A DNA stretch of 64,000 bases, taken from an uncultured Bartonella sp. (GTDB lineage Bacteria; Pseudomonadota; Alphaproteobacteria; Rhizobiales; Rhizobiaceae). The position numbers and the translations under genes are program-made. Under the pieces are notes generated by a model. That model had not been told where the DNA came from. It made no database searches and worked only from the letters and a program-made list of their open reading frames with translations. Where the stretch lies: assembly GCF_945277285.1 (NCBI RefSeq), contig NZ_CALYPR010000001.1, positions 248,001 to 312,000 on the forward strand, written 5' to 3'. Below are positions 1 through 64,000 of this stretch, piece by piece; positions within the stretch are counted from its first letter, which is position 1, and every line of letters begins with the position of its first letter.

Positions 1-658
1 GAACATTTTCAGCAACAATTTCCACCATCGCTCCTATCGACGATCCTTTTTTACGGATTGAATCAAGATAGGTTGCAAATTTTTCTACGGCCAATTCGTC
101 GGGCGAAAAGAATGGGTTCTTTGTAACTTCATCCCAATTCCAACGACTGCGGTCAATATCAATCTCGCCTATAGCAATGATAGCGCCACGAACAACCAGC
201 CCCGGTACAACTTTACGTGCTATAGCACCGGCTGCCACCCGGGCTGCGGTTTCTCGTGCTGAAGAGCGTCCGCCACCGCGATAATCGCGAATGCCGTATT
301 TGACATCATAGGTATAATCGGCATGCCCGGGACGATATTGACGGGCAATTTCACCATAATCTTTGGAACGCTGGTCAGTATTCTCTATCATCAGCGAAAT
401 TGGCGTTCCGGTCGTAACCAGCGTCTCTGCCTCATCACCCGGCAAAACGCCGGAAAGCACTTTTACCTGATCTGCCTCTTGGCGCTGGGTCGTAAAACGG
501 GATTGGCCGGGCTTTCTCTTATCGAGATAGGATTGCACCTCGGCAACAGAAAATTTGATGCCAGGAGGGCAACCGTCAATAACGCACCCAAGTGCCGCCC
601 CATGGCTTTCGCCCCATGTTGTCACCCGAAAGAGCTGACCAAATGTGTTATAAGACAT
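1..658 (-). CDS. aroC: Chorismate synthase, 5' part (cut by window edge)
   Basis: Chorismate synthase converts 5-enolpyruvylshikimate-3-phosphate to chorismate, the last step of the common aromatic pathway, and needs reduced FMN. The reverse strand reads from ATG at 658 as [20 protein letters not shown], the characteristic N-terminus of the family with the conserved GESHG. Further in are [14 protein letters not shown] and [10 protein letters not shown], also family signatures. About 219 codons are visible, and the C-terminal part lies beyond position 1. The ORF track does not list it because it has no stop inside the window. It diverges from the DUF1344 gene on the other strand. Confidence 0.96.
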
Positions 659-964
659 AAAAAGCGCCAATCCATTTTTGTAATTAAACCTGTTTTATTA
701 ACCTTTTCCGGCTTGGTCAAATAATGACAACAAAGATTAAAACAATTTTGCTCAATAATTGGTTTTTTATCACACATTATGGTGATCATTCCCATAATTT
801 GCTTCGCTTACCCCCATTGCCGATAACCAACTTTTCTTTTAAAAAATAAAGGGATTTTGAATATTCTATTTTCGATTGACCAATGGCTATGGTTTCGACA
901 CAATTATCTGCCATTAATCAGGATTGATTTAGATTTGATAATAGACGATTTTGAAAGGGCTTTT
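659..964. other. Divergent intergenic region
   Basis: This stretch of about 300 bases separates the divergent aroC and DUF1344 genes and must hold both promoters. It is AT-rich. I see no further gene and no clear operator. The track ORF starting at 857 only extends the DUF1344 frame upstream. Confidence 0.5.
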
Positions 965-1219
965 ATGAGAAAACTTGTTTTTGCGGGCATGCTCGCAGCA
1001 TTCCTTTTTCCAGCCTTAGCCTTTGCCGATGATGTCAAAGGAACAATTACCGCCATTGATCAGGATAACAATACGATCGAACTTGACAATGGCAAAACTT
1101 ATAATTTACCGGGAGAATTCGATTATTCTGTCTTGAACGAAGGTATGAAGGTCATCGTTTTTTATGACACAGAAGGTAACGACCGTTATGTTACCGATAT
1201 CGAACCACAAGAGGGATAA
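965..1219 (+). CDS. DUF1344 family small secreted protein
   Basis: This is an 84-residue protein with an N-terminal signal peptide (hydrophobic LVFAGMLAAFLFPALAFA, likely cleavage after AFA). A short beta-rich domain follows, of the type DVKGTITAIDQDNNTIELDNG. That pattern matches DUF1344, small periplasmic proteins common in Rhizobiales whose role is unknown. The track ORF begins at 857, but the internal ATG at 965 is preceded by GAAAGGG at a good distance and opens directly into the signal peptide, so I use it. The family assignment is from pattern memory. It could simply be called a small OB-like periplasmic protein. Confidence 0.8.
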   Translation: MRKLVFAGMLAAFLFPALAFADDVKGTITAIDQDNNTIELDNGKTYNLPGEFDYSVLNEGMKVIVFYDTEGNDRYVTDIEPQEG

Positions 1220-1269
1220 CAGTTAAAATACCAAAGCATTATCGTAATGGTGAATTACGAAATAGGAAA

Positions 1270-1300
1270 CACGCCAAATCGGTTTTTTGAATTTGGCGTG
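1270..1300. terminator. Hairpin between convergent genes
   Basis: A perfect 10-bp stem (CACGCCAAAT / ATTTGGCGTG) with an 11-base loop lies between the ends of the DUF1344 gene and the convergent phosphatase gene. There is no strong T-run on either side. It probably serves as a bidirectional terminator or mRNA 3' end. Confidence 0.6.
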
Positions 1301-1342
1301 TATTAATATGGATAAGAATATTTTTTGAAACCGGCGGGCGGC

Positions 1343-1936
1343 TTACAGCCATTCCAAACCGTTTTCATCAAAACGCAAGATACGATCCTGATCAACCATA
1401 AAATTGGCTGCTTCCGGTTCACTTAATCCACCGTAAAGGTGCATGATTGACCGCAAGCATCCGCCATGGGTTACACAGACCGTTTTGCCTTCAACTTGTT
1501 CAATCCACTTTTGCACGCGTTTGGCAAGCATTGCATAGCTTTCGGCTTTCTCTCCGGGAGGAAGGAAGTTCCACTTATCGGCAACACGTGCGGCAATCAA
1601 TTCGGGATGGACTTTGGCAATATCATCTTCGGTAGTACCTTGCCAATCGCCAAAATGCATTTCCATCAATTGCGGATCAGTGCGATAAGCTTTGATATCA
1701 AGGTTCATTTCACCACGGATAATCTCCATGGTTTCACGGGTGCGACGCAGTGGACTTGCCACAAAATCGAACCCTTTGGCATCTCCCAATAGCTCTTTCA
1801 ACAAACGGCCATTGCGGGCAGCCTGCTGCCGGCCATATTCAGTGATGTCACGATCAATCTGCCCCTGAATACGCTTGGTAATATTCCAGTCTGTTTGACC
1901 ATGACGCGAAAAATAAATTAGCGGACGCTTGGACAC
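1343..1936 (-). CDS. Histidine phosphatase family protein (phosphoglycerate mutase-like)
   Basis: This 197-residue enzyme belongs to the histidine phosphatase superfamily. The catalytic RHG motif is near the N-terminus (YFSRHGQTDWN), the conserved arginine segment is SPLRRTRETM, and the second catalytic histidine lies in VTHGG. The length fits GpmB/CobC-type phosphatases rather than the glycolytic mutase, which is longer. The substrate cannot be read from sequence. It starts 4 bases after the fabI stop on the same strand, so the two are probably co-transcribed with fabI first. Confidence 0.88.
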   Translation of the reverse strand: MSKRPLIYFSRHGQTDWNITKRIQGQIDRDITEYGRQQAARNGRLLKELLGDAKGFDFVASPLRRTRETMEIIRGEMNLDIKAYRTDPQLMEMHFGDWQGTTEDDIAKVHPELIAARVADKWNFLPPGEKAESYAMLAKRVQKWIEQVEGKTVCVTHGGCLRSIMHLYGGLSEPEAANFMVDQDRILRFDENGLEWL

Positions 1937-1940
1937 TTTA

Positions 1941-2759
1941 TCAATCCTTCACAACAGAAATATCCGGTGCATCGACAGCTTTCATACCTATCACGTGATA
2001 TCCGGCATCAACATGATGAACCTCGCCGGTTACCGAACGCGACAAATCGGAAAGAAGATACAGCGCAGCATCACCAACCTCATCAATTGTCACCGTCCGA
2101 CGAAGCGGCGCATTATATTCATTCCATTTGAGAATATAACGGAAATCACCGATACCTGATGCAGCCAATGTCTTGATCGGTCCAGCCGAAACAGCATTAA
2201 CACGAATTTTTTTAGGTCCAAGGTCAACCGCAAGATATTTGACACTTGCTTCAAGAGCAGCCTTGGCAACGCCCATAACATTATAGTTAGGCATAACTTT
2301 TTCAGACCCATAATAGGTCAATGTCAAAATTGAACCACCATCGGGCATCAATTTTTCAGCGCGCTGGGTAACTGCTGTCAGGGAATAGACAGAAATATTC
2401 ATCGTCATATTGAAATTGGCTTCCGACGTATCGACATAACGGCCTGTCAGCTCATCCTTGTCGGAAAAGCCGATAGCATGAACCAGAAAGTCGATTTTTC
2501 CCCATTTCTGCTTCACCGCTTCGAATGCCGCATCAATTGATGCCGCATCTGTTACATCACAATGGCCACAAACAATGCCGCCAACCTCTTCAGCAAGCGG
2601 TACCACACGCTTTTTCAATGCTTCCCCCTGATAGGTAAAAGCAAGCTCGGCTCCGGCTTTGTGCGCAGCTTTTGCGATACCCCATGCAATTGAATGATTG
2701 TTTGCAAGCCCGAGAATTAGACCGCGCTTGCCACGCAACAAACCGTTACTGTCACTCAT
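1941..2759 (-). CDS. fabI: Enoyl-ACP reductase (NADH)
   Basis: FabI reduces enoyl-ACP to acyl-ACP in the last step of each fatty-acid elongation round. The 272-residue protein has the short-chain-dehydrogenase fold with the FabI-specific nucleotide loop LILGLANNHSIAWGIA instead of a TGxxxGxG motif. The FabI active-site region is YYGSEKVMPNYNVMGVAKAA, with Tyr and Lys spaced YxxxxxxK. VNAVSAGPIKTLAASGI follows. The length is normal. It is the promoter-proximal gene of a likely two-gene operon with the phosphatase downstream. It could be one of two FabI paralogues, which are common in this order. Confidence 0.95.
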   Translation of the reverse strand: MSDSNGLLRGKRGLILGLANNHSIAWGIAKAAHKAGAELAFTYQGEALKKRVVPLAEEVGGIVCGHCDVTDAASIDAAFEAVKQKWGKIDFLVHAIGFSDKDELTGRYVDTSEANFNMTMNISVYSLTAVTQRAEKLMPDGGSILTLTYYGSEKVMPNYNVMGVAKAALEASVKYLAVDLGPKKIRVNAVSAGPIKTLAASGIGDFRYILKWNEYNAPLRRTVTIDEVGDAALYLLSDLSRSVTGEVHHVDAGYHVIGMKAVDAPDISVVKD

Positions 2760-3281
2760 TGGTATTGCCTCATAATTGCTTGATATCAGATTTCGCTTTT
2801 TGCCCTATGACATAGCTCTGGCATTTCTTCAAGTAATTGGTGCAATTTGTCCGTAAAAACTCCGAGATTTGCAACATAAACTGATAAAATTGTTAAAAAT
2901 CACCTTGTTTTAGGCTGCACTCAGTTGTTTCACCGCTAATAACTATTGGCAACATGTTTTCGCACTTGTGTCCGATGAAGTGAGTATTGAAGCTGTAAGA
3001 CTGTTTTTCAAATTTTTGGAAACTTGTAGCTTAAAATTTGGAGCAACTCGGAAGAAAAGTGATTTTATCCATTTGCCGATTCTTCTTCGTTCATGAAACA
3101 GACTGATAACATTTTTTAAAATTTTATAATGTTCTCCAGCTCTATCCGCATAAAGCCATAAGAAAAATTATATAGACAGCGAAAAAACTAAAAGTTTGCC
3201 TTTAAAAATCCAAAAAAGCTTTAATTTGTGCAGTACTTATATAAGTGCCCACCTATACAATGATAATAAACCTGTATCAGA
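2760..3281. other. Intergenic, no gene seen
   Basis: About 520 bases lie between the fabI start and the end of the copper chaperone gene. The region is AT-rich with scattered stops in all frames. The only track ORF here (3196-3399) overlaps the chaperone gene antisense and shows no protein-like features. The fabI promoter must lie at the left side. Confidence 0.5.
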
Positions 3282-3758
3282 TCATGGATTATCCGGCTTG
3301 TCATCTTCAGCTTCTATAGTAAAGTTTACCTTTACGTCGCCATTTTTTTCAAAATGTAAAATAGCCGGAATCATTTCTCCATCACGCAATTCATCCTGAC
3401 AGTTAAAAAACATGAAATGGTAGCCACCGGGCTTTAATTCCAGATAGCCATTTGGCTCAATAGTAAGCGGTGCTTCGATCTTTTCCATTGTGATCTTGCC
3501 ATATTCGTTGACGGTCTGATGAATGACAATACGTTTGGCAAAATCCGAACGTATTGAGACCAGACGGTCTTCATCAAAGCCGCCATTATGAATAAGGGCA
3601 TAGCCTTCAGCCCTGTTATCACCGGTATCTGATTTTTTTACCCATAGGGTTTCAACCGTGATGTCGCCCTGACTAAAATTTTCTGAATGTGCTGACAAAA
3701 CGAGACAAAGCGTCAGAACAAAAGCGAGAACCACATTGCTTTTTTTGACAATTCTCAT
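3282..3758 (-). CDS. Periplasmic copper chaperone PCu(A)C
   Basis: This 158-residue secreted protein has a signal peptide (LAFVLTLCLVLSAHS) followed by a PCuAC (DUF461) domain. The copper-binding pattern H-x10-M-x(21-22)-HxM is visible: a His in IVIHQTVNE, a Met in KITMEK and the final pair in GGYHFMFF. Proteins of this family deliver Cu(I) to the CuA or CuB sites of cytochrome oxidases in the periplasm. No oxidase or Sco gene is adjacent. It lies on the same strand just downstream of the DnaJ-like gene, but the gap and separate roles suggest its own transcript. Confidence 0.88.
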   Translation of the reverse strand: MRIVKKSNVVLAFVLTLCLVLSAHSENFSQGDITVETLWVKKSDTGDNRAEGYALIHNGGFDEDRLVSIRSDFAKRIVIHQTVNEYGKITMEKIEAPLTIEPNGYLELKPGGYHFMFFNCQDELRDGEMIPAILHFEKNGDVKVNFTIEAEDDKPDNP

Positions 3759-3821
3759 TCCCGCTTTTACACTTTCCCACCTTTGTCGTTACAATTTTCA
3801 AGGATTTCCCCATTGCCGGGG

Positions 3822-4772
3822 TTATGACTGCATTTTCATAAACTGTTCAAGTCCAGCGTCACCGCCTTCCGGCAACATAATACGAACGTGGACATAAAGA
3901 TCATCGCGGCCACCCATTTTCAATGGTAATCCTCTGCTTTTCAAGCGTAATACCTTATCGGAACTCGACCAAGCAGGAATGGTCAACATAACTCGCCCGT
4001 CAAGTGTATCAACCGGCATTTTTGTACCCAAAACTGCATCCTTAAGCGACACCGGCAAATCAAGATGAAGTGCTCTTCCCTCAACATGGAAGTGCGGATG
4101 TTTCTTGATATGAATTGTTACCAGTGCATCCCCCGCACGACCATAAGGTACAGTTTCTCCCTGCCCTTTCAAACGGATTGTCTGTCCTTCTTCGACATAA
4201 TCGGGCAATTTGATTTTAAGTTTTTTGCCATTCGGAAATATCGCTTCGACCTTATCGGCCCCCACAAGTTGTTCCAATGTCACATTAAGGCTTGCATGAA
4301 TATCAGCTCCCTGTTGGGGAGCTTGTGCGCGTCGCCCACTGCCGAATCCGGAAAAGCCGCCGCCTCTATTTGCACCATTTCCGGCACCAAAAAGATCGCG
4401 AAAAATATCACCGGCATCAAAGCCACTACTACCGCCGCCGGAGCGAAACTCGAAGTGACTCGAACCGTTACCGAATGGGTTGCTCCGGCTGCCAAAACCT
4501 TGGCCGCCTCCGAAACCTTGTCCGCCGCCCGCGAAGCCTTGAAAAACAGGCTTACCTTCCGCGTCTATTTCGCCGCGATCAAATTTTTCTTTCTTTTCTT
4601 TGTCACCTATAATCTCGTAGGCCTGATTGATTTCAGCAAATTTATCCTGAGCATTCTTGTCACCCTTGTTATGATCGGGGTGATATTGCTTTGCCAGTTT
4701 TCTGAATGCAGACTTAATCTCTTGCGGTTTGGCAGTGCGCGCCACACCCAGAACCGTATAGGGATCACGCAT
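3822..4772 (-). CDS. DnaJ/CbpA-like J-domain co-chaperone
   Basis: This is an Hsp40-type co-chaperone of 316 residues. The J-domain is at the N-terminus with the HPD motif in [13 protein letters not shown] glycine/phenylalanine-rich segment follows (about residues 80-155, several GGGQGFGGG-like runs), then a DnaJ C-terminal substrate-binding region. The CxxCxGxG zinc finger of true DnaJ is absent, which places it with CbpA/DjlB-like proteins. The track ORF starts at 4814, but the ATG at 4772 opens at MRDPYTVLG, the normal J-domain start, and is preceded by GGAAAGAGG. I therefore prefer 4772. Confidence 0.92.
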
Positions 4773-4948
4773 ATTTTTCCTCTTTCCAGTTGCCGAAAAG
4801 GGCATTTCCCCCACGACAACTTTATAAAATTCCTATCCACCTCTAAGAGGTGAAAAAATATCTAGTTCTCTATATGCCTATCGAAAAGCAAAAATACCAG
4901 ATCATTCAATGTTTTTTTAAGTGCTTTTAACCGACTTGTTGAAAAATA

Positions 4949-5404
4949 TTAGTGCGCCATATCAAAGGCTGTAATTGTCCACACGTCAGGAGCTATCTTG
5001 CAGATTTCACCATGGTAGAGATTCTCTCCGTCAAAAGCTGAACGGGTTGCCTTAAAACGACGGCATATCCGGCCATTATTGGTACTTTCGACAATCGAAT
5101 TGATCGTGCCTTCACTTCCTGTAATGGTATTATCCCATTTCAACTCTTTTGAGGCGGTGTTAATATTTTCAACCGCTTTGATCTCATCTCGGATAACGAG
5201 TTCATCAGATTGAATAATCGGATCGCTTGTCATTTGCTGTACCTGTGGGACAGAACCCGTTATGATGGAATTGTCCGGCTTTGTCGAGGATACCATTTTA
5301 TCAAGTTTATCGCCGGAGATGATACAGCCTTGCATTAGCAAAATGAACGTGACAAAAATAGCAAAACAACCATGCCGACTTTTTAAATTAAAAAAAGCTT
5401 CCAT
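4949..5404 (-). CDS. Surface-antigen-like lipoprotein (RT0821/Lpp0805 type)
   Basis: This 151-residue protein has an N-terminal hydrophobic segment ending in a lipobox (LLMQGC), so it is probably a lipoprotein. The C-terminal half ([13 protein letters not shown] ... [16 protein letters not shown] ... [13 protein letters not shown]) resembles the C-terminal domain of the 17-kDa-antigen-like RT0821/Lpp0805 family. The same family often sits beside pdxH and a DnaJ gene in Rhizobiales, as here. The start overlaps the upstream extension of the divergent pdxH frame, which supports a later start for pdxH. Its function is unknown. Confidence 0.75.
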
Positions 5405-5480
5405 ATTTCACTTTTTTCTGCGCCGGCCAGGTAGTTTGACGACACGTTATGATACGCAAAAACACAATTTCAGGTACATT

Positions 5481-6104
5481 ATGACAGATAAAACGTTAAT
5501 AACTGGTGACTTTGTCGATGCCGACGAACCTTTCACACTTTTTACAAAATGGTTGGATGACGCATCAAAAAGCGAAGTTAATGACCCGAATGCGATGGCT
5601 CTTGCCACTGTCGATCCAACCGGCCTACCAGATGTTCGCATGGTGCTTTTAAAAGGCTACAGTGCTGACGGCTTTGTCTTTTATACAAATTATGAAAGTA
5701 ACAAGGGACGCGAAATTCTTGCGTCAATGAAAGCAGCCTTGTGTTTTCATTGGAAGTCGTTGCGAAGACAAGTGCGGGTACGAGGGGTTGTTGAAAAAGT
5801 AAGTGATGCGGAAGCCGATGCTTATTACCAGTCGCGTGCCCGCGGGAGCCGCATTGGTGCCTGGGCATCCAAGCAATCGCGCCCGCTCGAAAGCCGTTTT
5901 GCACTCGAAAAAGCGGTTGCTGAATATACTGCCAAATTTGCTATCGGCAATATTCCTCGCCCGCCCTATTGGTCTGGTTTTAGAATCAAACCACTATCAA
6001 TCGAATTCTGGCACGACAGGCCGTTCCGCCTTCACGACCGTGTCGTTTTTTCTCGTAATGATCTTGAAGCAAAATCATGGGAAAAACACCGTCTTTATCC
6101 TTGA
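5481..6104 (+). CDS. pdxH: Pyridoxamine/pyridoxine 5'-phosphate oxidase
   Basis: PdxH uses FMN and oxygen to convert pyridoxine or pyridoxamine 5'-phosphate to pyridoxal 5'-phosphate. From the ATG at 5481 the protein is 207 residues, the usual length, beginning [20 protein letters not shown]. Family motifs include [45 protein letters not shown] and the C-terminal [12 protein letters not shown]. The track ORF starts 73 codons earlier, inside the divergent lipoprotein gene, and that extension is not family-like. It converges with ubiA. Confidence 0.95.
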
Positions 6105-6145
6105 TTTTTTTAAGCGGTTTTGCCTTTGCAACTGATATCTCTGGC

Positions 6146-7165
6146 TTACGTATAAGCCAGAAATACGCCCCCCAGAACAAGACCTAGGAAAATCAGCCAG
6201 CCGACAGTCGAATTTGATTTAAATAGTTTGAGGCACGCACTATTGTCATCAATATCAACTATTACGATCTGATAAAACATATGAATGGCACCGGCAAATA
6301 GACCGAGATAGCTTAAAATAGGCACATGTGCAAAAATAAAAGCCAACAGGCTTAATATAATAAATCCGCTGTAAAGCAATATCAGCGCCGGTTTGGTTTT
6401 TTCACCAAAAAGTCTGGCGGTCGAGTGAACACCGACAATCGCATCATCTTCTTTGTCCTGATGCGCATAGATGGTGTCATAACCGATTGTCCATAAAACC
6501 GCTCCAGCATAGAGAAAAACCGGTGCCCAGTCGAGACGACTATAGATTGCGGCCCACCCCATTAACGCCCCCCAATTAAAGGCGAGACCCAGAAAAAATT
6601 GTGGCCAGTTCGTCAGGCGCTTCATGAAAGGATAAATTGCAACAATAATGAGTGATGAAATGCCCAGAATTATGCTGAACAGATTGAATTGTAACAGCAC
6701 TATAAGCCCGACTAGACATTGTAGTCCCATAAAAGCTTTGGCTTGAAAGCGTGTTACCTGCCCAGACGGCAATGGGCGCGAACGAGTGCGTTCGACCTTG
6801 TCATCAATTTTCTGGTCGACCAGATCATTCCAGGTGCAGCCCGCCCCGCGCATAGCCACCGCTCCAATAAAAAAAAGCAGTAGGTACCAGAGCGCCAAGC
6901 TAATGGCAGACGAATGAGGAACATTAAAAAAAGCGGGCGAATCCATTGCCAAAATCAATGACCAGAAGCATGGCCACATCAAAAGTTTCCACCCGATCGG
7001 TCTATCCCAGCGCGACAATTGTGCATAAGGCCAGAGTGATCGCGGCAAAAGGCGATAGACCCAATGCATGGATGGCGCGTCCATGACACGCCCTCTCACG
7101 CCTTGCTGTTGAATTGTTTCGTTCCCGCCCAAGCTTTCAGTAACAATATTTTTGTTGTTTACCAT
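6146..7165 (-). CDS. ubiA: 4-hydroxybenzoate polyprenyltransferase
   Basis: UbiA attaches the polyprenyl chain to 4-hydroxybenzoate in ubiquinone synthesis, in the inner membrane. The 339-residue protein has many hydrophobic segments and both aspartate-rich substrate motifs: NDLVDQKIDDKVERTRSRPL and YDTIYAHQDKEDD. A cytosolic N-terminal extension precedes RPIGWKLLMWPC, as in other rhizobial UbiA. An alternative ATG at 7084 has a better ribosome binding site (GAGAGGG) and would remove 27 residues. I keep the longer form because extensions are common in relatives. The prenyl donor could come from the polyprenyl synthase encoded at about 20.8 kb. Confidence 0.93.
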   Translation of the reverse strand: MVNNKNIVTESLGGNETIQQQGVRGRVMDAPSMHWVYRLLPRSLWPYAQLSRWDRPIGWKLLMWPCFWSLILAMDSPAFFNVPHSSAISLALWYLLLFFIGAVAMRGAGCTWNDLVDQKIDDKVERTRSRPLPSGQVTRFQAKAFMGLQCLVGLIVLLQFNLFSIILGISSLIIVAIYPFMKRLTNWPQFFLGLAFNWGALMGWAAIYSRLDWAPVFLYAGAVLWTIGYDTIYAHQDKEDDAIVGVHSTARLFGEKTKPALILLYSGFIILSLLAFIFAHVPILSYLGLFAGAIHMFYQIVIVDIDDNSACLKLFKSNSTVGWLIFLGLVLGGVFLAYT

Positions 7166-7257
7166 TTTTAACAGCGCACCTTTTACCTTGAAGCTAAAGC
7201 ATTTCGTTTCTATGACAAGATCACGGGTTTTAACATCTTCTTTTTCAGGAGCAAGCG

Positions 7258-8550
7258 ATGAACGTTCTTCTCATTGGTTCAGGTGGACGCGAGCATGCAT
7301 TAGCCTATAAAATTTCGTCTTCTCCACTTCTCGACCAACTCTTCTGTGCGCCGGGCAATCCCGGTACTCTCAAGTTAGCCGATAATATTGAACTTGATGT
7401 AAAAAATCATCAGGATGTCGTTAGCTTTTGCAAGAAAAATGCGGTTGGTCTTGTCATCATCGGCCCTGAAGCTCCACTTGTCGATGGTCTTGCAGACACA
7501 CTTCGTGAAGCAACTATTGCTGTTGTTGGTCCCGGTAAAATGGCTGCACAACTTGAAGGATCAAAGGGCTTTACCAAAGACTTGTGCGCAAAATACAATA
7601 TTCCGACCGGAAAATACCAGCGCTTTGACAATGCCCAAAAAGCCAAAACCTATATTGAAAGCCAAGGCATACCGATTGTCATAAAAGCTGATGGCCTGGC
7701 AGCCGGGAAAGGTGTGACCGTGGCAACCAGTCTTAAGGAAGCGTTCGATGCGGTTGATGCCTGCTTTGACGGAACTTTTGGCAAAGCAGGCATTGAAATT
7801 GTAGTTGAAGAATATCTTGACGGTGAGGAAGCGAGTTTTTTCTGTCTTTGTGATGGAAAAACCGCCATTCCTTTTGGCTCGGCACAAGACCACAAACGCG
7901 TAGGCGACGGCGACACCGGAGCCAATACCGGCGGCATGGGAGCTTATTCGCCTGCGCCGGTCATGACTGAAGCCATGACAAAACGGGTTATGAAAGAAAT
8001 TGTTGAGCCGACCATGCGTGGTATGGCCGATCTTGGTTGCCCTTTTAGTGGCGTTCTGTTTGTCGGATTGATGATTACCAAAAAAGGCCCTGAACTGATA
8101 GAATTCAACGTCCGTTTTGGCGATCCTGAATGTCAGGTTTTGATGATGCGGCTTAAAAGTGATCTTTTACCGGTTTTGCGCGACGTTGCTGAAAGCCATC
8201 TTGATGATGTGAAACTTGATTGGTCAAGTGATAGTGCTTTAACGGTTGTTATGGCCGCCAAAGGTTATCCCGCCGATCCTCAAAAAGGCAGTGTCATTTC
8301 CGGCATTGATAAGGCAGATCATTTACCCGATGTCAAAGTTTTTCATGCCGGAACTACTTTAAAGGACGGAAAAATCATTGCCAATGGCGGGCGGGTTTTG
8401 AACGTTACAGCTACCGGAAGAACGGTGAAACAGGCCCAAGCCAGAGCTTATCAAGCTATCAATCTCATTGATTGGCCAGAAGGCTTTTGCCGCCATGATA
8501 TTGGTTGGCGGGCAATCGAGCGGGAAAATTCTACCGATCATCATTCCTGA
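7258..8550 (+). CDS. purD: Phosphoribosylamine-glycine ligase
   Basis: PurD joins glycine to phosphoribosylamine using ATP, the second step of purine synthesis. The 430-residue protein starts [19 protein letters not shown], the classic PurD N-terminus. It then shows [14 protein letters not shown], the ATP-grasp region with [12 protein letters not shown], the signature [19 protein letters not shown], and [12 protein letters not shown]. The start is at an ATG preceded by AGGAGC. It is divergent from ubiA, with a short shared promoter region, and no other pur gene is adjacent. Confidence 0.97.
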
Positions 8551-8830
8551 CGGCATGAAAAAAACTTTTTTGTTTTCTCTCGTCATCATTTAGCACAAAG
8601 ATATATTTTGGCGGATATCAGGGCTTGTGATCTTGTTTAAAAAAACTTTTAAACTAAAGATCTTAAGTAATCACGTTCCGACTTTATTGCAGAATAACTT
8701 GCCGTATTTTCAAGAAAAACGACCAAAAAACCGTTACACATTAAAAATGGTAACGGATTTCATCCTATACGACATTGGTCAAGAAAATGGAAAAATGTCA
8801 GTTCGCTTCCTTGTCCACTTTGTTACAAAG

Positions 8831-9310
8831 CTAGTGTGCCAAATTTATTAAAAATCCTTTCGCAACTATTTTCATAAATACATCGGTACTAACACAATCC
8901 AGAGGAATATTCTTTTCTAGTGAAATATTCCTGAGCGTTTGCACTAGTTCTTCGCTAGGCCGTGCGTTGGTACACAAGATATAGGCGGCAATCACTTGTC
9001 CTTGATCTTTTCGGGATTCAATCGCTCTTTTTAACTGAACACTTACTTCAACGCCAATTGTGCCAACATAATCTTTTACCTGAATAACGACTATAAAAGG
9101 ATAGTCGTCAACGTTTTGCTTCTTATTCAGAGTAAATGGATTGGGAATTCTGATCTCTATATCAGCCCCTTGTTCACTGGGGCCACCGGTATGCATCACC
9201 TCAATATTTTGCATCAACGGGGTAAACGCATAACATAAAACAGGCTCCCATTCGGCGGCCTGTAAGGTCCCCTGCAATTTTAACATTATAGTTTTCGCTA
9301 AATCATTCAC
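8831..9310 (-). pseudogene. C-terminal fragment: PD-(D/E)XK (Mrr-like) nuclease domain
   Basis: The track shows a 159-residue ORF that begins with GTG inside a longer open frame. Upstream in the same frame it continues as KEILES before meeting a stop, so the GTG is probably not a real start. The domain has a conserved-looking acidic segment (GGPSEQGADIEIRIPNP), then the strand VVIQVKDYVG, matching the D and QxK catalytic positions of Mrr-like restriction endonucleases, and IPLDCVSTDVFM at the end. A genome annotation might call it an intact hypothetical protein. I treat it as the tail of the broken gene. Confidence 0.7.
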
Positions 9311-9476
9311 ACTTTCTAGAATTTCTTTTCTACTGCGCCTTTGGCACGAGCCAAATGGTCGCTGCCACCGCGCAATTCTGCTTCATGTCCACCTTTTACA
9401 AATTTGAGGATGTCTTCAACGTCTTGTTTTAAAAAAGTAATATTTTAAAGGCACGATCGACATTTCAATATTGATC

Positions 9477-9791
9477 TCAACGCCCTGTAAAATAGCTATT
9501 GTTAGTGGAAACACCGCTTATTGTAATAACTTTAACCGGTAAGGCGTGTCGTAAATCTCCAACTGCTGTTTGTTCAGAGTAATAATACCGGCCAGCAACA
9601 CGACAAAGAGTGAAAAATCCATTCTCAGGCACATTGGGAACGAAAATAGTATCACCGATCTTAAATGCCTCCCAATCATCTGGGACATAATCGCCGATCA
9701 TGCGCCAAAGACGCCACACACCCAATTCATCTTCTGAGCAATCCGTCCATTTAAAATCAGGTGCCTTCTGTTTTTCAAAAATTTTCCGCAA
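9477..9791 (-). pseudogene. N-terminal fragment: PUA/EVE-like domain
   Basis: The track ORF is 104 residues and begins at TTG, with no ribosome binding site in front of it. The frame stays open upstream to about 9866, giving EELFQKGILRQGRGYDDKQD before the TTG, so the real start is lost or lies in decayed sequence. The content (VWRLWRMIGDYV, GDTIFVPNVPENGFF, GRYYYSEQTAVGDLRHALPV) is a small beta-barrel pattern like the modification-sensing heads of nucleases. It ends at a TGA where the frame appears to slip. The next frame continues as EINIEMSIVPLKYY. Confidence 0.65.
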
Positions 9792-10050
9792 ATCCTGCTT
9801 GTCGTCATATCCCCGACCTTGTCTTAAAATTCCTTTTTGAAAAAGTTCTTCTCTAACAAATTAGATATGTTCGTCACAATTACGCGACGTGCGCATTAGT
9901 CATACAATAATGCTCAATTTTATTCGCCCCACTGCAAAATAGAGTGAAAATATTATATTTTTTCACATTTTGAAAATTATGATCACTTCAATATCACAAC
10001 TATATTTTCATCTTTGACAAAATTATAAGAAAGCAAATGAACAATTCATT

Positions 10051-10593
10051 CTATTGATGAATAGCTTTTATTTCGCGCGAAAAAATTGTCCGCAAATCAT
10101 CGAGCTGTTCGTCTGTCATTGAAGCTTTTGGCAACACATTGAATTTCTGTGCCGATATATAAAGTGCTATGAAGGTTGGATATTCACGCCACCCGGAAAA
10201 CAGACGGAATGGGTAAGTTCCCTTTATGTAGGAACTACGGATAGCAACCGCATGGTCATCCCAAACCCATGTTTGTTCAAGACCTATTTGCTTGTCACGT
10301 TTCGCCAATTGTTGGGCATGGTGAGGAATGAGAATAAAATAATTCACTCCCCAGATAACAGCAATGATACAGGCATAAATAACCGATATCCGGATAAGCG
10401 AATGCCCCCAATGGCGATACCAATCAGCTCCGTCGATCATCACCAGAACAATGGACATAAGAGCCACTGCCGTTCCCCATAGCAGGAACAGACGAACGAA
10501 TGTCCTGCTTGTCAAGGCATGATCGCGATAAAACGCCTTGAGCGCCTCAACCGCATCCTGCTTTTCAAGTGTAAAAACAATTCGCCGCGTCAT
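10051..10593 (-). CDS. YcxB-like membrane protein
   Basis: This 180-residue protein has two adjacent membrane segments (about residues 33-53 and 68-90). A C-terminal domain (EQTWVWDDHAVAIRSSYIKG ... PFRLFSGWREYPTFIALYI) resembles the YcxB-like domain, seen in small membrane proteins of unknown function. The start ATG is preceded by TCCAGAGGAAAAA on the coding strand. It stands alone between AT-rich spacers, downstream in position from the DUF6101-like gene. Nothing in the neighbours points to a role. Confidence 0.7.
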   Translation of the reverse strand: MTRRIVFTLEKQDAVEALKAFYRDHALTSRTFVRLFLLWGTAVALMSIVLVMIDGADWYRHWGHSLIRISVIYACIIAVIWGVNYFILIPHHAQQLAKRDKQIGLEQTWVWDDHAVAIRSSYIKGTYPFRLFSGWREYPTFIALYISAQKFNVLPKASMTDEQLDDLRTIFSREIKAIHQ

Positions 10594-10903
10594 TTTTTCC
10601 TCTGGAGTGATCTAGTCCGGTAAGCTTAACTCCAGCAGATTGTCAAATGACATAGGCAATTTATCAATAGGATTTTGTATTTTTTTTGTAAAAACAACGT
10701 TATGCAATCTGTTCGACGTCAAAGATCGGTTAACATTTTTCGTTGATTACGCTGTTATGTTCCTACAGGCATTTTAAAATCAGCATCAATTTCTTCAATC
10801 GATAGCGTGACACAAATTAAAAAAGAAAAGTCTTTGTCTCTTAATCATTAAAGCATGTTTGCCAGAATTTTTCTTTCCCGTAGCAAAATGAAAGTTTGCA
10901 GCT
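10594..10903. other. Intergenic, no gene seen
   Basis: About 310 AT-rich bases lie between two minus-strand genes. It should contain the promoter of the YcxB-like gene at its left side. No hairpin with a T-run or recognisable operator was seen. Confidence 0.45.
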
Positions 10904-11440
10904 TCAGCCGAGCATTACCTGATTAGCAATCACCAGCCGGATACCTAACGAATACCCCCGGCACCTCAAAAGAAAGCATTTTCTGCTATGGTCATGCGTT
11001 TTTTTGCCGAAGAAATGTTCAAGAGGTGAACGATCCTTGACCGGAATAACGGTACCGTCCTCGTTAACAAGAAGCATTGGAAGATCATAAGTATCGGCCC
11101 AAATTCGCCAATCAAGAAGCACATCGTCCAAATCCCGAGAGACTAGAAGGGGAATACAGGCTTCTCGATTTGTATGTAATAATTCAAGCGAGACCGCTTT
11201 TTCGCCAGAGCTTGTCACAACTGCGCGTGCAGCCACTCCTTTGAAGTGATGGGCAAGCATCAACCGCGAAACCTGTGTATTGCCTTGATCATCTTCAGTC
11301 GTTAAAGACGCACCCCGTTCGTTCAACGAACAGACAATTGTCTTACCTAGAACTTCGAAAGAAACATATTGCGGCAGATGGCAAGGATCCAGTCTTAACT
11401 CAAGTCCCGCTTTTGCCTGATTAGCCCATTGAGTGGCCAT
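10904..11440 (-). CDS. DUF6101-like conserved protein
   Basis: This is a soluble protein with no signal peptide or membrane segment, 178 residues from the ATG at 11440. It has the pattern LELRLDPCHLPQYVSF near the start and mixed alpha/beta content, ending with a segment rich in basic residues and cysteine (HDHSRKCFLLRCRGYSLG). This resembles a Rhizobiales-restricted family I recall as DUF6101. The track ORF begins 18 codons earlier at 11494 but without a ribosome binding site, while GGGG sits 8 bases before ATG 11440. Its function is unknown. It lies upstream of nothing obviously related; the FAD dehydrogenase gene is on the same strand before it. Confidence 0.6.
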   Translation of the reverse strand: MATQWANQAKAGLELRLDPCHLPQYVSFEVLGKTIVCSLNERGASLTTEDDQGNTQVSRLMLAHHFKGVAARAVVTSSGEKAVSLELLHTNREACIPLLVSRDLDDVLLDWRIWADTYDLPMLLVNEDGTVIPVKDRSPLEHFFGKKTHDHSRKCFLLRCRGYSLGIRLVIANQVMLG

Positions 11441-11592
11441 GAATTTTTCCCCAATTCCTTTTCGATTTAACTGAAAAGGCACTTTACTTGCCATTGTTAA
11501 TTGGTTTGTTAAAAGGTTAGGTTAAAAAATTATTGGCTTGTTTTTTGGTTATCGAATTACAAACGAGGGATTAAGCGATTATTCACTAAAAT

Positions 11593-13002
11593 TTATAGCA
11601 TTTTACCAGGGTTCATAATGTTTTTCGGGTCGAATACCTGTTTGATCGAATGCATTAACGAAAGCGCAACCGGTGATTTGAAAGCTACCAGTTCTTTACG
11701 CTTTAATTGACCAATACCATGTTCAGCAGAAAATGAACCATGATAATTCATTACAAGTGTATGGATCCGGTGATTCATTTCTTCCCAGAGGGCTAGATAA
11801 GCACCCTTATCGGCGCCTACAGGTTGGGAAACATTATAATGCAAATTTCCATCGCCCATATGACCAAAACAGACGATGCGGGCACCCGGCGCAATTGCTT
11901 CAATAATTTTTGCCGCTTCGCTAATAAAATCGGGAATAGAAGCGATAGGCACCGAAATATCGTGTTTGATCGAACCTCCCTCGATTTTTTGTGCGGGCGA
12001 CATATCTTCGCGAAGCTGCCAAAACTGTTTTTGCTGGCTGAGTGACTGGGCAATAGAGGCGTCTTCGATAATTTCTTGTTGCAGGGCTTCGCCCAAAATA
12101 TCTTCCATTATATTTGTTGCTTCGCCATCACTGTGGGAAGAAGAAAGATCAATCAGCACATACCACTCATGCTGATTTTCAAGGGGTGCGCGCGCATCCT
12201 TGACATAGTTTAATGTCATCTCCATTCCGACTTTTGCCATGAGTTCAAAACCGGTCAACATTGATCCCGCTTTTTTTTGTGCCAGAAGCAAAAGTTGCAG
12301 AGCTTTTTCAGGACTTTTAAGCCCAGCATAGGCAACCGATTTACCCTGTGGTTTTGGAAAAAGTTTCATAACAGCCGCGGTAATAATACCCAGTGTCCCT
12401 TCCGCCCCGATAAAAAGATCTTTCAAATCATAGCCGCTATTGTCTTTTTTTACATAGCGCAAATCATCAAGAATGCGCCCATCAGGCAACACCACCTCAA
12501 GTCCTAAACAGAGCTCGCGCGAATTTCCATAGGCAAGGACACCTGTACCACCAGCATTTGACGAAAGATTGCCGCCAATCTGGCAAGTCCCTTCTGAGCC
12601 AAGTGATAGCGGAAAAAATCGTCCTTTTTCATCAACTTTTTCCTGCAAAGTGTGGAGAACAACGCCTGCTTCGACCAAAGCGAGATTGCCTTCAATATCA
12701 ATTGAGCGGATGCGATTTAGACGTTCCAGTGAAACAATAATACCTGTTGCCGTTTCATCCGGCTGTTGTGCTCCCACCAGACCGGTATTGCCACCTTGCG
12801 GAACAATCGGGGTTGCTGTCGCATCAGCAAGTTTCATAATCTGCGACACTTCTTGTGTCGAAGATGGCCTTAGAACAAGCGGTGTGCTTCCGTGATAAAG
12901 ACCACGTTGTTCTATAAGATAGGGGGCAATCATATCCTGATCGACCAAAGCGTGATTGACACCGACAATGGTGATAAAACGTTCAATCAGTTTCTTGTCC
13001 AT
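11593..13002 (-). CDS. FAD-linked D-2-hydroxy acid dehydrogenase (GlcD/D2HGDH type)
   Basis: This 469-residue flavoprotein has an N-terminal FAD_binding_4 domain (PQGGNTGLVGAQQ, SLGSEGTCQIGGNLSSNAGG, DLKDLFIGAEGTLGIITAA). The C-terminal FAD-oxidase domain has the metal/substrate motif CFGHMGDGNLHYNVS and GSFSAEHGIGQLKRKE near the end. That layout is typical of glycolate oxidase GlcD, D-lactate dehydrogenase and D-2-hydroxyglutarate dehydrogenase. The single-gene context without GlcE/GlcF favours a D-2-hydroxyglutarate or D-lactate dehydrogenase. It lies 5 bases after the tsaC-like gene, so it is probably in the same transcript (rnhB - tsaC - this gene). Confidence 0.9.
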   Translation of the reverse strand: MDKKLIERFITIVGVNHALVDQDMIAPYLIEQRGLYHGSTPLVLRPSSTQEVSQIMKLADATATPIVPQGGNTGLVGAQQPDETATGIIVSLERLNRIRSIDIEGNLALVEAGVVLHTLQEKVDEKGRFFPLSLGSEGTCQIGGNLSSNAGGTGVLAYGNSRELCLGLEVVLPDGRILDDLRYVKKDNSGYDLKDLFIGAEGTLGIITAAVMKLFPKPQGKSVAYAGLKSPEKALQLLLLAQKKAGSMLTGFELMAKVGMEMTLNYVKDARAPLENQHEWYVLIDLSSSHSDGEATNIMEDILGEALQQEIIEDASIAQSLSQQKQFWQLREDMSPAQKIEGGSIKHDISVPIASIPDFISEAAKIIEAIAPGARIVCFGHMGDGNLHYNVSQPVGADKGAYLALWEEMNHRIHTLVMNYHGSFSAEHGIGQLKRKELVAFKSPVALSLMHSIKQVFDPKNIMNPGKML

Positions 13003-13007
13003 GACCG

Positions 13008-13967
13008 TTACTTTCTTGGCGCCGCTGCACGGTTGAGGCGATCATTGATGGCTTCCCCCAAACCGGAAAGCGGTATCGGTTCAACCGCTATACATGCAAC
13101 ATCTTTTCTATCAAGCTCTTTCAAATAATGAAAGAGATTGCTCGCAGCCTCTTGCAGATTGCCTTCCTCGCTCAGATTGAGAATCGCCATTGCACGATCT
13201 TTATGGTCGATTTGCTGTTTACCAAAGGCCAGAAGAGCTTCACCCTGTTTTACCTCTTTTGCATTCAGTCGGACGAACGCATTGGGTGCGTAATGCGATT
13301 TCAACATTCCCGGCGCTTCAATAGCGGCACGCTGGTCAACACGTTCGAGTTTTATGTTGGAAACTCTTTCAATCTCTTCAGCAGCTAGACCACCCGGGCG
13401 AAGAAGATAGATGTGATCTCTAGAAACTTTGATAATGGTTGATTCCACCCCTACCGGTGTCATACCGCCATCAACGATAAGCGGAATTTTATTACCGAAC
13501 ATATCAGCGACATCTTGCGCCGATGTGCTGCTTAACCGGCCTGAAATATTGGCGCTAGGAGCTGCAACAGGCCGCCCCAGCCTTTCGACAATTTCAGAAA
13601 ATATGCCGATGGGATTTCGAACTGCCAAAGTTTTCAAGCCTGCACTGGTGAGCGGATGGATGGCATTTCCTTCTTTCAATGGCAAAACAAATGTCAGCGG
13701 CCCGGGCCAGAAGGATTCCATGAGTTTCTTCGACAGTTCATCAATCTCGACAAAGCGAGCGGCCATATCCACACCACTCACATGGGCAATAAGTGGATTG
13801 AATTGCGGACGGCCTTTGGTAGCAAATATATTGGCAACAGCTTTGCCATTTGTCGCATCGGCTGCAAGTCCATAAACCGTTTCAGTCGGAAGTGCGACCA
13901 GTTCACCCCGATCAAGATAAGAAACCGCAAGTTCAATCGCTTCTTCTGACGAAGCAAGAATAGTCAT
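13008..13967 (-). CDS. L-threonylcarbamoyladenylate synthase (Sua5 type)
   Basis: The enzyme makes threonylcarbamoyl-AMP from threonine, bicarbonate and ATP for the universal t6A37 tRNA modification. The 319-residue length shows the two-domain Sua5 form: an N-terminal YrdC domain ([42 protein letters not shown]) and a C-terminal Sua5 domain after about residue 205 ([15 protein letters not shown]). It overlaps the rnhB stop by 4 bases (ATGA), which implies translational coupling. The product TC-AMP would be used by TsaD/B/E, which are not in this window. Confidence 0.94.
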
Positions 13968-14686
13968 TCCAATGATCCTTTGAAACGCCCTTTTATGGGA
14001 GCAAAACTAAAACGGTGCAATCTTTCCACCGGCCCCACAGTTTCGATTACTGAACGATGAAAAAAAGTTCCATAGCCCACATGTTTTTCAAAACCATAAG
14101 CGGGGTAAGCCTGTCCCACCTTTTCCATTAAACGGTCGCGTGTGACTTTGGCAACAATAGACGCAGCAGAAATAGACAATGAGCGCCCATCCCCTTTTAT
14201 CAATGCCTCTGCCGGCAATGCCATATTTGGCGGGATATCACGTCCGTCAACCAGAACATAATCAGCCTTGACAAAAAGCCCCATGACGGCACGTCGCATA
14301 GCTTCGAGGGCTGCTTTGCGAATGTCGGTTCTATCAATTGTTGTCGCCGAAAGACTGCAAATGGAAACGGCCAAAGCTGTCTCTAAAATGATTTCATAGA
14401 GTTTGTCGCGCTTTTTGGCTGAAAGCTTCTTGGAATCGTTAAGCCCCGAAGGAATATTGTTGCGATCAAGAATAACGGCTGCTGTGACAACCGGCCCTGC
14501 CAATGGCCCTCGCCCGACTTCATCAACTCCGGCAATATGCCGGAATCTTTTACCCAATAAACGTTCCTCTAAAGAAAAGTCAGGTTCCTTCGGCAGATCA
14601 AACAAAAGCGGACAATCGGTGTTTTTATCAGACATGAATGATGTTTTCGCACTCCCCCAGTTTTTACGCAAGACCGTCTGTTTCAT
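13964..14686 (-). CDS. rnhB: Ribonuclease HII
   Basis: RNase HII removes ribonucleotides from DNA and RNA primers from RNA-DNA hybrids. The protein shows the catalytic [15 protein letters not shown] segment, [19 protein letters not shown] with a second acidic residue, and [13 protein letters not shown], all RNase HII signatures. The track start gives 240 residues. An internal ATG at 14635 (MSDKNTD) would give about 223 and is also possible, since the first 17 residues are not family-like. It is coupled to the Sua5 gene by an ATGA overlap. Confidence 0.95.
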
Positions 14687-14712
14687 AACTTTGCTTGGCC
14701 ATTCGAGTAGCT

Positions 14713-15912
14713 CTAATTTTTCTTGTCAAAAAGGAATGTTAATTGTTTTACCAACGCTAATGGTACTTTAAAAAGTTCGGTATCAAGCTTTTGGTGGCGT
14801 TCATGCAATTGCAATCTTTGCCGCGCCAAACGGAAACGGTCGGCAACAAGTTTGGCAAACGGTCCCTCACCCGACATACGCGTTTTCCAGTTGGCATCAT
14901 AATCTTTGCCGCCACGCATATCACGAACAAGCTGCATCACACGCCGGTAACGATCGGGATATTCGCGCAACAACCAGTCTTTAAATAAAGGAGCAACCTC
15001 ATAAGGTAGCCGCAACATAACGTAGCCCGCGTCAACCGCACCGGCATTTTTGGCTTTTGCCAATATATTTTCAATTTCATGATCGTTAAGCCCGGGAATA
15101 ACAGGGGCCATCATAATACTCACTGGCACCCCTTTTTCCGATAATTTTTTCATTGCCCATAATCGACGTTCAGGCGTCGAAGCTCTTGGTTCCATTGTGC
15201 GGGCGAGTTTTCTATCCAAAGTCGTGATTGACAAGGCGACACGAACGAGCTTCCGTTCAGCCATAGTTGCCAGAATATTGCCATCTCGCACAATCAGAGC
15301 CGATTTTGTTGTGATACATACCGGATGATTGGCTTTATCGAGCACCTCAAGCACCTGCCGCATAATCTGCCACTTTTTCTCGATCGGCTGATAAGGGTCG
15401 GTATTGGTTCCGATTGCAATTGGCCGAACCTTATAGCCGGGTCTAGACAATTCCCTTTCTAGAAGTTTTGCCGCATCCGGTTTGGCAAAAAGCCGCGTTT
15501 CAAAGTCAACACCGGCCGACATTCCCATATAACTATGACTTGGCCGCGCAAAACAATAGATACAGCCATGTTCGCACCCGCGATAAGGATTGATTGAACG
15601 ATCAAAAAAAATATCCGGCGAGTCATTATGAGTAATAATGCTGCGGGCTTTTTCTACTTCTACCGCAGTGGAAAGTGGAGAGATTTGATCGTCCAACTCC
15701 CAACCATCATCAAAATACTCGTCCGATTGGATTTCAAACCGGCCAGCAGGGTTAAGCGCAGCTCCCCGACCCCGAACTTTATTCTCATTTAAACGCAACA
15801 TCGTCTGGTCAATCAAAGCACTTGCACCGCTTGCTGAAAACGTGTCAAAAGCCATGTGGTCGGCTTTTGCCATCATTTTCACTAATTGCTGATTGATTCC
15901 TGTTTTTCCCAT
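14713..15912 (-). CDS. PA0069-type radical SAM protein
   Basis: This 399-residue protein has the iron-sulfur cluster motif [14 protein letters not shown] (CxxxCxxC) characteristic of the radical SAM superfamily and of the spore-photoproduct-lyase-like / Rv2578c group. Following segments [16 protein letters not shown] and [17 protein letters not shown] are shared by that group. The exact reaction is not known for most members. It lies 26 bases upstream of rnhB on the same strand, so it probably begins the radical SAM - rnhB - tsaC - FAD dehydrogenase transcript. Confidence 0.9.
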
Positions 15913-15997
15913 AGGCTTCGTCTATCATTCAAAATCGAACAAAACAAGAACATATTTTGTCGTTCTTTTGACAAAATATTCGTCTAACTAGGATAAT

Positions 15998-16504
15998 ATG
16001 ATTAGTGTCATTATCCATTGTAACGAAGACATAGACCCTCTTGCCGACACGCTCGCAATGCTGGTAAGCGGTGCCGTTTTTGGCTTGATTAACGAAGTTA
16101 TTCTTTGGTCGGACGATCACAGCAATGTTTTGAAGACAATTGCCGATGATACCGGCTGCCATTATCTTCCCCATAGTCATCTTTGTGCTGCAATCGCCAG
16201 TGCAAAAAGCAATTGGCTGCTTTTTCTGAGCCCCGGGTCACGTTTGCTCGACCAGTGGCGTGAAATTTTAAGCCGTTATGTAAAAATAGAAACAAAACCC
16301 GCTTCATTCAGACCTGTCAGGGACAAAAAATTTTGGCTACCTCCGGCATTTTTCAGCCGGCATCATTTTGCCGATAACGGCTTGCTTATCAGGACACAAC
16401 AAATCAACAAGACCGATTTAAGAAATGAAAAGGATCTGGTCAATTTACGTAATATAAGACCTGTCATTCTTCCTATCCAAATTATCACAAAGAATATGCG
16501 ATAG
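15998..16504 (+). CDS. Short glycosyltransferase family 2-like protein
   Basis: This 168-residue ORF opens with MISVIIHCNEDIDPLADTLA. A strand-turn-strand pattern follows (EVILWSDDHSN ... CAAIASAKSNWLLFLSPGSRL) like the nucleotide-binding half of GT-A glycosyltransferases, with FLSPGSRL where a DxD-like motif would stand. The canonical DxD is not present and the length is about half of a usual GT2 enzyme, so activity is doubtful. It is divergent from the radical SAM gene. I am fairly sure it is a real gene; the function is weak inference. Confidence 0.65.
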   Translation: MISVIIHCNEDIDPLADTLAMLVSGAVFGLINEVILWSDDHSNVLKTIADDTGCHYLPHSHLCAAIASAKSNWLLFLSPGSRLLDQWREILSRYVKIETKPASFRPVRDKKFWLPPAFFSRHHFADNGLLIRTQQINKTDLRNEKDLVNLRNIRPVILPIQIITKNMR

Positions 16505-16837
16505 ATTCAAGGAAAAGTTTAAGAGAAATAAATATCTTGTTTTACTTCGAATGGCCTTTTGTCACCCAACAAGAAACAATCAAACAAAAGAAAATAAAAA
16601 CCGATTTTAAATTAAACAATAGACTTTTGTCATCTCTCAAAATTACATTTAATTGTCATCGAATTTTCTATAATTTTACCGACATTGATAAGAGTTTTAA
16701 CAGTCAATGAACGAAAATGCCGGCATTTTTCTGGGTGAAACTATAAAACTTCGTCAGACTTTATGTAAATTGCGGCTGCTATTTTAGCTTTTTCACCCAA
16801 GTTTAATTTAACAGCCGCAAAATTTTTGTATTTTAAC
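16505..16837. other. AT-rich intergenic with an inverted repeat
   Basis: There is no gene here. An inverted repeat TTGCGGCTG (16770-16778) / CAGCCGCAA (16812-16820), separated by 33 bases, lies in it. It could be an mRNA 3' structure of the GT-like gene or part of a small RNA. Confidence 0.45.
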
Positions 16838-16880
16838 AAAATCGGATGCTGTGGGCATTGATTGCCCAACATTCGATTTT
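16838..16880 (-). terminator. Strong hairpin downstream of moaB
   Basis: The arms AAAATCGGATG and CATTCGATTTT pair with one wobble, enclosing an inner stem TGGGCA / TGCCCA. It lies about 35 bases past the moaB stop on the coding strand and is followed there by a TTGTTAAAAT tract. It is probably the terminator of the ispE-moaB transcript. Confidence 0.6.
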
Positions 16881-16914
16881 CACTAAAGACGGTTTGTGAT
16901 TGACTTTCGTCAGA

Positions 16915-17445
16915 TCAACGTTCAGTCAAACGTGGCATTAACATAACAAGATTATGCGGCCGTTGGCGGCTATCAAGCTCACCTTTCAGAATATTATCCC
17001 AAGCGTCCTTACATGCGCCGGTCGAGCCCGGCAGACAAAAAACAAATGTTCCATTGATAAGACCAGCTGTGGCGCGCGACTGGATGGTTACCATGCCAAT
17101 TGTTTCATAGGAAATCTTGTGGAACATAGCTGAAAAACCATCCATGCGTTTGTCAAACAGTGGCTCTACCGCTTCCGGCGTTACATCGCGTCCGGTAAAA
17201 CCGGTACCGCCGGTGGTAATGATGATCTCGATTTTTGGATCTGCTGCCCAATCAATAATTTTTTTACGAATTTCAACAAGTTCGTCACGGACAATATCAC
17301 GCTTTGCTAATTGGTGACCGGCTGATTTGATGCGCTCTTCCAAAATGTCGCCCGAGCGGTCGTCTGACGGATTTCTTGTATCCGACACAGATAGAACAGC
17401 AATATTGAGCGATTCCATTTTTGCGTTTTCATCAATATGACTCAT
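16915..17445 (-). CDS. moaB: Molybdenum cofactor biosynthesis protein B
   Basis: This 176-residue protein belongs to the MoaB/MogA/MoeA family that adenylates molybdopterin before molybdenum insertion. It has the hallmark TTGGTGFTGRDVTPEAVEPL, then GTFVFCLPGSTGACKDAWD near the C-terminus, typical of MoaB. It overlaps the end of ispE by 4 bases, so the two are translationally coupled although their pathways are unrelated. No other moa or moe gene is nearby. Confidence 0.93.
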   Translation of the reverse strand: MSHIDENAKMESLNIAVLSVSDTRNPSDDRSGDILEERIKSAGHQLAKRDIVRDELVEIRKKIIDWAADPKIEIIITTGGTGFTGRDVTPEAVEPLFDKRMDGFSAMFHKISYETIGMVTIQSRATAGLINGTFVFCLPGSTGACKDAWDNILKGELDSRQRPHNLVMLMPRLTER

Positions 17446-18368
17446 GATTTTTCAAGCCTTCCTGACTGTTTTTGTATTCCATTCGTAGTTTCAACTGCCT
17501 TGACAAACCAATGCGGCTTTTGCGCCGCAATTTTGATGGCAGCTTCTTTTGCCACTATCATATTTTCGTAAATTCCAAAACATGTTGCACCCGATCCCGA
17601 CATGCGGGCAAGCAAAGCACCCGAATTTCTTAATACCGCAAGTACTTCATCAAGTTCGGGAACGAGGCGAAGAGCCGGATCATAAAGATCGTTATGAGTC
17701 TTTTCGAGCTCTTTCACAAGCAAATGTATGACATTTAATTTTGATAAATCAATGTCGAGACCAGCACTTTTTTTACGCCCCAAAAGCTTGAATATCTGTG
17801 CTGTGGAGATAGATTGCCCATGATTGACAAGAACCATAGGAAGGCAACAAACATGATCGAGCGGTTGCAGCTTTTCGCCAATACCGGAAACCCGAAGTGG
17901 TTTTTGGTTTCGTAAAGCTGACAAACACATAGGTACATCCGCACCTAATGATAAGGCAAGTCTGAACCATTTATCATCGTCAGCCTTGATAGCCCATTCG
18001 CGCTTTAACAGTTGGAAAACGCCGGCAGCATCACCTGAACCACCACCAACGCCGGAGGCAACTGGTAGTTTCTTTTCAAGTGTTAGTTCACACGGCTTTG
18101 ATTGAGAAAAAAAATTTTCACTTACAATATCCCGTGCCTGTTCGACAAGGTTGTCTGAAGCGCATGTTAGCCCCGCTCTTTGCGGGCCAAAAATGGAAAA
18201 TCTGTTTTCTTCAGACGCCCGATACTGAAGAACATCACCATCTAAACTGAAACAAACAAGACTATCAAGAAGATGATAACCATCTGAACGCTCGCCAATA
18301 ATGTGGAGCGCCAAATTGATTTTTATCGGTGTTATGACTGTTGCACAATAAGCAACCTTGGAAGGCAC
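17442..18368 (-). CDS. ispE: 4-diphosphocytidyl-2-C-methyl-D-erythritol kinase
   Basis: IspE phosphorylates CDP-methylerythritol in the non-mevalonate isoprenoid pathway. The 308-residue GHMP kinase shows PIKINLALHIIGERSDGYH at the N-terminus, the ATP loop PVASGVGGGSGDAAG, and the C-terminal ARMSGSGATCFGIYE. The pathway's products feed the polyprenyl diphosphate synthase encoded a few kb downstream. The start lies just after the small membrane-protein gene on the same strand, with a gap of 2 bases. Confidence 0.95.
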   Translation of the reverse strand: MPSKVAYCATVITPIKINLALHIIGERSDGYHLLDSLVCFSLDGDVLQYRASEENRFSIFGPQRAGLTCASDNLVEQARDIVSENFFSQSKPCELTLEKKLPVASGVGGGSGDAAGVFQLLKREWAIKADDDKWFRLALSLGADVPMCLSALRNQKPLRVSGIGEKLQPLDHVCCLPMVLVNHGQSISTAQIFKLLGRKKSAGLDIDLSKLNVIHLLVKELEKTHNDLYDPALRLVPELDEVLAVLRNSGALLARMSGSGATCFGIYENMIVAKEAAIKIAAQKPHWFVKAVETTNGIQKQSGRLEKS

Positions 18369-18370
18369 GT

Positions 18371-18556
18371 TTAATCCCGCTCGACGAAATATTCACCGGT
18401 TTTCGGGTCTTTCACCAACGTACCATTCGCGCCCGTGCGACGCTCGTCTTGCGCGCGTTTAACACGCAAGGCAACTCGTTGCGATTCGCGTTTAAAAGCA
18501 CGATAGGCATAAAGCGCTGCAGCGCAAATCAGACCATAAATAACTAATCTCAACAT
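18371..18556 (-). CDS. Small single-span membrane protein, unknown
   Basis: This is a 61-residue protein from the ATG at 18556, chosen because AAGGGTG stands just in front of it; the track ORF begins 8 codons earlier. An N-terminal membrane segment (LRLVIYGLICAAALYAY) is followed by a basic cytosolic tail and a short VKDPKTGEYFVERD end. It is placed 2 bases before ispE on the same strand, so it is probably the first gene of that transcript. Function is unknown. Confidence 0.7.
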   Translation of the reverse strand: MLRLVIYGLICAAALYAYRAFKRESQRVALRVKRAQDERRTGANGTLVKDPKTGEYFVERD

Positions 18557-18654
18557 ATTCACCCTTAGCTCCCATTTCATTATTTGATAATTTATGAGCG
18601 CAAATCAAGCCTTAACAGGATTATTTCCCTACGATTGACAAATATTTTGTTTTT

Positions 18655-19503
18655 TTAAAGCCCATAACGCTGCCACAAAGCCCGTTCTTCCACCGAATTT
18701 ATAATTCCGTCAACGGTGGCTGAAACAAAGCTGGCAGAAATTGCCGGACTCTTGCGCCCGAGCAAGCTCCTTGATGGAGAAATCAGACGCATCTTTGCCG
18801 TTTTGCCGAAACGTTGTTTTATAAGTGAACGTATGTCGGACAACTCATCAACCAACCCAAGTTCTTTTCCTTTTTTACCAGTCCAGAACATGCCGGTAAA
18901 AAGATTAGCATCATCGACAAGTTTGGAGCCTCGCCTTTCTTTGACGAGATTGATAAAAGTTTCATGAATTTCGAGTTGTAAGGCCTTTAAATGGTCGATA
19001 TCAGCCTTTTTTTCAGGCTGAAACGGATCTAGCGAAACCTTATTTTTGCCTGCTGTATAAACACGACGTTCAACACCGATTTTCTTTAAAAGTTCCGGAA
19101 AGCCGAACGAGGCAGAAACAACACCGATCGACCCGACAACAGACGAAGGATCAGCAAAAATTTCATCACCGGCACAGGCGATCATATAACCACCGGAAGC
19201 GGCCACGTCTTCGACAAACACCAGAACACGTTTATTCTTTTCCTCGGCAAGATCGCGGATACGCCGAAAAATCAGCCGCGATTGAACAGGTGAACCACCG
19301 GGCGAATTAATTGCAATAGCAACCGCAGGTGCTTCCTTGTCGGCAAAAGCCTTTTCCAGAGCATTGGCACATGAGCCGAGCGACAGGGTTTGACGCAATG
19401 GTGAAGAGGCATCCATAATCATCCCCTGCAAGCGGACAACCGGAATTTCAACGGCATTAGAGCGGAAACGACGAGGAATAAAACGCTTAAAAAATCCGGA
19501 CAA
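18655..19503 (-). CDS. S49 family serine peptidase (SppA/SohB-like)
   Basis: This 282-residue protein has the ClpP-like fold of S49 peptidases. AIAINSPGGSPVQS forms the oxyanion region, the catalytic Ser lies in VEDVAASGGYMIACAGDEIFA, and the likely catalytic Lys is in AGKNKVSLDPFQPEKK. Relatives degrade signal peptides or membrane-protein fragments. The start codon is TTG: the coding strand has AGGAG, 8 bases, then TTG followed by SGFFKRF. There is no evident N-terminal membrane span. It stands alone between the small membrane gene and the methyltransferase gene. Confidence 0.9.
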   Translation of the reverse strand: MSGFFKRFIPRRFRSNAVEIPVVRLQGMIMDASSPLRQTLSLGSCANALEKAFADKEAPAVAIAINSPGGSPVQSRLIFRRIRDLAEEKNKRVLVFVEDVAASGGYMIACAGDEIFADPSSVVGSIGVVSASFGFPELLKKIGVERRVYTAGKNKVSLDPFQPEKKADIDHLKALQLEIHETFINLVKERRGSKLVDDANLFTGMFWTGKKGKELGLVDELSDIRSLIKQRFGKTAKMRLISPSRSLLGRKSPAISASFVSATVDGIINSVEERALWQRYGL

Positions 19504-19597
19504 AGTTTAAACTCCTGACAAAAATAATCGGCATTTATGGTTCATAAAAAATGCACCATTGTCATTTAAGATGCAAACTGTAAAAAGCAAGAATTCG

Positions 19598-20392
19598 TTA
19601 AAATCTGTCCCAAATACTTTGCTTTCCATTATTAATTGCGTCAACAACAGCGGAAAACTGATGCAGATCAGTGTCATGGATATAAAGCGCAGGCATCAAT
19701 AAAACAGGCGCTTTGCTTGCCCGTTTTGCATGAATGAGAATACGTATCGCCGGACTATTTTTCCGCGAATGGACAGGAAAAAGCCTAATATCACCAAAAC
19801 GTCTATCGAGAGCTTTTAAAATTTCCCCCAATGATTGTGGCCGTGCAATCAAGCCGATAAAACCTGAAGGTTTTACAATAGCCGCAGCCGTACGAATCCA
19901 GTTTTCAAACATAAGCTCCGGCATCACGTGGGCCTCGGCTTTCAGCGCATCCGGCGTTTTGCGATCCGATGTGAAATTGAATGGTGGATTCATAATGGCA
20001 AAATCAAAACTATTATCATAAAGGCCTGATTCTTGCCGCTGTTTGCCGCGCAGAGTCACATCTGACTGAATGAGGTGCAAACGACTTGCAAGCGAAACAT
20101 TTTTTGAAAAAGTGATACTTTTTTTTGCAAAAGCAATCATTTCGGCCGAGCGTTCAACAAGAGTAACCTCAACCATTTTGCATCTTGCAGCGGTGGCTAG
20201 ACCCGCCGCACCGGCACCTGCACCAAGATCAACAACATGACCGCTGAAATCGCTCGGCACTAACCCAGCAAGCAGCATTGCATCCATGCCGGAACGATGC
20301 CCGCCACTTCGTGGCTGAATAAGATAAAATCCCCCGTGGTGGAACTCGTCTATTGTTTCATCACTAAAGTCGCTTTGAAATTTGCTATTCAT
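19598..20392 (-). CDS. tRNA1(Val) adenine-N6 methyltransferase-like
   Basis: This 264-residue class I SAM-dependent methyltransferase has the SAM-binding loop VVDLGAGAGAAGLATAARC and the N6-adenine catalytic motif NPPFNF (MNPPFNFTSDRKTPDA). GSIGLIARP-like sequence follows, typical of TrmN6/YfiC that methylates A37 of tRNA1(Val). The N-terminal GGFYLIQPRSGGHRSGMDAMLLA is also family-like. It overlaps the DUF2007 gene by 8 bases, a pair seen in other Rhizobiales. The exact tRNA target is inferred. Confidence 0.85.
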   Translation of the reverse strand: MNSKFQSDFSDETIDEFHHGGFYLIQPRSGGHRSGMDAMLLAGLVPSDFSGHVVDLGAGAGAAGLATAARCKMVEVTLVERSAEMIAFAKKSITFSKNVSLASRLHLIQSDVTLRGKQRQESGLYDNSFDFAIMNPPFNFTSDRKTPDALKAEAHVMPELMFENWIRTAAAIVKPSGFIGLIARPQSLGEILKALDRRFGDIRLFPVHSRKNSPAIRILIHAKRASKAPVLLMPALYIHDTDLHQFSAVVDAINNGKQSIWDRF

Positions 20393-20624
20393 GATATAAT
20401 TCGTCAGCCAGACCAGCCTCTATCAAAATCTGTTTGGCTTCTTTACTTCTTTTCTTCTCAACAATCAGGCGACATTGAATTGCCCCAAGAGATCCTTCTA
20501 CGATACTGGTGTTTTGATCTGTCAACAAATAAAATATTCCAGCCGATTTCATCAGACTTTCGGCGAAAGAAAGTAAAACCATATCGTTGGTGCGCATGAG
20601 TTCAATCATAAGACTATATTGCAT
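20385..20624 (-). CDS. DUF2007 domain protein
   Basis: This 79-residue protein consists of a single DUF2007 domain: IELMRTNDMVLLSFAESL, then SIVEGSLGAIQCRLIVEKK and EAGLADEL at the end. Members look like small PII-like or ferredoxin-fold proteins with no established role. The track start MQYSL has GGTGGAA in front; relatives usually begin at the Met five residues later (20609). It is immediately upstream of the TrmN6-like gene and overlaps it, so it is probably co-translated with it. It is divergent from ispB. Confidence 0.85.
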   Translation of the reverse strand: MQYSLMIELMRTNDMVLLSFAESLMKSAGIFYLLTDQNTSIVEGSLGAIQCRLIVEKKRSKEAKQILIEAGLADELYHE

Positions 20625-20781
20625 ATTTTATTCCACCGCGGCACCCGGTCGCAGGAGAAAATTGCATTTTTGCCAAAATATTTTTTGAAACCCACTATCT
20701 AAAATAATATCACGCTTGAGTTGAGTGGCCTGCTTCATTAAGGTACAGGCAAAATCACCGGATTTTTCAGGAGTATGGGCA

Positions 20782-21798
20782 TTGGTTGCTGAAAATAAAA
20801 CAAGTCAAAAGGCCAACAATCAGGCATCTATTAAGCCGCTTATTGATCTTACAAAAAGCGATATGGAAAAGGTCAACCAGCTTATCATTGCCATGGCAGG
20901 TTCGGATGTGGAAATGATTCCCGAAGTTTCCAAACATCTGATTTCTTCCGGTGGCAAAAGATTGCGACCAATGGTGACTTTGGCCTCTGCAAGACTATTT
21001 GGTTATCAGGGCCTAGGTCATATCAAACTGGCAACTGCGGTCGAATTTATGCATACCGCGACCTTACTCCATGACGATGTTGTCGATGATAGCGACATGC
21101 GACGCGGAAAATCGACGGCAAGAATGATTTGGGGAAATGAAGCGAGCGTTCTTGTCGGCGATTTTCTCTTAGGTCAAGCTTTCAAGATGATGGTCGACGT
21201 CAATTCAATGGATGCACTCTCCGTTTTGGCTAATGCTGCAGCAATTATTGCCGAAGGTGAGGTTATGCAACTAGCTGCTGCAAAACACCTGACGACAACT
21301 GAAAACGAATATCTTAAAGTGATTAATGCGAAAACGGCTGCTTTATTTTCTGCTGCTGCAGAAGTTGGGCCGATTGTTGCCGGATGTGGCGAAAAAGAGC
21401 GCCAAGCACTTCGCCATTATGGAACATCACTCGGCCTTGCCTTCCAGCTGGTTGACGATGCACTTGATTACGATGGAAATTCCGAAAAACTAGGGAAAAA
21501 CACCGGCGACGATTTTCGTGAAGGGAAAATTACCATGCCGGTTATCTTGTCATATATCCGCGGTGATGAAAAAGAAAAACTATTCTGGAAACAATCCCTT
21601 GAAGAAGGGAAAAACGACGATGAGGCCCTCGCCCATGCGTTGCAACTAATGAAAAAACACCACAGCCTTGAAGATACGATTAAAATCGCCCGAAATCACG
21701 GGAAAGAAGCTTTGGATGCACTGAAAGATTTGCAACCGAGTGATGAAAAGGCAGCGCTTTGTGAAGTTATCGAATTTTGTATTTCTCGTGTAAATTGA
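20782..21798 (+). CDS. ispB: Polyprenyl (octaprenyl/decaprenyl) diphosphate synthase
   Basis: This trans-prenyltransferase elongates isoprenyl diphosphate for the ubiquinone side chain. Both aspartate-rich motifs are present, LLHDDVVDDSDMRRG and LVDDALDYDG, together with GGKRLRPMVTLASARL. The track ORF begins at a GTG at 20725, but an AGGAG lies 8 bases before a TTG at 20782. That TTG opens into VAENKTSQKANN and gives 338 residues, the usual size. I prefer it; the family N-terminus is variable. It is probably the source of the prenyl donor for UbiA (chain length 8-10 not readable). Confidence 0.9.
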   Translation: MVAENKTSQKANNQASIKPLIDLTKSDMEKVNQLIIAMAGSDVEMIPEVSKHLISSGGKRLRPMVTLASARLFGYQGLGHIKLATAVEFMHTATLLHDDVVDDSDMRRGKSTARMIWGNEASVLVGDFLLGQAFKMMVDVNSMDALSVLANAAAIIAEGEVMQLAAAKHLTTTENEYLKVINAKTAALFSAAAEVGPIVAGCGEKERQALRHYGTSLGLAFQLVDDALDYDGNSEKLGKNTGDDFREGKITMPVILSYIRGDEKEKLFWKQSLEEGKNDDEALAHALQLMKKHHSLEDTIKIARNHGKEALDALKDLQPSDEKAALCEVIEFCISRVN

Positions 21799-21918
21799 GC
21801 TTCTATAAAAACGTTTTCATAAAAATGACTGGAAACAGATGATATTTTTAAACAAATTGGCTGGAGACAGTCTATAAAGGCGGCCAACCTACTTTAAATT
21901 CGAAAGAGGATCTTTTCT

Positions 21919-23667
21919 ATGCATGCCGCAAAAGTAACCCGCCTGATCGCGCTTTTGACTGCGGGCACAATGTTGATGACGGTATCAGCCTTTGCCAAAA
22001 AAGAAGAACCTATAAAAGCGGGGTCCTTTGCCGGCGCATATCTGGCTGGCCGCGTCGCTGCAAGTGATAATCAGCCAGACCTTGCCATTTCATATTTTAA
22101 ACAGGCACTTGACTTTGAACCTAACAATGTATCCATGCAACAGGATATGTTGCTTACCCTTTTGTCAGCCGGCAAGTTCAAGGATGCAGTCACACTGGCA
22201 AAACGCCTCAAAGAAAGTCCAGATGTCGAACGTTATGTCCGATTGACACTGGCTAGTGATGCACTGCTTAGAAAAAACTATAATACCGCCAAAAATGAAC
22301 TCAAATTTTCTGATCCCTCCGATATGGATGTCTTATCAACCGGCCTTATCGGGGCATGGGCGACATTCGGGCGCGGTAATACAACTGGTGCTATTGAAGA
22401 GGTGAAAAAACTTCTCGGGCCAGCATGGTATGATTTGTTCTTAAGTTATCATCTGGCTTTGATGAGTGATCTTGCCGGCCATAAGGATGACGCACAACGT
22501 TATTATAAACAAGCATTGCATGACCAGCAAGGTGGAGCCGCCGCACCTGATACTTACGAGCGCATCATCATATCATTTGCTTCTTTCAATTTGCGCAACA
22601 ACAAACGTGAGGAGGCACTGGCTACCTTGCGTGAAGGTGAAAAAATGCTGACGGGGCGAGATACATTAAAAAACATCCGCCAGCAGGTAGAAAATGGCAG
22701 TTCGCTCGACATGGTGGTGAAAACTCCACAAGAAGGTTCGGCTGAAGTACTTTATGACTTGGGAACAGCAATCAACCGTGGCGGGGCAGAAGCTTTTGCC
22801 CGCATTTTCTTGCAATTAGCCAACGCTCTTCACCCTCAAAACGATGCAACACTGTTCCAGCTTGCAGATATTTCTTCAAAACTTGAAGAAAATGATCGTG
22901 CAATTGATATTTATCAGGAAATACCTGTTAAATCACCCTATTACCGGGATGCTGAATTAAGACTTGCACTCATTCTGGCCGATGAAGGAAAAAGTGAAGA
23001 AGCAATCCGCCATCTTTCCGCTTTGGAAAAGGAATTTCCGGAAGATCAGCGTATTTCCATGGCAATGACCGGTGTTTATATGCAGGACAAAGCATATGGC
23101 AAAGCTGCCGAAGTTATGGATCGTGCAATTGCCCGCATTCCACATCTCGAAAAAGAAAACTGGTTAATGCTCTATCAACGTGGTATGGCCGAAGAACGGC
23201 TGAAAGAGTGGGACAAGGCCGAACCTGATTTTCGCAAAGCTCTCGAACTTTCCCCCGACCAGCCTCAAGTTCTGAATTATCTCGGTTATTCCCTCATTGA
23301 TCGTAATGAAAAACTCGATGAAGCTTTGAATATGGTCAAAAGAGCCGCCGAATTGCGCGCACAGGATGGCTATATCGTCGATTCTCTTGGTTGGGCCTAT
23401 TATAAGCTTGGCCGTTATGATGAAGCCGTCAAAACATTGGAAAATGCGATAAAATTGCGCCCCGAAGATCCGACAATCAATGATCATCTGGGTGATGCTT
23501 ATTGGCAAGTTGGTCGGAAACTTGAAGCGACATTCCAGTGGAACCATGCAATTGCCGGCAAACCAGAGCCAGAAGAACTTGCAAAAATTCAAGAAAAGTT
23601 GAAATCGGGTTTAAAAACCGAAACAGCGGAAAAATCGGAAAATAAATCTGAAACTATAAAGCAATAA
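21919..23667 (+). CDS. Secreted TPR-repeat protein
   Basis: This 582-residue protein has a signal peptide (LIALLTAGTMLMTVSAFA) followed by tetratricopeptide repeats along most of its length. Clear units include YFKQALDFEPNNVS, ALELSPDQPQVLNYLGYSL and TLENAIKLRPEDPTINDHLGDAYW. The tail is a charged Lys/Glu-rich segment. It is probably periplasmic or attached to the outer membrane, acting as a protein-interaction scaffold. It lies between ispB and glyQ, an order recalled from other Rhizobiales. An AAGAGGATC precedes the ATG. No client can be named. Confidence 0.85.
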   Translation: MHAAKVTRLIALLTAGTMLMTVSAFAKKEEPIKAGSFAGAYLAGRVAASDNQPDLAISYFKQALDFEPNNVSMQQDMLLTLLSAGKFKDAVTLAKRLKESPDVERYVRLTLASDALLRKNYNTAKNELKFSDPSDMDVLSTGLIGAWATFGRGNTTGAIEEVKKLLGPAWYDLFLSYHLALMSDLAGHKDDAQRYYKQALHDQQGGAAAPDTYERIIISFASFNLRNNKREEALATLREGEKMLTGRDTLKNIRQQVENGSSLDMVVKTPQEGSAEVLYDLGTAINRGGAEAFARIFLQLANALHPQNDATLFQLADISSKLEENDRAIDIYQEIPVKSPYYRDAELRLALILADEGKSEEAIRHLSALEKEFPEDQRISMAMTGVYMQDKAYGKAAEVMDRAIARIPHLEKENWLMLYQRGMAEERLKEWDKAEPDFRKALELSPDQPQVLNYLGYSLIDRNEKLDEALNMVKRAAELRAQDGYIVDSLGWAYYKLGRYDEAVKTLENAIKLRPEDPTINDHLGDAYWQVGRKLEATFQWNHAIAGKPEPEELAKIQEKLKSGLKTETAEKSENKSETIKQ

Positions 23668-23803
23668 AACACCATGTGGTCAGGGATAACAGTTTTGACC
23701 TAGCTCATCCCTTGACCATAGAGGCACGAAAGAATAGACAACTTTTTATGCCGGTTTTTCTGTTCCCGGTTGTTCTTTTTATCAACCTTAAAAGGGTAAT
23801 ATT

Positions 23804-24748
23804 GTGAACCTGCCCGAATATCTTGATCCGAAACGCTCTTTTCAGGGGCTTATCCTGACTTTGCAAAATTATTGGGCGCAATATGGTTGCGCCATTTTGC
23901 AACCTTATGACATGGAAGTGGGAGCTGGGACATTCCACCCCGCAACAACGCTACGTGCACTAGGGCCACGTGCATGGAAAGCTGCCTATGTGCAGCCGTC
24001 GCGCCGCCCCACCGATGGTCGTTATGGTGAAAATCCCAACCGTTTGCAGCATTATTACCAATTTCAGGTGTTGCTCAAACCGTCTCCGGATAATTTGCAA
24101 GATCTTTATCTGGGATCGTTGCGGGCAATTGGACTTGATACCAACCTTCATGATGTCCGCTTTGTCGAGGATGATTGGGAAAGCCCGACATTGGGAGCAT
24201 GGGGGCTTGGCTGGGAATGCTGGTGCGATGGCATGGAAGTGTCGCAATTTACCTATTTCCAGCAGATTTGCGGTATTGAATGTTCGCCGGTGTCCGGAGA
24301 ACTCACTTATGGGCTGGAGCGGCTTGCCATGTATATTCAGGGCGTTGACAATGTTTACGACCTGAACTTCAACGGTCGTGACGGCAATGACAAGATCAGT
24401 TATGGCAACATTTTCTTGCAAGCCGAACAGGAATATTCACGTTTTAACTTTGAATTTGCCGATACCGAGCTTTTGCACCGCCATTTCATTGATGCCGAAC
24501 GAGAGTGTGCCGCTATTCTGGAGGCCGGTAAACCACATGAAAAAGGCGGGCTGCATCTTTGTGTCATGCCAGCCTATGACCAGTGTATAAAAGCAAGTCA
24601 TGTTTTCAATCTTTTACAGGCACGCGGCGTTATTTCGGTCACCGAGAGACAAAGCTATATTTTAAGGGTTAGAGAACTTGCCCGTCGTTGTGGCGAAGCT
24701 TTTCTGTTAACGGATGCCGGTGGCGCAAATTATAAAGGAGAAGCCTGA
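23804..24748 (+). CDS. glyQ: Glycyl-tRNA synthetase alpha subunit
   Basis: GlyQ is the catalytic class II aminoacyl-tRNA synthetase subunit of the bacterial alpha2beta2 glycyl-tRNA synthetase. It starts at GTG with AAGGG 8 bases upstream and reads [20 protein letters not shown], then [36 protein letters not shown] and WEVWCDGMEV-like motifs. The 314-residue length is normal. The stop TGA shares a base with the glyS ATG (TGATG), so synthesis of the two subunits is coupled. Confidence 0.97.
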
Positions 24749-27042
24749 TGCCTGACCTTCTTCTGGAACTTTTTAGTGAAGAAATTCCAGCCCGTATGCA
24801 GCGTAAAGCCGCGGCGGATCTGAAAAAACTTGTCACCAACGGGCTTGTTGACAATGGTCTTATTTATGAGGCAGCGCGGGAATATTGGACACCGCGCCGG
24901 CTTACTCTTGATATAAGGGGGCTTAGCGCGCGCTCGAAAGATGTCCATGAAGAGCGCAAAGGTCCAAACACCAAAGCTCCCGAACAGGCTATTAACGGAT
25001 TTTTGCGTTCAGCTGGTCTTACCGACATAAGTCAAGCAGAAATCAGGAGCGATCCCAAAAAAGGCGATTTTTATGTTGCCAAAATTACCAAAAAAGGACG
25101 CTGTGCCGAAGAAATTATTGCGGAAATCATGCCTGACATTATTCGCAATTTTCCTTGGCCAAAATCAATGCGATGGGGCAGTCAATCAATAGATCAGAAT
25201 GCGCTGCGCTGGGTACGTCCACTCAAAAACATTCTTTGCGTTTTTGGGCCGGAAAACGATGAAACCCAAGTGGTTCACTTTGAAGTCAGTGGCCTGAAAA
25301 GCAATAATATAACCTATGGGCACCGTTTTTTAAGTGACGGCAAGGCCATAGAAGTGCGCCGCTTTGAAGATTATGTCACCAAGCTTGAAAACCAAAAGGT
25401 CATCCTTGATGGCAATCGCCGCAAGGAAATCATTTTGGCAGATGCTAAAAATCTGTGTTTTGCTAAAGGTCTTGATCTTGTTGAAGATGATGCACTTGCC
25501 GAAGAAGTATCAAATCTCGTGGAATGGCCCGTCGTGCTGATGGGTGAATTTGAAGAGAGCTTTCTTCAAATTCCCGCTGAAATTATCCAACTGACAATCC
25601 GCATCAACCAGAAGTGTTTTGTTACCCGCAAACAGGGTGAAGAGAACAAATTATCTAATTACTTCGTTCTTGTTTCCAATATTGTTGCACCTGATGGCGG
25701 CAAGGAGATAGCGCGCGGCAATGCAAAAGTGGTGCGGGCACGTTTGTCTGACGCACTCTATTTCTGGCATACTGACCAGCATAATTTGCCCGATCTTGCC
25801 GAACTTTCACTATCGGCAGAAAAATTCGGTCTTAATCTCAAAAAACCGCTTGATCAGCGAATGGCTCGCCTTGATCATTTGAACGTCACCTTCCATGCCA
25901 AACTTGGTACGCAAGGTGCACGGGTTGAACGTACTGCTGCACTTGCGACTATCATTGCGCCGTTGGTCGGGGCTGAACCCCGCTTGGCCCACCGCGCGGC
26001 CGTACTTGCCAAGGCTGATCTTCAAACAGAGGCTGTCGGAGAATTTCCAGAGCTTCAGGGCGTTATGGGACATAAATATGCCCTTCTTCAGGGGGAAGAC
26101 CCACAAGTAGCCCAGGCAATTGAAGATCATTACAAGCCACAAGGCCCGACAGACCGTATACCAAGAGAACCGGTATCAATTGCCGTGGCTCTTGCCGACA
26201 AAATCGACACATTGGTGGGATTTTGGCTCATCGACGAAAAACCGACAGGTTCAAAAGACCCGTTTGCGCTGCGGCGCGCGTGTCTCGGCATTATACGACT
26301 TCTTCTCGCGCGTGATTGGACAATTCACCTTATTCCTATTTTCAGACAGGCAATTGGTCTTCTTGCGCGCCATACGGTGGAACGTGCTCTGAACCTATAC
26401 GAAGATGAACTGCGCCATGAAAAAGCCCGAGAAACCGACGGTGCAGAAGATGTCGACAATGCACTTTCCATGGAAGAGAAAAAACTCGAAACGGAAATCG
26501 CTGATAAGACCGATCCTGTCATTGCCGACCTTCTTTCTTTCTTCCATGACCGATTGAAAGTCTACCTAAAAGATGAAGGTGCTCGCCATGATGCGATAGA
26601 TGCAGTGATGACTGCCAATGCTGATGATTTGTTACAGGTTGCCCGTCGCGTTGAAGCATTGATTTCCTTTATCAATACCGATGACGGACAGAACCTCGCT
26701 GCCGGTTCTAAACGTGCATTCAATATTCTTGATGCAGAGGTCAAGAAGAAAACTCCGATTGCGGAACATGTCGACCCACAACTTTTCATCGAACCTGAAG
26801 AGAAGTTACTTTTCAATGCAATTGTCGATGCAGAAGATAAAGCCAAGATGCATATTGCTTCCGATGATTTTTCTGGTGCTTTAATTATCTTGGCCGGCCT
26901 GCGTAAACCCGTTGATGCATTTTTTGAAAAGGTGCTTGTCAATGACGATAATAAAGCTGTCAGAGCTAACCGGTTGGCACTTCTCCGCCGCATTCCGGCG
27001 GTGATTGGCGAAGTAGCCGATTTTTCGAAACTTGCGGTATAA
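24748..27042 (+). CDS. glyS: Glycyl-tRNA synthetase beta subunit
   Basis: The beta subunit binds tRNA-Gly and partners GlyQ. It opens [18 protein letters not shown], the standard GlyS N-terminus. It then shows WPKSMRWGS, an HD-like region around [12 protein letters not shown] and [18 protein letters not shown], and [24 protein letters not shown]-terminal DALR-like anticodon region follows. At 764 residues it is longer than the E. coli protein but like alphaproteobacterial ones, which carry an acidic insertion around residues 550-590 ([18 protein letters not shown]). A strong hairpin terminator follows the stop. Confidence 0.97.
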
Positions 27043-27093
27043 ATTATCACATAAGGACGGTTGATTGAGGTTTGTAATGGGCTTGCCGTTATC

Positions 27094-27116
27094 CCCACGG
27101 GCGTTGCCCCCGTGGG
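27094..27116 (+). terminator. Terminator after glyS
   Basis: CCCACGGG (27094-27101) pairs with CCCGTGGG (27109-27116) across a 7-base loop, about 50 bases after the glyS stop. It is followed by a T-rich tract (TTGCTTGCTTTTGCTTTTT). This is a good intrinsic terminator for the glyQS transcript. Confidence 0.8.
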
Positions 27117-27217
27117 TTGCTTGCTTTTGCTTTTTGCCCTTAAACTGCCATAAATGGCGTTATAGAAAAATATGCTGCTGGTGATTGTGATTTTTCTTCC
27201 CCGCAGCGGAGAATGAA

Positions 27218-28129
27218 ATGATTGTCCGTAAACGGCCGGGATTCTTTCGGCTTTTTTTTGTATTGCATGGCTCTATTCTGCCGACAATTGCCCCACAATT
27301 GCTAGCAATTCTTGTACTTTCCGCGGCGTTGGTGGTCGCCCACCATTTTTATCCGCGTGTCATCCCCACTTATAATAATGGAACAGCCTTCACAATGCTC
27401 GGCATTGCCCTGTCGATCTTTTTGGGCTTTCGCAACAATGCCTGTTATGATCGTTGGTGGGAAGGAAGGAAAGTATGGGGAAAAATCATTTCTGCCTCGC
27501 GTGATTTGATCCGCCAGACATCTGTTTTGACCGAACACGATGCTGATCGTAAAACCATATTGGAACTTACTTCAGCGTTTTCTCATAGCCTTGTTGATCA
27601 TTTAAGGGGGACAACATCTCTTCCCTCTCTGATTTCAGACTATCCTGAAGAATTTGTCAAAGCCTATCAAACCTGTCACAATAAGCCTTCTTTTATTTTA
27701 AACCATATCGCCGAGTGTCTTGCTGTTTTGCACCAGCAAGGAACTGTAAGCGACATTCAATATAAGATGTTCGATAAAAGCCTAATCGAACTCAATGAAA
27801 ATCAGACATCGTGCGAAAGATTAAACAATACACGCGTTCCTTTTGCTTATACGCTTCTCCTCCACCGCACGGCTTACATATTCTGTTTTCTTATTCCCTT
27901 CGGGTTTACGGACATTTTGGGATGGTGGACACCGGTTGCAAGTCTTCTTGTTGCCTATACACTTTTCGGCCTTGATGCTTTGAGCGACGAAATGGAAAGA
28001 CCTTTCGGCACGCTCGACAACGCCTTGCCGATTTATTCCTTGGCAACAACGATTGACCGTGATGTTTGCGCAGCTATAAACCGTCCTCTTCCTGCACCGA
28101 TCGAAGTTGTCAATTTTATATTAAGATAA
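27218..28129 (+). CDS. Bestrophin-like membrane channel (YneE family)
   Basis: This 303-residue membrane protein begins with a hydrophobic segment and the family pattern IALSIFLGFRNNACYDRWWEGRKVWG, the conserved bestrophin/UPF0187 core. Two C-terminal membrane segments (IFCFLIPFGFTDILGWWTPVASLLVAYTLFGLDALSDEMERPFG) follow, with the conserved acidic DEMERPFG motif. Bacterial relatives form pentameric ion channels in the inner membrane, with cation or anion selectivity varying by member. It stands alone after the glyQS terminator. Confidence 0.9.
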   Translation: MIVRKRPGFFRLFFVLHGSILPTIAPQLLAILVLSAALVVAHHFYPRVIPTYNNGTAFTMLGIALSIFLGFRNNACYDRWWEGRKVWGKIISASRDLIRQTSVLTEHDADRKTILELTSAFSHSLVDHLRGTTSLPSLISDYPEEFVKAYQTCHNKPSFILNHIAECLAVLHQQGTVSDIQYKMFDKSLIELNENQTSCERLNNTRVPFAYTLLLHRTAYIFCFLIPFGFTDILGWWTPVASLLVAYTLFGLDALSDEMERPFGTLDNALPIYSLATTIDRDVCAAINRPLPAPIEVVNFILR

Positions 28130-28338
28130 CAATGAATTACTATAAAAAAGCAATGTGTGCCTGAAAAATGACATGGCTATCAACGATGCCGCACATCTTC
28201 CGGCAAATCCGCTGTCAGTTATATGGAATTTCAGCACAAACGCCGCTATTGTTACTAATTTCAATAATGAACGATCAAGCCTATAGCTGCGTTTTTGTCC
28301 AACAATTTTTCCCTCAAAACTCAAATTTGAAGCGTTTT

Positions 28339-28599
28339 CTAATCAGCCTTTTGTTTTTTTGCTGCCTTGAATGTCGCTTTGGCACGACCATTTTCTTCAA
28401 TTTTCGAGGCACTTTTCACCTTCGATGGCTTATGTTTTTCTCCATCATCGATACGTTCCAACGTATCTTTGCGGAAAATAGCAGTTTTCAAGTGTTCATC
28501 CTTGAACCATACACAAGAGATCTTGCTATTATTGACTTTATCAACGGTCATTTTCGGACCGCCAGATTTTAACCGAACGATATTGCCAACTTTAAACAT
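28339..28599 (-). CDS. YodC-like (DUF2158) small protein
   Basis: This 86-residue soluble protein begins MFKVGNIVRLKSGGPKMTVD, the hallmark of YodC/DUF2158 proteins. SCVWFKDEHLKTAIFRKDTL follows, then a lysine-rich tail (KVKSASKIEEN ... KAAKKQKAD). The track ORF starts 7 codons earlier, but AAAGGAT sits just ahead of the internal ATG at 28599, which matches the family start. It is probably a nucleic-acid or protein-binding SH3-like domain. Function is unknown. Confidence 0.83.
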   Translation of the reverse strand: MFKVGNIVRLKSGGPKMTVDKVNNSKISCVWFKDEHLKTAIFRKDTLERIDDGEKHKPSKVKSASKIEENGRAKATFKAAKKQKAD

Positions 28600-28791
28600 T
28601 TTATATCCTTTTAAACGCATTTGGTCTGACCGATAACACCAGCCCGTTACGCTCTAACCTAATAATTTTATATAGGTGCAGAGATAATACTATTTTAGGC
28701 TAAAAGTATTGTGCTTGTCTATGAGACAAACAATAATTTAATTTATTAAGCCCCCCAGCGCCCAATACATGAAAAAACAAACATTCAGTGT

Positions 28792-28819
28792 AAAAAAACC
28801 ACGCCTAAAGCGTGGCCTT
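28792..28819 (-). terminator. Terminator of the atp F0 operon
   Basis: On the coding strand CCACGC-TTTAG-GCGTGG is followed by seven T residues, a textbook intrinsic terminator. It lies about 25 bases after the atpF stop and ends the atpI-B-E-F'-F transcript. Confidence 0.88.
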
Positions 28820-28840
28820 TTAATTTTGATTTCTTTATGC

Positions 28841-29323
28841 TCAATTCAAATGGCTTTTGACTTCAGCAAGTGACTCTTTGATAAGGGTAGCAGATTTTTT
28901 GTCATCAATTTCTTTGACAAGAATTTCTTTTGCTGCAGCCACAGCAAGATCAACAACTGATGACTTTACAGCATCAATTGCTTCAGATTCAGCGTGGGCA
29001 ATTTTTTGTTCAGCCATTTTATTACGGCGGGCAACATATTCTTCCATTTTCTGATGCGCATCTTTCGCAAGCACTTCGGCTTCACGTTTTGCTGCAGCAA
29101 TAATTTCTTGCGCCTCTTTTTCAGCTTGTTCACGCTTGGCTTGATAGACTGCGAGCAGCTCCTGCGCCTCTTCACGTGTGCGACGTGCTTCGTCAAGCTC
29201 GCTACGAATAAGCTCTGCCCGTTTGTCAAGATAACCATTTAGAAGTGCCGGCACTTTATAATAGACCAGAATAGCAATGAAAAGCAGCAATCCGATAAGA
29301 GCCCAGAATGTATCTGTCATCAT
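28841..29323 (-). CDS. atpF: ATP synthase F0 subunit b
   Basis: This is the peripheral-stalk subunit that links the F0 sector in the membrane to F1. The 160-residue protein has an N-terminal membrane span (DTFWALIGLLLFIAILVYY). A long charged helix follows (RSELDEARRTREEAQELLA ... AAKREAEVLAKDAHQKME), ending in AAKEILVKEIDDKKSATLI. It is the last gene of the F0 operon, 6 bases after the b' gene. Alphaproteobacteria use a b/b' heterodimer, so this is the b member by position and sequence. Confidence 0.94.
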   Translation of the reverse strand: MMTDTFWALIGLLLFIAILVYYKVPALLNGYLDKRAELIRSELDEARRTREEAQELLAVYQAKREQAEKEAQEIIAAAKREAEVLAKDAHQKMEEYVARRNKMAEQKIAHAESEAIDAVKSSVVDLAVAAAKEILVKEIDDKKSATLIKESLAEVKSHLN

Positions 29324-29329
29324 GATCGT

Positions 29330-29902
29330 TTACTCCAAAGTGCTTACGGCTTTGACTGCCGCTGTTGCATCTGAAGCACTGACCTTTGTACCAATCAGCT
29401 CTTCAACTATTTCGGCGGCCGTCGACTCTGCAATCTTGTTCACATTGCGCATGGCGTTAGTACGAATTTTTTTAAGCCGCTCTTCTGATTCTGCAAGTTT
29501 TTTATCTAACTCGGCTTCCGACTTTTTACGTTCTTCGTCGATTTTTTTGCGAACCTCGTCTGCTGAACTTTGAGCAATAGCAATAGCGCGCGAACGGGCA
29601 TCCGAAAGTTCACGCTCATAAGATGCAATAGCACTTTCGCGCTCCATATTCATGCGCTCGGCTTTATCGTGGTCAGCGGCAATTCTGTCACGGCGAATTT
29701 CAATTGTTCCACCAATACGCGGCACAATAATCCGGGATATAAAAACGTAGAACAAGCCAAAGCAAACGATAAGCCAGAATAAATGCGATTCGTAAAATGA
29801 AAAATCAAAAGGCGGAAAAACACCCTTTGCATGTTGTGAGGCTTCGGCCACATGCTGTGCTGGCGTTTCGACAGTTTGCGCAAATGCGCTAGATAGAAAC
29901 AT
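29330..29902 (-). CDS. atpG: ATP synthase F0 subunit b'
   Basis: This is the second peripheral-stalk subunit, diverged from b. It has 190 residues: a hydrophilic N-terminal extension, the membrane span SHLFWLIVCFGLFYVFISRI, and then a long coiled coil (RDRIAADHDKAERMNMERES ... RKKIDEERKKSEAELDKK). Photosynthetic bacteria, cyanobacteria and alphaproteobacteria have this b/b' pair, and the symbol atpG or atpF2 is used. GAGAGGG precedes the start ATG. It lies between atpE and atpF. Confidence 0.93.
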   Translation of the reverse strand: MFLSSAFAQTVETPAQHVAEASQHAKGVFPPFDFSFYESHLFWLIVCFGLFYVFISRIIVPRIGGTIEIRRDRIAADHDKAERMNMERESAIASYERELSDARSRAIAIAQSSADEVRKKIDEERKKSEAELDKKLAESEERLKKIRTNAMRNVNKIAESTAAEIVEELIGTKVSASDATAAVKAVSTLE

Positions 29903-30064
29903 CCCGTTTTACCCTCTCATAAGCTCCAATGCTCTTTTACAAAAATGATAATAACCTTTCGGCAGCTTGAAATTTAAATGCCAACTGCCTGACTTTACAT
30001 AAGCAGCAAGTGGCAGGCCTAACGCCTGCCCTGCCTAATGCAATAGCCAAAGGTGTCTAGATCA

Positions 30065-30295
30065 TTAAACAGCAAAGAGAAGCAGAATAGCAACGAGCAA
30101 AGAGAAAATGCCCAATGCTTCTGTAACAGCAAAGCCGAACACCAAACGTGCAAACTGTCCATCAGCAGCTGACGGATTGCGCAGAGCACCTGCGAGATAG
30201 CTACCAAAAATATTACCAAGGCCAAGAGCCGTACCCGCCATACCAAAGCAGGCAAGACCAGCGCCTATGTATTTTGCTGCGATTGCTAATTCCAT
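30065..30295 (-). CDS. atpE: ATP synthase F0 subunit c
   Basis: This is the proteolipid of the rotating c-ring. The true start is the ATG at 30295 (MELAIAAKYIGAGLACFGMA), preceded by AAAGGAGA, which gives 76 residues in two membrane helices. The loop carries RNPSA, and the second helix holds the ion-binding glutamate in FGFAVTEALGIFSLLVAI. The track ORF extends 29 codons upstream and is not real. It sits between atpB and the b' gene. The Glu environment is the proton type. Confidence 0.96.
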   Translation of the reverse strand: MELAIAAKYIGAGLACFGMAGTALGLGNIFGSYLAGALRNPSAADGQFARLVFGFAVTEALGIFSLLVAILLLFAV

Positions 30296-30353
30296 ATCAT
30301 TCTCCTTTGAAGCGAAATTGCATTTTAAAGCGGTAGAAAATCCACCAGTTTCA

Positions 30354-31112
30354 TCAATGTCCGGGATGCACCGCATCTGCAAGGTACATACAGGTCAAAA
30401 TAGTAAAAACATAGGCCTGAAGAAACGCTACGAGAACTTCAAGAGCCGTCACTGCCACAGTCATAATGAGTGGCAAAATCGAACCACCGATACCGGCAGC
30501 GCCTAAACTTATCATAGAGACAACAAAACCGGCAAATACTTTTAACGTGATGTGTCCGGCCAACATATTGGCAAACAGACGAACTGACAGGCTGATTGGA
30601 CGGGAAAGAAATGAAATAACCTCAATCACGGTCACCAGCGGTAATATGACAACCGGAACCCCCGAAGGAACAAACAACCTCAAAAACCCAAAACCGTTTT
30701 TAATAAAACCGTAAATGACCACCGTAAAAATAACCAGCATGGCAAGTGCAAAGGTAATGGCGATCTGTGAAGTCACAGTATAAAAATACGGAAACAGTCC
30801 CAAAAAATTGGCAACAAGAACAAATATAAACAGCGAGAACACCAGCGGAAAAAACCGCATTCCTTGTGAACCAACAGATCCACGCAGCATATTGGCGACA
30901 AATTCATAGGTAATTTCAGAAATTGATTGCATTCGTGTGGGGATTATCCCCCTGCTGGACGAAGAAGCAAACAGGAATATCGATGAAAATACCACTGTTA
31001 TTGCCATAAACAGTGAAACATTGGTGAATGATAAATCCATATTTCCAACGGAAATATTAACCAGCTTAGACATCTGAAACTGATGAATTGGATCTGGACC
31101 GCTCGCTGACAC
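30354..31112 (-). CDS. atpB: ATP synthase F0 subunit a
   Basis: This membrane subunit forms the two proton half-channels next to the c-ring. The 252-residue protein has several membrane helices, the conserved arginine region [19 protein letters not shown] (stator Arg), and the C-terminal [24 protein letters not shown]. It begins [20 protein letters not shown], typical of rhizobial AtpB. It lies 11 bases after atpI and before atpE. Confidence 0.96.
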
Positions 31113-31123
31113 CTTAACCTCTT

Positions 31124-31543
31124 TTACTCGGACTTGTTAAGCCCATCCTCTTGGCGCGATGCGCCGTTTTTGCCAATTTGACTGGGAGACACAGCCCCCA
31201 CCGACCGTAATATATTCAACACTCCGGCAGAAAAACCAAGGAATAAAAAAACTATCAATCCCCATGGAGATGTCCCTGCCAATTGATCAATCCCTAGTCC
31301 GAGAACAACACCAACGAATACACCAGCCAAAAATTCACTGGATAACCTGACCGCTTGTGCCATTCCTTTTGGCGCCCCTGTATCCTTTTCCATTGAATCC
31401 GGTTGTTTAGCCGCACTGTAACGGGCCATTTTTTCTTGCAGATTACGTCTGCGCGTTTCCAGATCCAAAGTTTCAGGACTGTCCCCCTGCCTTGGTGATC
31501 GAGCATCCCTCTCAGGCTTCATAGGCTTGCCACCGTTCGCCAT
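31124..31543 (-). CDS. atpI: ATP synthase assembly protein AtpI
   Basis: AtpI helps c-ring assembly and is the usual first gene of the alphaproteobacterial F0 operon. From the ATG at 31543, with AAGGGGCC in front, the protein has 139 residues: a charged disordered N-terminus and two membrane segments ([20 protein letters not shown] and [20 protein letters not shown]). The track start lies 6 codons further upstream. The F1 genes (atpHAGDC) are not in this window and should be elsewhere. Confidence 0.92.
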
Positions 31544-31774
31544 TTTTGGCCCCTTAATCACAAATGCAAAGTCAAGGTCTGACCTCTAGAGTTGCGGGCA
31601 ACATATTGTTACTAGAAGCTTTCGTCAAGCCGCCAACCCCTCAAGATCAAAAGGAATTTTCTTTAAAAATAAAAGTAAAGTGGTTTATCAACTTGTTTTT
31701 TTGCAAAACACCACTTGATGAACTCAAATATCATATTGTTTTTTAATAATAACTTCTCAACAAGGAAAAATAGA

Positions 31775-32983
31775 TTAAATCCAACCGCCATACCGGGTCC
31801 GATAAAAGATATGAAGCCCGATCTTGTCAACTTTTATCATCGTACGTGCCCAGCGAGGGCGCACATACACGGCGTGATAGTGTGTTGCAGATCCAACTTC
31901 CGGAAACCATATCTGGCCAGCCGTAACCGCCCTTGCAACCTGTTGGGCAACAGTCCAATGCGCCATTTCGGTTATTCTATGCTTGCGACCATCACAGGCA
32001 AAAGAAAATTGGCAATGATTGAGCCAGTTGGTATTCTGGTAAACGACACCGCAAATTGTCTTCGGATAGGCCGGATTTCTTACCCGGTTTAAAACAACTT
32101 GCGCAACTGCCGCCTGGCCTTTGATAGCTTCTCCGCGTGCCTCGAAGTAAACTGCTTCTGCCAAACATTTTTGTTCTTTTGCCGAAAAAACTTCAGCTGG
32201 TAACGGCGTTGCCGCCCATGCATGATCGTTGCGGCCAATGGGCGGAATAAAACGGCCGTTACGATCAATTTGAGAATTATGTTCTGTTAACACACTGTCA
32301 AAGGCGCTCGTATCAACCTTGGCATTAGCCGGTGCGTAGCCGAGCGCAAGAACATCAGGATTGTCGTTTGTAACTAGGTTTTTAAGAATTTTCGGCACAG
32401 GCAGTTTGGCAACCGGTTTCTTTTGCGGGATTACAACGGCAATTTTTACCGGTAATTTTTCATCTTTGGTTTTGGTGTCTGCGGGCATCTTTTGCGCGAC
32501 AACGTGTTTGATGTTTTCTGCAAGCTGCATTATTTTGGTGCTGACACGTGGCAATTCCGGCTCGCTAAGATCGGGTAAATCATTGTTTGCCTGCTGTTGC
32601 AGACTTACCGTTTTATCGTTTTTGTTGATGTGGTCTTTATCGCTAGCTTGATTGGCACTGCTCAATTTTTTACCACTATCCTGATCATTCAGGAGCTGTG
32701 TCCGATCATTTTTTAATGGAGCAATGCCTGACGTGTTCACCGGATCAATTGCAGACGGGTTATAGTCTTTCGCATTTTTGAGATCACGGGTCAAAATGGT
32801 TTTATAAGATGATGCGATATTCGATATATCTGCTTTGTGGATGGATGTTGCAGCCAGAATTGAAAGGCCTGCACCTAGAAAAACCGGCAAAACGCGATGA
32901 TTTTGTTTTTTCTGTTTTAGAATGACCGGAGCTTCAAAAAACCGCCCCTCGGGCATATAATAAGAGGATGCGGTGCGAAGCAT
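31775..32983 (-). CDS. SleB-type cell wall hydrolase
   Basis: The C-terminal part (last ~140 residues) is a Hydrolase_2/SleB domain with the catalytic-Glu pattern LAEAVYFEARGEAIKGQAAVAQVVLNRV. The characteristic CQFSFACDGRK and GSATHYHAVYVRPRWA follow. Such enzymes are lytic transglycosylase-like and act on peptidoglycan. Upstream lies a membrane segment (VLPVFLGAGLSILAAT) and a long low-complexity linker, so the domain should be periplasmic. The track start at 33064 is a TTG without a ribosome binding site. I use the first in-frame ATG (32983), but the start is uncertain. It is unlinked to its neighbours. Confidence 0.85.
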   Translation of the reverse strand: MLRTASSYYMPEGRFFEAPVILKQKKQNHRVLPVFLGAGLSILAATSIHKADISNIASSYKTILTRDLKNAKDYNPSAIDPVNTSGIAPLKNDRTQLLNDQDSGKKLSSANQASDKDHINKNDKTVSLQQQANNDLPDLSEPELPRVSTKIMQLAENIKHVVAQKMPADTKTKDEKLPVKIAVVIPQKKPVAKLPVPKILKNLVTNDNPDVLALGYAPANAKVDTSAFDSVLTEHNSQIDRNGRFIPPIGRNDHAWAATPLPAEVFSAKEQKCLAEAVYFEARGEAIKGQAAVAQVVLNRVRNPAYPKTICGVVYQNTNWLNHCQFSFACDGRKHRITEMAHWTVAQQVARAVTAGQIWFPEVGSATHYHAVYVRPRWARTMIKVDKIGLHIFYRTRYGGWI

Positions 32984-33300
32984 CTCAGTCTGCTGTTCTT
33001 TGTTACCTTGACGGTGCAAAGACGCTATGAAAGATACTTCAAACACCACATCACTCCAACGCAAATACGCTTACGCAAAACAAACAGGAAAACTGATTTC
33101 CTATGGTTGGAAGATAGCGCAATCAATCTTTATTTATGGTTAACAAAAACATCCTTAATGGTTGATTTTATTGATTAATTTTTCCTTAATTTGAAAAAAT
33201 GGTTAATTCAAAAACAGCGCATTCTTCGCTTTTTCAGTAAAAGCAAAGCCAGTTTGTTAATGTTTCTAAATAAAGTGCAAACGAGTTTTTTTAAAATAAC

Positions 33301-34725
33301 TCAACGCTTTTTTGCGCGTCCGGCAAATGGATTGTCAGAGGTACTCATTGATAGACGGATTGGAACACCCGGCATATCAAAAGAATCACGCAAACCATTC
33401 ACAAGATAGCGTAAATAGGATTTTGGCATTGATTCGGGACGTGAACACGAAATGACAAACATCGGCGGACGTGTTTTGACTTGCGTGATATATTTGATTT
33501 TTAAACGCCGCCCGGAAACAGCCGGTGCAGGATGGTAGGCAGTTACTTCAGCAAGCCAACGGTTTAGTTTTCCAGTCGATATACGCCGGTTCCAGATACG
33601 ATGAACCATCTCGACATTTTCCATGAGACGGTCAATTCCCTCACCACGCTCACCAGAAACCGGAACCGCCCGAAGTCCGCGAACCTGCGGCAAAAGCCGC
33701 GCACATTCTTCATACAATTCGGCAAGAGTCTTTTGCCGGTCCTCAATTAAATCCCATTTATTGAAAGCGATGACCGGTGCCCGTCCCTCACGAATCACAA
33801 GATCAACTATTTGCAAATCCTGTTTTTCAAAAGGAATTGTTGCATCAAGAACAATGATGGCAACCTCGGCAAAACGAATCGCCCGCAAAGTTTCAGCTAC
33901 CGAAAGTTTTTCAAGCTTGCCTTCGACTTTCGATTTACGACGCAAACCGGCGGTATCAAAAAGTTTGATCTTTCGACCTCTCCATTGCCAATCAACAGAG
34001 ATCGAATCGCGTGTTATTCCGGCTTCCGGCCCCGTCAACAAACGGTCTTGGCCGAGCATTGTATTAATCAGAGTTGACTTTCCGGCATTCGGGCGTCCGA
34101 CAATGGCGATAGGAAGCGGTTTTGTCGCATCATAGGCCGGTTCTTCCGCATCCGGGTCGTCAATCACCTCGCCAATATCGGCACCATCACTATTTTTTTC
34201 ATCGTCAGACTTTTTGTCTGTAGCTTTTTCTGGGCCAGCTGCATTGACAATTGCATCGCGCAAATCACCTAATCCCAAACCATGTTCTGCCGAAATGGGA
34301 CATGGTTCGCCAAGACCGAGCGACCATGCTTCATAAAAACCGGCTGTCGCCTGTTTTGATTCTGATTTATTGGCAACAAGCACAATGGGCTTGCCCGATT
34401 TGCGAATGAGAGAAGCAAAATTCAGATCACTTGATGTCATGCCACTTTTTGCGTCGAGCACAAAAAGGATAAGATCGGCTTCATCAATTGCTGTTTTAGT
34501 CTGGGCACGCATACGCCCTTCCAATGTATCATTTTTGGCTTCTTCAAGGCCGGCCGTATCAATGACATCAAAACGCAGATCCATAAGCCGTGCGGCGTGA
34601 CGGCGACGGTCACGCGTAACACCCGGTGTATCGTCGACCAAAGCCAATCGCTGTCCTACCAACCGGTTAAACAGCGTTGATTTTCCCACATTGGGGCGGC
34701 CAACAATTGCAATGGTCAAGCCCAT
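33301..34725 (-). CDS. der: Ribosome biogenesis GTPase Der (EngA)
   Basis: Der is an essential GTPase for 50S subunit assembly. The 474-residue protein has two consecutive G domains: P-loops GRPNVGKST (residue ~8) and GRPNAGKST (~210), with [10 protein letters not shown] / [10 protein letters not shown] switch regions and NKWDL in the second domain. A KH-like C-terminal domain ([23 protein letters not shown]) follows. The linker between the domains is acidic ([17 protein letters not shown]). It lies 3 bases after a YfgM-like gene, an arrangement known from many bacteria. Confidence 0.97.
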
Positions 34726-34728
34726 CTT

Positions 34729-35400
34729 CTATTCCTTAGCGGTAGCACCGGCACCCTGCATAAGTTCGAGCATCAAACGCGAACGTTCAGTTGCCTTAAT
34801 TCCATCAAGGTGTTCATCAACTATTTTCTGAAAATAGTAACGGGCATCATCCATCTTTCCGGCCTTGTAGGCAGATAATCCCAAAGCTTCGCGGGCCATA
34901 ATACGCGTTGGATCAACATCATTTGCAAGGTCTTTTACGCGTTTTTCGACATCGTTAAATGAACCGGTATCAACCAGAATATAAGCAGCACGAATCTTGG
35001 CGATTTTCTTTAAGATTTCCGGTGCATCTTTATTGTCTGCTATTTTATCAAATCCGGCCACTGCCTTTGCCGCATCGCCCTGTTCCATAAAAATGGATGC
35101 TTGCCGCAATTGGGAAAGATATGAATAATCGCCAAAAGCGGATTTTTCTACATCATCCAGTTTGTTTAAAGCTTCGTCAAAATTATGTTCATTGGCAAGG
35201 TCAAGACTGATAAGAAAAGTATCGCCGATACGACCAGCTTTTGAAGTCTGCCAATGATTATAAATCTGATAGACTCCGGTCGCCAGGACAAGAAGGACAG
35301 CCGCAAGAATAAGATATGGGCCGTAACTCCCCCATAAGGCTTTAGCCTTTTCCTGACGGATTTCTTCATTGACCTCACGAATAAAACTTTCATCCGACAT
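34729..35400 (-). CDS. YfgM-like TPR membrane protein
   Basis: This 223-residue protein has a single membrane span near residue 30 (GPYLILAAVLLVLATGVYQI) after a short cytosolic N-terminus (MSDESFIREVNEEIRQEK). A TPR-like helical domain in the periplasm follows. It matches the YfgM/DUF2133 type, which in E. coli is associated with the SecYEG translocon and periplasmic chaperones. It is coupled to der (3-base gap), a conserved order. BamB, which often accompanies it, is not here. Confidence 0.85.
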   Translation of the reverse strand: MSDESFIREVNEEIRQEKAKALWGSYGPYLILAAVLLVLATGVYQIYNHWQTSKAGRIGDTFLISLDLANEHNFDEALNKLDDVEKSAFGDYSYLSQLRQASIFMEQGDAAKAVAGFDKIADNKDAPEILKKIAKIRAAYILVDTGSFNDVEKRVKDLANDVDPTRIMAREALGLSAYKAGKMDDARYYFQKIVDEHLDGIKATERSRLMLELMQGAGATAKE

Positions 35401-35507
35401 TATATTGTCCTGTCAAAAATGGGGTTTTAGCGCTTTTAAGCATAATTTAAGAAAGATGGTAGCCCTTATCACAAAAAAAGGACAGAATAAGACAATTGGC
35501 AAATTGT

Positions 35508-36650
35508 TTATAGCTGTTTGTCATTCTGTTCATCACGCAAGAGTGTTTCGGCTCGTTTACGCTCGGCTATCTGCTCTCTAACGGCGTCGAGAATTTGCTT
35601 TTTCCGGTAAGCCGCCAAGCGGTTTCTGCGAGTCCGGCTCTTATAGAAGCGAGCAAGCGTGTTTTCCACCATTTCGACATTGATTACACATTCACGCCAC
35701 GTTTGGGATGCCTCAGCACGATCGGAACGGTCAGGAAAAATGAATTCCTGACCGGTTTTTGCTTCATCAGCAATAAAATTGCAGTTTTCGGCTATAAGTT
35801 TCAACGCATCAACTAACCAATCAGGCGGGGTTTCCCGATGTTTACGAATCGCATTGACCAATGCTTCGCAAAACAGCAATGATGACGCATAGAGCCTGAT
35901 ACCGGACTGGTCATAACGGGCAGAAAGTGAAGCGACTTCGCGTGACGACAAACGCCCACGCAAGGTCCAGCGTGCATTTGAACGGGCAACATCAATTGCC
36001 GCTATAAGGCCAATGAGCGCCGTATGGGTTCTCCCGCAGCTTTTCATTGCTTTAATCGCTGCTGTTACATCGTTTCGCTCGAGTGCATCAAAAGCAAGAG
36101 TAAAATTCAGTGCGAGTTCTTTGAAAAAACGTTCAACTGACAGATGAAGTGTCTTCAAAGGTGCAGGCGTGAATAATATTTGGCTAAAGATTAGACCAAT
36201 CGTGGTGCCCACGGCAACGTCAATTGCGCGGGTCCAGCCTGCAACATCGGCTCCAAGAGCGAAAACCATAACCGCCGAAACACCAGCCTGAATGATGATT
36301 GCCGGAACGATAGAATAAGCCGAAGCAATTGTCATACCGGCAAAGCCCACTATGGCAATACGCACTTCAGTCGGCATGGGTGGCAGAAGCAAAGTCAGCT
36401 CTCCGATAGCCACCCCTGTCAGCACCCCTGCCAACACATAGATTGCCTGTCGTCCATGGCTGGGAATACCCGGAGCAAGACAAATAAGTGCTGTCATTGC
36501 TGCATAAATCGGGTGTTCATGATCAAGCAAATGAACAGAAATAAACCATGCAAGACCGGAAGCAAGACCAGCACACAATGCATCTTTCCAGCTTGCTCTA
36601 ACTTGGCTTATCGCCTGTTTTAACTTGAGTTTAAAACCGATGGTTATCAT
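35508..36650 (-). CDS. FUSC family inner membrane protein (aromatic acid exporter-like)
   Basis: From the ATG at 36650 the protein has 380 residues. Six hydrophobic segments lie in the first half (for example AIYAAMTALICLAPGIPSHG and ATVGTTIGLIFSQILF-like), followed by a long cytosolic helical part with a basic tail (KSRTRRNRLAAYRKKQ). The membrane half resembles FUSC/ArAE proteins that export aromatic acids. The ATG overlaps the SLC13 stop by 4 bases (ATGA), so I prefer it over the track start at 36668. It is coupled to the SLC13 permease and they may handle related substrates. Confidence 0.82.
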   Translation of the reverse strand: MITIGFKLKLKQAISQVRASWKDALCAGLASGLAWFISVHLLDHEHPIYAAMTALICLAPGIPSHGRQAIYVLAGVLTGVAIGELTLLLPPMPTEVRIAIVGFAGMTIASAYSIVPAIIIQAGVSAVMVFALGADVAGWTRAIDVAVGTTIGLIFSQILFTPAPLKTLHLSVERFFKELALNFTLAFDALERNDVTAAIKAMKSCGRTHTALIGLIAAIDVARSNARWTLRGRLSSREVASLSARYDQSGIRLYASSLLFCEALVNAIRKHRETPPDWLVDALKLIAENCNFIADEAKTGQEFIFPDRSDRAEASQTWRECVINVEMVENTLARFYKSRTRRNRLAAYRKKQILDAVREQIAERKRAETLLRDEQNDKQL

Positions 36651-38437
36651 TGAAGCGGCCACACCCACATCAGCATGGGAACAGAAACCGCCGCTATTAA
36701 AAGACTCAATGGCGCGCCAAGCCGCGGGTAGTCACTGAAATGATAGCCACCCGGCGCCATTACCAACATATTGCACTGGTGCCCAATGGGGGTAAGAAAA
36801 TCACAGCCTGCGCCAATGGCTACGGCCATTAAAAATGCTTCCGGTTTGAAATGGAGCGAATCGGCAAAACTCGAAGCGATTGGCGCCATCACCATAACAG
36901 TCGCCGCATTATTCAGAAATGGTGTAACAAGCATGGCAGCGACCAGAATAACTGCTAGAGCACCATAAGGCGGGAGTGATGAAGCAAACATACTCAGCCA
37001 ATGACCGATAATTTTGGTACAACCGGTTTTTTCCAGCGTTTCACTGACCGGAATCAAAGCAGCAAGCATCACCAATATTTGCCCGTCAAGTGCCTGATAA
37101 GCGTCGCGTGCCGGAATAACCCGAAAAACAACCATGGCGACGGCAGCAGCAAAAAAGGCAAGCGCTACTGGCACCAATTGCAATGCCGTTGCCGCAATCG
37201 CAATAAAAAGAATGACCAGCGGTACAAGACCATGGCGTAGACTACCAAACATGATATTGCGCTTGGCAAGCGGGAGGCATTTCAATTCTTGCAACAAATC
37301 CGGAATAATATCGTCGCGCCCTTGCAGGACAATCACATCGCCAAGTCTGAAAACAATGTCGCCAAGCCTTTGTCTCACCCGCTCCTGCGGGCGGCTCACT
37401 GCAAGCAGATTAACATCATAACGATCAAACAGGTTAAGCCTTTTGGCGCTGATGCCAATAAGTGGCGAATTATCGGTAACAACAGCTTCAACGACCTCTA
37501 TCTGCCGTGGCTTGTCTCCAGTCTGTACATCGCGTCCCTCAGCAATATCGAGTTTGGCCGTGTTTATAACAGAATCAAGTCCGGTGTGCGTTCCTTCAAG
37601 AACTACCGTATCACCTTCCGAAAGGAGAAAATCCGGTAAAGGGGAAATAAAATTCTTGTTTCTGATAACTTGCAGCACCATGGCTTCACCGGCGGCCGGT
37701 TTGACCAGATCGGAAATCTGTTTGCCGATAACCGATGAGCCGGCGACAACACGGGCTTCTGAAATATAATCCCTGTTTGCCAGACTGCTGTCTGCCGATG
37801 TGGATTTTCGGGCCCGCGCTGGTACCAGCCAGGAAAAAAACACCAGATAGATTACGCCGACTGCCGCTACTGTTGCGCCGACTGGGGTAAAATCGAACAT
37901 TGTAAAGGATTTGCCGACAAGGTGCTCGCGCATGGCCGAAACGACAACGTTGGGGGATGTGCCGATCTGCGTCATCAACCCGCCCAGAAGAGCACCGAAA
38001 GACATGGGCATAAGAAAAATCGATGGCGAGACATTGGAGCGGCGCGCAAACTGGAATGCAATGGGCAGCATAATTGCCAAAGCGCCAATATTCTTGACAA
38101 AAGCAGAAAGAACGGTCACCACTATGACCAAAAAACACAGTTGCAAACGCACAGATTTTACGTCCGGCCAAATGCGTTGGATAATAAGTTCCATAATACC
38201 CGAACGCGCCACACCGGCGCTCACCAACAGGGCGCTTGCGACAATAATCACAATATCATCGCTAAAGCCGCGGAAAGCTTCCTTGGGGCTTACAATACCC
38301 ACAGCACAGGCGAGCAGCAGTGTCGAGACAGCCACCACATCATAGCGAAATCGATCCCATATAAAAACCGCCATCATCAGACCAATGATGGAAAAAGCCA
38401 TAACCTGATCTGCTGTCATAATTAAGACACCACCCAC
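36647..38437 (-). CDS. SLC13-family permease with two RCK_C (TrkA-C) domains
   Basis: This 596-residue inner-membrane transporter consists of two CitMHS/ArsB-like membrane halves (each with several hydrophobic segments). They flank a cytosolic region with two TrkA-C domains, visible as VIGKQISDLVKPAAGEAMVLQVIR and LIGISAKRLNLFDRYDVNLLAVSR. This is the layout of the SLC13/DASS-like YfbS group whose substrates may be anions such as sulfate or dicarboxylates. The track start is a GTG at 38437; an ATG 6 codons later (38419) is an alternative. The FUSC gene overlaps its end. Confidence 0.86.
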   Translation of the reverse strand: MGGVLIMTADQVMAFSIIGLMMAVFIWDRFRYDVVAVSTLLLACAVGIVSPKEAFRGFSDDIVIIVASALLVSAGVARSGIMELIIQRIWPDVKSVRLQLCFLVIVVTVLSAFVKNIGALAIMLPIAFQFARRSNVSPSIFLMPMSFGALLGGLMTQIGTSPNVVVSAMREHLVGKSFTMFDFTPVGATVAAVGVIYLVFFSWLVPARARKSTSADSSLANRDYISEARVVAGSSVIGKQISDLVKPAAGEAMVLQVIRNKNFISPLPDFLLSEGDTVVLEGTHTGLDSVINTAKLDIAEGRDVQTGDKPRQIEVVEAVVTDNSPLIGISAKRLNLFDRYDVNLLAVSRPQERVRQRLGDIVFRLGDVIVLQGRDDIIPDLLQELKCLPLAKRNIMFGSLRHGLVPLVILFIAIAATALQLVPVALAFFAAAVAMVVFRVIPARDAYQALDGQILVMLAALIPVSETLEKTGCTKIIGHWLSMFASSLPPYGALAVILVAAMLVTPFLNNAATVMVMAPIASSFADSLHFKPEAFLMAVAIGAGCDFLTPIGHQCNMLVMAPGGYHFSDYPRLGAPLSLLIAAVSVPMLMWVWPLQ

Positions 38438-39175
38438 CTCTTCTTGTCCTTATGTCCACCCTGTTCCCGAAAGCGGCATATGGCTGTTTTTTTAAATTTA
38501 CCTCTTCACGTGCAAAGCGACAAGATCTCCCGAACCGGTTTTACGATGCAACGCTTTCATAAAGGTAGGAAACCGAAAAAAGCAACTTTTTTAAAAGTAT
38601 ATTCGTCATTACAGGTCAACACCTGTTATGGATATACTGGCACTCAGCGACTTTACCCGCACGGCAATATAAAAACCAATTTCTGATTGGAAATTTATTG
38701 AAACCCCAATCGAAAAAACATTCCAAAACATTGTGTTTGCACAATTTATCTAGCTACAAGAACAGCTGCAAACACGATTGTTTCAAGCACAGTAAACTAG
38801 ATAGCGTGAAAAATACCTCTTAAATGAGCGCGTCAATTTAAAAAAGATTGGCGCTTCCCATGATCTTTCCACAAATAACAGGACAAGAAATTGCAATTAC
38901 CGTTAGAGCAAAATATGTCATAAGACATGCGTCAATACTCGGACGGCATTTTTCTTCACCCATGTGACACACGGCTGTTATCTCCAGCTTTTAAAGTCAA
39001 CCTTGATCCGGTAGCACTGAAATTATTTCTACCAAATAACAAGCTAATTTGCGTCCAATCATTTTATAAACTTAATGTGAGAGATGCTCCATTTATAACA
39101 AATAAAGTAGATAGACGAAAACAATCATGCTATCCGTCAAACACTACTTTTCCCTAAGAAAAATTGTGATTCAAT
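38438..39175. other. Intergenic, no gene seen
   Basis: About 740 bases lie between two divergent transporter genes. Track ORFs here (38444-38686, 38927-39157) have no ribosome binding site or protein-like composition. I read no homologous fragment and no strong hairpin. Both promoters must lie in it. Confidence 0.45.
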
Positions 39176-40891
39176 ATGGCGCAATCCAAAAAGGCTGTTG
39201 ATAAAATATCCTTTAGTGAGCTTTTTCAGCCAAAGCTCGTAACAGTTTTTCGTGAAGGTTATCAGTTAGCCGATTTTCAAGCTGATGTTATCGCCGGTCT
39301 GACAGTTGCTGTTGTTGCTCTGCCGCTTTCTATCGCCATTGCGATCGCTTCAGGAGCCTCTCCTGTGCAAGGGCTTTATACATCTATTGTCGGCGGCTTT
39401 TTTATTGCACTTCTTGGTGGCAGCCGTTTTCAAATCGGTGGCCCAGCCGGAGCTTTTATCATTGTTGTTTCAACAACAGTTGCCGAACATGGTATGGATG
39501 GATTGTTACTTGCAACCTTTCTGTCCGGCATCATGCTGATGGCGCTCGGCTATTTGCGATTGGGCACCTACATCAAATTTATTCCCTATCCGGTTACGGT
39601 CGGTTTTACGGCGGGCATTGCTGTCATTATTTTTTCGAGCCAGCTCATTAATATGTTCGGTCTCCGGTTGTCTGAAAAAGAACCGGGGCCCATTTTGCAA
39701 AAAATTCCTGTTATTTGGCACAATATTGAAACATTCAGCCTTCTATCAATCAGCTTTTGTATCGGAACAATTGTCTTTATTACAGTTTTGAAGAAATTGC
39801 GTCCCAACTGGCCGGGTATGGTGCTCTCGATAATTATTGGCGGCAGCCTGACAGCCTTTTTCAACCTCGACATTGTCACCATCGGTTCCAAATTCGGCAC
39901 TATGCCTTCGACACTGCCATCTCCTCACATTCCTGCCTTCGACCTTGAAAAGGTCACGGCTGTCTTGCCCAATGCCATGACATTCACTTTGCTTGGCGCC
40001 ATTGAATCGCTGTTATCTGCGGTTGTAGCGGATGGTATGACCGGCAGGCGCCACCGTTCCAATTGCAAGCTTGTTGCGCAAGGCGTGGGCAATATAGCGT
40101 CAGCTTTTTTTACCGGCGTTTGCGTTACCGGCGCTATTGCCCGCACAGCAACCAACATTCGCGCCGGAGCACGAAGCCCGATGTCGGGAATATGTCATTC
40201 AGTATTTTTGCTGTTATTCCTTGTGGCCTTAGCACCCCTTGCAAACTTCGTTCCGCTCGCGTGCCTTGCCGGAATTCTTGCCATTATTTCATGGAATATG
40301 ATTGATAAACGCCCCATTCTCCTTTTACTTAAGGCATCTGCTGGGGATGCAGTTGTTCTGCTTGTCACGCTGTCTCTTACAATTTTCCGTAATGTCACAG
40401 AAGCAATCATCATCGGTTTTGCTTTGGGAGCTTTGCTTTTTATTCACCGAATGTCGAAAGCGGCAAGCGTCACAACCGATTTGCCACTTGTTGCCGAAGA
40501 TACGGCTGACAGCATGAAGCAACCAATTGACAGTTATGAAGGTGACATCCAAAAGAATAGTGATACTGTGATCTACCATATATCCGGTGCATTCTTTTTT
40601 GGTGCTGCTGCCTCTATTGGCTCAGTCCTTGACCGGATCGGCGACAATTACCGCACCATGATACTCGACTTTGCCCAAGTGCCATTTCTGGATGCAACTG
40701 GTGCCAAAACCATTGAAAGTCTTGCTGAAAAAGCCAAAACACGCAATATCAAACTAGTCATCTGCGGCGCGTCCGAGCAAGTTCTCAGAGATCTTCTCTC
40801 ACACGGTATAAGGCCGCCATTTATTCATCTGGAAAAAAATCTGGAAAAGGCTATCAATAAATATAGCCGCCATCATCGGGATGTCCACTAA
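39176..40891 (+). CDS. SulP family anion transporter with STAS domain
   Basis: This 571-residue transporter has the SulP N-terminal motif ADFQADVIAGLTVAVVALPLS and many membrane segments (GGPAGAFIIVVSTTVAEHG is conserved). The loop AVVADGMTGRRHRSNCKLVAQGVGNI is also conserved. A C-terminal STAS domain covers about residues 450-560 (IYHISGAFFFGAAASIG ... MILDFAQVPFLDATGAKTI). The family moves sulfate, bicarbonate or dicarboxylates. No carbonic anhydrase or cys gene is adjacent, so the substrate is open. Expected downstream genes are replaced by a decayed gene. Confidence 0.93.
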   Translation: MAQSKKAVDKISFSELFQPKLVTVFREGYQLADFQADVIAGLTVAVVALPLSIAIAIASGASPVQGLYTSIVGGFFIALLGGSRFQIGGPAGAFIIVVSTTVAEHGMDGLLLATFLSGIMLMALGYLRLGTYIKFIPYPVTVGFTAGIAVIIFSSQLINMFGLRLSEKEPGPILQKIPVIWHNIETFSLLSISFCIGTIVFITVLKKLRPNWPGMVLSIIIGGSLTAFFNLDIVTIGSKFGTMPSTLPSPHIPAFDLEKVTAVLPNAMTFTLLGAIESLLSAVVADGMTGRRHRSNCKLVAQGVGNIASAFFTGVCVTGAIARTATNIRAGARSPMSGICHSVFLLLFLVALAPLANFVPLACLAGILAIISWNMIDKRPILLLLKASAGDAVVLLVTLSLTIFRNVTEAIIIGFALGALLFIHRMSKAASVTTDLPLVAEDTADSMKQPIDSYEGDIQKNSDTVIYHISGAFFFGAAASIGSVLDRIGDNYRTMILDFAQVPFLDATGAKTIESLAEKAKTRNIKLVICGASEQVLRDLLSHGIRPPFIHLEKNLEKAINKYSRHHRDVH

Positions 40892-41046
40892 TCTAGGTTG
40901 CCTCAAGTCATAAAAGTAAAGCAGGAAGAAAAGCACCCCAATAATACCAGAAAAGTTTTCCCCTTTCATTATCCCGATTACACGTTAATAATTGCTACCT
41001 GTTCTAAAAAATATTAATAATCAAGATGATAAAGACAGGACCCAAA

Positions 41047-42132
41047 ATGGAAAGATTTCCAATACAACCAAAATCCAGTAAATCAAGATTTCGAAAATTC
41101 CTTGCTGGAGCAGTTATTGTCGCATGTATTTATTTTTGCGTATTCTATTATTTTAAATAACGGGTGCATCAACATATTATCATTATTCTCCAACTTGAAT
41201 GGTATGATTTTCAAGACAATCGAAACCACATGTAACAAGAAATTTGGAATCGACCGGTTTTCATATCGGATTTGCGCTTTCCTAACCTGACGAACGCATT
41301 GAAACAAAAAAACGCTTTATTGAAATTCGCTAACACGAAAACTACCGGAAACTCCTTTACCTTTAACAACATGACCCCGCATTTTAAAACTGTGCATCTC
41401 ACCGGCCTTCAATATGATACGCAAGAGGCTCACGTCAGTAATAATTTTGTTGGCAAAAAAATCGATAAACTTGATATTTATCGTGACTTTTCAACGGGTA
41501 GCATTCTGCAAAGTCTGAAAATTGTAATCAACAATATGGAAGTTTAAGCTACTTTTTTGCTCATCCCGTTTATGTTCTGGTTTATAAATCTTTAGACAAC
41601 GGTTACGACCTGTTTGGCCCTTTCACATTGATTTTAATTTTTTTGCACTGTGGCATAGTGACAACGAGTTTTTCAAGATCAACGAATTTTCTTTATAATT
41701 TCCCGTTTTCAGCGATCTCTTGTTAACGCAGCTAACGGCAATATTAGCGAATTTCTTTTGTCAACTATTTCAATTGTAATTGGCGCGGACACAAGAAATC
41801 CAAGCATTAAAAATGCGCATTTATCGACCGATTTGATAATTTTATTCGCGATACGCAAAAATGGGCTGAGACTTCGTGGCGATAAAGAGTGGCTGAATTA
41901 CATATTAAATTTGCAACCAATGCCGCTAAATTTTACAACTTTTTTCCTGAAAATTTTCAGAATTTGAGTAATATGTACATAAGCTTTATCCGTGTTGAAA
42001 GACCACTTGCTATTCACGAAAAAGCAAGATCTGTTTCGGGAGTCAGGCTTTTTTTAAGCCTTGGCAACTCAAACCGGGCTTACTTTTTTAAAAAAATTCG
42101 ACATTGCTGTTGACATGAAACGCCAGAACTGA
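41047..42132 (+). pseudogene. Decayed paralogue of the downstream tandem envelope-protein genes
   Basis: Fragments in shifting frames match the protein encoded at 42463-44505. The N-terminal piece MERFPIQPKSSKSRFRKFLA opens a 37-residue ORF with a membrane segment at ATG 41047, with AGGA upstream, and stops at 41157. A middle piece (ISDLRFPNLTNALKQ, TPHFKTVHLTGLQ, LQSLKIVINNMEV, up to 41547) aligns with ISDLRFTNVLEILKK, IPRFNKVHFSGVH and LKVALNGITV. A tail piece (DRFDNFIRDTQKW, LAIHEKARSVSGVRL, KKFDIAVDMKRQN, ending at TGA 42130-42132) aligns with DDFLSRYEKYY, LNIHAKAKSKQGLG and NKIDLSAETQH. About half the length is missing. It is certainly non-functional. Confidence 0.85.
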
Positions 42133-42462
42133 AGTCGATAGAAAAATTATACACGCCTTTTATAGTTACATTTTTTTGAAGGATTTATCAGGCTGAAACC
42201 TGTTAAATACAATCTTATTTTAGGTATTTTTTTTCTTATAAAGAGCTGATTGGTAAGATATTACATGTTTTAAAGACTGACTGATTTAGTTCCCATATGA
42301 AGCTATAAAATCGGTATTTTGGTAAAAAAATTAGCAAGACTTCCACTGCCGCTTATATTATGGATTGTTTTGTCAGAAAAAAGTCGCGATTGTTTTGCAT
42401 GAACAGGCAATAAGACAAAAATCACATCTGGCTCGACCGTTATCAAAACGAGGGTAAATTTG

Positions 42463-44505
42463 ATGAGTGAACAGACCATAAAAAAGGCTTCAAAAATGTC
42501 GCTTTGGAAAAAAATCGTTATAAGCCTCATTATTGTTGCCATTCTCTGTGGTGGATTTGTCTTCTATCTTGCCCAATCGGCACAAAAACATGTCGAGAAT
42601 TTTTTGAAAGAAAACGGCGTTACTTATGGGACGCTTGACGTGAATTGGCGCCGTCATTTTACGGCCCATGATGCCAAGATCAAAATTTCAAAAGAGAATA
42701 GTATTAACGTCGAAACCATCAAGGGTGATGTCAATTTTTCTGGTCGAACAAGCAAAAATATCGAACTTGAAAAAGTTTCCTATCAGTTTTTGAAAACTGA
42801 TATCTCCATTCCGTCAATGACGTTGCAAAATTATTCGCTCAATAACAAAAATGCCGATGCAAATGATGTTTTTGTTTTCGACATCAAAAATGTTGCAGTT
42901 AAAAAGATTGTAATACCAACTATGCTGGTAAATCAAAAAATCGGAAACGAAAATCAAACGGAAACGTATAACAATATTGTCTATGATGATGTCGACAAAG
43001 GCATCATCAAAAAGTTAACGGCAGACAGTTTTTCAAGCGAAATTCGCTTTTCTGCAAATAGCCTATATTCAACAAAACAACGGACGATAACGACAAAGGC
43101 TGGCAAGTCTGTCACAGATAATTTCAATTTCGCTTTTTTAATGAGTTATTATAATACGCAGTCTCCTGCTACAGATGAGCAAAATCCATTCAAGGATGTT
43201 TTAAGCAACTGGTCAATTCATGACGTTACAATTGACGATCTTCGTAATGATAAAGCACCTATCCATATAAAATTCGACACATTGTCAGGAACAAAGTTTT
43301 CGTTGCGTCTTCTGCCTTTTTCACTAACTGATTTTATAAATTCTGAAGATAGACTTGCTTTATATCAAGATACTGACAAAACGCCTTCGACCAAAATGAT
43401 TGCCCAGTCGCTTGACATGCTTTCTTCCATCGGTGCTGCAGATGCAAAAGTGGACCGACTTTCTTTCAGTACCAATGATACCATAGGAGAGATTAAAAAT
43501 GGCTCTTTATCTTACCAGGATGGCCATTTTAATTTTTCTATGAATGATTTTAAAGTCAAAAAAGGCGATAAAGTCACAGCAATTGACAATTTTTCAATCT
43601 CTGACCTGCGTTTTACCAATGTTTTAGAAATATTGAAAAAATTCAACGAATTGGAAGCTTCGGAAACTGGAAACAAGAGTGACACTTATAAGGATTTTTC
43701 TAATAGGGTTGGTCTTGGACTTATACCGCGGTTCAATAAGGTTCATTTTTCCGGTGTTCACATTCCCGCTGACGACGACGCTCAAGGGCATAGTTCTCTT
43801 GATATGGACTCGGCCGATATTGATGCCAATTTCAGTTTAGGTGCCATTCCAACCTCTCTCAAGGTGGCTTTGAATGGCATTACAGTATCTGCTACCGAAT
43901 GGGATAAACAATTTTCTGAAAAATCAATTCCCGATATTACGCAATCGCAACAAAAAGGCGGAATTCTGGAGGCGCTCGGCTATACAACAATCAAAGCCGA
44001 CATGTTATTTGATGCTTCGTGGAATGAGCAAAGCGAAGTCCTTGATGTCAATGAACTTTCCTTCAAATATGCTGATATGGGGAATACCGCACTCAAAGGC
44101 TCGTTCAGCAATGTCGATCCGGCCTTTTTTTCAGACAATACAATGACAATTGCTGCAGCAGCCTTAGGAATCCGCGCTCAAAATATTGACTTATCCGTGA
44201 ATGCCGACGATTTTCTTTCCCGTTATGAAAAATATTATGACTCTATCACCGGCGAAAAATTTTCGGATGAACGCAAACAGGCAGCAATCAAAACCCGATT
44301 GGCTGTAGCACTGTTTCTCGGAGCTGAAAATTCACAAGCTTTCGGGGATGCATTGCAATATTTTATCCAAAATGGTGGTACTCTCAATATTCATGCCAAG
44401 GCAAAATCAAAACAAGGTTTAGGCTTGCTCGACCTGTTACAGGCTCGGCTTGATCCTCTGAGCCTATTGAACAAAATAGACTTAAGCGCAGAAACACAAC
44501 ATTAA
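42463..44505 (+). CDS. Large membrane-anchored envelope protein, unknown (tandem paralogue 1)
   Basis: This 680-residue protein has a short basic cytosolic N-terminus, one membrane span (LWKKIVISLIIVAILCGGFV) and a very long extracytoplasmic part rich in beta-strand patterns. It resembles AsmA/YdgA/DUF945-like proteins in style, but I cannot name a family. The tail GGTLNIHAKAKSKQGLGLLD ... LLNKIDLSAE is shared with the next gene, so the two are paralogues. The track start 42460 is TTG; the ATG at 42463, preceded by GAGGG, is preferred. Only 15 bases separate it from the next gene: one operon. It could act in outer-membrane or lipid homeostasis, as AsmA-like proteins do, but this is weak inference. 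Confidence 0.8.
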   Translation: MSEQTIKKASKMSLWKKIVISLIIVAILCGGFVFYLAQSAQKHVENFLKENGVTYGTLDVNWRRHFTAHDAKIKISKENSINVETIKGDVNFSGRTSKNIELEKVSYQFLKTDISIPSMTLQNYSLNNKNADANDVFVFDIKNVAVKKIVIPTMLVNQKIGNENQTETYNNIVYDDVDKGIIKKLTADSFSSEIRFSANSLYSTKQRTITTKAGKSVTDNFNFAFLMSYYNTQSPATDEQNPFKDVLSNWSIHDVTIDDLRNDKAPIHIKFDTLSGTKFSLRLLPFSLTDFINSEDRLALYQDTDKTPSTKMIAQSLDMLSSIGAADAKVDRLSFSTNDTIGEIKNGSLSYQDGHFNFSMNDFKVKKGDKVTAIDNFSISDLRFTNVLEILKKFNELEASETGNKSDTYKDFSNRVGLGLIPRFNKVHFSGVHIPADDDAQGHSSLDMDSADIDANFSLGAIPTSLKVALNGITVSATEWDKQFSEKSIPDITQSQQKGGILEALGYTTIKADMLFDASWNEQSEVLDVNELSFKYADMGNTALKGSFSNVDPAFFSDNTMTIAAAALGIRAQNIDLSVNADDFLSRYEKYYDSITGEKFSDERKQAAIKTRLAVALFLGAENSQAFGDALQYFIQNGGTLNIHAKAKSKQGLGLLDLLQARLDPLSLLNKIDLSAETQH

Positions 44506-44520
44506 GACTGGAAGAAAATA

Positions 44521-46215
44521 ATGGCCAATTTTGGTGGCTGGTTAATAGCAACACTCAAACGCTGGTTAATCTATATTATTGGAGGCGTGGTCATTCTGGC
44601 CATTCTTGTTGTCGGTGGTTTTTATATGGCGGCCCCCTATCTTAACAGTTTTGTTAAGGATGAAATGATCAAGCACGGTGTTAAGGCTGACCAGTCAGAG
44701 GTGACCGTTGCAGGAAATGTCAATTTGAAAAATGTGACATTGCCCGTTCCTGAAGGTGTAACGCTCAAAATTGGTTCTATTTCTGGCCGTCCGCCCGTTG
44801 GTTTTGTGCCCGGATCGTTCACAATCTATAATATAGATTTGACACGTGACAATGTTCATGTGCAAATTCCGGAAGTTTCCCTCAATGGCATAACCTTGAA
44901 AGACAAAGATACCACAATTCAATCCCATGTTTTACAGGCACTGATGCGGGTTGGCGTTTCTTCTGTAAATGCACCAAATATTGAGGTATCGCTTGCTAGT
45001 CAAAATGGCAGTGCTGAAAGACTCAATGTCAAAGACTTTTGGCTTTCTGGATTGAAGAATGGCTATGTCGGTTCTGTAGGCATTGGCGGCATGAGTACCA
45101 ATGTCGGTTTTCCGCATTCAACTAATGACGAAAACGGCAGCCTGCGCCTTATTGGCAAAAGTAATGCCATGCAGGCCAGAGATATTGACATTGGTTATGC
45201 CTATTCAATATTGGCCGGAAAAATCAAACCGGATAAAGTTGGCCGGACTGTTTTTGGGCCAGTAGAGCTCGGTGATATTGCAATTGATGTTTTTGAGGGT
45301 ACCAATCGGAATGCGCATTTTTCTCTCGCCAAATTCAAAACCAGCGGGTTAAAAATGCATCCGATGCAGGATGTTCCGGAAGATCTGGCTCGCGCCTATC
45401 TTGAAGCAAAGAAAACCGGCGACGAGAAGAATGAAAAAGCAGCACGCAATGCTCTGATTATCACACTTGTTTCAGCGGTGACCGCAATTGATGCTGAAAT
45501 TGAAAAGGCCGATATTGACCTACCAAAAATCAAGGCCAGCCTCAACTCTTTCGAGCTTCAGCCGCGCGAATGGAATCAGCCGGTTCCCGAAAGTCTCCTT
45601 ATTTCTCTGGATGGACTTTCTCTGAATACCGCGGAAATGCCGCAGAAAGATTTTGATATTTTAAGAAACATGGGCTTTAAAACACTGGATCTTTCGGGAA
45701 AAGTCGACTTTTCCTATAATTCCGGTCGTAAGACTCTTTCTTTGAACGATCTTTCGTTTACCGCTAACGGTATCGGTTCCGGACAAATGTCGGCGACAAT
45801 AATCAATGCATCTCCGGAACTTTTTTCGGGTGACAAGGATGCCACCGTTAATGCGGCAAACCAGATTGGTATTATCAAAGCGGATATGCGCTATTCCGAT
45901 TTCGGCTTTATTGATAAGCTTTTCACCTATCTTGCGCAGAATTTGAATGACAACAAACACGACCTCAAGCAAGAATTGTATGATGATTTTTATGTTGTCA
46001 TGACAAAAAGCCCGGCAATGTTACTGAAAGATCATGAAGAGGCACAAAAAATTTCTTCGGCTTTCGGTGCATTTGCGAAAAAGCCCGGTACTCTTAAAAT
46101 ATCGGTTCAGGCAAAGGATAACACAGGTTTGACTGCAACAGAGCTTGAAACCGCTTTGCAAAACGATCTTGCAACAGCACTCAACAAAGTTGACCTGACA
46201 GTTAAAAATGAATAA
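44521..46215 (+). CDS. Large membrane-anchored envelope protein, unknown (tandem paralogue 2)
   Basis: This 564-residue protein has the same layout as the gene before it: an N-terminal span (LIYIIGGVVILAILVVGGFY), then a long periplasmic part with repeated beta-like strands such as GNVNLKNVTLPVPEGVTLKI. The C-terminal block (FAKKPGTLKISVQAKDNTGLT ... LNKVDLTVKNE) aligns with the end of its neighbour. An internal ATG start with GGAAG is well placed. A 20-bp perfect palindrome follows the stop and probably ends the transcript. Function is unknown. The tandem arrangement and a third decayed copy upstream suggest gene duplication within this lineage. Confidence 0.82.
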   Translation: MANFGGWLIATLKRWLIYIIGGVVILAILVVGGFYMAAPYLNSFVKDEMIKHGVKADQSEVTVAGNVNLKNVTLPVPEGVTLKIGSISGRPPVGFVPGSFTIYNIDLTRDNVHVQIPEVSLNGITLKDKDTTIQSHVLQALMRVGVSSVNAPNIEVSLASQNGSAERLNVKDFWLSGLKNGYVGSVGIGGMSTNVGFPHSTNDENGSLRLIGKSNAMQARDIDIGYAYSILAGKIKPDKVGRTVFGPVELGDIAIDVFEGTNRNAHFSLAKFKTSGLKMHPMQDVPEDLARAYLEAKKTGDEKNEKAARNALIITLVSAVTAIDAEIEKADIDLPKIKASLNSFELQPREWNQPVPESLLISLDGLSLNTAEMPQKDFDILRNMGFKTLDLSGKVDFSYNSGRKTLSLNDLSFTANGIGSGQMSATIINASPELFSGDKDATVNAANQIGIIKADMRYSDFGFIDKLFTYLAQNLNDNKHDLKQELYDDFYVVMTKSPAMLLKDHEEAQKISSAFGAFAKKPGTLKISVQAKDNTGLTATELETALQNDLATALNKVDLTVKNE

Positions 46216-46232
46216 TTAATTTTTTTGTAAAT

Positions 46233-46276
46233 AATTTTTATTAAGTAATATTGATTAATATTACTTAATAAAAATT
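46233..46276. terminator. Perfect 20-bp AT-rich palindrome after the tandem genes
   Basis: AATTTTTATTAAGTAATATT and AATATTACTTAATAAAAATT pair perfectly over 20 bp with a 4-base loop (GATT). It lies 17 bases past the stop of the second paralogue and is symmetric, so it could end transcription from both strands. Its length is unusual for a terminator. Confidence 0.65.
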
Positions 46277-46520
46277 CACAATAAATTCTAAATTTTATAA
46301 CATATTTTTATATTTTTTGTATTCTAAGAATTTTATTTATTGAACAATATTGTAAATTATTAACTTAAATATAGACATTATGATGTTTAAATTAATGATA
46401 TTTTTCCGCTGATGATCTTGCATCCTCTACATTATTTTTATATGTTTTTCTCATGGGTGTTTGGGAAGTTGTTCTCGGGCAGGTTTCAAGTTGGTCGGGC
46501 CGCCAACTCAGGGAACTTGC

Positions 46521-47870
46521 ATGATGAAAACCTCATGTTCAAAACGTTTGCCAAATCGTGCGGCAGTACTTGCTGGAAAGACATTTTCAACTCTTGACCG
46601 TTTTATCCATATTGAAGCAGTTAGTGGCCTTGTCCTGATAATTGCAACAGCGGTTGCACTTATTCTCGCAAATTCACGTTATAGCGGAATTTACCAACAA
46701 TTCTGGCAACAACCCTTAAGGGTCGAATTCATCGGATTTTCTTTTTCTAAAAATCTACATTTTCTGGTCAATGATGTTTTAATGACCGTGTTCTTTCTGG
46801 TTGCAGGATTGGAAATACGTCGCGAGCTTCATGAAGGGGCGTTAGCTGAAATTAAACTGGCTTTATTGCCTATTATTGCTGCTATTGGCGGCGTTTGTAC
46901 TCCTGCTATTATTTACTTCGCCTTTAATGGTTACACCCAAACCAGTCATGGTTGGGCAGTTCCCACAGCAACAGATATCGCCTTTGCTGTCGGTATTCTT
47001 GCGCTTTTAGGAAAATCTATTCCTTCCAATCTAAAAGTAGTCTTGCTTTCTTTGGCAATCATTGATGACATTATAGCAATAATCGTTATTGCGCTTTTTT
47101 ATTCAAGTAATCTTGATGTAACGGGGTTACCCTTTGTCTTTGGTGCAATCTTATTGATTTTGTTGTTTCAATGGATCGGAATTGAACAGCCATGGATATA
47201 TGTCGTTCCAGGCATTATTCTGTGGTGGGGGTTGATGGTTTTTGGTGTTCATCCCTCACTTGCAGGGGTCATAATGGGATTGTTAACTCCCGTATTACCA
47301 CCGCAGGCGTACATATCGCCAGCCGCACGTATTTCCAACGCTTTGGAGGTGATGAAAAACGAGTCTGCCAATAACAATAAGCTGCAACTTTATAGTTTTG
47401 CGTTGCATGAAATTCGCAAAGGACAGAACTGTTTATTTGCCCCGGCATCGCGTGTTCAAATGGCGCTTGCGCCTTGGGTTTCCTTTATTATTATGCCGCT
47501 TTTTGCGCTTGCCAATGCTGGCATCGACTTTTCAGGATATGATCTTTCAATTAAAAGCAGTTCGGCAATTATTTTAGGAATTGGACTAGGCCTAGTCGTC
47601 GGCAAACCAATCGGCATTGTCTGTGCAAGTTTTTTTGCTATAAAGTGCGGTATTTGTGAGCTCCCTCGCGATGTAAATTGGCACGGATTGCTTCTTGTTG
47701 GATTGCTCGGAGGAATTGGTTTTACAATGGCAATTTTTACAGCAACACTTGCATTCAGTAATGATTATCAACTTAGTGCAGCAAAACTCGCCATTCTTTG
47801 CGGATCACTATTGTCTGCTATTTTCGGGTTAGGCTTCGGTCTATGGCAATCATATGCCAAGAAAATTTAA
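46521..47870 (+). CDS. nhaA: Na+/H+ antiporter NhaA
   Basis: NhaA exchanges two protons for one sodium ion in the inner membrane and protects against salt and alkaline stress. The protein shows the family blocks NDVLMTVFFLVAGLEIRRELHEG, GWAVPTATDIAFAVGILALLG and VVLLSLAIIDDIIAIIVIALF, which holds the two critical Asp residues (DD). GLLGGIGFTMAIFTATLAF comes near the end. The ATG at 46521 follows AGGGAA and gives 449 residues. The track start at 46461 adds 20 residues and is less likely. An AT-rich spacer precedes it. Confidence 0.94.
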   Translation: MMKTSCSKRLPNRAAVLAGKTFSTLDRFIHIEAVSGLVLIIATAVALILANSRYSGIYQQFWQQPLRVEFIGFSFSKNLHFLVNDVLMTVFFLVAGLEIRRELHEGALAEIKLALLPIIAAIGGVCTPAIIYFAFNGYTQTSHGWAVPTATDIAFAVGILALLGKSIPSNLKVVLLSLAIIDDIIAIIVIALFYSSNLDVTGLPFVFGAILLILLFQWIGIEQPWIYVVPGIILWWGLMVFGVHPSLAGVIMGLLTPVLPPQAYISPAARISNALEVMKNESANNNKLQLYSFALHEIRKGQNCLFAPASRVQMALAPWVSFIIMPLFALANAGIDFSGYDLSIKSSSAIILGIGLGLVVGKPIGIVCASFFAIKCGICELPRDVNWHGLLLVGLLGGIGFTMAIFTATLAFSNDYQLSAAKLAILCGSLLSAIFGLGFGLWQSYAKKI

Positions 47871-48835
47871 CGATAAGCTTTACGGCGTCAATTGATCGTG
47901 GGTCTTATCTACATGTATTAAATCTGTGTCGGAAGCGGGAAAAAAAATTGCAAAACACACTTTTTATATCATTAATGACCGTCTAAAACTGATCAAAAAA
48001 AGCCTGACTATATTTGAAACATTTGGACAGAATTAGCAAAGAGATAAAAACCGGGCAAGATCGACTGCTGATCACAACCAGACACATGCGGCCTAAGGCT
48101 CCTAAATGCCAATTGACCATCATTAGCCGTCAATAGCGGCACAATAAAAATACGTAAGCCAACCGTTTTTCAATAAAGCTGGACTAGACTTTTAAATTAC
48201 CGTTTAAAAAGTTAGCGATTATCAAGGCAACATTTTATCATAAATTCAATCTCGATTTTTTAGCTATTTCCTGCTTAGCGCAAAGCTCATAAAAAACTCT
48301 TCAACGACATCACGCTTTGACAGTGATAATAGTTGCACGAAATTCATAGCGACAAATTGTCAATTAGCACTTGCATGAGCTAAAATAACCGGTTTTCATG
48401 AAGTGGAATCTGGTCACCAATCATCTACAAATATCCGATAGAATTTTCGACTTTAGACACGAATTCTCCGACTTTTTAACTTTACTGTCCCTTATCGTCT
48501 CAAGATTTCTTTAGCTCTGACGAATTAAATACGCCGTTCTAGTCTAGAACTAGCTTTCAGTGTTAAAAAAAAATCAAAAAACCGTGCGTCAATAACATGT
48601 TGATGAAACTTCACTGATGACATTATTATTGAATAATAACACTAAGTTAGCTGCCTAAATAATTTAACTGATTGATTAATATCCTATTTCTTGTTGAACT
48701 TTCCGTGATTGATACATTTTAATGTGATTTGAGCTCATCCGGGTTAATGAAGATATAAGCAAAAGAAGAGTTAGTTTTAACTTCTAATCTAAAATACAAA
48801 TTTCAACCGTTAGCTGAAGCTAAGGGTGAATAAAA
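47871..48835. other. Long AT-rich spacer, no gene recognised
   Basis: About 965 bases lie between nhaA and the small secreted protein gene. All long frames are interrupted. On the minus strand a 27-codon frame (MNFVQLLSLSKRDVVEEFF ...) at about 48260-48350 looks slightly protein-like but has no ribosome binding site. The right end carries the small protein's promoter. Confidence 0.4.
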
Positions 48836-49153
48836 ATGGTGAATAGAATGAAGAAAATGATGATATTTGCTGCTGCAAGTTTATTCGCAGTAAGCAGTGC
48901 CTATGCTAGTGGTTACGCTTTTGATGATGGCTCTCCAGTCAACCACTATGTTATCGGTTCCACCACACAATCGGGTTTTAACCACAATTACACAGGAAAT
49001 GTTCGTGCTTATACCCGTGCCAATGGTTTCGGAGGCGGTTCTGTCGAAGATAGTTACGTGATTGGTCATGCACAAAAATCAGGTGAAGCTACACATGGCG
49101 TTTCTTTAAACGAAGCTCATTTTGGTGATGGTTCACCTGTCAATCATCGTTGA
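48836..49153 (+). CDS. Small secreted protein with internal repeats
   Basis: This 105-residue protein has a signal peptide (MIFAAASLFAVSSAYA, cleavage likely after AYA). The mature part of about 80 residues is Gly/Asn/Ser-rich. The motif DGSPVNH occurs at both ends, and YVIGSTTQSG / YVIGHAQKSG is repeated inside, so the mature part is an imperfect two-fold repeat. AAGGGTG lies before the ATG at 48836. A good terminator follows. No family is recognised; it might be a lineage-specific exported or surface protein. There are no cysteines in the mature part. Confidence 0.78.
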   Translation: MVNRMKKMMIFAAASLFAVSSAYASGYAFDDGSPVNHYVIGSTTQSGFNHNYTGNVRAYTRANGFGGGSVEDSYVIGHAQKSGEATHGVSLNEAHFGDGSPVNHR

Positions 49154-49176
49154 ATGGTTTAATAACTTTATTTTTT

Positions 49177-49203
49177 AAAAACCGGCTAATATGCCGGTTT
49201 TTT
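49177..49203 (+). terminator. Terminator of the small secreted protein gene
   Basis: AAAAACCGGC and GCCGGTTTTT form a perfect 10-bp stem with a 6-base loop (TAATAT), ending in a run of T. It starts about 24 bases after the stop and is a clear intrinsic terminator. Confidence 0.88.
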
Positions 49204-49609
49204 ATACTATTTTCTCTCACAAACGAAAACCTCGCACATCTTGCATTTTATACGTTCTAGTAATTAAAAATAATTAATTATAATTATTATCAATATCAAT
49301 TGATATCTTTCTAATAAAATAGATAATATAAAATTTAATAATTTTTAATAAATTTTTTATTTTTTTATTATAATTAAATTAGTAAATATAGTAACCTTTT
49401 TGGATCAATTAAATATCTATAATATCTTTTAAAAAAATAAATTGAAATTTTATGTTTTCTGGCCTTGGCTATTTAGGTCGCCGCCCTATATGGTAAAGAA
49501 ATTTTATCTCTTTTAAAATTTAAAAAAGGCAAATCCGGATGGAATATAAAATTGGTACGAAAGCATCTTTTATATTTGGTTCGTTTGTAAACGCCGATAA
49601 AAATTTAAA
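49204..49609. other. Very AT-rich spacer before the nadQ-like gene
   Basis: About 400 bases, mostly A and T, carry long runs and no open frame. The promoter of the following regulator gene must lie at its right side. No operator could be read. Confidence 0.45.
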
Positions 49610-50518
49610 ATGACAGTTGTAAATATGCCATCTGAATTATCAAAAATTGAGCTCATTGCTGTAATAGTTGCTGTTACAGGAGGACACCCTAAAGTAATTA
49701 CGATTGGTGCAGACCAAAAGCTCCCATCCAGTCCGTTAGAGTTCAAACAACAGAGTCTACAATCAAGTTTGCATAATTGGATATACTCCAAGACTGAACA
49801 TCCCGTCGGTTTTCTCGAACAACTTTACACTTTTGCAGACAGCAACCGTTTATCTACTGATGGAGATACTCACACAGTGTCAATCAGCTATCTCGGATTG
49901 GTAAGAGAATATGACGGTTTTTTGCCAAAAATCGAATGGCATAATTGGTACGAGTATTTTCCATGGGATGATTGCCGTACGAATAGGCATCCGTGCGTTG
50001 ATGAAATTATTGCCGCTCTAAACGAATGGGCGGAAAAAGATCAACTTAATAAAGCTAGCAAAAAGCGCAGAATTGCTTTTCTATTCGGTTGTGACGGTTT
50101 TAAGTGGAATGAAGATTTTATCTTGCAACGTTATGAAATTCTTTATGAAGCCGGTTTGATTGCCGAGGCTGGCGGCTCTTTGTTCGCAGGAACTCCGATG
50201 TTTTCTGACCACCGCCGTATTCTGGCAACAGCCATAGCAAGACTGAGAAGAAAAATAAAATACAGAGCTGTCGTTTTCGAGCTTTTACCGGAAAAATTCA
50301 CCCTCTTACAGTTACAACAAACAGTCGAAGCGATTATTGGACGGCGTCTGCACAAACCTAATTTTCGTCGTCTGGTAGAACAACAGGGCATCATAGAAGA
50401 AACCGGCGACCGTGAGATAAAAACCGGCGGCAGACCAGCAAAGCTCTTCCGTTATCGACAGGAAATCATTGAATCATGCATCGTTTCTCTGTCACGGTTT
50501 CCTATCGTACGCACATGA
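49610..50518 (+). CDS. nadQ: NadQ-like Nudix-related transcriptional regulator (COG4111)
   Basis: This 302-residue protein has an N-terminal Nudix-like half (LIAVIVAVTGGHPKVITIG ... VSISYLGLVREYD) without a catalytic Nudix box. The C-terminal winged helix is LLQLQQTVEAIIGRRLHKPN ... TGGRPAKLFRY, an arrangement shared by NrtR-type regulators. From memory, alphaproteobacterial proteins of COG4111 are predicted repressors of NAD synthesis genes (NadQ). Here no nad or pnc gene is adjacent, so the targets must be elsewhere. The ribosome binding site is weak (the frame opens in AAAAATTTAAA-ATG). Confidence 0.72.
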   Translation: MTVVNMPSELSKIELIAVIVAVTGGHPKVITIGADQKLPSSPLEFKQQSLQSSLHNWIYSKTEHPVGFLEQLYTFADSNRLSTDGDTHTVSISYLGLVREYDGFLPKIEWHNWYEYFPWDDCRTNRHPCVDEIIAALNEWAEKDQLNKASKKRRIAFLFGCDGFKWNEDFILQRYEILYEAGLIAEAGGSLFAGTPMFSDHRRILATAIARLRRKIKYRAVVFELLPEKFTLLQLQQTVEAIIGRRLHKPNFRRLVEQQGIIEETGDREIKTGGRPAKLFRYRQEIIESCIVSLSRFPIVRT

Positions 50519-50584
50519 TTAATCCGAAATATTGAAATCATTTAAGCCTGAAAATATTTTTGCTTTTAATCGGATATCAATAAC

Positions 50585-50694
50585 AAGGCGGATTTATGAA
50601 CCAGAAAAGAAGCCCCAATCCATTCACCGCGGAATAGAAATTTTTGGTTCTATATAAACCGTATTGATTGGGGTTATTCAATTTAATCCGCCTT
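50585..50694. repeat. Nested inverted repeats, about 110 bp
   Basis: Outer arms AAGGCGGATT (50585-50594) and AATCCGCCTT (50685-50694) enclose inner arms CCCCAATC (50613-50620) and GATTGGGG (50666-50673), with a further short ATAGAA / TTCTAT pair. The whole can fold into one long imperfect hairpin. It lies between the ends of the nadQ-like gene and nrdF, which converge. It could be a terminator complex, a small RNA or a decayed MITE-like element. Confidence 0.6.
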
Positions 50695-50895
50695 GCTTCA
50701 CGGCTAAATTTATTTCACCAATTATTCGATAAATAAAAAGAATTTTCCTTAAAGTTTTCGCACCTGAAGGGTAAAATTCGTTTTTATGTTATCGCCATTA
50801 GGAGCGTTTCGATCGCAAAATTATTCGGAATTTTTTGCATTATAGAAAACTCCGATCTTCCAGATTTAATCTCGCGGGAATAATGGTTTCAGGGA

Positions 50896-51876
<981 letters not shown>

Positions 51877-54027
51877 TTAAAGGCTACAGGAAACACAGGC
51901 TTCGACTTCCGTTCCACTCAGAGCCATTTGGCGCAAACGAACGTAATAAATGCTCTTGATTTTTTTCTTCCATGCGTAGATTTGCGCTTTATTGATGTCA
52001 CGCGTGGTGGCTGTATCAGGGAAAAATAGTGTCAACGACAACCCCTGGTCGACATGCTGACTTGCAGCTGCATAAGTGTCGATAATCTTTTCCGGCCCAA
52101 TTTCATAAGCATCCTGATAATAAGCCAGATTTTCGTTTGTCATATAAGGTGCAGGATAATAAACGCGGCCAATTTTTCCTTCCTTGCGAATCTCGATTTT
52201 TGCAACAATCGGGTGAATGGAAGCTGTTGCATTGTTAATGTAAGAAATTGACCCTGTTGGTGGAACAGCCTGTAAATTACGGTTATAAAGCCCATATTTT
52301 TCGACAGATTGTTTTAATGCTTGCCAATCTTCGACGGTCGGAAGTTTGAAATTGCGTTTTGCAAAAAGCTCTTGAACACGTTTCGTTTGTGGCGCCCAAC
52401 AACGGTCGATATATTTTTTAAAAAACCGGCCATCTGCATAGGCTGATTGCTTAAAGTCGGCGAATGCTTCGCCACGCTCTTTGGCAAGAAGATTGGAGCT
52501 TCGTAACGCATGGTAAGCTACCATATAAAAATAGATATTGGTGAAATCTATCGCTTCAGGTGAGCCATAATAGATGTGCTCACGCGCAAGGAAGCCGTGT
52601 AAATTCATTTGTCCAAGCCCGATCGCATGCGATTGATTATTACCTTTTTCAATAGAGGGAACAGAGGCGATGTCGGTCATTTCGGAAACAGCTGTCAGAG
52701 CACGTACCGCCAATTCAACGGTTTCACCAAAATTTGGCGAATTCATTGCTTTTGCGATGTTGAGGGAACCAAGATTACATGAAATATCGGTACCTACATG
52801 GCGGTAAGTTAAATCAGCGTTCAGAACACTAGGACTATTGACTTGAAGAATTTCGGAACAAAGATTGCTCATATTGATGCGGCCAGCAATCGGATTTTCC
52901 CGGTTTACCGTATCTTCAAAAACAATATAGGGATAACCTGATTCAAACTGGATTTCAGCTAGTGTCTGGAAAAATGTGCGGGCGCTGATTTTTTTCTTGG
53001 TTATGCGAGGATCATCAACAAACGCTCGGTAATGTTCGGTTAATGCGATGTCCGATAGAGGTTTACCAGTTACACGTTCAACATCATAAGGTGAAAAAAG
53101 ATACATATCTTCGTTATTCCTGGCTAGCTCGAAGGTAATGTCAGGAATAACAACGCCAAGAGACAAGGTTTTAATGCGTATTTTTTCATCGGCATTTTCA
53201 CGCTTTGTATCAAGAAAACGCATAATATCGGGATGATGGGCACTCAAATAAACCGCACCTGCTCCCTGTCGTGCCCCCAATTGGTTCGCATAGGAAAACG
53301 CATCTTCAAGTAGTTTCATGACCGGAACTACACCTGACGACTGGTGTTCGATATTTTTGATAGGTGCGCCCATTTCTCTGATGTTGGTAAGACACAAAGC
53401 TACCCCACCGCCGCGTTTGGACAATTGCAATGCCGAATTAATGGCCCGGCCAATCGATTCCATATTGTCTTCGACGCGCAAAAGAAAACATGAAACCAAT
53501 TCACCACGCTGTTTTTTGCCGGCGTTCAAAAAAGTCGGCGTAGCTGGCTGGAACCGGCCTGTCATTATCTCGTCAACTAGCTTCTGGCAAAACGTTTTGT
53601 CGCCCCGCGCAAGCGTGAGAGCAACCATGGCAACACGATCTTCAAAACGTTCAAGATAGCGTTTGCCATCAAAGGTTTTTAACGTATAGCTGGTATAATA
53701 TTTGAAAGCGCCTAAAAATGTCGGAAAGCGGAATTTAAAAGCATAGGCACGCTTAAAAACTGCTTTGATAAAATCAAAATCATAGCAATCAAGCACGGCT
53801 TTCTCATAATAATTTTCACGAATAAGAAAATCCAGTTTTTCTTTAAGATCGTGAAAAAAAACAGTGTTCTGATTGACGTGTTGCAAAAAATATTGGTGTG
53901 CAGCTTCTTTATCTTTATCAAATTGAATATGACCATTTTCATCATAAAGATTAATCATGGCGTTGAGCGCGTGATAATCAGCTTGTGTATTCATCACGCC
54001 GGTGTTTTTATTGATATTCGTTTCCAT
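51877..54027 (-). CDS. nrdE: Class Ib ribonucleotide reductase, alpha subunit
   Basis: NrdE is the catalytic subunit reducing NDPs. The 716-residue protein has [20 protein letters not shown] (an active-site Cys), [12 protein letters not shown] (a second), [12 protein letters not shown], and the C-terminal redox pair ACVSCSL. The ATP-cone of class Ia is absent, which fits class Ib. The start at 54027 has AGGAAAA before it and overlaps the nrdI end by 34 bases. An ATG at 53994 (TGATG overlap) is the alternative. Confidence 0.96.
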
Positions 54028-54407
54028 AATTTTCCTAATCCTTGTTTGACAAGGCGTATGTCTTCAACTGTGCCGCGAAGTTCAAAACTATAAAGCCACG
54101 GGACATGACATTTTTCTGAAACAACCTTTCCAGCAAGCGCATAAGCCCAACCGAAATTACGGTTGCCGCCAGCAATCACACCGCACAACCATCGGCGATT
54201 TTCTTCATCATTGAGAAATTCGATAGCCGTTTTCGGCACAGCTCCCTTTCCGGTCGCACCGGCGTAGGTTGGCACGACGAGCACAAATGGTTCGCGGACT
54301 TTTGGAAGGGGTGCGCGTTTAATGAGCCGAACCGTTTTTTCTCCCAAATGCTTGACAAAATAATGGGTATTTCCCGTCGCACTCGAATAATAGACAAGAA
54401 GTGCCAT
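53994..54407 (-). CDS. nrdI: NrdI flavodoxin-like protein
   Basis: NrdI is a flavodoxin that supplies the oxidant for assembling the manganese cofactor of NrdF. The 137-residue protein shows [20 protein letters not shown] (FMN phosphate loop) and [36 protein letters not shown] is the NrdI signature. It lies between nrdH (1-base gap) and nrdE (overlap). Its presence supports a manganese-loaded class Ib enzyme. Confidence 0.96.
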
Positions 54408-54408
54408 A

Positions 54409-54630
54409 TCAGCCGAGCCGATCTATCATATCAGGCCGAAAACCAGCCCAATGCATGTCATTTGCGACGACAACGGGCACCTGCCGGTACCCTAGACTTT
54501 CAACATAAGACAATGCGTCCGCGTCGGTTGAAATATCGACAATATTATAGGAAATATGCTTCTTTTCCATCGCCCGATAGGTGGCTTTGCATTGGACACA
54601 GCACGGTTTGCTGTAGATGGTAACAGTCAT
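54409..54630 (-). CDS. nrdH: NrdH glutaredoxin-like electron donor
   Basis: NrdH is the small redoxin that reduces NrdE, itself reduced by thioredoxin reductase. The 73-residue protein has the redox motif CCVQC near the start (YSKPCCVQCKATYRAM). It ends DMHWAGFRPDMIDRL, which matches the SGFRPDMI-type signature of the family. It is the first gene of nrdHIEF, and the long leader upstream carries the riboswitch. Confidence 0.95.
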   Translation of the reverse strand: MTVTIYSKPCCVQCKATYRAMEKKHISYNIVDISTDADALSYVESLGYRQVPVVVANDMHWAGFRPDMIDRLG

Positions 54631-54797
54631 GACTTTTCTTTCCGATAAGTAAAATAATTCCCGTCTCCACCTTTGATAAAAAGGTAAAGCACAAAGGACA
54701 AAATAGTTGGGTACCCGTCGTTTAATGACCGGCTATTAAAAAACTAGAAGAGATAGAAAGAACTGCTTGGCATAAAACTTCCTTCCCGAAGTTGGAC

Positions 54798-54909
54798 GAG
54801 GAAAAGCCGCAGCGAGCGGGTTGTTGCAAACAACCACACAAAGCCATGAGCCAGAACACCCCGTCTGTTGACATTTTTATTCAAGGCAGGTCTCCTGGCT
54901 CATGGCTTT
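54798..54909 (-). promoter_or_regulatory. Likely expression platform of the B12 riboswitch
   Basis: Downstream of the aptamer on the coding strand, AAAGCCATGAGCCAG (its first part lies in the aptamer's 3' core) pairs perfectly over 15 bp with CTGGCTCATGGCTTT. After that come a GGTTGTT-TGC-AACAACC hairpin and a CCGC-TCGCT-GCGG stem followed by CTTTTCC. Pairing of the 3' core with the downstream arm would exclude ligand-bound folding, so this is a plausible switch between a B12-bound and an unbound form. Which form is ON cannot be decided by reading alone. Confidence 0.55.
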
Positions 54910-55062
54910 TTGCGCTAAGGTCACCTTCCCGGAGAAAAAACTCCAGTGGTTTATCGACCATCACTAACCATTTACAGTTGCGGGGGCAGCTCCGGCTTTA
55001 GTTCATATCTGGACCGGATTCCCTCTTAGCTCTTTTACTCTATATCGAATCAAAGAGAACCT
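54885..55062 (-). ncRNA. Cobalamin (B12) riboswitch upstream of nrdHIEF
   Basis: On the coding strand the sequence shows the conserved blocks of the adenosylcobalamin aptamer in order: GGGAATCCGGT, the central GAGCTGCCCCCGCAACTGTA, CCACTGG, TCCGGGAAGG and the 3' core AGCCAGGAGACCTGCC. It ends about 255 bases before the nrdH start, so it lies in the nrdHIEF leader. In other bacteria such switches shut down the B12-independent reductase when B12 is plentiful, which implies a B12-dependent class II enzyme elsewhere. Confidence 0.92.
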
Positions 55063-55065
55063 TAA

Positions 55066-55081
55066 ACACTATATATAGTAT
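55066..55081 (-). promoter_or_regulatory. NrdR box at the nrdHIEF promoter
   Basis: ACACTATATATAGTAT is a near-perfect palindrome matching the NrdR-box consensus as I recall it (acaCwATATATwGtgt). It sits just upstream of the riboswitch, where the promoter should be. A weaker candidate partner lies near 55097-55112 (CAATATAAATTG core), about 31-32 bases away centre to centre, the spacing usual for NrdR pairs. Confidence 0.72.
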
Positions 55082-55274
55082 CTCTTGTAAAAGAAGCGTC
55101 AATATAAATTGCTGTCAAGTCGCTGATTTTTGCGTCCACGGGTGACAATTTATCACAGAGAAAAAACGTCACGGTTTTTTGACATTTAAAGGCGATTTTA
55201 TTATTTACCTTTTGGCTAAAAAAGGTGTAGCGCCTAAGTGATCAACAATGGGAGGGCAAAATCTGGAGACTAAA

Positions 55275-56489
55275 ATGATAACCGCAACAGCCAAGAAGGC
55301 TGACACTGGTGTGCAGAGTGGAACAGCTCTTTATAAACGCATCAGTATTGCTATGTTTTTTGCTGGATTTGCAACTTTTTCGTTGCTTTATTGTGTCCAG
55401 CCACTTTTACCATCCCTCGCAAACCACTATCACATTACACCGGCGCAAAGTTCGCTGGCTCTTTCCATTTCCACCGGATTTCTGGCCTTTTCCATTCTGC
55501 TTTCCAGTGCTTTTTCCGAAGCGCTAGGCCGTCGTGGCTTAATGACGTTTTCAATGATTGGTGCGTCTATCCTCAATATTGTTGCCGCTTTTGCTTCTGA
55601 TTGGCATTGGCTTTTAACCGCCCGTGCACTTGAAGGAATTTTGTTGGGCGGCGTGCCTGCCGTTGCCATGGCCTATCTTGCTGAAGAAATTGCGCCACGT
55701 GGTTTCGGAAAAATCATGGGACTCTACGTTGGCGGAACAGCGTTTGGTGGCATGATGGGGCGTGTCGGTATGGGCAGCCTGATTGAATGGTTCAACTGGC
55801 AATGGGCTTTAGCTATTATTGGCATCATTGACCTTATTGCTGCAATTGCGTTCTATTTCCTGCTGCCGCCATCAAAAAATTTTGTGGCTGTGCACGGCAT
55901 CAATATCCATCACCATATTAGAGCATGGATCGGCCATATCGGTTCAGTAAGGCTACTCTATATTTACCTCTTTATCGCACTGGTTTTTGGCGACTTTGTC
56001 GCAATATTGAACTATACAGGTTTCCGGATGAGTGGAGCGCCTTTCTTTCTTACCCCAACACAAATCGGCTTTATCTTTCTCAGTTATGTTGCCGGAATAA
56101 TCGTTTCACCGATAGCTGGAAATCTTACAAATAAATATCGGCGCAGTTCGTTATTATTTATTTCCGTTGCTATACTGGCTGTGGGCTTGCTTTTGACCTT
56201 GAGCAACAGTCTGTTCTGCTTTGTTGTCGGCATCGTCCTTGTTACAATGGGATTCTTCGCGGCCCATGCTGTGGCAAGCAGTTGGGTTGGCCGTATTGCA
56301 GTCGGTGCAAAAGGGCATGCAACAGCACTTTATCTGTTATTCTATTATCTTGGTTCAAGCTTTATCGGGGCATTTGGTGGCTGGTTCTGGTTTCATGGCG
56401 GATGGGATTTGGTTATCGCTTTTACCGGCACACTTGTCGTCATTGCACTTATCTTCTGTTATTTGCTACGCCAACGTGAAAAGGCTTGA
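55275..56489 (+). CDS. MFS transporter, YnfM-like
   Basis: This major facilitator has 404 residues and about 12 membrane segments. The N-terminal block FAGFATFSLLYCVQPLLPSLA and loop 2-3 motif SEALGRRGLM (GxxxDRxGRR variant) are like E. coli YnfM and related drug/sugar exporters. It is divergent from nrdH; their upstream regions are separated by the riboswitch and NrdR sites. The ATG at 55275 follows CTGGAG, while the track ATG at 55248 lacks a site. The substrate is unknown. Confidence 0.88.
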   Translation: MITATAKKADTGVQSGTALYKRISIAMFFAGFATFSLLYCVQPLLPSLANHYHITPAQSSLALSISTGFLAFSILLSSAFSEALGRRGLMTFSMIGASILNIVAAFASDWHWLLTARALEGILLGGVPAVAMAYLAEEIAPRGFGKIMGLYVGGTAFGGMMGRVGMGSLIEWFNWQWALAIIGIIDLIAAIAFYFLLPPSKNFVAVHGINIHHHIRAWIGHIGSVRLLYIYLFIALVFGDFVAILNYTGFRMSGAPFFLTPTQIGFIFLSYVAGIIVSPIAGNLTNKYRRSSLLFISVAILAVGLLLTLSNSLFCFVVGIVLVTMGFFAAHAVASSWVGRIAVGAKGHATALYLLFYYLGSSFIGAFGGWFWFHGGWDLVIAFTGTLVVIALIFCYLLRQREKA

Positions 56490-56534
56490 GCCATTTCACT
56501 CACAGCCGATTAGAACATCAATGGACACGCCCAA

Positions 56535-57386
56535 TTAAAGTGAAAACATGAAAGCGCGCAAAATTCCACTCAGGTCTTTGCGCGCTTCTATTTGACGAAA
56601 GCCATTTTGTAAAAAAAGCTTGCTGACATCGCCCTCCTGTCCCCGGCCAATTTCCACCGCCACAACACCATCAGGCTTCAAAAACTTTATGCTTTGAGAT
56701 GCCAGCATACGATAAAAATCAAGACCATCAATTCCCCCGTCCAAAGCCCTTAACGGGTCATACTCACGCACTTCGCGGGCCAGTGAAGAAATATCAGCGT
56801 GGGGAATGTAAGGTGGATTTGATAAAATCACATCAAATTGGCCCTGAACCGTGTCAAACCAGTTGCTTTGGCATGGCTTAAAGCGCGCACCAACACCGGC
56901 ATTTTGAGCATTGATTGTCGCTGTAACAAGCGCATTATCCGAAATATCGACAGCCGTTGCTTCTGTATTATCGGTGTTTGCAAGCAAAGCAATTGCAATA
57001 GCTCCTGTTCCCGTTCCCATATCAAGGAGACGCACCTTCTTCTGATGAGCCATCAAATCAATTGCAGGTAAAACCAAATCAACCAAGGCTTCGGTGTCAT
57101 CTCTTGGTTCCAATGTGTCTTCAGAAAGTGAAAATTCGATCCCGTAAAACTCTCTTTTGCCGATAATACGATAGACCGGCACATGCTCAAGCCGCTTTTT
57201 AATGGCTTTTTCAATGTGCTCCAATTCGTTAGCTGAAACAGGACGGGCAGGATCTAATATTTGGTCTGTACGGGTAGTATTCGTAAAAAATTCGACAAGA
57301 AGGCGGGCATCAAGGTCGGCATTTTCGATATTGTGATCACGAAATATCTGCCGTGTCTTCCGATAAATTTCTGACAAGCTCACCAT
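56535..57386 (-). CDS. prmC: Release factor glutamine methyltransferase
   Basis: PrmC methylates the glutamine of the GGQ motif in release factors. The 283-residue protein has the SAM-binding LLDMGTGTGAIAIALLANT, the catalytic NPPYIPHADI, and the family helical N-terminal domain. It lies 2 bases after prfA, the gene for its substrate RF1, so both are made from one transcript with prfA first. Confidence 0.95.
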   Translation of the reverse strand: MVSLSEIYRKTRQIFRDHNIENADLDARLLVEFFTNTTRTDQILDPARPVSANELEHIEKAIKKRLEHVPVYRIIGKREFYGIEFSLSEDTLEPRDDTEALVDLVLPAIDLMAHQKKVRLLDMGTGTGAIAIALLANTDNTEATAVDISDNALVTATINAQNAGVGARFKPCQSNWFDTVQGQFDVILSNPPYIPHADISSLAREVREYDPLRALDGGIDGLDFYRMLASQSIKFLKPDGVVAVEIGRGQEGDVSKLFLQNGFRQIEARKDLSGILRAFMFSL

Positions 57387-57388
57387 TT

Positions 57389-58468
57389 TTAGTCATTACT
57401 GCCAAGCTCTTCCAACAATGTTGCCTGATGGTCGGCAATCAACGCATCAATAATCTCGTCAAGCTCGCCCTCCATCACTCTATCAAGTTTGTAAAGAGTG
57501 AGATTGATACGGTGATCGGTCACACGGCCTTGCGGAAAATTATAAGTACGGATGCGTTCCGAACGGTCACCAGAACCAACCTGACTTTTGCGGGAAGCCG
57601 AACGCTCGCTATCGGCTTTTTGTCGTTCAAGGTCGTAGAGGCGCGCCCGCAATATCTGCATGGCGCGGGCGCGGTTCTGATGTTGTGATTTTTCGGCCTG
57701 CACCACCATAATTCCGGTAGGAAGGTGAGTAATACGAACGGCTGAATCAGTTGTGTTTACGTGTTGACCACCAGCGCCTGATGCGCGCATCGTATCAATA
57801 CGGATATCTTCGGGACGAATTTCAACATCAATATCTTCTGCTTCCGGCAACACTGCCACGGTTGCTGCTGAAGTATGAATGCGCCCACCAGCTTCGGTTT
57901 CAGGAACACGTTGCACCCGATGAACACCGGACTCAAATTTCAACCGAGAAAACACACCCTTACCGGTTACCGAAGCAATAATTTCCTTATATCCCCCGAC
58001 ATCGCCCTCACTCATGGAAACAATTTCGACTTTCCAGTTATGCAAACTTGCGTAACGCTCATACATGCGAAAAAGATCACCAGCAAAAAGAGCTGCTTCC
58101 GAACCTCCGGTACCTGCACGTATTTCCAAAATCGCACTTTTTTCGTCAGCCGCATCTTTTGGTAAAAGTTCGATTTGTACCTCATGCTCGAGCTGGGCAA
58201 TTTTTTCTTTAATTTCAGGTAATTCTGTTTCTGCAAGCGAACGCATGTCGGAATCAATGGAATGATCCTGCAGCATTGTCTCGAGATCTTCCGCTTCGTG
58301 ATGTGCCTTATTGAGTTGCCGTATCAAATTGACAACCGGTTGCAATTCCGAATATTCCGAAGCAAGTTTGACATAGGCCTCAGCATCGGGATTGTTAGCC
58401 ATTTCACTTTCAATCATCTCGAAATGTTTTTCGAGTCGGTTCATGCGCTCTTGCGGTAGTGCAACCAT
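57389..58468 (-). CDS. prfA: Peptide chain release factor 1
   Basis: RF1 reads UAA and UAG at the ribosomal A site and triggers release through the GGQ motif, here [15 protein letters not shown]. The family pattern [18 protein letters not shown] and the C-terminal basic [19 protein letters not shown] are present. The ATG at 58468 gives 359 residues, the normal length. The track ORF starts 34 codons upstream without support. A PXT-like stop-codon selectivity loop ([20 protein letters not shown] region) is visible but not decisive. Confidence 0.96.
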
Positions 58469-58652
58469 ATTTTTTCGGCCTGTTTTTTTAAAGGATCGAC
58501 TGAAGCCGGTTACAAAAATTAAACCAGCTGCGTTTGTGATAGTGCAGCAAAAGCATCTTGCCAATGGCAAAATCGCATTTCACAAAATAGCTTTTTACAT
58601 AAGAAAAATAAAATTTGAATGACAACCACGGAAATAACAAATTATGCGGGCT

Positions 58653-59075
58653 TTATTGGTGTTTACGTTTTTTACCATAGAGTTCAAACCGGTGATGAAT
58701 AATGTCGTAGCCGAGAGAATGGGCTATTTCTTCCTGCAATTTTTCAATAAGATCAGAGCGAAATTCGATAACGTCACCCGTATCAATATCAATCAGATGA
58801 TCGTGGTGCTCACCGTTTTTCTGTTCAAAACGCGACGGACCACCTTCAAACTCGTGCCGTTCTATCGCACCAACCTCCTCAAGGGCCTTCATCGTTCGAT
58901 AGACCGTCGAAAGCGAAATTGTCGGATCTTTTTCACTTGCCCGCTTAAAAAGCTCGAACGCATTCGGATGATCAAGATTATTATTCAGAAGAGAGAGAAT
59001 AATACGCCGCTGCCTTGTTATTCTAAGGCCGCTTTTGCGTAACTCTTTTTCGTAATCCGGTTTATCTTCCATCAT
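58653..59075 (-). CDS. Fur family metal regulator (Fur/Mur type)
   Basis: This 140-residue repressor has the winged-helix N-terminal half ([18 protein letters not shown] ... [22 protein letters not shown]). The metal-binding half has [17 protein letters not shown] and [11 protein letters not shown]. The CxxC structural zinc motifs found in E. coli Fur are absent, which is normal in Rhizobiales, where the orthologue often responds to manganese (Mur) rather than iron. It is on its own between prfA and secA. Confidence 0.9.
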
Positions 59076-59306
59076 TTTTATAGAACCGATAATGTGACAA
59101 AATACAAGTAAAATAAGATTTTTATAATCAAGATTATAACTTGAATTTTCGCGTTAGGGAACCAGCCTGAATGCCTTTAAAATAACAATTAAAGAATAAA
59201 AGTGAGCTACCGTTCAGCCTCACGGTTCATAAACCGTATTTTGCAAAAAGCAAAACACAAAGTTTTCCAATCGTTTGTCTTAAAGTAATTTGTTATCATC
59301 CCTTAT

Positions 59307-59341
59307 ATATAAATCCCGATGACTGGCATCGGGATTTATAT
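59307..59341. terminator. 15-bp hairpin downstream of secA
   Basis: ATATAAATCCCGATG and CATCGGGATTTATAT-like arms pair perfectly over 15 bp with a 5-base loop (ACTGG). It lies about 40 bases after the secA stop on the coding strand. No long T-run follows, so the strength as an intrinsic terminator is uncertain. Confidence 0.6.
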
Positions 59342-59382
59342 CACTTTAAGCCTCTTTTTAGGGGTGAAACCCCGTTTGAGAA

Positions 59383-62097
59383 TTAAACGAAAGAACCGTG
59401 GCAATGTTTGTATTTCTTGCCAGAACCACACGGGCACAATTCGTTGCGACCAACTTTCCCCCAAGTGGTCGGATCTTTAGGATTTCGCTCGGTTGGCGAC
59501 ACCACTGTCTCATTTTCACTAGACAATGACACTATACCGTCTGTTTCGTCCTGACCATTAAATGCCGGATGATCGGCGTGCATTTCCGGAAGTGGTGCAG
59601 GCTCTGTCGGCTGTTCGACAATTTCAAAACGCATGAGCTTGGACACGACATCACGGCGTAAGTTGGACAGCATTGCCTGAAACAATTCAAAAGATTCTGT
59701 CTTGTATTCATTCAGAGGATCACGTTGCCCATAGCCACGGAAACCGACAACAGAACGCAAATGGTCAAGATTAACCAGATGTTCACGCCACAAAGTATCA
59801 ATGCTTTCAAGCAACATTGCTTTGCGGAAATAGGTCATAATTTCTGTTCCAAAACGCTCGGCACGCTCTTTGGCACGTTCATCCATGGCCTGTTTAACGC
59901 GGTCCAATATCTGCTCCTCGCCAATGCCTTCTTCTTTGGCCCACTCATCAACAGGCAAATCCAGATTGAATAATTGCCTTAACTCGTCGCGTAACCCCAC
60001 TGTGTTCCACTGTTCAGCATAGCTGCCATGTGGAACGTATTTTTCAACAAGATCTTCAATAACCTCGTCGCGCATTTCCGCAATCATATCGGTAAGATCT
60101 TTTGAATCCATAACTTCCATACGCTGTTCAAAAATGACCTTACGTTGGTCATTCATCACATCATCATATTTCAAAAGATTTTTGCGGATTTCATAATTGC
60201 GCGCTTCAACTTTTTTCTGCGCTTTTTCGAGTGCCTTATTAATCCATGGATGAGTAATTGCTTCCCCCTCTTTAAGCCCGAGTTTCTGCAACATTCCATC
60301 CATACGGTTGGAACCGAAAATACGCATCAGATCATCTTGCAGGGAAAGATAGAATTTCGACCGTCCGGGATCGCCCTGACGGCCCGAACGACCGCGTAGC
60401 TGATTATCGATACGACGGCTTTCATGACGCTCTGTTGCCAATACATAAAGGCCACCGGCTGCAAGTGCCTTTTCCTTCAATTTGGCAATGTCTTCCTTGA
60501 TTTCGGCTATTTTCGCATCGCGTTCTGCCCCCTCCGGAACATCTTTCAGTTCCTGTTCGATACGCATGTCGACATTGCCGCCCAGCTGAATATCGGTACC
60601 GCGGCCTGCCATATTGGTGGCAATAGTAATGGCACCGGGCACACCCGCTTGGGCAACAATATAGGCTTCCTGTTCGTGATAACGGGCATTCAACACATTA
60701 AATCCGGTAATACCGTCCTTACGCAACCGGTCAGCCAGATGTTCGGATTTTTCAATCGAGGTTGTACCGACCAGAATGGGCTGCCCGCGTTCATGGGAAG
60801 CTCGAATATCGCGTACAATCGCTTGGTATTTTTCTTCGACCGTACGATAGACTTCGTCATTTTCATCTATCCGCTTTACCGGCAGATTGGTCGGAATTTC
60901 AATAACCTCAAGGCCATAAATATTTCCAAATTCTTCGGCCTCCGTTGCAGCAGTGCCTGTCATGCCGGCCAGTTTGTCATACATACGGAAATAATTCTGG
61001 AAAGTAATAGAAGCAAGCGTCTGGTTTTCCGGTTGGATAGCTACATGTTCCTTTGCTTCCAAAGCCTGATGGAGCCCTTCCGAATAACGGCGCCCCGGCA
61101 TCATACGACCGGTAAACTCGTCAATAATCATGACCTCGCCATTGCGCACAATATAATCTTTGTCGCGCGTAAACAGCTTATGCGCTTTCAAGGCATTGTT
61201 GATATGATGCACAATCTTGACATTCTCGATGTCATATAGACCATGCCCCTTCAAAAGGCCTGCCTCAGCAAGCATTTTTTCGACTTTTTCAGTACCGACT
61301 TCAGTAAAAGTCGCCGTTTTCTGTTTTTCGTCTATTTCATAGTCTTCGGGTTTGAGCGGTGGAATGAACGTATCGATCTGCTTATAGAAATCAGTACGGT
61401 CTTCCAACGGGCCGGAAATAATAAGCGGCGTTCTCGCCTCATCAATCAAAATCGAATCAACCTCGTCGACAATAGCATAATGGTGACCACGCTGAACCAT
61501 CTGGCTACGGTCAAACGTCATATTATCGCGTAAATAATCGAAACCGAGTTCGTTATTCGTCCCATAAGTAATATCGCAGGCATATGCGGCACGACGCTGG
61601 TCATTATCAAGATCATGAACGATAACGCCGGTTGTCAATCCTAGAAAACCGTAAAGTTTTCCCATTGTTTCGGCATCACGCTTGGCCAAATAATCATTAA
61701 CGGTGACAACGTGTACGCCTTTGCCCTCCAAAGCATTGAGATAGACCGGCAATGTCGCCATCAAGGTTTTTCCTTCGCCGGTACGCATTTCAGCAATGCC
61801 TTTATTGTTTAACACAATGCCGCCGATCAACTGGACATCAAAGGGACGTAAGCCGAAAACACGTCTTGAAGCTTCGCGTGCAGTTGCAAAAGCTTCTGGC
61901 AAAAGCGAATCAAGTGTTTCTCCTTCACTCAATCTTTTGCGGTATTCATCGGTTTTTTGCCGCAATTGACTATCGCTTAACTTTTGGAACTGCTCTTCCA
62001 GAGCATTAATCTCTGCAACTTTTGGCCGAAGAGATTTGACGCGACGCTCAAAAGCCGAACCGAATATTTTGCGCGCAAGGCCGCCTAAACTGACCAT
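59383..62097 (-). CDS. secA: Preprotein translocase ATPase SecA
   Basis: SecA drives secretory proteins through SecYEG. The 904-residue protein shows Walker A in [14 protein letters not shown] and the DEAD-like [16 protein letters not shown]. The helicase motifs are [15 protein letters not shown] and [18 protein letters not shown]. The C-terminal zinc-binding tail [14 protein letters not shown] contacts SecB and lipids. The start [16 protein letters not shown] is typical of alphaproteobacteria. It is convergent with nothing and divergent from the parvulin gene. Confidence 0.98.
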
Positions 62098-62520
62098 TTC
62101 TGGTCCTTTCCAATTTTAGTTACCGGCGTTTGCCAACGCCTGTTTAAGTGATGTAGACGCTTTAACCTTCAACGGTAACGCATGCAACAAACTATTGACA
62201 CCAGAAACACCGAAAAAGGCTTAAAATCGTAAGTTAACCCATTATCCATGACAGAGATAGGTGTGCAGGCATTTTCTGTCAACATCGTGGCCGGAGTTTA
62301 TCCGCAGCCATGTCAAGATGGACAAAGCAGATTTGTCTAACTTCTCATGCAAGTTAAAACTCGAAAACTCGTCATATATCACTCTCGATATCTAAAAGAT
62401 GTGAATTTTGTTGCTAAAACACCAACATTTTTTTCAACTTCCAAAACAAAATGCTATGAGTGTCTTAAATTTAACCCATTTTAGTCCAGAATAGCACGCC
62501 TGTTCGCAAGGAGACCGTAT
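62098..62520. other. Divergent promoter region secA / parvulin
   Basis: About 420 bases lie between the divergent secA and peptidylprolyl isomerase genes. No other gene was seen. The right side ends with AAGGAGACC before the isomerase ATG. No operator or hairpin stands out. Confidence 0.5.
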
Positions 62521-63507
62521 ATGAAATCTATTTCCACCACCCTGTTTCTGTCATCAGCTCTACTTTTAAGTACCAGTCTGACATCAATGGCACAAGATGC
62601 GGCAAAGCCGGATGCAGCCCAGCAAAATGTGTCGGAACCAGCTCAACCCAAATTGCCCGATTTAAACAACGCTGGCAATGCAAAACCGGTCGACCCCTCA
62701 CATGTCATGGCGGTGGTTGATGGAAAAGATATTACGGCCGGTGAACTTGATTCTATGGCAAATGATATTGACCCCGGGCTTGCTCGCTTACCCGATCAAC
62801 AACGCCGTATTACAGTTCTGAAAATCTATATTGACATGAAGACGCTTTCGGATGCTGCTCTTAAAGAAGGGTTGGACAAAACTCCGGATTTCGAAAAACG
62901 TATGGCCATCATGCGGGAAAATGTTCTTCAACAACTTTACTTCAAGAATTCCATTGTTGACAAAATCACCGATGCCGACATCAAGGCTCGTTATGACAAG
63001 GAGATAGCCGGCTTGCCAAAGGGACAAGAAGTCCACGCCCGCCATATTCTTGTAAAGACCAAGAAAGAAGCTGAAGATCTGATCAAGCGCCTGCAAAAAG
63101 GCGAGAAATTTGAAGAAATTGCCAAACAGAAATCGACAGACGGTTCTGCTGCCACAGGTGGTGATCTTGGCTACTTCAGCCGTGGACAAATGGTCAAGCC
63201 TTTCGAAGATGCCGCATTTTCTTTAAAGGTTGGCGAGTATACAAAAACACCGGTTGAAAGTCCTTTTGGCTGGCACATCATAAAAGTTGAAGACCGCCGT
63301 GAAAAGCAGCCACCAGCATTGGATGATGTAAAAGATTCTATTCGCAATATGATTGCGCGTGAACGTTATTCTGCAGCAATTGGGGATTTGCGTAGTAAAA
63401 TGGATATCAAATATCCGGATGCCGACGTTGAAAAAGCTATGCAGGCGTCTGACAACAAAGGTGCTGATTCATCTGATGACCAATCCCAAGAAGATGATGA
63501 ACAATAA
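62521..63507 (+). CDS. Parvulin-type peptidylprolyl isomerase
   Basis: This 328-residue protein has a signal peptide (LFLSSALLLSTSLTSMA), a helical region and a parvulin domain at about residues 170-265. Its motifs are EVHARHILVKTKKEAEDLI, GDLGYFSRGQMVKPFEDAAF and PFGWHIIKVEDRR. It acts in the periplasm, helping outer-membrane protein folding (SurA/PpiD/PrsA-like role). The acidic tail (ADSSDDQSQEDDEQ) is disordered. The order secA / this gene / argJ is recalled from other Rhizobiales. A strong terminator follows. Confidence 0.92.
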   Translation: MKSISTTLFLSSALLLSTSLTSMAQDAAKPDAAQQNVSEPAQPKLPDLNNAGNAKPVDPSHVMAVVDGKDITAGELDSMANDIDPGLARLPDQQRRITVLKIYIDMKTLSDAALKEGLDKTPDFEKRMAIMRENVLQQLYFKNSIVDKITDADIKARYDKEIAGLPKGQEVHARHILVKTKKEAEDLIKRLQKGEKFEEIAKQKSTDGSAATGGDLGYFSRGQMVKPFEDAAFSLKVGEYTKTPVESPFGWHIIKVEDRREKQPPALDDVKDSIRNMIARERYSAAIGDLRSKMDIKYPDADVEKAMQASDNKGADSSDDQSQEDDEQ

Positions 63508-63540
63508 GCTTATGTTGAAAGCTTTTTTGGTTTAGTTGGA

Positions 63541-63592
63541 TAATGCCGGACAACAGCCTTTTCAAATGCCTTGTCCGGCATTATTGTTTTTC
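63541..63592 (+). terminator. Terminator after the isomerase gene
   Basis: TAATGCCGGACAA and TTGTCCGGCATTA form a 13-bp perfect stem, the loop is 17 bases, and TTGTTTTTCC follows. It is a good intrinsic terminator, and argJ begins soon after, so argJ needs its own promoter or read-through. Confidence 0.8.
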
Positions 63593-63622
63593 CAGTTTCT
63601 AATTTTTACTTGCGAGGTTGCT

Positions 63623-64000
63623 ATGGCAGGCAAAATTTCTCCACTTGCGCCGAAGACTTATCCCCAAATGCCACCAATAAGAGGCGTGCGTCTGGCAACC
63701 GCGGAAGCTCATATCAAATATCAAGGACGACCTGATCTTCTTTTCATCGTTTTTGATAAACCTGCCAATGTCGCCGGTGTTTTTACCCGTTCAAAATGCC
63801 CTTCTGCACCTGTTGACCATTGCCGGAAAATTCTAAAACATGGAGCAGCGCGTGGTGTTGTCGTCAATTCCGGTAATGCCAACGCTTTTACGGGCAAAAT
63901 GGGTGTTGCAACAACAGATGCTACTGCGAAAGCGGCAGCAGATGTTCTCAAAGCAAAGCCGGATGAAATCTATCTTGCATCCACCGGCGTTATCGGCGAG
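63623..64000 (+). CDS. argJ: Glutamate N-acetyltransferase / ornithine acetyltransferase, 5' part
   Basis: ArgJ moves acetyl groups from acetylornithine to glutamate in the cyclic arginine pathway. The ATG at 63623 follows GCGAGGTTG and opens [17 protein letters not shown]. Then come [51 protein letters not shown] and, at the window end, ASTGVIGE, which is close to the autocleavage site region. 126 codons are visible and the rest is beyond the edge. Confidence 0.95.

Follow-up and report, generated by a model that had tools for sequence, protein, structure and literature searches.

Predicted two-layer control of the class Ib ribonucleotide reductase operon nrdHIEF by NrdR and a cobalamin riboswitch in a Bartonella apis-clade bacterium that also encodes NrdJ

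The class Ib ribonucleotide reductase NrdHIEF is B12 independent and oxygen dependent, and the class II reductase NrdJ depends on adenosylcobalamin. Streptomyces coelicolor possesses the class Ia operon nrdABS with a B12 riboswitch together with the class II gene nrdJ, with NrdR boxes on both nrdAB and nrdRJ (PMC4991794, citing Borovok 2006; PMC9110341). NrdR depends on a pair of boxes spaced by about three helical turns; each box half holds a conserved G:C pair that the protein contacts (PMC12051234, PMC9110341). In Mycobacterium tuberculosis, tandem NrdR sites of nrdF2 are located downstream of the transcription start, at +15.5 and +47.5, i.e., 32 bp apart (PMC4428469). Two further kinds of leader in this organism are pertinent: in the B12 riboswitches of ppe2 and metE, translated leader uORFs modulate the downstream gene (PMC11260477), while the Mbox riboswitch of pe20 controls a small conserved uORF, with Rho-dependent termination as the second event (PMC12810186). 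In the literature searched, no paper was found that places nrdHIEF behind such a riboswitch, an earlier prediction elsewhere being possible, and nrd goes unmentioned in the main text of a survey of riboswitches in 255 genomes.

The window, i.e., the whole 64-kb stretch of DNA that was analyzed, corresponds to positions 248001 to 312000 of contig C1 in a genome of 2.45 Mb (G000). Judged by NrdI, its closest named relatives are Bartonella apis, B. apihabitans, and B. choladocola, with 75-78% identity, and the source genome is a relative within the Bartonella apis clade. The minus strand, on which all features of this locus lie, carries nrdH-nrdI-nrdE-nrdF (54630-50896), and all four genes are intact with full-length family matches: the glutaredoxin-like redoxin nrdH (54409-54630; TIGR02194, 106.9 bits), the class Ib assembly flavoprotein nrdI (53994-54407; TIGR00333, 131.9 bits), the class Ib alpha subunit nrdE (51877-54027; TIGR04170, 1224 bits), and the class Ib beta subunit nrdF (50896-51864; TIGR04171, 475 bits). 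The presence of the four genes together and matches to the class Ib models above their cut-offs (NCBIfam) bear out the class Ib identity given in the preliminary description, which had also supposed that the same cell owns a class II enzyme. An nrdJ gene was indeed found in the genome; its 1,247-aa product matches PRK07562 (NCBIfam), a model of B12-dependent reductases, with 2344 bits. The search for nrdR that had been proposed likewise recovered the gene (TIGR00244, 172 bits; cut-off, 124.65).

The arrangement shares with that of S. coelicolor a B12-independent reductase behind a cobalamin riboswitch, an NrdJ in the same cell, and NrdR boxes, predicted ones in Bartonella, on both promoters. 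In Streptomyces the reductase is class Ia nrdAB and nrdR is in an operon with nrdJ, whereas the Bartonella enzyme is class Ib and its nrdR is a separate gene; the hosts are an actinobacterium and an alphaproteobacterium, respectively, and in Bartonella, unlike Streptomyces, the second NrdR box apparently lies within the aptamer, with a uORF after it. We consider it highly probable from sequence and gene content that nrdHIEF is a backup for NrdJ and is under two-layer control by NrdR and the cobalamin riboswitch.

The aptamer occupies positions 54868 to 55079 in the nrdHIEF leader. By cmscan it matches the cobalamin model RF00174 of Rfam with 130.9 bits (E value of 1.2e-32), far above the gathering score of 31.5, and the match spans the full model (1-189) without truncation. 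Two outcomes that the preliminary description had named as refuting, a covariance-model score under threshold and a genome devoid of nrdJ, are both contradicted. The two aptamer blocks noticed in the preliminary description, CCGCAACTGTA and AGCCAGGAGACCTGCC, are present where it had placed them and belong to the blocks that are invariant in eight relatives, and a cobalamin riboswitch precedes nrdH in 7/7 related Bartonella loci. An L5-L13 kissing loop is predicted, by complementarity only, between the CCCC of the L5 loop (CTGCCCCCGCAACTG; 54975-54989), situated in a 20-nt invariant block, and the GGGG loop of the P13 hairpin (CAGACGGGGTGTTCTG; 54852-54867), situated in a 25-nt invariant block. 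By its sequence, the nrdHIEF leader would bind AdoCbl, and the switch would act in the off direction.

Downstream of the aptamer, the leader contains an anti-aptamer strand, CTGGCTCATGGCTTT (54840-54854), that is a perfect 15-nt complement of aptamer positions 54909-54895. Since the ligand-free minimum-energy fold pairs this strand with the 3' core of the aptamer, aptamer and anti-aptamer are predicted to be mutually exclusive. Further along lies a 17-nt block, CTTCGGGAAGGAAGTTT (54775-54791), that is invariant in 8/8 leaders in a region where just 20% of positions are invariant among the eight; it carries a predicted uORF ribosome-binding site in a small hairpin. The uORF itself (54744-54773), MPSSSFYLF-stop with 9 codons in the window, is found at the same place in all eight leaders with 9-11 codons, and the ribosome site, a short spacer, the ATG, and an in-frame stop are conserved in each. 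The peptide varies, being MSKILNHFS and similar in the B. apis relatives and 11 codons long in one leader (L014). The uORF stop falls 106-112 nt before nrdH, which has its own ribosome site, preceded by a conserved hairpin region (54658-54701) with pairs changed on both sides according to RNAalifold. A single weak terminator-like hairpin near 54805 was considered as an intrinsic terminator and was not adopted because it is not conserved in the aligned relatives.

A first truncation scheme for the openness of the uORF ribosome site gave no consistent switch or sign, and a scheme was used instead in which the P13 stem is forced and its loop made unavailable, as a model of the kissing loop. With P13 forced, the openness of the uORF ribosome site fell below that of the free fold in all eight leaders, the change being small (for example, 0.43 to 0.24 in the window and 0.39 to 0.36 in L014), and CCUUUCCG paired with CGGGAAGG in the six B. 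apis-type sequences. The modeling suggests, as a lead rather than a demonstration, that the B12-bound state hides the uORF ribosome site. The switch may accordingly act through the conserved uORF, the likely outcome of the folding model being an off-switch via the uORF, perhaps with Rho.

The pe20 Mbox of M. tuberculosis is by analogy a plausible model for this leader, with the differences that its aptamer senses magnesium, whereas that of nrdHIEF is of the cobalamin class, and that the Rho step in Bartonella is a proposal. With ppe2 and metE of M. tuberculosis the Bartonella operon has in common a cobalamin riboswitch with a short leader ORF, predicted in the case of Bartonella. The ppe2 uORF, however, acts by termination-reinitiation and overlaps with the gene that follows; with the Bartonella stop so far ahead of nrdH, direct coupling between uORF and nrdH is unlikely.

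A competitor to control through the uORF, to which we assign somewhat less than an even chance, is direct control of nrdH translation or termination by the riboswitch, the 17-nt block and the short ORF then being an untranslated structural element of the platform. The peptide is not conserved between the window genome, L014, and the others, and the 17-nt block can form its small hairpin on its own, both of which are in keeping with a purely structural role. Against this reading, every leader has kept a ribosome site, spacer, ATG, and stop after 9-11 codons, and nrdH has a separate ribosome site that follows after another 106-112 nt or so, beyond the conserved hairpin.

Returning to the two-layer reading, we examined the nrdH promoter for its first layer. 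The predicted -35 element, TTGACG (55097-55102), is part of a 9-nt block, ATATTGACG, that is invariant across the apis clade, and the hexamer is conserved also in riboswitch-less Bartonella, with one exception carrying TTGCACG. A spacer of 16 bp separates it from the predicted -10 element TACTAT (55075-55080), which is assigned from sequence and spacing, and nrdH transcription is predicted to start at about 55066-55068. The palindromic NrdR box that had been reported beside the aptamer was recovered at 55066-55081. This box 1, ATACTATATATAGTGT (i.e., ACACTATATATAGTAT), agrees at 15/16 positions with the consensus used for scoring, ACACWATATATWGTGT; it is the sole site scoring at least 13 in the 64-kb window, and its core, ACWMTATATAKWGT, has one exact match in the whole 2.45-Mb genome. 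Box 1 contains the predicted -10 element and is conserved in every relative examined.

The nrdH leaders of NrdJ-less Bartonella (L061-L068 and L073) have no riboswitch; the promoter and the NrdR palindrome are conserved, and the leader is still about 500 nt long. There, box 1 lies some 520 bp ahead of nrdH as a perfect or almost perfect palindrome, with the -35 element in front of the box, and a search of these leaders for a degenerate cobalamin aptamer gave no trace at E values up to 5.

The preliminary description had further claimed a weaker partner box 31-32 bases away, and this holds in part. A partner is present 31 bp downstream of box 1, ATTCGATATAGAGTAA (55035-55050), with 10/16 agreement and both the contact C and the contact G in place; a partner of this quality would arise by chance, 31-33 bp to one side of box 1 or the other, with a probability of about 0.007-0.009. 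The upstream match, GCAATTTATATTGACG, at about 31-33 bp, has one of the two contact G:C positions at any spacing and contains the -35 TTGACG (55102-55097); it was rejected as the main candidate on account of its single contact position and because the -35 element explains it. The partner box more likely resides downstream, inside the aptamer, than upstream. Box 2 sits in the P2 loop, an insert that is dispensable for the aptamer, and its GATTCG is invariant in 8/8 leaders, where it always stands equally far from box 1. In the relatives, agreement with the consensus falls to 6-8 of 16 positions and the contact G is missing in 2/8 leaders, with both contacts present in L015, L016, L018, L019, and L020 and not in L014 or L017. 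We regard box 2 as a probable NrdR site in the window genome and as an uncertain one across the clade, since the rest of the box is weak in relatives. That an operator box should fall within the transcribed leader would not be unusual, given the tandem sites of class Ib nrdH and nrdF2 in M. tuberculosis (PMC4428469); for those promoters, no description places a riboswitch between the NrdR sites and the gene.

At the nrdJ promoter the two-box architecture is clear, with tandem NrdR boxes ACTCTATATTTAGTAT and ACACATAATATAGAGT 32 bp apart. Comparable pairs were found at the nrdJ promoters of four relatives (G012, G003, G008, and G006), and the second box is degraded in G007. Within the 130.8 kb searched, predicted two-box pairs with both contacts occurred at the nrdH and nrdJ promoters only, and 20 sets of simulated sequence contained none.

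Could the riboswitch be real and control nrdHIEF with no action of NrdR at all, box 1 being conserved merely for the -10 element and the start site? We judge this unlikely. It would draw on the overlap of box 1 with the predicted -10 and on the weakness of the partner in most relatives, NrdR requiring two boxes (PMC12051234). Against it, the palindrome is conserved beyond the -10 hexamer on both sides and is perfect or near-perfect in Bartonella that have no riboswitch; in addition, nrdR is present, nrdJ has two good boxes, and the downstream partner at 31 bp in the window genome carries both contacts, a match seldom expected by chance.

The distribution of these elements was next compared in 37 Bartonella genomes. 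The genomes that have cobalamin riboswitches are exactly the eight whose NrdJ scores above threshold (G000, G003, G006, G007, G008, G012, G017, and G020), and 0/29 genomes with NrdE only have one; the six genomes that encode both enzymes all carry a riboswitch immediately ahead of nrdHIEF. CobN follows the same split exactly in 23 genomes of the genus. This co-occurrence is strong evidence for the logic of the control and weak as a count, because few independent gains or losses in few lineages underlie it. In G006 and G008, NrdJ is the sole reductase match and NrdE is absent, so these bacteria would be wholly B12 dependent if they have no other reductase. In another family of the order, a genome with nrdE and no NrdJ (G041; L069) has a cobalamin riboswitch just downstream of its nrd operon; it was rejected as an nrd control element, as it belongs to an intact metE instead.

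The cobalamin riboswitches of the window genome form a coherent B12 regulon, as judged from the genes behind them. Besides that of nrdHIEF, they precede a metE remnant and btuFCD, and a subthreshold match precedes a cbtBA-like pair; metE was matched to its family, and the names btuFCD and cbtBA are our reading of the ORFs. The search for cobalamin synthesis and uptake genes suggested in the preliminary description was thus productive on both counts, with CobN encoded in addition to btuFCD. Because CobN is encoded, the B12 status of the cell probably depends on cobalt and synthesis in addition to uptake. MetH is also encoded, and metH and cobN are intact. The metE gene (C2:363597-365884 of G000; about 8597-10900 of L021) is broken, with three separate matches and several in-frame stops, behind a strong riboswitch of 125.2 bits; the riboswitch-metE pair is intact in G012 and G017, and metE is missing from several other relatives. 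The btuFCD riboswitch is separated from btuF by an ORF of about 80-165 aa that opens right after P13 (about 7705-7070 of L022, minus strand; also L041, L047, and L051). It enters the BtuF reading frame in L047 and elsewhere stops before btuF, and it looks like another riboswitch-proximal leader ORF. A different RNA motif, nhaA-I (RF03057, 51.6 bits), is found in the window at 46455-46508 on the plus strand, directly before a putative NhaA-type Na+/H+ antiporter ORF (to 47870) whose longest possible start it overlaps.

The broken metE behind a sister riboswitch, the genomes that lack NrdE, and the intact cobN might suggest that the nrdHIEF riboswitch is a relic in a cell that makes B12 and keeps a decaying operon permanently off, but this is more doubtful still than a promoter free of NrdR, as all four nrdHIEF genes are intact and the region ahead of them keeps strongly conserved blocks in aptamer, promoter, and uORF.

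Altogether, we propose the following model of the two-layer control. In the first layer, NrdR loaded with dATP would bind box 1, over the -10 element and the start site, and probably box 2, so that nrdHIEF would be repressed when dNTPs are ample; nrdJ would be repressed in parallel via its own tandem boxes. In the second layer, every nrdHIEF transcript that is started would begin with the cobalamin aptamer. Binding of B12 would lead to the L5-L13 kissing loop and to a fold of the downstream leader that turns nrdHIEF off. With no B12, the 3' core of the aptamer would pair with the anti-aptamer strand and the G-tract of L13 with a C-tract, leaving the uORF ribosome site more open and nrdHIEF on. 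That the choice of reductase depends on B12, the central proposal of the preliminary description, is supported by sequence and gene content, and the regulation itself we infer. Within this model, the finer arrangement is offered tentatively, at a little under even probability, namely, that the NrdR operator is interleaved with the aptamer, box 2 being P2-loop DNA, and that the regulated translation start is that of the uORF and not that of nrdH. An interleaved operator and aptamer together with a uORF was not found for any ribonucleotide reductase operon in the literature searched.

This kind of control is known from Streptomyces; what is new here is the group of bacteria and the class Ib operon, and possibly a variant of the expression platform. 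If the finer arrangement is true, a stretch of about 340 bp would integrate the B12 signal with the dNTP signal, with a repressor, an aptamer, and uORF translation, perhaps with Rho, acting in series, and the uORF and overlapping operator provide concrete, easily tested predictions. B12-dependent choice of reductase would thereby be extended to a class Ib operon in insect-associated Alphaproteobacteria. The genus presents two states, in which bee-type lineages have NrdJ, B12 synthesis, and the switch, and NrdJ-less lineages are without all three and have retained the NrdR box, so that a clean comparison can show whether switch and isozyme go together.
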